Virus record (IMG/VR): IMGVR_UViG_3300031884_000097
Coordinates: 1 to 30,254 of that record
Origin: a virus
DNA length: 30,254 nt
Direction: 5' to 3' (one strand)
The number at the start of each line of letters is the position of its first letter. Position 1 is the stretch's first letter. The notes beneath the pieces are model-generated. The model did not search any database, had not been told where the DNA came from, and worked only from the letters and a program-made list of their open reading frames with translations. A program made the translations under genes and the position numbers. Shown here in pieces: positions 1 through 30,254 of the stretch.

Positions 1-459
1 CGTATCAGTTCCATTAACTGTCGTAACAACAACGCGATCTAATGCACCAGATAAAGAAACATTACCCGCGCTTAATTGGACGTAATTACCTGCTTGCTGT
101 ATCACAGATGATTCTACCCAAGTATTACCGCCAACTAAAGTAAGAACACTATGCCCGTTTGTTGAATGGGCTGATGCTGCACTACATACAATTAAAAAAC
201 CACTTGTAAGAGAATAACCACTGCTTCCAAGAGACGCACCGCTAGTATAACCGCTTGAGGTAACGCTACCAGACCCGATTTGCAATTGTATTTGGCTGGA
301 GCCACTTGTTTGCATATTATTAAACATTACAATAATTCGCTTCGCAGTCGAAGGAATTCCTGTAAATGTAATAGCTGTTCCGCTGGTACTGTTTTGAGCC
401 GTACCAACGTTAATCACACCACCTGTCGTCGCATTATTACCATCAAGAATAATACTCAT
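1..459 (-). CDS. Tail-fibre protein, partial (C-terminus beyond window)
   Basis: The reading frame is open from an ATG at 459 to base 1 (153 codons, no stop), so the gene continues past the left edge. A strong ribosome-binding site (AAGGTG, four bases before the ATG) supports the start. The protein begins MSIILDGNNATTGGVINVG and is rich in Ser, Thr, Gly and Asn. It contains the stretch AITFTGIPSTAKRIIVMFNN, a beta-rich motif I recognise from many phage tail-fibre proteins and fibre-proximal domains. It is the last visible member of the fibre operon, 8 bases after the preceding stop. The role is probably host recognition or fibre structure. The family assignment is from motif memory, not alignment. 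Confidence 0.75.
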   Translation of the reverse strand, partial: MSIILDGNNATTGGVINVGTAQNSTSGTAITFTGIPSTAKRIIVMFNNMQTSGSSQIQLQIGSGSVTSSGYTSGASLGSSGYSLTSGFLIVCSAASAHSTNGHSVLTLVGGNTWVESSVIQQAGNYVQLSAGNVSLSGALDRVVVTTVNGTDT

Positions 460-467
460 AAATCACC

Positions 468-983
468 TTATAGCGCATTAGCAGTGATAGCTGCTTGGAC
501 AGGGGCGATAGCGTTCACTAACGCTTGGGTGTAAGAAACAGCAGGGACAGCAGCCACCGCAGCAACGGGAGGTGTTGCGTTTGGATTAGCTTCAACCGCA
601 GCCACAGCAGGTGTTGCCGCAGCGTTCGTAATGGCTGTGCGAGCCGTTGTAAGCAAAGTTGCCCAATCAGCATCAGCCATGACGTTTGTTAAGCCAGCGC
701 CAACTTTAGCTGCTCTGTGCTGTGCTTCTGCGTAAGCCAATTTATTGAGCTGGCTTGTCGCCTGTGCTTTTGCTTTGGTTTGATCGACCGAGACTGTTGA
801 GCCTGAAAGCGTCCACGCATCAAAGAATTGTGCGTCAGTGCCTTGAGGAAGAGTGCTGTCATCAACAATGATCGCACCAGCAGGACAATCTTTTGTCAAA
901 ACTTGTTGGATCGGCAACTCGCCTGTGGGTACACAGACAGATACGCCGCCATTTGTGTTTGTGTAGATGATGACTTGTGCCAT
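468..983 (-). CDS. Small tail protein, fibre-accessory type
   Basis: This 171-residue protein begins MAQVIIYTNTNGGVSVCVPT. The frame stays open upstream to 1121, but the ATG at 983 has AAGAGGA nine bases before it, directly after the stop of the previous gene, so I use that start. The N-terminal half (about residues 1-75) has the look of short phage proteins made next to tail fibres, with a DAQFFDAWTLSG segment. The middle (80-130) is helical and Ala/Lys rich. Residues about 130-165 are an Ala/Val/Pro low-complexity stretch (TPAVAAVEANPNATPPVAAV). It could be a fibre-assembly helper or a structural protein. No catalytic motif is visible. Confidence 0.7.
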   Translation of the reverse strand: MAQVIIYTNTNGGVSVCVPTGELPIQQVLTKDCPAGAIIVDDSTLPQGTDAQFFDAWTLSGSTVSVDQTKAKAQATSQLNKLAYAEAQHRAAKVGAGLTNVMADADWATLLTTARTAITNAAATPAVAAVEANPNATPPVAAVAAVPAVSYTQALVNAIAPVQAAITANAL

Positions 984-997
984 GTGTTTTATTCCTC

Positions 998-1402
998 TTA
1001 GTTTCCGAAAATTGCGATATTGACCCAAGGTTGGTCGTAAAATGCTCCACCACTTGAAGTGAGATAAGTAAGCCAAACCGCCGACGTTGTTCTTGGGTTG
1101 GAGTAGTCGCCAGTTAGCCAAGTGGTCGCTGAAGAGCCACCCGACCCACCAGCAGTTGAGCCGCTAACAACATAATTGGCATCTGAAAGTGCATTTGAAA
1201 AATTTATCTTATAATTACCTGTAGAAATATAGGTTACGGAACTAACATTATAACTTGCACGAATTGTCTGTGTTGATGCGTTGTAATTTAGCCACGCCAG
1301 CGCGTTGGTCGTCACGCCATTGGATTGAAGTTTAATGATACCGCTACCATCGGCGGTTTGGGTAAGGCCCGTTGAGGCAACTGCGTTAATAATTGTGGTC
1401 AT
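998..1402 (-). CDS. Small tail-fibre domain protein (paralogue of the 1414-1809 gene)
   Basis: This 134-residue beta-rich protein has a strong ribosome-binding site (AAGAGGTAAAGAC before the ATG) that follows directly from the stop of the previous gene. The central part, AWLNYNASTQTIRASYNVSS and then a TGNYKINFSNALSDANY segment, matches the next gene upstream (1414-1809) in motif order: AWxNaboutT-x-IR-x-S-NVSSVT-x-TG-Y-x-NF-N. This is a domain I know from phage fibre and adhesin proteins. The C-terminal half differs from its paralogue and is Gly/Ser rich, ending in a WVNIAIFGN strand. It is probably a fibre tip or accessory protein; receptor specificity cannot be read from sequence. Confidence 0.75.
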   Translation of the reverse strand: MTTIINAVASTGLTQTADGSGIIKLQSNGVTTNALAWLNYNASTQTIRASYNVSSVTYISTGNYKINFSNALSDANYVVSGSTAGGSGGSSATTWLTGDYSNPRTTSAVWLTYLTSSGGAFYDQPWVNIAIFGN

Positions 1403-1413
1403 GTCTTTACCTC

Positions 1414-1809
1414 TTAACGGAACACAGCGGTGCTTATAGAAGTGTCATTATATGCTGATCCTGTACTAGCTACAGTAACCATAACACGAACAGAAGATGA
1501 ATTAATTGTGTTTGAAGTAATAAGTCTATTTGTAAGAGTAGTCTGATATTCTCCTACATTTGAAACAGTAGAATAATGAGTATCAGGCATAGAATTTGTA
1601 AAGTTTACATTATAATCTCCAGTTCCATTTACTGTAACTGAACTTACATTAAAAGAACCACGGATAGTTCCGGGATTTGTTGTTCCATCAAAATTAACCC
1701 ACGCACGGCAAAGCGTCCCGATCTGCGTTCCAGACCCATCGTTGAATTGGGGTGGTGTTCCCGTCGTGCTGGACTGAATAACGTCTGATGCTAATGTTCC
1801 GTATGACAT
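1414..1809 (-). CDS. Small tail-fibre domain protein
   Basis: This 131-residue protein starts MSYGTLASDVIQSSTTGTPP. It contains CRAWVNFDGTTNPGTIRGSF followed by NVSSVTVNGTGDYNVNFTNS, a hallmark of a widespread phage tail-fibre domain. The ribosome-binding site is GAGGTAAACA before the ATG, with 8 bases between it and the previous stop. The sequence is nearly all short beta strands with no helix, membrane segment or signal peptide. It is paralogous to the gene just downstream (998-1402), suggesting a duplication of this domain within the operon. The likely role is a trimeric fibre component or exchangeable tip. Confidence 0.78.
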   Translation of the reverse strand: MSYGTLASDVIQSSTTGTPPQFNDGSGTQIGTLCRAWVNFDGTTNPGTIRGSFNVSSVTVNGTGDYNVNFTNSMPDTHYSTVSNVGEYQTTLTNRLITSNTINSSSVRVMVTVASTGSAYNDTSISTAVFR

Positions 1810-1817
1810 TGTTTACC

Positions 1818-2117
1818 TCACAAAATAACCCAACGGCTGCCTGACGGAATCGTCACGACATAACCCGTGGACACCGTTACGGGGCCGGCTGATAAACCGC
1901 TTTTACTTGTTGTCATTGTGTAATTAGCGGAGATGGTTTGCGCGTTCTCATACACCGCACCACTCGCTTGAGCGACCGAACCTGATACCCATGCGGTTCC
2001 GTTTGACACCAACACATTACCGCTGGTGCCGGGCGAGGCGATACCCGTACCACCATTGGAAGCGGTCACGGGTGTGGGAACCGTTAGACCTGTTGTACCT
2101 GATATTGTTGCGGTCAT
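1818..2117 (-). CDS. Short tail-fibre protein with GGTG motif and fibre C-terminal cap
   Basis: This 99-residue protein has two recognisable parts. The first (about residues 15-47) is ASNGGTGIASPGTSGNVLVS, which matches a segment of the glycine-rich gene at 3915-4685. The second (about 58-99) is AQTISANYTMTTSKSGLSAG and then GPVTVSTGYVVTIPSGSRWV, a C-terminal module that also ends the 1018-residue fibre in this window. The ribosome-binding site is AAGGTGATATT before the ATG. It looks like the last repeat and C-terminal cap of a fibre encoded as a separate small gene. It could be a free-standing cap or trimerisation protein, or a remnant of a rearranged fibre. Confidence 0.75.
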   Translation of the reverse strand: MTATISGTTGLTVPTPVTASNGGTGIASPGTSGNVLVSNGTAWVSGSVAQASGAVYENAQTISANYTMTTSKSGLSAGPVTVSTGYVVTIPSGSRWVIL

Positions 2118-2126
2118 AATATCACC

Positions 2127-2297
2127 TTAACTTGCTGGAGTTATGGTCAACTTGCCTTCTTGAACAAGGGCCATAATTTTGATGTAATCTGTGTTGGCAG
2201 GATCAAGCGGCACAAAACTTTCAATGCCGTTGATGTCGACTTTAATGCCGCTTTGATTGCCATTCATGTCTTTCATATATTGGGCATTAGTGTACAT
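2127..2297 (-). CDS. Small conserved phage tail-region protein (56 aa)
   Basis: I translated this short frame by hand. It encodes 56 residues beginning MYTNAQYMKDMNGNQSGIKV and ending in QEGKLTITPAS. The ATG lies two bases after the TGA of the upstream 363-residue gene and the stop is 9 bases before the next ATG, so it fills the gap exactly. The segment VPLDPANTDY...IMALVQEGKL resembles short phage fibre-associated proteins that carry a DPANxDYxxYLxWVxEGNTP-like motif, which is found near tail-fibre genes. No function can be assigned. Translation is probably coupled to the upstream gene, since I see no strong separate ribosome-binding site. Confidence 0.7.
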   Translation of the reverse strand: MYTNAQYMKDMNGNQSGIKVDINGIESFVPLDPANTDYIKIMALVQEGKLTITPAS

Positions 2298-2299
2298 AA

Positions 2300-3391
2300 T
2301 CACAACTCCGCAGAGGCTGAATATTGTTCAGAAAAAGCTACTTGTCCTGTTGATGTAATTGTAACCTGATGCACAGCACCAACTGTTGATGCAGAGTAAA
2401 CTGTGCCACTTGAACAATTTAGATTATATGAAAATGTGGAAGAATATGTTGGCGCAACTCTCATACTTACTTGAAGCGGAACAAAATAGCTAAATCCATT
2501 CGAAACTACGCCATAAGAAGACATTTGCGCAGATCCTATTTGATAATACCTCTGACACTGCGCTAATTGATCGCTGTATGGATTAAATTCATAAGGCGTT
2601 GCGACAGAACCAGCTTCTAATTGTACGCCTGTTATGTAAAAAGTTGCTCCTGATGTCGCAGTTATATTTTGAGCACCTGATACTGAATAATAATTTGAAG
2701 ATGACCAAGATCCTGCTGTTGTCTGATAATTTGAGCCGCAACCCAGATTAAAAGATAAAGCCAATCCCTGCCCATTTGTCGTATTATAAGAAAAAGTTGT
2801 TGTGTCACCGGGTATTGTAACAGTTATATACGTCCATGTATTTGCAGAGGCGAGGCTAAATGTAAAAACATAAGACCTGAAAGCCGAACCATTTGTTCCA
2901 ATGACAGATCCTGCAAATGTTCCGGTCAATGAGCTATAAGCCCAAAACGAAACTGTTATAGTCTTGGCATTTGCCGTACCGAAATTAAGATCGGCGACAT
3001 TGTAGCCTTCGATCCATTGAAAACCAACCAGAAGGTCGGTTGAGACGGATGTATATGCAGAGCTGGATGTAAAACCAAGATATTTTGTAAAGCCCGCTGG
3101 AGGTGTTACTGACCCTGCGTTTTGCTGAACAGTGAATTTTGATGCTTGCGTTACATAATATGACCAACGATCAACTGTATAAACATCAGACCCCGTTGTT
3201 GAGGCCGTAACGCTTGCTCCATTGTTGCGCTGGTCAATGAGTATATTACCATTGATAATACGATTACGTTTGAAAGATGATGCGCCATAAGGCATCCCAC
3301 CAAACGCAGCGTTACCAACCGTATCCAAAGTGATATTGGGTGTGGATGAGGACGCGTTTTGGATGATCGTGGTGTTAAGAGTTGCGGTCAT
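2300..3391 (-). CDS. Receptor-binding / tail-fibre protein with jelly-roll carbohydrate-binding-like domain
   Basis: This 363-residue protein begins MTATLNTTIIQNASSSTPNI. After a short N-terminal region comes NRIINGNILIDQRNNG (about residues 43-58) and then a VDRWSYY segment. A beta-sandwich of roughly 200 residues follows, ending GVQLEAGSVATPYEFNPYSD and QCQRYYQ (about 255-285). I know this N-R-x-I-N-G ... D-R-W ... V-Q-L-E-x-G ... P-Y order from many phage tail proteins, where it forms a carbohydrate-binding-module-like jelly roll. The last 80 residues are a separate beta domain. The ATG overlaps the stop of the cupin gene by four bases (ATGA). The probable role is binding host surface glycan. 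This is the best receptor-binding candidate in the window. Confidence 0.8.
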   Translation of the reverse strand: MTATLNTTIIQNASSSTPNITLDTVGNAAFGGMPYGASSFKRNRIINGNILIDQRNNGASVTASTTGSDVYTVDRWSYYVTQASKFTVQQNAGSVTPPAGFTKYLGFTSSSAYTSVSTDLLVGFQWIEGYNVADLNFGTANAKTITVSFWAYSSLTGTFAGSVIGTNGSAFRSYVFTFSLASANTWTYITVTIPGDTTTFSYNTTNGQGLALSFNLGCGSNYQTTAGSWSSSNYYSVSGAQNITATSGATFYITGVQLEAGSVATPYEFNPYSDQLAQCQRYYQIGSAQMSSYGVVSNGFSYFVPLQVSMRVAPTYSSTFSYNLNCSSGTVYSASTVGAVHQVTITSTGQVAFSEQYSASAEL

Positions 3392-3660
3392 GCGACACCT
3401 TTAATAATGTTGACGATGCGTGAATTTGGTTCTAACGCAATAAACTCATGCTGTTGACGAGGTTGCCAATCCAGAACATCGCCTGTTTTGGCTGTCATAT
3501 CCCAACCATCACCATGTGCGCGAAAAGATCCACGCGCTACAATGGTGATATGAACATCTGCATCACCATGTGTGTGCATTGGCAAAATATCATTTATTTC
3601 AGGAAAATCATAAATCATCCCTGATAATTTCCCGTATGATATTTGTTTCTGTTGTAACAT
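3388..3660 (-). CDS. Small cupin-fold protein
   Basis: This 90-residue single-domain protein carries both cupin motifs. Motif 1 is visible as PMHTHGDADVHITIVARGSF (about residues 27-46), with metal-ligand candidates His29, His31 and His37 and the conserved Gly44. Motif 2 is GDVLDWQPRQQHEFIALEP (about 60-78), with His71. The third usual ligand (Glu) of motif 1 is not in its canonical place; Asp33 or His37 may substitute. It starts in a TAATG overlap with the upstream gene and ends in an ATGA overlap with the receptor-binding gene, so it is firmly inside the fibre operon. The fold call is strong. The job (metal binding, sugar or lipid modification, or a purely structural use) is open. Confidence 0.82.
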   Translation of the reverse strand: MLQQKQISYGKLSGMIYDFPEINDILPMHTHGDADVHITIVARGSFRAHGDGWDMTAKTGDVLDWQPRQQHEFIALEPNSRIVNIIKGVA

Positions 3661-3905
3661 TATGCCACCGTTGGCCCAGTGCCTTTAGGAGGAGGTGGAG
3701 GAGGTGTTGGTTTTGCATCACATTGTTGAGTTGTTGGATCATAATAATATTGATCTGCAACAACATCGTCAGCACACGCAATCCAAAATAACGGAGGCGC
3801 AACTTCAAATGGTGTCTGAGATGTATCGGCAATACGTTCACCTAACAGCGTACCGTTGTAGCTGTAGGCTGGCTCATTTGGGGAAATTAAAGCATTGTTT
3901 GACAT
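3660..3905 (-). CDS. Small conserved phage tail-region protein
   Basis: This 81-residue protein begins MSNNALISPNEPAYSYNGTL. The core GERIADTSQTPFEVAPPLFW...CADDVVADQYYYDP resembles short phage proteins encoded between fibre genes, whose function is unknown to me. The C-terminus carries six consecutive prolines. AGAGGA lies four bases before the ATG and the stop overlaps the cupin start (TAATG). There is no signal peptide or membrane segment. It may be a minor structural protein or a partner of the cupin. Confidence 0.7.
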   Translation of the reverse strand: MSNNALISPNEPAYSYNGTLLGERIADTSQTPFEVAPPLFWIACADDVVADQYYYDPTTQQCDAKPTPPPPPPKGTGPTVA

Positions 3906-3914
3906 GATTTCCTC

Positions 3915-4685
3915 TTAATATTCAATAACCACGACACCAGCAGCGCCAGCGCCGCCAGTACTTCCGCCACCAGCTCCACCACCACCATAAGAACGTCCAC
4001 CACCGTTGTTACTGCCACCGCCACCCAAAAAAGAAGAACCTCCTGCTCCCCCGCTATTTGATGAACATGCAAGAGTACTGCTACCGCCGCTGCCGCCGAT
4101 ATTTAATGTGCCACTTGAACCTATCCCGCCTGACCCGCCTCCGGTTCCAACTGAACCTGACCCTCCCGTTGCAGAACAATATGATCCAAATGACGATGTT
4201 CCGCCAGATGACCCAGAACCACCGCCGCTGCCACCACCGCCGCCAGCACCGACAGTCACAGAAACAGTATTTCCGGGCGTTAATCCAGTAACAACAAGAA
4301 TAGCTGCACCGCCACCACCACCAGCTCCACCAGTTCCACCATTGCCGCCACCGCCACCGCCACCACCAACAACAGTAACTTTACATTTTGTTATACCAGC
4401 GGGAATGGTCCATGTACCAGTTGATGTAAAGGCGGTAAGATTGCTAAACCCACCAGCAGCAGGTGCTGAACTTGTCCAAGTTGTTCCATTTGATGTCAGC
4501 ACGTTACCTGATGTTCCCGGCGATGTCAGACCTGTACCACCTTGTGATACACTTAAAGCCCCGCCAGAACCAACCAACATCGTCCCGCTTGTTGCAGGGA
4601 TTGTGATCGTTGTTGTGCCAGCCACCGCTGGTGGTGAGATCGTAACGGAACCAGAGCTTGAACCATTGAGTGTTAAATTACCCAT
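3915..4685 (-). CDS. Glycine-rich tail-fibre tip protein
   Basis: I start this 256-residue protein at 4685, where ATG overlaps the TAA of the long fibre gene (TAATG). An in-frame ATG at 4700 is possible but has no better signal. Residues about 1-75 carry fibre-type repeats (SQGGTGLTSPGTSGNVLTSN). Residues about 80-105 are FTSTGTWTIPAGITKCKVTV, the usual opening of the phage glycine-rich domain. The rest is built of GGGG-rich runs broken by short beta strands. Such glycine-rich domains are known from tail adhesins, where glycine runs can pack as polyglycine-II helices with variable loops at the tip. The role is probably a receptor-contacting tip. The ending GVVVIEY is also typical. Confidence 0.8.
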   Translation of the reverse strand: MGNLTLNGSSSGSVTISPPAVAGTTTITIPATSGTMLVGSGGALSVSQGGTGLTSPGTSGNVLTSNGTTWTSSAPAAGGFSNLTAFTSTGTWTIPAGITKCKVTVVGGGGGGGGNGGTGGAGGGGGAAILVVTGLTPGNTVSVTVGAGGGGGSGGGSGSSGGTSSFGSYCSATGGSGSVGTGGGSGGIGSSGTLNIGGSGGSSTLACSSNSGGAGGSSFLGGGGSNNGGGRSYGGGGAGGGSTGGAGAAGVVVIEY

Positions 4686-7600
4686 TAGACTACCGTCCAT
4701 ACGCTAGAAGATGGAATTGTGACTGTTGCCCCTGATGCTACTGTAACTGGGCCAAAAGTTCCAGAATTTGTATTAGAGGGGATGGAATAACTGGTGTTGA
4801 CAGTTTGACCATTATTCCAAAAAATTTGGTCTGTGCCGCCACCTGTTGCGCCACCACCTGTTGCGGCGATTGATATACCGCCCGAGCTGTTCGTAATTGT
4901 TATGTTTGTGCCAGCGGTCAGGGTCGCTGAGGTATAGCCTGTGCCATTGCCGATGAGCAATGCGCCGTTAGACGGGGTTGTCGTAACACCCGTGCCGCCG
5001 TAACCCACGCCAAGCGTACCCGCCAGTGAGATCGCACCTGTGGTTGCTGTGGATGGTGTTAATCCCGTGCTTCCGCCTGAGAAGGATGTCACACCCCCTG
5101 TTGACGCAGCCCATGTAGGCACACCACCCGAAAGTGTGAGGACGTAGCCGTTTGTGCCGGCAGACAGGCGCGACCAAGTGTTTGTGCCCGAGCCGTAAAG
5201 CAAATCACCGGTCGCAACAGCCGTCTGGCCCGTACCGCCATAGATTGCCCCGATGGCACTGCCGTTCCATGTACCACCACTATAAGAGCCGACCCATGAC
5301 AACGTATTAGTCGACCACGCCGCATTGGAAGGGACTTGGAAATGGGTGTCCCATGATCCAGCCGATGTGGCGTTTGATAAAAGCACAACAGTTCCGTATG
5401 CACCTGATTGAACAGTCAAGACTGTTGTCGAGGACGCATTTTGAACAGTGATTGCACCGCTGCTTTGATTATTATTAAACGAGAAAATTGCGCCGTTCGG
5501 AAGTGTCGTTGCATTGGGGAGCGTGACAACCTGACCACCTGAACCCGTGATAACATAAATTGGCGTAGATGCGGCTGTCAGAGTAATTGTGGTTCCTGAT
5601 GCCGCTACGCTTGTGGAACCAGCAAAGAAAGCATTGCCAGTTATATTTGCGTTTGCATCACGCAGAACAACACTGTTTGCGCCGCTCGATGTCGTAACAC
5701 CCGTGCCGCCGTAACCCACGCCAAGCGTACCCGCCAGTGAGATCGCACCTGTGGTTGGCGTGGATGGTGTTAATCCCGTGCTTCCGCCTGAGAAAGATGT
5801 GACACCACCTGTTGAGGCTTGCCATGACGCCGTTGTGCCGTTCGATGTCAGGACATAACCGCTGGTGCCAATAGCAAGGCGTGTGGCACTGTTTGTGCCG
5901 TTACCGATGATAAGATCACCCGTTGTTGTAATGGGTGAGAGGGCGTTAAAGCCAGCCGCTGCCGTTGATTGTCCCGTACCACCATTGGCGATAGGCAGCG
6001 TTCCCGTAACGCCGCTGCTTAATGGAAGACCTGTGGCGTTAGTTAGAGTGCCTGACGAAGGTGTGCCAAGCGCACCGCCATTGACAATAAACGCACCAGC
6101 CGAGCCGACATTTGTTCCGAGTGCTGTTAAAACACCCGTGCCTGTTGTCGTTGTTGAAGGCGCAGCACCTGCTCCGTTACCGATCACTAGGCTGTTGGCT
6201 GTTAGAGTGCCTGATGAAGCCCATGTTGAGCTGGAGCTGAAATAAGGGATGCCACCTGATGTGCCGGCAACTGTGAGAGCAAGCGTACCCGACGTTGTAA
6301 TGGGCGAGCCAGAGACAGAGATAAGACCGCCCGTGAACGTCTGCGATACAGATGTGACTGTACCCGTGTAGGGGCTTGGGGCTGTCCACGATGTGTTGCC
6401 AGACCCATCGGTTGATAAAAGATAGCCGCTTGTCCCCGCTGATGATGGAAGCGTGAGAGTCCAAGATCCAGCGGTGGCATTTGCTTTAACAATCGTTGTG
6501 CCAGATGACGAGCCGTTTAATGTAAATCCAGCACTACCAATGATGGGTGTCGTGAGTGTCGGTGAGGTCGCAAGGACGTTATTGCCTGAGCCTGTATTGG
6601 CAAGATTTCCAAGCGACCCACCATTGACATAAAGCACATAGCCGTTTGTGCCGCTATTGACCGCTGTCACACCAACTGTGATGGCAGATGCGGTTGCGGA
6701 CACGGCTGCCCAAGTGCCGTCACCACGCCAATATGTTGTGTTGTTAGCGTTTGTGCCGCTGTTGAGGTTTGAGACGGGAAGATTCCCTGTCACACCTGTT
6801 GAAAGCGGAAGACCTGTGGCATTTGTTAATGTGCCTGATGTCGGCGTGCCGAGGGCACCATTATAAGTGACAAAACCACCTGATGCGTTGACCGCATTAC
6901 CGAGTGCCGTTGTGACACCCGTGCCTGTGCCAGCCAGACCTGTGGACACTGGCAATCCCGTCACATTCGACATAACGCCCGACACGGGTGTGCCGAGAGC
7001 TGGTGATACAAGGGTAGGGAAGCTCGATAAAACGACAGAGCCTGAACCTGTTGAGGTTGTTGTGCCTGTACCGCCATTTGCAACAGCTAATGTGCCTGAA
7101 AGCGTAATGGCACCTGCGGTTGAGCTTGAAGGTGTTAAACCTGTTGTGCCGCCGCTGAAACTTGTGACGATACCTGTTGACGTCCAAACAAACGCCGAGC
7201 CATTCCATTGAAGGAAACTATTAGCTGTGCTGGGGGCGGTGACAAAAGATGTCGCCCCAGATCCTGTTTGATAGACGATCTGATTAGCCGCACCGCTGGC
7301 AATATTGGTTGCCGTGCCGACGGACAACGAGCTGGCGGCAATGTTACCTAACGTGCCCGCGTTATCATACAACAGATAGCCATAAGTGCCTGAATTGACA
7401 GCTGTTGTGCCGACAGTAACAAGCGCACCACCAGCAGGGCCAGCGGGGCCTTGTGGGCCTGTTGCGCCGATCGAGGCGAACATTTGCCAATATGTTGCGT
7501 TGGGTGGGACTTGATTAGTTGACGGTAGAATAGCGATGTATGAAGAGCCGCCATATTGAACAATGTCGAGAACCGCATAAGTCACATATTGTGACCATGT

Positions 7601-7741
7601 GCCAGCATTGAAAATCGACGACAACACCATACTGTCCAGAATGTTGTTGAGGACAGGTCCGGTGATTGCCCCTTGCCCGTTCGCTATAATTTGCGAATTG
7701 ATTTGGGCAAGAAGCTGATTGCGCGTCTCAGATGTTGACAT
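4685..7741 (-). CDS. Long repetitive tail-fibre protein (1018 aa)
   Basis: The N-terminal region (residues about 5-45, [20 protein letters not shown]) looks like a fibre attachment helix. Residues about 50-90 ([20 protein letters not shown] and a following YWQMF) resemble a small carbohydrate-binding-module type fold. A short collagen-like [14 protein letters not shown] lies at about 92-105. The bulk is degenerate fibre repeats with NGGTG and [12 protein letters not shown] motifs. The C-terminus, [20 protein letters not shown], is a cap shared with the 99-residue gene at 1818-2117. AAGGTGA precedes the ATG. It probably forms the trimeric shaft that carries the tip proteins encoded downstream. 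Two 115-bp near-identical in-frame repeats lie inside it. Confidence 0.88.
4981..5095 (-). repeat. In-frame direct repeat, copy 1 (115 bp) in the long fibre gene
   Basis: This stretch matches 5692-5806 at all but about four bases. The offset is 711 bp, a whole number of codons (237). It encodes the fibre repeat around [20 protein letters not shown] and [11 protein letters not shown]. Recombination between copies would delete or duplicate 237 residues without breaking the frame. Confidence 0.85.
5692..5806 (-). repeat. In-frame direct repeat, copy 2 (115 bp) in the long fibre gene
   Basis: This is the partner of 4981-5095, with the same orientation and reading frame. The mismatches fall in the ggcgtgg/gctgtgg segment and near gaaagatgtg/gaaggatgtc. 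Confidence 0.85.
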
Positions 7742-7752
7742 TAAATGTCACC

Positions 7753-8367
7753 TTACGTCGTATATTGGCAGAACCAAGAGTCCCCTGTTGTAGCACCATA
7801 AACAGACACTTGATCTGTATGAACAATGCTACTGTCTTGCTGTAACCATTGACCGGGAGTTAATTTAAAACCGCTTGTGGTCGAAGGAACTGCCGCGCCG
7901 TAATTGTCGTTTGGATCGTTAAGTAACAACACATAAGGAGCGCAATCATAACCAGAGCCGGGGTTATCAATTACGATTGAAGAAATAGCGCCACCCGATA
8001 ACACGCAATGCGCAGTTGCCGTATTTGATGGTGCGTATTGATTGGGGTAGCCAAGGCCGAGATCACGACCATTAGCTATATTACCGCCACCGAGGAAATG
8101 CACAGATGGCGGATAGGTATAACCAAATCCAGCGTTTGTGACGGTGATCGCTGTTACAGCACCGCTGCTGACTGTAGCCGTGGCGCGAGCCCCGCCAAAC
8201 TCAAAATATAATGTGTCAGATGCTGACGTGTTTTGAATCCAAAAAGATGAGCGGGGTGCAGCACGAGGAAGAACCAATTGCGGCGTACCGCCTGTGGCTA
8301 TTTTTCCGTCTGCTCTATAAACAGGTATCAGAACCTGTTGTTCACCAAAACCAACTAAACGAGCCAT
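7753..8367 (-). CDS. Structural protein with GxGY repeats, fibre-proximal
   Basis: This 204-residue protein begins MARLVGFGEQQVLIPVYRAD. The N-terminal 60 residues form a beta region (RSSFWIQNTSASDTLYFEFG) seen in phage minor structural proteins. Two GxGY repeat units follow at about residues 65-95 (GAVTAITVTNAGFGYTYPPS) and 125-150 (GAISSIVIDNPGSGYDCAPY). They are the same type as in the genes at 18310-21081 and 22861-23946. AAGAGGA precedes the ATG; the stop is 11 bases before the fibre start. The likely role is a fibre-attachment or decoration protein; the exact position on the particle is unknown. Confidence 0.72.
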   Translation of the reverse strand: MARLVGFGEQQVLIPVYRADGKIATGGTPQLVLPRAAPRSSFWIQNTSASDTLYFEFGGARATATVSSGAVTAITVTNAGFGYTYPPSVHFLGGGNIANGRDLGLGYPNQYAPSNTATAHCVLSGGAISSIVIDNPGSGYDCAPYVLLLNDPNDNYGAAVPSTTSGFKLTPGQWLQQDSSIVHTDQVSVYGATTGDSWFCQYTT

Positions 8368-8379
8368 AGGTTAATCCTC

Positions 8380-8790
8380 TTAGGTCACTCTGATCTGAAG
8401 AACAGAGCCGTTACGATAGAACTGACCTACAACCACACCGCCAGCCGCCGCTGCCGCGTCGTTGGTGTAAGATGTTGATGCAGCCAGAGTTGTAGAAATT
8501 AAATTACCGACCATAACCTGCGCGACCATGATCCATGCGCCATAAACAACGCCCGAAGGGATGATGATTGTTGTGCCATTATCAGGCGCGACTGAAGAAT
8601 AGTTCCAATAGAACAAACCCTGACCCCCATCACCAGGAACATTCGTCCCTTGCAGATAGGCCGTCATGCCTGTTTGACCAACGATCGAGCGCAGCACACC
8701 AGTATTATAGCAGCTGAACGTATAAGCGTTGAGCTGCCCTGCTGAAATGACGCCAACGCCATCTTGTGTTACGGTTGGAATGACACTCAT
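8380..8790 (-). CDS. Minor tail structural protein
   Basis: This 136-residue protein starts in an ATGA overlap with the upstream membrane-protein gene. The segment NAYTFSCYNTGVLRSIVGQT, then AYLQGTNVPGDGGQGLFYWN (about residues 21-64), resembles the N-terminal region of phage tailspike and pectate-lyase-like proteins (pattern gGdGggGxFyw). Here it is not followed by a catalytic beta-helix. The rest is beta rich with an Ala run and ends VLQIRVT. It may be a head-binding or fibre-docking domain encoded as its own gene. Function is inferred from motif and position only. Confidence 0.68.
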   Translation of the reverse strand: MSVIPTVTQDGVGVISAGQLNAYTFSCYNTGVLRSIVGQTGMTAYLQGTNVPGDGGQGLFYWNYSSVAPDNGTTIIIPSGVVYGAWIMVAQVMVGNLISTTLAASTSYTNDAAAAAGGVVVGQFYRNGSVLQIRVT

Positions 8791-9050
8791 TGTTGTCTCC
8801 GGCGAATTTCAAGATAAGAAACGGGGATGACAGTAAAGCAACAATAAGCGATCAGCACTTCCAAAGCTGGCAAGGTTTGTGAGGAGATCGCCATCAGCGA
8901 CAACACAAACGCACCAACCAATGAAAGCAACAAAAGGGCACGCGCCGAAAGCGCGTAACCAAGCGCAGCAAAAGCTGCCAAAACCACATCAAGAGTTGAG
9001 GGCTGGGGTGCCGTTAATGTCGGTTCCGGTGCTGGGGCTGGAGGTGCCAT
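8787..9050 (-). CDS. Small integral membrane protein, holin candidate
   Basis: I use the ATG at 9050 because GGAAG lies five bases before it. An ATG at 9062 (four residues longer) is possible, and the frame is open to 9194. The 87-residue product begins MAPPAPAPEPTLTAPQPS and then carries hydrophobic segments at about residues 20-36, 37-56 and 62-80, followed by a basic tail EIRRRQQ. Two or three membrane passes, small size and a charged C-terminus fit a holin or another phage inner-membrane protein. No endolysin lies next to it, so lysis function is only a possibility. The gene overlaps the upstream 116-residue gene by about 60 bases in another frame. Confidence 0.65.
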   Translation of the reverse strand: MAPPAPAPEPTLTAPQPSTLDVVLAAFAALGYALSARALLLLSLVGAFVLSLMAISSQTLPALEVLIAYCCFTVIPVSYLEIRRRQQ

Positions 9051-9339
9051 CAAGGCTTCCATGGGCCTTCTTTTTGGACTTACTTCCTCCACGTTCAATC
9101 GCCGTACCGTTGAATTGTCGCTTAATTCCATCGAACCGTGATTCCTCTTTTTTAGGTGGACGTAAGTCTTTGCGAGTTTTAGCCCAATCGACAACTGCCT
9201 CGAACGCCTTAACTTGTTCGGTTAGAGGCGCTTCTTTGGCGATTGTTCCGTTCTCCATCGTAGCACCGACTCCAGCCTTTTCCAAGAGATGAGCTGCGGC
9301 GATGTCTAAAGCATCTAAAAGATCAAGCCTCACTGTCAT
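8989..9339 (-). CDS. Hypothetical phage protein (116 aa)
   Basis: The frame is open to 9441, but I start at the ATG at 9339 (MTVRLDLLDALDIAAAHLLE), which overlaps the end of the transglycosylase-domain gene by 17 bases. The longer reading is basic shadow sequence of that gene. Residues 1-25 and 40-60 look helical, with the segment AFEAVVDWAKTRKDLRPPKK. The C-terminal part is Lys/Ser/Gly rich and probably disordered. I do not recognise a family. Small size, a helical N-terminus and a basic tail fit a DNA-binding or assembly protein, but nothing visible proves it. Confidence 0.6.
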   Translation of the reverse strand: MTVRLDLLDALDIAAAHLLEKAGVGATMENGTIAKEAPLTEQVKAFEAVVDWAKTRKDLRPPKKEESRFDGIKRQFNGTAIERGGSKSKKKAHGSLDGTSSPSTGTDINGTPALNS

Positions 9340-10564
9340 TTTGGGTTTTATCCTCTGATTGTGGAGCCGCTTTTTCCGTTGATTCCTCTGGTTTTTGGGG
9401 AGTCTCGGGTGTTGGTGCTTGGGTTTGAGGCGTCGCAGCATTACGCTTACTGATTCGCTCTAACGCCTTAGCATATAATTCACGTTGATCTGGAGCTATT
9501 GGCCCAGAAGGTAAGGGAACATTAGGTCTGGGGGTGGCGAGTTTTAATTCAGGTTCGTTTTGAGCTTGTTGCTGACCAGCCATCGCCCCCGAAATACCTG
9601 CTGAAAGCGCGTCTCCGGTGCGTTCAACGGGTGTTTGTTCCGGCGCGTCTCCGGTGCGTTCAACGAGTGTTTGTTCCGGCGCAGTCTGTTGTGTAGTTTG
9701 CCCATCAGAACCCGCAGCTTTATTATAAGCTGCCATACGTTGCGCAAGATAACGATCCATAGTCAAGCCGTTATTAAGAGCTATTTCTTGAGCTGTAACA
9801 TAACCCTTTGGCCCGCCATACCATTCTCTAAACACAGCTTCTGGTCTATCATTATGATTTCTAAGAATATTCGATATGTAATTTCGAGTGACGGCATCTT
9901 GAATTTGCGGTGGTGCATCTTTAGCACGTTTATAACGTGTTGCCTCACCACCTAATTTTCTAGCCTGTTCTTGCCATGTAGCATCAGAAAATTGATAAGC
10001 TCCAGACGCTGTAGAACCTCTACCTTCTGCAAAACTGGTTTTTCTATAACCGTTTGAAGATTCTGAGTTTTTTATCACGCGCATAATATTGTTTATAATA
10101 GCGTTACGATCATTGTTTTGCGGCTGAGTAGCAGTAGCAGTAGTAGTAGTAGTAGTAGTAGGAGTTAAACCTAATTGTGTGCCTAAAGCCGCGTTACCCT
10201 GCCGCCAGTTAGCAGCCACTTTTGCGTATTTGGCTGGATCTTTAGCGATCAAGCCCTCGATGTAATCGCTTCTGGCTTTAAACATCTGGGCAGGGTCATT
10301 GTTATGTTGTTTAACCATAGCAACGGCAGTCTGGGGATCAGAAATCAGAGCTGTGTCATAGGCAATAGCCGCTGATTTTGGATTTAATTTTGCTAAGGCA
10401 TCCCCGTTAATTGCTTGCCATTGGCGATAGCGTAGGGCTTGAGGTATTTGCGAGTCGCCATGCTGCGTAGCAAGGGCATCCGCAGCCAAGAAAGCAGGTG
10501 AATATTGCTGTGCTGTTGAAGCAAGCGCCGAGTCGTTGGTTGGAGCAAGTGGTGAAACAGCCAT
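9323..10564 (-). CDS. Virion protein with lytic-transglycosylase-like domain
   Basis: This 413-residue protein has three parts. Residues 1-130 are helical and repeat-like (QALRYRQWQAINGDALAKLN). Residues 137-146 are a Thr/Ala tract encoded by a trinucleotide microsatellite. Residues about 155-285 form an SLT/lysozyme-type domain: NSESSNGYRK with the likely catalytic Glu168, then GSTASGAYQFSDATWQEQAR and a later REWYGGPKGY. This spacing (E-S-S ... G-A-Y-Q-F ... T-W) is the family signature. The C-terminal 120 residues are low complexity with a 12-residue tandem repeat (APEQTxVERTGD). It starts in a TAATG overlap with the 992-residue gene. It is probably ejected with the DNA to open the peptidoglycan. 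Confidence 0.85.
   Translation of the reverse strand: MAVSPLAPTNDSALASTAQQYSPAFLAADALATQHGDSQIPQALRYRQWQAINGDALAKLNPKSAAIAYDTALISDPQTAVAMVKQHNNDPAQMFKARSDYIEGLIAKDPAKYAKVAANWRQGNAALGTQLGLTPTTTTTTTATATQPQNNDRNAIINNIMRVIKNSESSNGYRKTSFAEGRGSTASGAYQFSDATWQEQARKLGGEATRYKRAKDAPPQIQDAVTRNYISNILRNHNDRPEAVFREWYGGPKGYVTAQEIALNNGLTMDRYLAQRMAAYNKAAGSDGQTTQQTAPEQTLVERTGDAPEQTPVERTGDALSAGISGAMAGQQQAQNEPELKLATPRPNVPLPSGPIAPDQRELYAKALERISKRNAATPQTQAPTPETPQKPEESTEKAAPQSEDKTQNDSEA
9609..9680 (-). repeat. 36-bp tandem repeat, two copies
   Basis: Copies at 9609-9644 and 9645-9680 differ at one base. They encode APEQTLVERTGD and APEQTPVERTGD in the C-terminal linker of the transglycosylase-domain protein. Confidence 0.9.
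10127..10161 (-). repeat. Trinucleotide microsatellite (AGT/AGC)n inside a coding region
   Basis: A pure AGT run (about seven units) preceded by AGC/AGT units encodes a Thr/Ala tract (TTTTTTTATAT) linking the helical N-terminus and the transglycosylase domain. Length change would keep the frame, so it tunes linker length rather than switching the gene off. Confidence 0.9.
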
Positions 10565-13542
10565 TATTCTCCCTCCCCTCTACCAACACGATATGCACCA
10601 TAACCGCCCGTCAGAGTACTCAGACCTAGGATTGTTGCACTTCTGGTTAGCGCATAAGTGCGCAGATCCTGAGCATATTTAAGCGCCTTACCGCTGCGTT
10701 CATATTCTGCACTGGCCTTTTCTATATCATCTAATAATGAATCAAATTGGGCTTTTGGTAAAGCACGAGGGTTAGCACGACGCAATGTTGTTAAGAAACC
10801 CTGAAGTGTCGTACCAAGTTTTTCGGTCGGTGTGCTGTCAACAAGAGATTGAAGCGTCTCAAATTTATCGCGTGCTGTTTCAGCCTTATCCCATTTTTTA
10901 GTTGCGTCTTTAACAGTCTTCCGAAGAGGCGCTGCGGCTTCTTCTAGCAATTTTTCGCGGCGTTTAAGTCGTGCACGGGCCTCCCCTACACGTTTTGCGG
11001 CGGCACTCGCCATTTCTTTTTCTGTTGGTAAAGGTGGGCCGCTGGGCTCTTTAGCCACAGGTAATTCGGCTGTGCGTGGCTCAAGGCCAACACCTGTTAA
11101 AGGCTTACCTTCTCTAATTGCGGCTGCACGTTTAGCTTGCAGATCGAGAAGACGATTTTGGCGTTCAACTTCGGATTCGGCTTCTTGGCGCATACCGACA
11201 TTAGCTTTAGCTTCTTCTTTCACGCCTGAAAGTTTTTCTTTAGCTTCTTGTATTTTTTGTTCCGCGTCTTTCCTGAGCGAAGCAAGATTATCAAATTCTT
11301 CACTCAATCCTGCGCGATCGATGACTTCACCGTAACGCTTTTTAAACGCATCGAATTTTGCTGATGTTACTTTAGCCGCTGATTCTGCGCTGGCACCGAA
11401 TAACTCACCATTCAGATATTGACGAACTGAATCCTGAAGGTCTTTATTATTGGCAATCAGGGCATCCAGACCTTCTTGACCTTTTCTGGTTCTGTTTAAG
11501 ATCTGGGTGAGTACGTCACCCTCTGCTTTTTTAAAGTCAGTTCCGTAACGACGCTCCGCCACACCTTCAAAAACACCGCCTTCACCAAAGGGGTCGAGAG
11601 GTTTTTTGAGTTTAGCGTATTTATTTAACGTCTCTTCCATTTCTGGGACGGCGTCAAACATAGCTTTATCTGCAACTTCTTTCAGGCCGCCAAGTCGTTC
11701 AACTTGGGTACCAGCTGCTGATTTGGATATACCGCCCATAGCCTGAATACCACTACCCACGGCATCGTTGATGTCTTTACGGACGTTATCCATTAACGAA
11801 AAAGTAATTTTTCCATCAGAACCGTATTGTTCCAACAAATTCTTTTTATCAATCAAGAAAGTCCTGACTTCCTTTGATGATGTTGTTTGCAGCAACTCGT
11901 TAATCTTATTTATGATAGGTCTTACGGGAACTATTGTAGGCGCTGGCTTTATAACTTTTCCGTTTTCATCGACCTGCGGTCCATATTTTTTCTCAAGTTC
12001 AGAATAACCTGAATTTTGCTTAACGTGAGCCTCGAGATTTTTCTGCATTTTTTCGACGCGTGGTTGAATTTCTTCAGCCAGCTCGTTTGCTGTCATAGTG
12101 GGACGGCGAGCAAAACTATCTGCAACTTCATCGGCGTAAGCGGCTGCGCTTTCAGAAATACGCTCATGTTCGGCAACATAAGCCTCTGCTTGCTCTTTAG
12201 TCATCCCTGTTTGTTTAGCTACTCGTTTTGCTTCATCGCGCTGCAAACGAAGTTTTTCTGGGATGTTCTCTTGCAGTTTCTCCATGAAACGAGGGTCCAT
12301 CGCTTCACGGACTTGCTCAATATTGCGAACGTTTCGGCCTTCTTGTTCACGAACAAGAGGGCTTAATTCAGCTTCACGTTTTGCACGAGTTAATTCTTGT
12401 ATTTTTTTCTCGGTTGGGTTTAGAGCTTCTTCTGCTTTTGTTTTGACTTTTTCAGCCTCTGTCATCTTATCAGTTTCACGCTGTATAGCTTCACGAGCTA
12501 GTTTAGACGCGGTTTCTTGCTGCTGTTCGAGCAATTCTTCGGCTTTTTCGACAGCGGTTTTCTGTTCAGTCAAAGACATGGCCGACCATGTTTTATTAGC
12601 ACCCTCTAAAAATGTTCCTATTAACGCTGCTGATCCACCAAACACCATTCCGTATTTCAAACCGGAAATGATTGCCTCCCAGCGTGCTTGATCGCGTTTT
12701 TCACGCGTTTCTTCCGTGCGTGGTTCTATAGCACCGCTTCCTGCGCCAATCGCACCGCCTGTTACCGTACCTTTACCTAATTCTTTACCTGTAAAAATTA
12801 CACCTTCTTTAAGACCCTTGAGCGCCTCTTGTGCCCATGTTAGTTTTTGTTTTGCTTCGGCTACAGTTGGTGCGGCTTCTGCCACAGCGGCTTCTGTTTC
12901 AGGTGCGGCTTCTGCCACAGCGGCTTCTGTTTCAGGTGCTGTTCCCGCCAACCAGCGATAACCTCTTTTAACAGTTTCTGGAACTAGCGAGCTTGCTCTT
13001 GGAATATAAGGAGCAAGAGATTCACTGCCGCTACCGCCGAGAAGTTCTTCGCCGAGAAGTTCTCCGCCGAGAAGTTCTCCGCCGAGAAGTTCTATGCCGC
13101 TAAGTACTCCGCCGAGAAGTCTTCCGCCGTATAAATAAGTGCCGAGCTCACCGATTTTTTGACCTACTGGAGAACCATAATTTTTTAAAGTCTTTTGTGT
13201 CTCGGCTAAATAATTTTCAAGATCATCGGCTCCGGTTTTCCTAGCTGCAAATTGCCCAACACCAACAACAGGTTGAGCTGCTCCAGAAGCAACGCCTTTA
13301 TAACCTTCTACTCTACCTTTCTCATACTCCGCTTGTTTTTTAGGATCTGTAAAAATAAAGCGTCTTGTATAAGGGTCAAAGTAAGGGCGTTCTTCTGGTT
13401 CAGGTTCTTTTTTTGCGGCTGGTTTAGGTGGTAACACTGTCGCAGCAGGTTTGGGCGGCAAAAGAGATGTGGAGGCGGAAGTTGTTGTATCATCCGTCTG
13501 GTCATCTTTTTTAGGAAGTGGCGGTAATGATACTTCAGCCAT
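10564..13542 (-). CDS. Large internal virion (DNA-ejection-type) protein, 992 aa
   Basis: The N-terminus is Pro/Ala rich and probably disordered (residues 1-55, with LLPPKPAATVLPPKPAAKKE). Residues about 80-170 are Gly-rich and hydrophobic and include a GGELL pentapeptide repeat (about 148-170). An 11-residue repeat (APETEAAVAEA twice) follows at about 202-224. A hydrophobic glycine-rich stretch lies near 250-315 (GGAIGAGSGA and GMVFGGSAALIGTFL). Long Glu/Lys/Ala/Arg coiled coils fill much of the rest. The C-terminus (ILGLSTLTGGYGAYRVG) is again amphipathic. This mix matches podovirus ejection proteins that form a conduit across the cell envelope. Both ends are TAATG overlaps with neighbours. 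No sequence-level family match is claimed. Confidence 0.72.
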   Translation of the reverse strand: MAEVSLPPLPKKDDQTDDTTTSASTSLLPPKPAATVLPPKPAAKKEPEPEERPYFDPYTRRFIFTDPKKQAEYEKGRVEGYKGVASGAAQPVVGVGQFAARKTGADDLENYLAETQKTLKNYGSPVGQKIGELGTYLYGGRLLGGVLSGIELLGGELLGGELLGEELLGGSGSESLAPYIPRASSLVPETVKRGYRWLAGTAPETEAAVAEAAPETEAAVAEAAPTVAEAKQKLTWAQEALKGLKEGVIFTGKELGKGTVTGGAIGAGSGAIEPRTEETREKRDQARWEAIISGLKYGMVFGGSAALIGTFLEGANKTWSAMSLTEQKTAVEKAEELLEQQQETASKLAREAIQRETDKMTEAEKVKTKAEEALNPTEKKIQELTRAKREAELSPLVREQEGRNVRNIEQVREAMDPRFMEKLQENIPEKLRLQRDEAKRVAKQTGMTKEQAEAYVAEHERISESAAAYADEVADSFARRPTMTANELAEEIQPRVEKMQKNLEAHVKQNSGYSELEKKYGPQVDENGKVIKPAPTIVPVRPIINKINELLQTTSSKEVRTFLIDKKNLLEQYGSDGKITFSLMDNVRKDINDAVGSGIQAMGGISKSAAGTQVERLGGLKEVADKAMFDAVPEMEETLNKYAKLKKPLDPFGEGGVFEGVAERRYGTDFKKAEGDVLTQILNRTRKGQEGLDALIANNKDLQDSVRQYLNGELFGASAESAAKVTSAKFDAFKKRYGEVIDRAGLSEEFDNLASLRKDAEQKIQEAKEKLSGVKEEAKANVGMRQEAESEVERQNRLLDLQAKRAAAIREGKPLTGVGLEPRTAELPVAKEPSGPPLPTEKEMASAAAKRVGEARARLKRREKLLEEAAAPLRKTVKDATKKWDKAETARDKFETLQSLVDSTPTEKLGTTLQGFLTTLRRANPRALPKAQFDSLLDDIEKASAEYERSGKALKYAQDLRTYALTRSATILGLSTLTGGYGAYRVGRGEGE
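12869..12934 (-). repeat. 33-bp tandem repeat, two copies
   Basis: Copies at 12869-12901 and 12902-12934 are identical. They encode an 11-residue acidic Ala-rich unit (APETEAAVAEA pattern) in the 992-residue protein. Confidence 0.9.
13036..13129 (-). repeat. 15-bp tandem repeat array (about six degenerate copies)
   Basis: The unit gagaagttctccgcc on the plus strand encodes the pentapeptide GGELL on the minus strand. Copies are exact in the middle and diverge toward both edges, where LLGGVLSGIELL is encoded. The encoded peptide is an amphipathic Leu/Gly/Glu segment of the 992-residue protein. Confidence 0.88.
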
Positions 13543-15671
13543 TACTTAACCCCGCTTTGTGCGTTTATTTTAGCCATCACTTCTTCTAATTCATCTTTAT
13601 TTTCCTCATAATATTTAATGAAAGTATCGTCTGACACATCTTTATATTCAGGGTGATTTTTGCGAACGTAATCAAGATAAGCCTTAGCACCATCAGAAAC
13701 AGGTTTACGATCTGGATCAAATGCGTTTATTTTAGCCATCTCTTCTTCTAATTTATCTTTATTTTCCTCATAATATTTAATGAGGGCATCGTCTGACATA
13801 TCTTTATATTCAGGGTGATTTTTGCGAACGTAATCAAGATAAGCCTTAGCACCATCAGAAACAGGTTTACGATCTGGATCAATAATTGCACGCATTTGAT
13901 CCATTGTTCTACCGGGTTGTTGCAGGGCGTTTGATGGGAATGTATCTAAGCCACCATTTTCTTCTGCATATTTTCTAACATCTTCGCCTTTTTTATTGCC
14001 AAAAATTTGCTCAGGCGTAAAGAAACGACCTTTTTCTTGTACAATACCTAGACGTTGACCGTTAAGCAAATCTTGTAGCTCTTCTGCTACGGCTTCACCA
14101 GCTTCACCGCTTAGAGCGTTACTAAAGATTTTTCTCATTGCTTCGCGGTCAGCTAAAGCACCTGAAGTTCCAGTGCCTTGCACGGCTTTAACAACTTCGT
14201 TAGCGACAACTTCAGCAACAACATCAAACTTAACTTGGGCAGGGCCGTTGACAGCTTTACTAAGTGAAGATGCCCAACGATTTAACGCAGCGACATCGCC
14301 TGTTGTTGGTTTATCAGCCAAGGCTTTAAGGAATGACTGAATATGGTTATCAGCAACATCAAGAGATTTAATCGTCTTGGATGTCTGACCGCTTTCAATA
14401 TCAAGCAAATCTTTTTGACGTGCAATGCCGTCTGCGATCAGATTAGGATGTAGTTGCTGCGCTTTAATTAAAGCTGCACGCAAGTTTGGATCGCTCGACA
14501 TCTTGCTCGATGTTGGAATTGGATAGTTAAATGATGCCATTGCTTCAGCGATTGAATCAACTTCGTCTGGTGTAATCTTACCACCGCGTTTTAATTGTGC
14601 GTCAGCTTTTGCAAGAGCGTCACTGTGTTTTGTATCACCATTGATCTTATCGATCATCGCTGCACGTTCTTGCGGAGAAGCATCTTTATATTCTTGTGAA
14701 TCAAGAAGCACTTTAATATCGTCTTTCTGTTTAGCTTCTCTTTGCAATTTTTCTGTTCTTGCCGTCATCTCTGCAATGGAAGCGGCATTTTTCTTTTCAA
14801 GATCAAGAGCTCTTAACACGCCTTGAAGACCGTTCTGTTCACGAATTATCTCAAGATTTGTGTGTTGAAGAGCTGAATTAACTGCTTTAACATTGGCGTC
14901 AATTTCTTTTTCTTTTTTAGTCCCTGCAATCTCAGCAAGTTTTTCTTCGGTATCATAACCTTTCAAAGCGTCTTCATAGGCCTTTTGCTGAAATTCAGCA
15001 GCTTTTAGCATGTTAGCGTTAGCTACTTTAAATTCTTCAAGAGCTTGTTTAGATGCAGCGTCGTTCTTTTGGTTAAACCCGTTCATTGCGGCGGCAGCGG
15101 CGTTTAACGCAGTTGTAGCGTGACGCCGTGTAAAGAGAGACCCCAACATAGCAAAAATCATCACCATCGATCCCCATTGTTCAGCGGGGCTCGTTTGTGT
15201 CGCAGGTTTATAAGGAACTTGCTGAAGTTGAGGAGCTACGAGTTTTCCTTTTTTTAAATCGATTTCTGCTTTCTTTTCTTCTGTTTCTCTTTCAATAGCC
15301 GCTTTTTTTTCGTCGGATTCTTCAATATTTTGTAAAGATTTTTCTTCGTTTGCTGAGAGTTTATCTTCGTTCTCTTGCTGTTTTCTGTATAACTCTTCGA
15401 CAGTAAGTTCGGGTCTAGCAACTGGCGTAGCAGAACCGCCTACTGGAGTTAAAGCAGTGGTGGGTGTTGTTGTTGGCGCAAGTGTAGATGAAGCAGGGGC
15501 TAATGGAGAAGAGGTAGTGCTAGTAGCATTAGTGCTAGTAGCATCAGCATCGGCTTTAGCTTTAGCATCAGCATCGGCTTTAGCTTTAGCATCAGCATCG
15601 GCTTTAGCTTTAGCAGCTTTAGCCTTAGCGTCTTCCGTATTATCGTCATCGTTATTTGTATTTTCCGCCAT
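13542..15671 (-). CDS. Large internal virion (DNA-ejection-type) protein, 709 aa
   Basis: The ATG at 15671 follows AGGA and lies six bases after the previous stop. Residues 15-44 are an AKAKADAD octapeptide repeat and 45-85 a Ser/Thr/Pro linker. Residues 88-142 form a charged coiled coil (VEELYRKQQENEDKLSANEE). Residues about 166-180 (WGSMVMIFAMLGSLF) are a single hydrophobic segment, followed by an Ala-rich helix. A helical body follows, with FDVVAEVVANEVVKAVQGTG near 480, a segment like those I know from podovirus ejection proteins. Residues about 597-704 are two copies of a 54-residue unit with KAYLDYVRKNHPEYKDMSDD. It is probably packaged in the capsid and ejected with the DNA. Confidence 0.75.
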   Translation of the reverse strand: MAENTNNDDDNTEDAKAKAAKAKADADAKAKADADAKAKADADATSTNATSTTSSPLAPASSTLAPTTTPTTALTPVGGSATPVARPELTVEELYRKQQENEDKLSANEEKSLQNIEESDEKKAAIERETEEKKAEIDLKKGKLVAPQLQQVPYKPATQTSPAEQWGSMVMIFAMLGSLFTRRHATTALNAAAAAMNGFNQKNDAASKQALEEFKVANANMLKAAEFQQKAYEDALKGYDTEEKLAEIAGTKKEKEIDANVKAVNSALQHTNLEIIREQNGLQGVLRALDLEKKNAASIAEMTARTEKLQREAKQKDDIKVLLDSQEYKDASPQERAAMIDKINGDTKHSDALAKADAQLKRGGKITPDEVDSIAEAMASFNYPIPTSSKMSSDPNLRAALIKAQQLHPNLIADGIARQKDLLDIESGQTSKTIKSLDVADNHIQSFLKALADKPTTGDVAALNRWASSLSKAVNGPAQVKFDVVAEVVANEVVKAVQGTGTSGALADREAMRKIFSNALSGEAGEAVAEELQDLLNGQRLGIVQEKGRFFTPEQIFGNKKGEDVRKYAEENGGLDTFPSNALQQPGRTMDQMRAIIDPDRKPVSDGAKAYLDYVRKNHPEYKDMSDDALIKYYEENKDKLEEEMAKINAFDPDRKPVSDGAKAYLDYVRKNHPEYKDVSDDTFIKYYEENKDELEEVMAKINAQSGVK
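13561..13884 (-). repeat. 162-bp tandem duplication (54 codons, two copies)
   Basis: Copies at 13561-13722 and 13723-13884 sit head to tail and in frame at the C-terminus of the 709-residue protein. The right part of each unit (plus strand, from atctttatattcagggtg onward) is identical over about 80 bases. The left part has about eight substitutions. The boundary falls exactly where flanking sequence diverges. Confidence 0.93.
15540..15611 (-). repeat. 24-bp tandem repeat, three copies
   Basis: The unit (plus strand agcatcagcatcggcttt plus agcttt) is repeated three times and encodes an AKAKADAD-type octapeptide near the N-terminus of the 709-residue protein. The translated segment is highly charged and probably helical. 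Confidence 0.88.
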
Positions 15672-15677
15672 GACTTA

Positions 15678-17294
15678 TCATCCTGTTGGCGTTGGCGTAG
15701 AGAGTGATTTACTAAAACCACCCGCCATTGCATTAGTAAATCCTGCGATTGCGTTACTCATGGCAACATCTTGTTGCATTGATGTCTGCATCAAGTTTTG
15801 ATAAAGGCCAGAAGCAAATTCTTGTTCATTTACACCTGTTGTCAGCAATTGATTTGCAATACTTGCACCTTGTGACACAGTTGTTTGTGCTAAGTTGGCA
15901 AGATCTTGCATTTCAGCAGATGAACCTGATTGACCACGCGCAGCATATTGAGAGCGAATTGTTGCAGCCGCTGAATTATGGGCTGCCGATAAACTCGCTG
16001 CAATACCGGGCGGTAATGTGCCAGAAGTCAGATAACCCTGTAATTGAGCACCCTGTGCTTGTAATTGCGCGGCTTCTGCTGAAACATTACTGGCGTATTT
16101 AGGCATCTGATCGCCTTTCATCAAATTAGCCGCCAGACCTAAAGCTGAAAGTGCAGCTTGAGGGTTCTTCATGAGATAGTTACCCACTTGACTTCCCAGA
16201 CCTTCGCCACCCGCCTGAGCCGCCGCGTCACCTGCGTTTATTGCGTTTATTGTTGATTGCGGTAATCCACCTTGTTCTATACTTGATACAAGATCTGGAG
16301 ATAATGTACCGCCACCGCCAGTTGCCGCTGGTGCCACTGAAGTTGCCGTTGATGACGGCACTGTTAATGTCGTTGTTGCACCTTGGCTCAATAATCGAGA
16401 ACCTGTAGATGGTGCTGGAGTCAGGGAACCTTCACTAGGTGCAAGAACAGAATTTGCATTGTTAATAGCGGGTGTTGATAAACTTGAAGGAGCTGTTGTT
16501 GTGGTTGTTGTGCTTGCAACATCTGTTGGTGTTGTGACTGACGAACCGCTAGGTACACCAAAAGTTTGTGCCGCGGAAGGTGAAGCATCGTTCAGTGTTT
16601 GAGGGGCAATTGAAGCAACTTGCGTTGATCCAGTAACAGGAGTTGTGGCCCCTGTTGCGGTTGATGTGATGTCACTTGTTGCAGCACCTGTAGTGCCTGA
16701 GAGATCAGTGGTTGTTGTACCTAGATCTGTTGCACCACCAGATAAGTCGAGACCTAAATCTGCGCCTGTGCTGCCCGGAAAGAACGCACCACCCGCAGCT
16801 GTATCAGTAAGAGGAACTGTTGTATCAAGCGCAAGAGATGGAACAGCTCCAGAAACTGCGGAACCCAAACCAGAAACAGTAGCCGGAGCAAGTGCGCCAA
16901 CGTCGGCAGATAATGCGCCCGAAGTTGTCGCAAGTGTTGGTAATGTACTGGCTAAACCAGCATCAGCGGCGACTGCACCAGTTTCACCGAGTGCACCTGA
17001 TGCACCTAGTGCACCTAAAAGAGATGAATCTGTTAAACCTGCTACGCCACCATTAAGAAGTGCGGCATCACTAAGGGTTGTGCCAAGAGCTGCACCGCCA
17101 ACTCCAACACCAGTGTCAGCTAAAAGTCCCGCTCCAGTAGCATCAGCCGCAAGGCCAGCTCCAACATCCGCAACCGCTGCTGTACCTGCATCGGCTGCTA
17201 AACCAGCCCCAACAGCGTCAGCCGCAAGGCCAGCTCCGACATCTGCCGCGCCTACATCGGCTGCTACGTCCGCTACTCCTGCCACGATGCCCAT
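15678..17294 (-). CDS. Internal virion / ejection-type protein, Ala-Gly-Val rich (538 aa)
   Basis: Residues 1-70 are degenerate Ala/Gly/Asp/Val repeats (VGAGLAADA-type units). Residues about 70-370 are low-complexity Ser/Thr/Ala/Gly. The C-terminal 170 residues are more ordered: EAAQLQAQGAQLQGYLTSGT, then AAHNSAAATIRSQYAARGQS and a final region with NQLLTTGVNEQEFASGLYQN. This C-terminal pattern (LPPGI...A...IRSQYAARG.SGSS.....L) is familiar from small phage internal or minor virion proteins. The start is a TAATG overlap with the GNAT gene and it heads the run of large ejection-type genes. The role is inferred: the smallest of three ejection proteins. Confidence 0.7.
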   Translation of the reverse strand: MGIVAGVADVAADVGAADVGAGLAADAVGAGLAADAGTAAVADVGAGLAADATGAGLLADTGVGVGGAALGTTLSDAALLNGGVAGLTDSSLLGALGASGALGETGAVAADAGLASTLPTLATTSGALSADVGALAPATVSGLGSAVSGAVPSLALDTTVPLTDTAAGGAFFPGSTGADLGLDLSGGATDLGTTTTDLSGTTGAATSDITSTATGATTPVTGSTQVASIAPQTLNDASPSAAQTFGVPSGSSVTTPTDVASTTTTTTAPSSLSTPAINNANSVLAPSEGSLTPAPSTGSRLLSQGATTTLTVPSSTATSVAPAATGGGGTLSPDLVSSIEQGGLPQSTINAINAGDAAAQAGGEGLGSQVGNYLMKNPQAALSALGLAANLMKGDQMPKYASNVSAEAAQLQAQGAQLQGYLTSGTLPPGIAASLSAAHNSAAATIRSQYAARGQSGSSAEMQDLANLAQTTVSQGASIANQLLTTGVNEQEFASGLYQNLMQTSMQQDVAMSNAIAGFTNAMAGGFSKSLSTPTPTG

Positions 17295-17749
17295 TAGTTT
17301 AACCTCTTCTCAAATCCACTCTCAACAGGTCTGTATTTTTCCCGTCTGAGAACAAAACCCAAAGCTGGATGATCCACTTTAACATTAACATGGACCACAT
17401 GAATACCGCGATCTTTTAAATCTTGCTCCCAGAATTGAGCGAGATTTCGTCCTACTTTACCATCCCGATAATCTGGATGAACCCAGATAATATCGTTTGC
17501 TGCCCAACTATGGGCTTTATAATGTATGTGCTTACGCGTAATGAAAACAGCGTAACCGACTAATTGTCCAGCTTCTGTACGAACAGTGTAAATAACGAGC
17601 ATACCAATTTTTTCTAGATTTTCGTATGCTGTCCAATCGGGGTCAAGCGGAATGTCTTGCCAGACGGCAATTTCGCTCCAATGCGCAGCAATAAGCTCGC
17701 CACACTCATTTCTTACGTCAGCCAGCTTTTCAACCGCGAATTTGAGCAT
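17294..17749 (-). CDS. GNAT-family N-acetyltransferase
   Basis: This 151-residue single-domain protein has a typical GNAT layout. A central strand LVGYAVFITRKHIHYKAHSW lies at about residues 63-82. It is followed by NDIIWVHPDYRDGKVGRNLA at 85-104, where RDGKVG is the acetyl-CoA pyrophosphate loop (motif A, R/Q-x-x-G-x-G/A). Then come the helix LAQFWEQDLKDRG, the strand HVVHVNVKV and a final beta-bulge region with GFVLRREKYRPVE. The ATG abuts the previous stop with no gap and the stop overlaps the next ATG. Phages with a related head-tail gene order carry an acetyltransferase in this spot. The substrate is unknown; it may modify a virion or host protein. Confidence 0.88.
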   Translation of the reverse strand: MLKFAVEKLADVRNECGELIAAHWSEIAVWQDIPLDPDWTAYENLEKIGMLVIYTVRTEAGQLVGYAVFITRKHIHYKAHSWAANDIIWVHPDYRDGKVGRNLAQFWEQDLKDRGIHVVHVNVKVDHPALGFVLRREKYRPVESGFEKRLN

Positions 17750-18082
17750 TTATATCCCCAAAAGTTGCTCTGCGTTCTGGTGTTCTTGGTAATTCAGATT
17801 TATCCACGATTCGAGCTGTTCAGGTTTTGAAAAATCAACGTCAAGAAGATCAGATGATTGAGATTTCAAAATTCCGTTCATGTCTGTGTGCAATGCAGCA
17901 TTATTTTGCAAAAATTGCTGAAGACTGTCTGAATTGATTGGTTCAATTTGATAATCTGTTAAATTAACGCCGTATTTTTTTAAAATTGCAGCGCGTATTT
18001 TATCATGGCTATTGCGATGGTCATACGAAAACTGACGCCATTGTTCGTCAGTCTTCGGAACATTTAGTAACGCCGCAAGCAT
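17750..18082 (-). CDS. Conserved phage structural-region protein (110 aa)
   Basis: The protein starts MLAALLNVPKTDEQWRQFSY in a TAATG overlap. It follows a pattern I know from short proteins in podovirus late operons: W-x-x-F-S-x-x-H ... H-x-x-I ... LTDYQIEPI ... L-x-x-F-L-x-x-N ... H-x-D-M-N-x-I-L ... DLLDVDFSKPEQLESWINLN and a closing EH-like ... LLGI. It is helical with no membrane segment. The neighbours (tail hub upstream, acetyltransferase downstream) make a minor virion or assembly role likely. Function is not established. Confidence 0.72.
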   Translation of the reverse strand: MLAALLNVPKTDEQWRQFSYDHRNSHDKIRAAILKKYGVNLTDYQIEPINSDSLQQFLQNNAALHTDMNGILKSQSSDLLDVDFSKPEQLESWINLNYQEHQNAEQLLGI

Positions 18083-18297
18083 TATTCACCTGTGCGATTC
18101 GAACGTCCAGCAGGACGTGTCGCATCAGGTTCCACCTGTGGCATATCAAAATTCGCGAAATAATCTTTATTCCAGCCTGTACCTTGCCAATGAGCAGTGC
18201 CATTTGGGGTCTGGGCTGTGAAACCTTTGGGGTTTTCGCCTTTTTGGATTATGTCTTCAAAATGAAGTTTTTCCTGCTTTTGGCGTGTCTTTACCAT
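18082..18297 (-). CDS. Hypothetical phage protein (71 aa)
   Basis: The protein begins MVKTRQKQEKLHFEDIIQKG, with GGGAG six bases before the ATG. The middle, FTAQTPNGTAHWQGTGWNKD, suggests a small beta hairpin. The tail is hydrophilic and ends in TRPAGRSNRTGE. Its stop overlaps the next ATG by one base. I recognise no family. Conserved placement between the hub gene and the 110-residue gene suggests a small structural or chaperone protein. Confidence 0.65.
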   Translation of the reverse strand: MVKTRQKQEKLHFEDIIQKGENPKGFTAQTPNGTAHWQGTGWNKDYFANFDMPQVEPDATRPAGRSNRTGE

Positions 18298-18309
18298 AAT
18301 AAACTCCCG

Positions 18310-21081
18310 TTAGTACGAGGCTACAACGTCAGCATAACCCATAACTATATTCCCCACTGTGAAATCGGGGCTTGCTGACAAGAATCTTAATCCAGCCATC
18401 ACAAAACCCACGCCTTCAAGCGAAGACCCCCAAAACCCGTAATAAGGCGACGGAGATTGGAAATTCGGCTGAACAAGTGACACATTATATGTACCACTTT
18501 GTAGGCTAGGCTGGAAAGCGTTTTGTAAGGCAATTCCCGATACCGACAGTAAAAAATCACCTGTTATACCTGACAAGGCGCTCGTGTTATCGGTGGCTTG
18601 CATATAAACGGCGAGGGCTTGTTTCTGAATAAACATTTTGTCTGCGCCGTAAATCTTGGTGTCAAGTCGTTTTATTATGTTTGTTGAAGGCGCATAGAAC
18701 AACTGATACAATCCTGCCCCGTCCGTGCCCCAAGCCTTATATTCGCTGGAAATCTTTTGCGTTCCAATAAACGTCAAATTTCCTGATTGGCTGGCAATCG
18801 TCCAATCTTTTTCATTGTATAAAAGCATGACATTACGGGCTGTTCCTGTATCAGGATCAATCAATGTCAGATAATCGATATAATACTTTATGTTATATAT
18901 CGTGGCTGTTGCCGCTGAAGGCACAACACCGCCCGACTCAGGTGGAACAAAATTATTAAAGAGCTGAGTTAATTTGGTTGATATATTGGCGAGCGAGCCG
19001 CCATACACCGCAAAGATACCCATCTCATTCGAAATAACTATAGATTTACCAAAATCTTGAATTGAATCACGATATTTAAGACCTGCTTGCGGGTCTACGT
19101 TTTGGTAGTTGTATGTTGTTACTGTTGGTGTGCCGGACGTGCTGACGTTTGAGACAACTGATACCGATCCATCACCGAAGAAATAAAGATAACCAGAGGA
19201 TTGCCGCACGTTGACGTAACGTGTTTGCAAGAATGAATCGGTGTTGATCGAGCTGCCGCCACCATCCGATGTCGCAAAATCGTAAATAGAGCCGGGCGCA
19301 CTATACGACCATAAGTTGCCGGGCGGCGTTGTTGAATATTCTTGTACCGCAGGATTAACAATCCACACACGCGATAAATAAGTTTCCATAGCTGAACCAG
19401 ACACGCCGTAAGGCATGAGTGATACAGTTGCGTAAGCTGAATTGTTTGCTCCTGCACCTATTTCAATAGCAGGGGCTGTTGTGTAAAACTGACCTGTCGA
19501 TGACACAGTTACTGATGCAATAGATGTTGGCGAAAGTAAAACTGTACCGCCAGCTCCTGCTCCACCGCCACCAGAAATAATCAATTGGACTGTCTCTGTT
19601 ATATTTGAACCAGCGTCTGTAATTGAAACAGAGCCTACGGCATCACCAACTAAATTAGCTGTTGCCGTTGGTAATGTAGCGCCACTTCCGCCACCGACAA
19701 AGCTGACCGAAGGTGTTGACGTATAACCAGAACCGCCAGCTGTTATGTTGATAGCTGAAACTGATGTTGGGCTTAATATCGCTATACCCGTTGCACCAGC
19801 TCCGCCGCCGCCTTTAAATGTTAAAATAGGTGTTGACGTAAAACCGCTACCCCCGTCAATGACATTAACGGAAGCAACACCTGCTGGTGCCAGCACTGCT
19901 TGGGCTGTAGCACCAGTTCCTGTGCCTGTAATAGAAACTGACGGTGCGCTGGTGTAGCCTGAACCTGCATTAGTGACATCAACACCAGCTATTTTACCTT
20001 GACCGATAATCACAGCTGTTGCTGAAGCGCCTGTTCCCGGCCCTGAAAACGAAATTGTGGGTGGTGTGGTGTAACCTGTACCACCATTAACAATCGTAAT
20101 ACCAACAACAGCGCCGCCTGATACAGTTGCTGTCGCTGTTGCGCCTGAACCGCCGCCACCAGAAAATGAAACAGTAGGCGCTGTCGTATAACCTGTGCCA
20201 CCAACAAGGCTTGTTGTACCCGTCACACTACCCGTGCTTATGATGACTGTACCAGCAGCGCCCGAACCACCGCCGCCAGAAAAAGACACAGTAGCGGATG
20301 TATAACCAGAGCCTTGCGTTGTTATTGAAACGCCGCCGACCGAACCACTGGAGAGAACGGCTTCTAGCACCGCTGACGAATCAGACCCACCACCTGAAAA
20401 TTGTAATTGAACAACTTCGCCGGGAAGATAACCTGTTCCGGGGTTTGTGATGTTAATTTCAGCAATACCGCCGTTATTAACAAGAGAGCTAAAAGTCATT
20501 CCGCTACCGCTACCACCATAAGCTGTTATGGTTGGTGTGCTGGAATAAGAGAAACCGACCGAATCTATCATCACACCCTGCGGCGCGGCTGTGCCAGCGC
20601 CATAAAGAAGCGTGCCGTCCCATGCCCAATAATCATTTTCGGTATTGCGATTGCAAATCAACAGATAAATAGAACCCCATTGTTTGCAAAAGGGTAGGTA
20701 TCCGCTGGTTGCGCTATAAAACGTGCCAGCGGGGCCGATTGTCGTTGTGGCTAAGGATGCCATATCGAGTTGAACGGCTGAACCATCTGATAAAAATATC
20801 GCGCAATACTGGCTTGTTGCCAAAGTGTAAAACGAGAAATAGACGATCGTCAGGCCGGTTGGGGGTGTATAGAAAGACGGGCTTTGATCCCAAAGAGAAC
20901 GAAGACTTCCGTTACCAAGGCGAACAAAATTCTCGATCCATGTAAACTCATGGTCGTCAATCGCGTGCGGCGCATCTTGACGATTAACACCCTTGAAAGG
21001 GAAAGGTGAATAAACCTTAAAGCCGGGTGGAAGGCCCAGAGCTTGACCCGCTTTGGCGGAGATGTCAGGCGTTGTTGCCAC
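18310..21081 (-). CDS. Tail-hub / packaged-DNA-stabilisation-type protein with GxGY repeat insert (923 aa)
   Basis: The start codon is GTG (21081), with GAGGTGA six bases before it and a 17-base overlap with the upstream gene. Residues 1-170 contain FKGVNRQDAPHAIDDHEFTW, NFVRLGNGSLRSLWDQ and several beta strands. These are features I know from beta-propeller tail-hub proteins such as the P22 gp10 type. Residues about 175-555 are about ten repeats of 38-40 residues, each with G-S/T-G-Y-T-x-x-P-x-x-x-F-x-G-G-G. Propeller-like sequence resumes at about 566 (ETYLSRVWIVNPAVQEY, SAPGSIYDFATSDGGGS) and runs to the end. It probably plugs or closes the portal-connector tube. The insert is most likely surface exposed. 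Confidence 0.76.
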   Translation of the reverse strand: MATTPDISAKAGQALGLPPGFKVYSPFPFKGVNRQDAPHAIDDHEFTWIENFVRLGNGSLRSLWDQSPSFYTPPTGLTIVYFSFYTLATSQYCAIFLSDGSAVQLDMASLATTTIGPAGTFYSATSGYLPFCKQWGSIYLLICNRNTENDYWAWDGTLLYGAGTAAPQGVMIDSVGFSYSSTPTITAYGGSGSGMTFSSLVNNGGIAEINITNPGTGYLPGEVVQLQFSGGGSDSSAVLEAVLSSGSVGGVSITTQGSGYTSATVSFSGGGGSGAAGTVIISTGSVTGTTSLVGGTGYTTAPTVSFSGGGGSGATATATVSGGAVVGITIVNGGTGYTTPPTISFSGPGTGASATAVIIGQGKIAGVDVTNAGSGYTSAPSVSITGTGTGATAQAVLAPAGVASVNVIDGGSGFTSTPILTFKGGGGAGATGIAILSPTSVSAINITAGGSGYTSTPSVSFVGGGSGATLPTATANLVGDAVGSVSITDAGSNITETVQLIISGGGGAGAGGTVLLSPTSIASVTVSSTGQFYTTAPAIEIGAGANNSAYATVSLMPYGVSGSAMETYLSRVWIVNPAVQEYSTTPPGNLWSYSAPGSIYDFATSDGGGSSINTDSFLQTRYVNVRQSSGYLYFFGDGSVSVVSNVSTSGTPTVTTYNYQNVDPQAGLKYRDSIQDFGKSIVISNEMGIFAVYGGSLANISTKLTQLFNNFVPPESGGVVPSAATATIYNIKYYIDYLTLIDPDTGTARNVMLLYNEKDWTIASQSGNLTFIGTQKISSEYKAWGTDGAGLYQLFYAPSTNIIKRLDTKIYGADKMFIQKQALAVYMQATDNTSALSGITGDFLLSVSGIALQNAFQPSLQSGTYNVSLVQPNFQSPSPYYGFWGSSLEGVGFVMAGLRFLSASPDFTVGNIVMGYADVVASY
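19414..20559 (-). repeat. GxGY repeat array (about ten units of 38-40 codons)
   Basis: Unit starts are marked by FSYSSTP, GTGYLPG, GSGYTSA, GTGYTTA, GTGYTTP, GSGYTSA, GSGFTST, GSGYTST, GSN and QFYTTAP. They fall at about residues 178, 216, 258, 296, 336, 374, 412, 451, 491 and 530 of the hub protein. The middle units are the most alike; the outer ones are degenerate. Confidence 0.88.
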
Positions 21082-21628
21082 TTATCACCTCATCACTCTG
21101 TCTTGGTTTATTGTCACGATCATCATATATAACGGTACCATTTGGAAGAACAAGTTGATCTATTTCATTCCATTTTGGTGCTTTCTCAGGATCTGCCCAT
21201 TGGCTCTCAGCCGAAAAAGTCTTGTGATAAGGTGTTTTCCAATAATCACTGTAGTGCAGTTCTTTATCGTTGGGGTCTATGCCTGACACTGCTTTTGGAT
21301 CACCAGCCGAATAGGCTTTCCAAAAACCACGCATGTCATAATCTGTTACCCCTGTATTATTAACGTCAAACCGCACTTTGTTTCGTTGAACCCATTCACG
21401 GAACAACAGCTCTTCCTTGGGTGTAAGTTCTGTGTTGTAAGTGTGATCGCCTTCAATAATGTAATCTTTATTAACTTCGAAATTGTCGAGAGCTTGTTTT
21501 GTCTCAGGATCTTGTTCTGGTTCAGGCGCAGGTGTGGGATGCAGCGTTTCAAGAGCTACAGCAAGTTTAGGATCTGGGGCCACCGGAACAAGAGGTGGCG
21601 AAACTGTGGGATCACTTGTTTCCTGCAT
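21065..21628 (-). CDS. Conserved phage head/neck-region protein (187 aa)
   Basis: The N-terminal 60 residues are Pro/Glu rich and probably disordered. The C-terminal half carries a family motif I recognise from many phage genomes near the portal or neck genes: TDYDMRGFWKAY, then LHYSDYWKTPYHKTFSAESQ, a W position, and a LPNGTVIYDD segment. AAGGG precedes the ATG, which overlaps the end of the 81-residue gene by 17 bases. The family has no established biochemical role as far as I know. A structural or neck-associated role fits its position between connector and hub genes. Confidence 0.75.
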   Translation of the reverse strand: MQETSDPTVSPPLVPVAPDPKLAVALETLHPTPAPEPEQDPETKQALDNFEVNKDYIIEGDHTYNTELTPKEELLFREWVQRNKVRFDVNNTGVTDYDMRGFWKAYSAGDPKAVSGIDPNDKELHYSDYWKTPYHKTFSAESQWADPEKAPKWNEIDQLVLPNGTVIYDDRDNKPRQSDEVISGNNA

Positions 21629-21857
21629 GTTCGCCCTTCATATTGGTAAACGCAGCAATCAAAGAGCCAATTTCTTTACCACTTGATTCCATGACGCGCA
21701 TACCTTGATTTGTGGTGCTGTGGTCAATGAAGGTTTCAAGGATAAGAGCGAGAGTAGCGGTTCTGACTGCTGTGTTTTCTTGAGCCTTATTAAGGCCCGT
21801 CAACATGACGCGAGCAAGCGAGACAACTGATGCTACATTATCTTCGACGCCAGCCAT
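21612..21857 (-). CDS. Hypothetical phage protein (81 aa)
   Basis: The protein begins MAGVEDNVASVVSLARVMLT and looks helical throughout, with segments NTAVRTATLALILETFIDHS and GKEIGSLIAAFTNM. Hydrophobicity is moderate and amphipathic, not membrane-like. AGAGGTG lies four bases before the ATG, 10 bases after the connector gene's stop. It could be a small head-tail joining or assembly factor; I recognise no family. Confidence 0.65.
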   Translation of the reverse strand: MAGVEDNVASVVSLARVMLTGLNKAQENTAVRTATLALILETFIDHSTTNQGMRVMESSGKEIGSLIAAFTNMKGEHAGNK

Positions 21858-21867
21858 AAATCACCTC

Positions 21868-22785
21868 TTAGACGTTTGTATAATAATACGAAGGTGTTTT
21901 ACCGCGATCAACTGCAACACGTCCAACGCCAAGAATATCAGCAAAGCGATTTTCCATGACTTGTGCCTGAGCAAAACGCCCTGATGATTCGAAAGCGATT
22001 GCCGCTGCGCCGTATTTTAGAGCTTCTTGGAACGCGTCGGGGATGGCGTCAAAATCATTGTCTGTCACAAGATCGATCGGGGCTGCCGTCACATCAAGAT
22101 CTATCTCAAGATATTGAGAGGGGACAGGGAACATCCAGATCTCACCTTGTGGCCCGTCATTATAAACAGACCATACCGCTGGATAAGATGTGTTCAAAAC
22201 AGCATACGCACGGCAATAGGCTTGGAAATCATCCCAAGGCAACCAATCCAATGTAGGTTTGGTTGTGCCACCCCAATTCACGGCGCAGCCTATTGTGTCA
22301 TAGATATATGCAGTGCCCGCATATTGAGCTTTCAAGAAATTATTGAAGAACCCTTGATAAGGGTAACGCTCAACGCCGGGAATAGTCATGCACGAATTAG
22401 TCACCGCGCCGTAAGCCGAGGGAAACGGGCCATTGGGTGAATAATTGATCGGGTAATTATTGTTATAATTAAGAACGTTAAAATCATTATTGTAATCGGT
22501 GTTAAAATCACCGTTGTTGCCGGGGTAAGGGTATTGCGTATTTGAATTTGAAAATGCCCACGGCAAGGCACCGGGCTGCGCGGCTGTCGGAATTGCAGTA
22601 CCTGAAACAGCTGATGCGCCAAAAGCCGATTGACCAGAGATCAAACGACGTATGCACCCTGTTCTTTTGGCTGCGTTCCTGCGAGCCGTATTAACCCATC
22701 GAGTTAATTGGCCTTGAGATATGAACGTGTAGTTCTGATCGTTCAGCAGCGCCGACGTATCGTTGAGAAGCTGACTGAGTGACAT
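21868..22785 (-). CDS. Head-to-tail connector / gp4-like adaptor candidate (305 aa)
   Basis: The N-terminus MSLSQLLNDTSALLNDQNYT, then ISQGQLTRWVNTARRNAAKR and TGCIRRL, has the helix pattern L-x-x-W-V-N-x-A-R-x-x-x-A-x-R-T seen in phage connector proteins of the P22 gp4 type. Residues about 75-130 are a Tyr/Asn/Pro-rich insert (YPYPGNNGDFNTDYNNDFNV). The C-terminal third returns to helices (DAIPDAFQEALKYGAAAIAF, QAQVMENRFADIL), typical of adaptor proteins. It is the first gene after the terminator that closes the coat operon. The family call rests on motifs and gene order; the Asn/Tyr-rich insert is unusual. Confidence 0.66.
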   Translation of the reverse strand: MSLSQLLNDTSALLNDQNYTFISQGQLTRWVNTARRNAAKRTGCIRRLISGQSAFGASAVSGTAIPTAAQPGALPWAFSNSNTQYPYPGNNGDFNTDYNNDFNVLNYNNNYPINYSPNGPFPSAYGAVTNSCMTIPGVERYPYQGFFNNFLKAQYAGTAYIYDTIGCAVNWGGTTKPTLDWLPWDDFQAYCRAYAVLNTSYPAVWSVYNDGPQGEIWMFPVPSQYLEIDLDVTAAPIDLVTDNDFDAIPDAFQEALKYGAAAIAFESSGRFAQAQVMENRFADILGVGRVAVDRGKTPSYYYTNV

Positions 22786-22795
22786 AAGCCCTGCC

Positions 22796-22840
22796 TAAAA
22801 AGTTAAAGCCCGCGCCCGCGTTGCCGCAAGCACGGGCTTA
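22796..22840 (-). terminator. Rho-independent terminator after the coat operon
   Basis: On the minus strand, AAGCCCG and CGGGCTT pair around a GC-rich interior (further pairing with GTGC/GCGC is possible) and are followed by TAACTTTTT. It lies 21 bases after the stop of the GxGY capsid-region gene and just before the connector gene. Confidence 0.75.
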
Positions 22841-22860
22841 TGTTTATCAGCTTCTAGCTA

Positions 22861-23946
22861 TTAGACCTGAGTCAAATAGTTGACGTCAGACTGACCACCC
22901 ATCGTGAATGTCACGACTGGAGCTGTTGTCACAACAGAAGCTGTTGGGATCACAACTGGTGTAGGTGATGAAGTATAGACACCGCCATCGTAAATCACTG
23001 CGCCAGTAGCAGTGATACCACCGCTGGAAATTGGAGCCTTGATGTTAGCGTTACGAGTCTTAACCAAACCAGACTGAGTATATGTGTTGGTGTAAGCAGC
23101 GGCTGTTGTTGGGAACGCGTCTTCTGCTGTGATCTGAGCGATCGAACCAGAAAGACCAGCACCTGCTGTACCAGCTGCATAAGCTGTGATTGACCAGTTC
23201 ATGATAGCTGTTGCTGTCGCGCCTGAACCGCCGCCACCTGCGAAGGAGATGGAAGGAACAGATGTCTGACCGCCCTGACCGTGATCGAGGCAGAGAAGCG
23301 CAGTAACAGTACCAGCACCTGTGAGAACACAAGTTGCAGCAGCGTTGTAACCTTGTGTCACGCCGTTCACGCCTTCGCGTGGGTCGTTGATGAACACAAT
23401 AGTTGGAGCTGAAGCATAACCAGCGCCTTGGTTTGTGACAGTAACTGAAGACACTGCACTACCTGAGAGTGTAGCATAACCAGTTGCTTGCACACCGCCA
23501 GCTGGAGGAGCTGCGAACTGTACGATTGGGGGATAGGTGTAGTTTGAACCACCATTGGTGACAGTAACAGTCGTGCTGACTGCACCGCCGACAACGGCTT
23601 TCCAAATTGAACCTGTTGTACCAGCCGAAACTGTTGGTGCTGAAGTGTAGCCAGACCCTGCTGCTGTGAGCAGAGCGCCAACAACTGCGCCAGTTTGGTT
23701 AGCCAAACGATAGTTCACACCATCTGAATAAATGTAACGAACGCCACCTTGGTGATCGCCGTTACCGACGTTGCGCCAAATCCCTGTGATTGGATCATAT
23801 TGCTGAACAGTGGTGTAAAGACCAGTGTTCACCATATACCAGCCGGCAGGTGAGATCAGCTGGACTTGTCCAGACTGAAGATTGATGACGTTAGTGGCTA
23901 CGCCCTTAAGGGAAGGAAGTACGCCTGAACCAGAAAACAGACCCAT
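22861..23946 (-). CDS. GxGY-repeat structural protein next to coat gene (capsid decoration candidate)
   Basis: This 361-residue protein begins MGLFSGSGVLPSLKGVATNV, with AAGGAG six bases before the ATG. Residues 1-85 are a unique N-terminal domain (LISPAGWYMVNTGLYTTVQQ, DPITGIWRNVGNG) of a kind I know from proteins encoded right after phage coat genes. GxGY repeat units follow at about residues 97, 133, 175 and 225 (GSGYTSAPTVS, NYTYPPIVQF, GAGYASAPTIVF, TSVPSISFAGGGG). A weaker fifth unit near the C-terminus is GGVYTSSPTP. It sits 11 bases after the coat stop, in the same transcript and before a terminator, so high expression is likely. A capsid surface or vertex decoration protein is the best reading. 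Confidence 0.72.
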   Translation of the reverse strand: MGLFSGSGVLPSLKGVATNVINLQSGQVQLISPAGWYMVNTGLYTTVQQYDPITGIWRNVGNGDHQGGVRYIYSDGVNYRLANQTGAVVGALLTAAGSGYTSAPTVSAGTTGSIWKAVVGGAVSTTVTVTNGGSNYTYPPIVQFAAPPAGGVQATGYATLSGSAVSSVTVTNQGAGYASAPTIVFINDPREGVNGVTQGYNAAATCVLTGAGTVTALLCLDHGQGGQTSVPSISFAGGGGSGATATAIMNWSITAYAAGTAGAGLSGSIAQITAEDAFPTTAAAYTNTYTQSGLVKTRNANIKAPISSGGITATGAVIYDGGVYTSSPTPVVIPTASVVTTAPVVTFTMGGQSDVNYLTQV

Positions 23947-23957
23947 AGGTCACTCCT

Positions 23958-25028
23958 TTAGATTACGGCGGGCGAAGTGCCCGGAACGTTAGGCCACGCA
24001 GCGCCGGTGATGCCTGTGATCTGAGCGCCAGATGAGGGTTTCGCGCAGACGAGGTCGGCTGCCGAAATGAGAACACCGATGTCAGAAATCTGACCAACTG
24101 GAATCTGGCTTTCGAAGCCAGAGAACGTCATTGGTGCATATTCAGACATATACAAGCCGGTGTAACGTGAGTTCACCACGATGCAAGTGCCGAGTGGGCA
24201 GAATGGATCGGGGAAGATTGGTGTATCGAGAACGCGGATAGCGCGGAAACCAGCGTTTACGGCATCGTCCTTCTCGTAAATTGACCGAGGCTTCGTTGTG
24301 AACATTTCGAGTGACATGAAGTCAGACATGAGTTCTGCCCAGTTAGCTGGGTTCATCACTGCATAGTCAGGGGCTTCACCACCTGCGCCTGATTGGATAC
24401 GGGTCAATAATTGAGCCATACCAACGCGGGTTGTAGCTGCCGCACCGGTATTCGTAATCAGCTGACCTGACCAGAACGAGCCGGGAGTACGCGAAATGCC
24501 GCCGTATGAAGGAACGTTTGTACCATCATCATAGGCTTGTGTCAGTGAATCCCACACCTGCGTGTTGGCGTAGTTGTTTGAATAAAGAGCCTGTGCGTAG
24601 GCTTGTTTAATCACAACAGCTGCGTCTGACATCACTGCGCGGAGTTTCGGAATAACAACTTCAGATGACTGAATAATTGCTTCCATTCCGAAGAAGCCAA
24701 CAGGAACCATACCGAGCTTGAGCGAGAACTGAGCGTTCTGGATCGCGGCCTGATCTGTAGGCATCGGGAAGTCGCCAGCGAATGAGCCCCAGTTGAAGGA
24801 GACGAAAGACGACCCTTGCACTGGAACTGTGATCTGGCTGACACCGCCTCGCGCAGCTTTGGCGTTCGACATGAACAAGCTGAGAAGAGGATGTGATTGA
24901 TAAATCTGTACATAGACGGAAGGCAAGAAAGCACGCCGCGTAAGGGCGGCGAGCTGTGCGCCAAGCGCGCCTGAAGGGGTAATACCACTTCCGGTCAGCG
25001 TGGCTACTGGTGCGGTTGGTAGAGCCAT
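23958..25028 (-). CDS. Major capsid (coat) protein
   Basis: This 356-residue protein begins MALPTAPVATLTGSGITPSG, with AAAGGA before the ATG. Its position directly after a scaffold-like gene, its size, and segments such as FVSFNWGSFAGDFPMPTDQA, VVIKQAYAQALYSNN and a C-terminal QISDIGVLISAADLVCAKPS fit an HK97-fold coat protein. The region YAVMNPANWAELMSDFMSLE resembles the A-domain part where many coat proteins have (V/M)-x-N-P-x-x-W. No cleaved N-terminal prohead domain or protease gene is present, consistent with a separate scaffold. Codon use looks more biased than in neighbours, as expected for the most abundant virion protein (impression, not counted). Confidence 0.85.
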   Translation of the reverse strand: MALPTAPVATLTGSGITPSGALGAQLAALTRRAFLPSVYVQIYQSHPLLSLFMSNAKAARGGVSQITVPVQGSSFVSFNWGSFAGDFPMPTDQAAIQNAQFSLKLGMVPVGFFGMEAIIQSSEVVIPKLRAVMSDAAVVIKQAYAQALYSNNYANTQVWDSLTQAYDDGTNVPSYGGISRTPGSFWSGQLITNTGAAATTRVGMAQLLTRIQSGAGGEAPDYAVMNPANWAELMSDFMSLEMFTTKPRSIYEKDDAVNAGFRAIRVLDTPIFPDPFCPLGTCIVVNSRYTGLYMSEYAPMTFSGFESQIPVGQISDIGVLISAADLVCAKPSSGAQITGITGAAWPNVPGTSPAVI

Positions 25029-25044
25029 TGGTTACATCCTTTAA

Positions 25045-25632
25045 TTACGCTGCATTACCGAATGTGTCTCTAACGTACTTATCAGGGTCAGAAACAAACT
25101 CAGTAAGTTGTGAATCCATGTAGCCCATTGGGTCACGGTGGAGTTCAACAAGTGCATCATTGCGGTTTTTGGACCCGAACAAGTCGAGGTCTTGCGGAGC
25201 CCAAGTTGGACCTGCAACCTTTGCTGGCGGAGCCTTGCTGGCAACATAAGCGGCAGCGGCTTCAGCATCTGAATAGTTACCCGTAGCTTTCATGCGATCG
25301 ATCATCTGATTGAAGCCTTCTTCAGTCAGATTATAGTCACGCCGAGCTTTCTCGAGTTGCTCTTCAAGTTTTAACTTTACGCGCTCGTCTTCAGCAACGC
25401 GTTTCTCCTCAAGACGCTCTTCGAGAAGTTTTTCATACTTCTCTTCCATTTGCTTGAGTTTATTTAAATGTGGCTCAACAATCGGGGAAACAACGTCCTC
25501 GGTTGTCCTAATGTCATTCCATTTTGCCTTAGCGGCTTGCTGGATTTTCTTACCAACTTCGCCGTCATTCCAGAGAGCGTCAACAAGCTCTTTGGAACGG
25601 TATAAAGCGATTTGATCGGGGGTCATTGACAT
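25045..25632 (-). CDS. Scaffold-like head assembly protein (195 aa)
   Basis: The protein begins MSMTPDQIALYRSKELVDAL. Residues about 55-105 form a strongly charged coiled coil (KLKQMEEKYEKLLEERLEEK). This is followed by EEGFNQMIDRMKATGNYSDA, a motif familiar from phage scaffold proteins, and an Ala/Pro-rich linker. The C-terminus has DPMGYMDSQLTEFVSDPDKY. The gene lies 16 bases before the coat gene, the standard place for a scaffold. It starts three bases after the upstream stop without a well-placed ribosome-binding site, so it is probably translationally coupled. The second Met (25626) could also serve as start. Confidence 0.8.
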   Translation of the reverse strand: MSMTPDQIALYRSKELVDALWNDGEVGKKIQQAAKAKWNDIRTTEDVVSPIVEPHLNKLKQMEEKYEKLLEERLEEKRVAEDERVKLKLEEQLEKARRDYNLTEEGFNQMIDRMKATGNYSDAEAAAAYVASKAPPAKVAGPTWAPQDLDLFGSKNRNDALVELHRDPMGYMDSQLTEFVSDPDKYVRDTFGNAA

Positions 25633-25635
25633 GGA

Positions 25636-25854
25636 TTATTCGCGTCCCTTTGGAGCTGTTGAACCATTTTTACCTTTGCCGCGTGAAGCGTCAGTGCCAA
25701 CATGCTCAAGGCTGTTGATATGGTTCGTGCCGTCTGAAGGAAGGCCGGATTTGCGAGCGCCGATGCCCATAACAGGGAAATCGACATAGTGCATGATTTT
25801 GTCGTCTTCTTTAACGTCATTAACGTAAGCGACTGGAACTTTACCCTGTGGCAT
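25636..25854 (-). CDS. Hypothetical head-region protein (72 aa)
   Basis: The protein begins MPQGKVPVAYVNDVKEDDKI, with AGGAG six bases before the ATG. The N-terminal half predicts short strands (DKIMHYVDFPVMGIGARKSG) and the C-terminal half is polar and Lys/Gly rich (GTDASRGKGKNGSTAPKGRE). I recognise no family. The position between a Pro/Gly/Met-rich protein and the scaffold suggests a head-assembly or internal protein. Confidence 0.65.
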   Translation of the reverse strand: MPQGKVPVAYVNDVKEDDKIMHYVDFPVMGIGARKSGLPSDGTNHINSLEHVGTDASRGKGKNGSTAPKGRE

Positions 25855-25863
25855 ATTCTTCTC

Positions 25864-26262
25864 CTATGCGCCCATTGGCGGAGTTGGTGGGGGTGGGGCT
25901 CCTGCTCCACCCGGCATCATACCAGCCATATTAGGCTGAGTCTTAGCTGCTCGTGCTAATTCCATTAGCTGCTGAATGGCTCCCATTTGGTCGCCAGCTC
26001 CACCACCCTCTTTTTCCAAGTGCTTGCCAATATCGGCAACAGCTTTCAAAACAGCTTGGTGAAGTGCTGAACCCATTGGTAGCTGGGGGAGTGCTTTTTG
26101 AAGCGACTCAAGACCCACTTTAAGAGCTGCCATTCCTTGCTGACCAGAACCGGCCATTGGACCGGGCATAGTGGCCGGACCTGCACCACCGATGGGTGGT
26201 GTTGCACCTGGAAGACCGGGGGCAGGTGGATTGCCGGGCATTGGCATGGGCGCTATAGCCAT
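25864..26262 (-). CDS. Pro/Gly/Met-rich head-region protein (132 aa)
   Basis: Both ends are low complexity: MAIAPMPMPGNPPAPGLPGA at the start and GMMPGGAGAPPPPTPPMGA at the end. A helical core lies between them at about residues 44-110 (AALKVGLESLQKALPQLPMG, AVLKAVADIGKHLEKEGGGA). Short proteins with this layout (disordered Pro/Gly arms around an amphipathic helix pair) are common just before the scaffold gene in podovirus-like phages. The function is not established. The ribosome-binding site is weak (AAAGAG...ATT before the ATG). Confidence 0.68.
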   Translation of the reverse strand: MAIAPMPMPGNPPAPGLPGATPPIGGAGPATMPGPMAGSGQQGMAALKVGLESLQKALPQLPMGSALHQAVLKAVADIGKHLEKEGGGAGDQMGAIQQLMELARAAKTQPNMAGMMPGGAGAPPPPTPPMGA

Positions 26263-26289
26263 AATCTCTACTCTTTAATTAAGAGAAAC

Positions 26290-26331
26290 TTACTTGCGCT
26301 TTACGCGACGTTTTGCAGAACGATAAGCCAT
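26290..26331 (-). CDS. Mini-ORF encoding a 13-residue basic peptide
   Basis: Translation gives MAYRSAKRRVKRK and a TAA stop. AAAGGA lies about eight bases before the ATG. Seven of 13 residues are Lys or Arg. It sits 27 bases before the next gene. It could be a genuine micro-protein (for example DNA- or RNA-binding) or a leader peptide that couples translation into the head operon. The frame is too short for coding statistics, so this is a candidate. Confidence 0.45.
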   Translation of the reverse strand: MAYRSAKRRVKRK

Positions 26332-26356
26332 TTTCAAAATCCTTTAGAATGTAGAA

Positions 26357-26382
26357 AGACGGGGACCAGTAAGCCCCCGTCT
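26357..26382 (-). terminator. Hairpin between two mini-ORFs (weak terminator or attenuator candidate)
   Basis: AGACGGGG (26357-26364) pairs perfectly with CCCCGTCT (26375-26382) around a 10-base loop. On the minus strand it is followed by TTTCTAC, only a short U tract. Its place, after the promoter and the first mini-ORF but before the head genes, fits partial termination or an RNA-stability element. Confidence 0.45.
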
Positions 26383-26393
26383 CTCAAATAGTC

Positions 26394-26459
26394 TTACTTA
26401 CGCATACCGCGCTTGTGGGACTTTTTACCGCGCTTTTCGCATGTGTCGTTAAAAGTCAT
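26394..26459 (-). CDS. Mini-ORF encoding a 21-residue basic peptide
   Basis: Translation gives MTFNDTCEKRGKKSHKRGM and then RK and a TAA stop. AGGAG lies six to seven bases before the ATG, a near-ideal ribosome-binding site, which is the main reason to believe it. It carries eight Lys/Arg residues, one His and one Cys. It is the first frame after the minus promoter, about 50 bases from the predicted transcription start. The C-terminus resembles that of the 13-residue peptide (xRK followed by TAA). It may be a small nucleic-acid-binding virion peptide or a translated leader. Confidence 0.5.
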   Translation of the reverse strand: MTFNDTCEKRGKKSHKRGMRK

Positions 26460-26514
26460 TTTAAACTCCTATTGCTGGGAACGTCGAGAGAGCTTACCAT
26501 CTCAACACCACAAA

Positions 26515-26544
26515 AGATTACGTTGTATATTGAACGCTTGTCAA
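26515..26544 (-). promoter_or_regulatory. Sigma70-type promoter for the head operon
   Basis: On the minus strand a consensus -35 box TTGACA (26544-26539) is followed after 18 bases by TAATCT (26520-26515), a weak -10. It lies about 55 bases before the first mini-ORF and overlaps the plus promoter of the portal gene. Confidence 0.5.
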
Positions 26545-26552
26545 TATATAAA
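26523..26552 (+). promoter_or_regulatory. Sigma70-type promoter for the portal gene
   Basis: TTGTAT (26523-26528), an 18-base spacer and TATAAA (26547-26552) form a reasonable promoter. The start of transcription would be near 26560, leaving a short leader before the portal ATG at 26595. It interleaves with the minus promoter, so the two polymerases cannot bind at the same time. Confidence 0.5.
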
Positions 26553-26594
26553 TCTGAAAAGTTGTGCGTTATCAAAACGATAGGATGGGATGAC

Positions 26595-28373
26595 ATGCAC
26601 ATACCAAAAAGAGACCTTGAATCATTCGCCCGAAATCTAGCGAATATTTGCATGTCTTCTAGGCAAGCCAGACAAAATCGTGGCGCATTTTTCGAGACTT
26701 ACGCAAATTCTGGATCAGCCGATGCGTCAGCTCCGGCGATGTTTAATAAGACTTACGCCTCGCTCGATGATCTTGAGTCGCTGCTTTTTTCACCCGTCTC
26801 TTTACGCTTTGCGATCACAGACCCCGACATTCCAAACATCGTCAATGAATCAAAAGGTCGTGTCGCGGCGGCGCGAATCAGAAAGATTTGCCGGCAGACT
26901 GATTCGGACAATTTGATTTCGCAAGCCGTTGGTATTGCCTTGCGTAAAGGTCTGGGCCTCACGAAAGCAAATGTCGTCAACAAAGAATTTTCGTGTCAAC
27001 TTGTTCAACCAGAAAACTTCGGTGTTTTGCATGAGAATTACACAAAGCTCGATGCAGACATGGAAGCCTTCAACCATCGGATGCTGATTTCACCTGCTCA
27101 ATTCCGCAACCTTGTAAGAGGTCGCCCTGATGAGTCAGACCTGAAAGAACGCGCCAAAGCCTATATGCAAAGCTCAAAAGGCAGTCTGTCGGATGCTTCT
27201 GGCACAGCCATGAATATCGTCACTGGCGGTCTTTATCCTTTCCAAGCAGGTGGTGCGGGTTTGCCAAATCAAAGCCGTGGTATTGTTGACTGGATGTCAC
27301 AGCCTCGCGCCAGCGTCGATCCAGCTGTTGAGTCCTCGATGCTGGAGATGGATGAACTCTGGGTCTGGGATGATGCCCGTGGCGATTGGGCGACATTTCA
27401 GATCATCGGGGATAACATCCTCATCAACGGCAAATATCAGATAACCAGTGCTTTTTCATATAATACGCACACCAAGCAGACTGACGACGTTCTTAGGGGT
27501 AGTCACCCTTTCAACATGTTCTGCGCCAACCCCGTACCTGATTATTTCTGGGGTGCGTCTGAAATCACCCGTCTTGTCCTGCTTCAGGAAGCCATCAATT
27601 CGCGCATCACAGGCATCAATAAGATGCTTCGCAAACAAGAAGAACCTGCAACCAAATTTGTGGGCTCGACAGGTGTCAACCAGCAAGCCTTATCCCGCTT
27701 TAACAAGCCGGGCGGGTATTGGACTGATTCAAACCCAAACGCCAAGATCGAGCGTGACAACGTCCAAATCCCTCAAGCTCTCTGGGAATCGCTGCACGAA
27801 TATGAGCGTATGTTTGACGAGATGATGGGCTTACCGCCCATCGCCAAAGGTCAGGGCGAGGCAGGTGTTAGATCAGCCCAGCACGCTGAAACACTTGTGC
27901 GCATGTTCTCACCACGCTTTAAGGACCGTGCCCTCTTGATCGAGCGTGACGTTGAAAAATTCGGTGCACTTATGCTCGATCTCGCCCGCGCACACGTCGA
28001 CAATAAGATGATCGCGTGGGTGCCAAAAGAGGCAGCGGGTTTTGAAGATTCATCAGCTCCCGGTGAGGAAAAGATTTTAATCCCACCTGCCAAAGGTCTT
28101 GTGCCCGTCACATTTACCTTTGCTGATCTACCTGATGACGTCTCGCTCACTGTTGATTCACACTCTTCATCACCAGCGTTCTCACAAGACGCCAAAGAGC
28201 TTGCCTTCAACTTGCAACGCATCGGCGCTATGTCACCAGCCGAGTTGGTGGACAAGGTCGATGTCAGCGATCCAGACGAACTTCGCGCTGGTATTATGCG
28301 CCGCGAAATCGCTCGCGCCGAAGCAGCGGAAAAAGAGCAAGAACTTAAAGCTCAAACACATAAGAAAAAATAA
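26595..28373 (+). CDS. Portal protein (only gene on the plus strand)
   Basis: The frame is open from 26415, but I start at the ATG at 26595 (MHIPKRDLESFARNLANICM). It has AGGATGGGA just before it and lies downstream of a promoter. The 592-residue length fits a portal. Recognisable parts are PFNMFCANPVPDYFWGASEI, then LVLLQEAINSRITGINKMLR with KQEEP (about residues 330-355), the typical portal stem and clip region. Later come GQGEAGVRSAQHAETLVRMF and FKDRALLIERDVEKFGALML, which I know from podovirus-type portals. The C-terminus is Glu/Lys rich. It forms the dodecameric DNA channel and docks the terminase. Its strand is opposite to every other gene here, and its stop codon lies inside the shared terminator. 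Confidence 0.88.
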   Translation: MHIPKRDLESFARNLANICMSSRQARQNRGAFFETYANSGSADASAPAMFNKTYASLDDLESLLFSPVSLRFAITDPDIPNIVNESKGRVAAARIRKICRQTDSDNLISQAVGIALRKGLGLTKANVVNKEFSCQLVQPENFGVLHENYTKLDADMEAFNHRMLISPAQFRNLVRGRPDESDLKERAKAYMQSSKGSLSDASGTAMNIVTGGLYPFQAGGAGLPNQSRGIVDWMSQPRASVDPAVESSMLEMDELWVWDDARGDWATFQIIGDNILINGKYQITSAFSYNTHTKQTDDVLRGSHPFNMFCANPVPDYFWGASEITRLVLLQEAINSRITGINKMLRKQEEPATKFVGSTGVNQQALSRFNKPGGYWTDSNPNAKIERDNVQIPQALWESLHEYERMFDEMMGLPPIAKGQGEAGVRSAQHAETLVRMFSPRFKDRALLIERDVEKFGALMLDLARAHVDNKMIAWVPKEAAGFEDSSAPGEEKILIPPAKGLVPVTFTFADLPDDVSLTVDSHSSSPAFSQDAKELAFNLQRIGAMSPAELVDKVDVSDPDELRAGIMRREIARAEAAEKEQELKAQTHKKK

Positions 28374-28397
28374 GGGGCTCAGAGCCCCTTATTTTTT
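28365..28397. terminator. Bidirectional terminator between convergent genes
   Basis: AAAAAATAAGGGGCTC (28365-28380) and its exact reverse complement (28382-28397) flank one base. The hairpin has a GC core and an A tract on one side and a T tract on the other, so it works for both strands. The TAA stops of the portal gene (28371-28373) and of the zinc-ribbon gene (28389-28391) are both part of the stem. Confidence 0.92.
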
Positions 28398-28970
28398 ACC
28401 TGTTGGTTCGGTTCTCATAACCCGTAAAGGCGATTGCCCGTTCTTGACTTCGGGTAGTTGAATAGATCCGGGGTTGAGAGCTGTGCTGCGGAAAGCCCCC
28501 GCAATGGCGCGACGCCCAAGAGCTTGCGCTTGTTTTGAGCTGATACCTGCGGCACGCAGACCGCCGCCACCAAAATAATTATCGGCAAGGGTTTGCTGCT
28601 GGCCCGGCAATTTTGGTGCAACACTTTCGCCGTGACGGATGTTATCTTTCAGATCCGTCATCTTATAATCTTCCATCACAATACGCGCTGTTTCATCAAC
28701 GGCCTTGACGACAACCTTGTTTCCGATCTGTCCGGGGGCGTGACCCTCCTCGATCATGCGCTGCAAATTCGCCATCTGCTGTTTGAGCGAAGCTAATTCC
28801 TGTTTAGCGATACAGGCTTTGCTTGGGCATGAAGGATCTTTGATTGGAATGGCTTTATAAGTGCGGCTGTATTCATGCCCACACAATTCGCATTTATAGC
28901 GAATTTTATATTTGGTGGGTTCTAAGAAATTGTCCGACTTATTCATGTCGATCCCCAATGTCACGGTCAT
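28389..28970 (-). CDS. Zinc-ribbon protein (193 aa)
   Basis: I start at the ATG at 28970, one base after the stop of the upstream gene. A second in-frame ATG at 28946 (MNKSDNFLEPTKYKIRYKCE) has GGGG before it and is also possible. Residues about 26-52 carry CELCGHEYSRTYKAIPIKDP and CPSKAC, i.e. Cx2C ... Cx4C, a zinc ribbon. A short coiled coil follows (AKQELASLKQQMANLQRMIE). The rest is polar, with DETARIVMEDYKMTDLKDNI and a GGGGLRAAG segment. I know related proteins near terminase and portal genes in other phages, without a proven role. DNA or terminase interaction is plausible. Confidence 0.75.
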   Translation of the reverse strand: MTVTLGIDMNKSDNFLEPTKYKIRYKCELCGHEYSRTYKAIPIKDPSCPSKACIAKQELASLKQQMANLQRMIEEGHAPGQIGNKVVVKAVDETARIVMEDYKMTDLKDNIRHGESVAPKLPGQQQTLADNYFGGGGLRAAGISSKQAQALGRRAIAGAFRSTALNPGSIQLPEVKNGQSPLRVMRTEPTGKK

Positions 28971-28971
28971 C

Positions 28972-29316
28972 TTACTCTTCCATCTTTCTGTAGCCAATAG
29001 GTTCAAAATCTATTTTTTGACCGCCGGCATTGTGACGCGCCCAATAAGCATTATACACCCACTTCACATTAGCCGCGTCATAAGCGCGTGTGATGCGCCA
29101 TGTGGCAGGCACCATTGTTGTTCCGTTCATAGTCAACCACACGGGCTGCCCATCATAAGGAAAAGCGGAATTGACTTCTGGAAGTGGATCAAATTTCAGC
29201 GAATTATCTTCAACTGGGTCAGCCTCCATAAGATCAGAGACTGGCGCATCGATCACATCTTCTTTTGCTTTAAAGCGAACGTCTGAGCGTCTCACAGTCC
29301 GTACTCCGTCTGCCAT
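28972..29316 (-). CDS. Hypothetical protein downstream of terminase (114 aa)
   Basis: The protein begins MADGVRTVRRSDVRFKAKED. GAGGAG lies about nine bases before the ATG, which overlaps the end of the terminase gene by 25 bases. The N-terminal 40 residues are charged. Residues about 55-114 look like a small beta-rich fold (PVWLTMNGTTMVPATWRITR, VKWVYNAYWARHNAG). I recognise no family. Coupling to the terminase suggests a packaging or head-completion role. Confidence 0.68.
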   Translation of the reverse strand: MADGVRTVRRSDVRFKAKEDVIDAPVSDLMEADPVEDNSLKFDPLPEVNSAFPYDGQPVWLTMNGTTMVPATWRITRAYDAANVKWVYNAYWARHNAGGQKIDFEPIGYRKMEE

Positions 29317-30254
29317 GTTGCGGGCTCCTCTTCGTTGTCGGCTTGCTCTTGCATCGTCTTTAAATAATTAAAAACGATACGATTAACTGTTGTTGCGACA
29401 GTTGGTTTCTCGCCGCGTTGCGCAGATGAGACCGCTTCATAGGTCAACCCCTGCGCCATCAGGTCTTTCTGCGTCCAGTCTTTCCATGCACGCACCGCAA
29501 AGGCCATCGCAAAAACGCGGTCGTCCTTACAATTTTCATCGCGTGATTCAGGTGCACCGATATTGCCGTCTTCAACAACAACCAACGACATCTCGTGCAA
29601 CAGGGCTTTCGATTTGATCTCAAGCTCACGCGACACATAGCATCCACGCAGCTGGTGCATCAGCACAGATTTTGTCGACCAGTTCGTTGCAAAGCCCAGC
29701 ACATAACCTGCGCCCATTGAGTCCGGTCGTTTGTATAGATACATGCGAGCGTGCGCGGCAGCGTCTTCCCACCCACGCGCTTTCACACGTTCGGCATTAC
29801 TCTCAAGTGATAGTAACTGGCGTAAATGATCGAACTCTCCAAGCACCAACGCGCCGGGGCCGCCGATCTCAGGGTTCACCAAGCAATCCACATAAGCAGA
29901 TGACAAATGAAAAAGAACCCAAGCCGCGTGCTTTGCTTCCACATCCGCTGTACAATATTCCGCAACTTGTACAACTCGATCAGCATAACATCTCCATACG
30001 GAAATGACATGATGATCTTTGTGGTCGTTTCGGCCATACGCCGGGTCCATTCCGATAACATATTTGCCACCTTCAACAGGCTCTTCCCACACCTTCAATT
30101 CAATATCATCAGGTGAGTCAACGCCGGGCTTTAACTCATACATTCTGAAATTAAAGAAGTCGCCATCAACCTCATAACGATAGGCTCTGTAGCGTACATT
30201 ATCTTCTTCAATTTTCTTAATATCAGCTGTAATGACACGGGTCTGAAAGAACGA
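29292..30254 (-). CDS. terL: Terminase large subunit, C-terminal (nuclease) part
   Basis: The frame is open from the stop at 29292 to the right edge, so 320 residues are seen and the N-terminal ATPase lies outside the window. The first internal Met is at 30143, but the codons before it read cleanly (SFFQTRVITADIKKIEEDNV). The RNase-H-fold nuclease signature is visible: KYVIGMDPAYGRNDHKDHHV, with the first catalytic Asp at about residue 70 of the visible part. VNPEIGGPGALVL follows with a second acidic residue, and then ENCKDDRVFAMAFAVRAWKD with the third Asp pair. These three blocks are standard in TerL. The protein translocates DNA into the prohead through the portal and cuts concatemers. 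It probably heads the transcript that includes the next two genes. Confidence 0.88.
   Translation of the reverse strand, partial: SFFQTRVITADIKKIEEDNVRYRAYRYEVDGDFFNFRMYELKPGVDSPDDIELKVWEEPVEGGKYVIGMDPAYGRNDHKDHHVISVWRCYADRVVQVAEYCTADVEAKHAAWVLFHLSSAYVDCLVNPEIGGPGALVLGEFDHLRQLLSLESNAERVKARGWEDAAAHARMYLYKRPDSMGAGYVLGFATNWSTKSVLMHQLRGCYVSRELEIKSKALLHEMSLVVVEDGNIGAPESRDENCKDDRVFAMAFAVRAWKDWTQKDLMAQGLTYEAVSSAQRGEKPTVATTVNRIVFNYLKTMQEQADNEEEPATWQTEYGL

Follow-up and report, generated by a model that had tools for sequence, protein, structure and literature searches.

The tail hub gene and its GxGY array

The window, by which we mean the entire 30,254-nucleotide stretch of viral DNA that was analyzed, carries on its minus strand a gene for a predicted tail hub or nozzle protein, the two flanks of which are separated by an array of repeated units with a GxGY motif. 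The gene and its parts are as follows.

18310..21081, minus strand: predicted tail hub or nozzle protein, 923 aa, GTG start (open reading frame, model with pLDDT 81.8, fold matches)
20587..21081, minus strand: N-terminal hub flank, residues 1-165, predicted platform strand and blades 1-2 (DSSP strand count on the model)
19405..20586, minus strand: GxGY array, residues 166-559, ten units, probably forming five two-unit domains (unit profiles)
20341..20586, minus strand: units 1-2, residues 166-205 and 206-247 (unit profile)
20110..20340, minus strand: units 3-4, residues 248-285 and 286-324 (unit profile)
19879..20109, minus strand: units 5-6, residues 325-362 and 364-401 (unit profile)
19639..19878, minus strand: units 7-8, residues 402-440 and 441-481 (unit profile; modeled as a fragment with units 9-10)
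19405..19638, minus strand: units 9-10, residues 482-520 and 521-559 (unit profile; fragment model)
18313..19404, minus strand: C-terminal hub flank, residues 560-923, predicted blades 3-7 and platform (model, fold matches)

Searching the hub with a unit profile gave exactly ten contiguous GxGY units, each 38-42 aa long, across residues 166-559. Because the training set of this first profile included the window's own hub, a second was built from 379 units, all from hubs outside the window's clade, and it recovered the same ten units with scores of 15.7-42.1 bits; none of 200 shuffles of the array contained a unit above 5.9 bits. The ten-unit array is real, as this independent profile confirms for the repeat array of the original prediction, and its DNA limits (19405-20586) are slightly wider than the 19414-20559 given there. 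The conserved Gly-Tyr and Pro positions also hold as first described, except that the Gly-Tyr motif is degenerate in units 8 and 10 and reads GFSY in unit 1. Tandem Repeats Finder called no repeats in the array DNA, giving no sign of a recent tandem duplication at the DNA level, and the copies are deeply diverged, or old, at that level.

Flanks resembling podovirus tail hubs

Pfam had no match for the hub or 22 of its relatives and NCBIfam had none for the hub, so its identity comes only from predicted fold and gene order; a search of the PDB by sequence likewise found no relatives of the hub or the array. An AlphaFold2 model computed on a 23-row alignment (pLDDT 81.8, pTM 0.72) scored mostly above 85 in the flanks but only 51-89 in the array. 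Its fold matches by Foldseek and VIA were tail hub or nozzle proteins, with VIA Z scores of 28.6 to Pa223 (460 residues, 3.0 A), 26.5 to the crAss001 muzzle, 26.0 to SU10 gp17, 25.8 to VP1, 23.9 to P22 gp10 (421 residues, 3.4 A) and 19.5 to T7 gp12. Overall these matches have Z 19-29 over 391-480 residues at 2.9-3.8 A, and each alignment runs from about residue 20 to about residue 920 of the model, that is, over both flanks. A DSSP strand count on the model gives two blades before the array and five after it. The flanks are thus predicted to form a platform and seven-bladed propeller of the P22 gp10/T7 gp12/SU10 gp17 type, in agreement with the earlier view of both as one P22-gp10-type hub domain. 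The P22 gp10, Pa223 and VP1 hubs share this core fold but have no array or long insert. As for gene order, a Pfam match identifies an adaptor gene just upstream of the hub gene, two small genes away.

21868..22785, minus strand: head-tail adaptor, SU10_adaptor family (PF24175)

An optional insertion at one site

Profiles of both hub flanks retrieved 155 hubs that have both, and the N-terminal flank is conserved in all of these homologues; between the flanks lie inserts of 4-398 aa. Five hubs (L020, L021, L105, L108 and L110) have no units at all, so the array is not universal, and the original claim that hubs of this class do not need such an insert is borne out. The flanks are complete in these zero-unit homologues, which rules out a derivation of the repeats from propeller blades; nor do the repeats form blades in the predicted structure of the full protein. 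By sequence comparison, the array is an insertion at one conserved and optional site. The hub of L018 (3314-5077) has an unrelated 84-aa insert at the same place, and the blade opening therefore seems to accept different modules.

By strand count on the model, this site would lie between blades 2 and 3. In SU10 gp17, the propeller gives off four Ig-like nozzle domains at the junction of blades 2 and 3; these make up the blunt tail tip and, on infection, straighten to a 28-nm nozzle (PMC9509320). The IG1 domain of crAss001 (residues 163-292) lies between the same two blades (PMC10172136), starting at residue 163 where the array here starts at residue 166. The nozzle tip of T7 emerges from a blade 3 loop (PMC6702177). 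Since the opening between blades 2 and 3 leads to distal nozzle or IG domains in SU10 and crAss001, an extension of the tail tip is more likely here, and the side spike or fiber contact proposed at first is less well supported.

Even unit numbers among homologues

In 152 homologues, insert lengths are quantized and correspond to 0, 2, 4, 6, 8 or 10 units, with one ambiguous case (L045) that resembles six units plus a truncated one; the gaps at 25-73, 93-121, 123-144, 179-241, 271-306 and 317-382 aa are empty. This quantization is a new result of the present analysis. After removal of near-duplicates, automatic unit counts were 0, 2, 4, 6, 8 or 10 in 93 of 101 hubs, and the eight with odd counts nonetheless have insert lengths in the even classes. 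Odd-count inserts that we inspected (L025, L061, L113, L115, L117, L121 and L140) all resolve to even numbers; in L061, a foreign segment interrupts the two units.

A tree built by quick search from the flank columns of 94 hubs requires about 22 changes of domain number (possibly one fewer, as L061 was scored as two domains), so the even rule does not stem from a single ancestral event. By rough arithmetic, about 22 parity-preserving changes would have a chance of about 2e-7 if one- and two-unit steps were equally likely. On this tree, the three relatives closest to the window have ten units each, and the zero-unit L020 adjoins L022. Where the units gained or lost between close relatives could be identified, almost all cases involved two neighboring units. 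The register differs between clades: in the L095-L100 group, which belongs to another clade than the window, 8-unit hubs lack precisely units 5 and 6 of their 10-unit relatives, whereas in other clades four- and six-unit hubs differ by units 2-3. Loss of pairs spares the first and the last unit. We propose that the length of the array evolves in steps of two units, by gain or by loss.

A predicted two-unit domain

The quantization in two-unit steps makes it likely that the domain consists of two units. In the full hub model DSSP assigns three strands to each unit. Units 7-10 modeled by themselves (pLDDT 82.9), with a confident core in units 8-9 (pLDDT 91-97), have a strand pattern with a two-unit period, in which 21-residue strands cross the 7|8 and 9|10 boundaries and a tight turn lies at 8|9. 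BFVD entries matching this model align with it over 76-78 columns (1.3-1.7 A), as much as one pair spans; among the better matches, two have a P22 gp10-like annotation. The folding module is therefore likely to be a beta-sandwich-like pair of units of about 78 aa. As a point against this reading, units of the same parity were not significantly more alike than units of opposite parity (p 0.24), and alternating odd and even sequence types were rejected as a candidate on that value.

The array had originally been suggested to be a beta-solenoid. One unit per rung of a side spike would suit the regular period of about 39 aa and the three strands per unit; coils could grow or shrink by single rungs, yet the unit number is even throughout, and the strands of the units 7-10 model repeat every two units. 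We consider a solenoid very improbable, the even numbers and the prediction favoring two-unit domains.

The PDB fold search with the units 7-10 model gave no convincing match and no solenoid stood out; the best matches were Ig domains, with a VIA Z of only 3.1, and carbohydrate-binding folds were among the weak ones. We do not take such weak matches to a predicted model as evidence for a new fold. Some of them, over model residues 40-114, use units 8-9. Others span 2-161 but align no more than about 80 residues, seemingly those of units 7 and 10, so the outer units of the model may be able to pair with each other. These matches, together with the retained end units, hint at an out-and-back arrangement, which we regard as tentative and on balance rather doubtful: the first unit would pair with the last and the inner ones across a hairpin, so that the array would run out from the propeller and back to it as a straight rod made of half-domains, which every further pair would extend by one step. 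If true, the unit number would be a genetic ruler of tail-tip length, and the restriction to even numbers would be explained.

Spread of the GxGY unit

The unit profile identified two further carriers of GxGY units in the window, both with even counts.

22861..23946, minus strand: protein directly after the major capsid gene, four GxGY units, residues 88-251
7753..8367, minus strand: small tail-region protein, two GxGY units, residues about 71-166, in a phrog_22789-like domain

The counterpart of the first of these is present in L009 as two tandem copies. The adaptor of the window (21868-22785) has no GxGY units, whereas relatives of this adaptor have one two-unit insert at residues of about 56-137. 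More widely, the unit matches PHROG families of head, connector, tail and baseplate proteins. No Pfam or NCBIfam model matches it, and a literature search on the repeat motif found nothing on a GxGY repeat. BLAST of a consensus peptide of two units against phages gave no hits, probably on account of low-complexity filtering. A scan of bacterial genomes found hub relatives on only five contigs, which belong to metagenome-assembled genomes of mixed taxa.

In T4-like cyanophages, structural proteins (phrog_701, phrog_708, phrog_460 and others) share the unit with E-values down to 5.8e-50, with runs of up to six units in a large protein encoded next to gp6; these phages have contractile tails, and the array there is in a giant baseplate-region protein rather than a podovirus hub. 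Unit counts in these cyanophage giants were too noisy to judge parity. Since head proteins and further virion proteins also carry the GxGY domain, what it does in all of them may be something other than nozzle extension.

With the hub array, a repeat that is very common in phages but has no name is connected with a known component, the nozzle insertion that podovirus hubs carry. Through the rule of even numbers, the sequence by itself indicates the folding module, and this could guide the naming of the domain in the many head, baseplate and fiber proteins that have it.

Proposed role of the array

We infer that the array is probably an optional nozzle insertion of paired units between blades 2 and 3, which would lengthen the distal tail tip of a hexameric podovirus hub. 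Ten units would give five domains per chain, and, if the hub is hexameric as its relatives are, the ring would place thirty of them around the tail tip. There the domains would most likely make the distal tail tube and tip longer and determine their shape, as the nozzle domains of SU10 gp17 do, with the length of the nozzle set in steps of two units.

The closest comparison is with the SU10 nozzle protein gp17 (PDB 7z47/7z4f; PMC9509320), which shares the hub fold (Z 25-26), a nearby adaptor gene of the same Pfam family and a large multi-domain beta insertion at the opening between blades 2 and 3, as placed here by strand count. SU10 has four Ig-like nozzle domains, whereas the two-unit GxGY domains number from zero to five between relatives, and the likeness between the two kinds of domain is positional, the best Ig fold match having a Z of 3.1. 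The crAss001 muzzle gp44 (PDB 7qol; PMC10172136) also shares the hub fold (Z 26.5) but has one Ig-like domain at this opening, a second one and a crass fold in blade 3, and no GxGY array.

The array might instead be chiefly an adhesin, presented by the hub, in which the paired domains bind host glycans with an avidity that rises with domain number. Its predicted fold is weakly similar to carbohydrate-binding modules and phage receptor-binding pieces, though these matches (E > 0.5 or Z < 3.2) are at noise level and no binding-site signature is evident. The module also occurs in exposed virion proteins, tail-fiber entries and baseplate proteins of T4-like cyanophages, and the same role has been proposed for BACON repeat arrays in the tails of crAss-like phages (PMC6949934). 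Those arrays resemble the present one as tandem, tail-associated beta domains whose number changes by internal duplication, but BACON is a different domain that expands by single domains, in fiber-like proteins and not in a hub propeller. Among close relatives, some hubs still lack the domain altogether (L020 beside L022), so it is not essential, and we judge a chiefly adhesive role unlikely.

Less likely still, the pair domain may be mobile and nearly neutral, a module tolerated in exposed loops of virion proteins while its copy number drifts. Several virion proteins of this lineage that are unrelated to one another carry it, as do many PHROGs, and copy number changes frequently, even between near relatives. 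The hub site is always the same one, however, the array has no recent tandem copies in its diverged DNA, and clades keep their number, as the shared ten units of the window and its nearest relatives illustrate. If the array is a nozzle insertion, the natural series of 0, 1, 2, 3, 4 and 5 domains at one hub site makes the relation of nozzle length to domain number and host envelope directly testable.

Neighboring genes

Relatives that share 94-100% identity in the major capsid protein (23958-25028, minus strand) have only 60-82% identity in their hubs, indicating that the tail tip evolves much faster than the capsid. Inside the tail module lies a gene for a GNAT acetyltransferase (PF00583; 17294-17749, minus strand). 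The portal gene (26415-28373, plus strand), the product of which is 28% identical to an annotated portal, lies on the other strand from the remaining genes of the structural module. In each of the six relatives in which it is present, it is likewise opposite to the capsid gene, so the arrangement is conserved and does not reflect faulty assembly; L004 and L005, which are more distant, have the portal on the common strand. Among the portal matches, G001 and G006 each have one internal TGA stop, and G002 has three stops.
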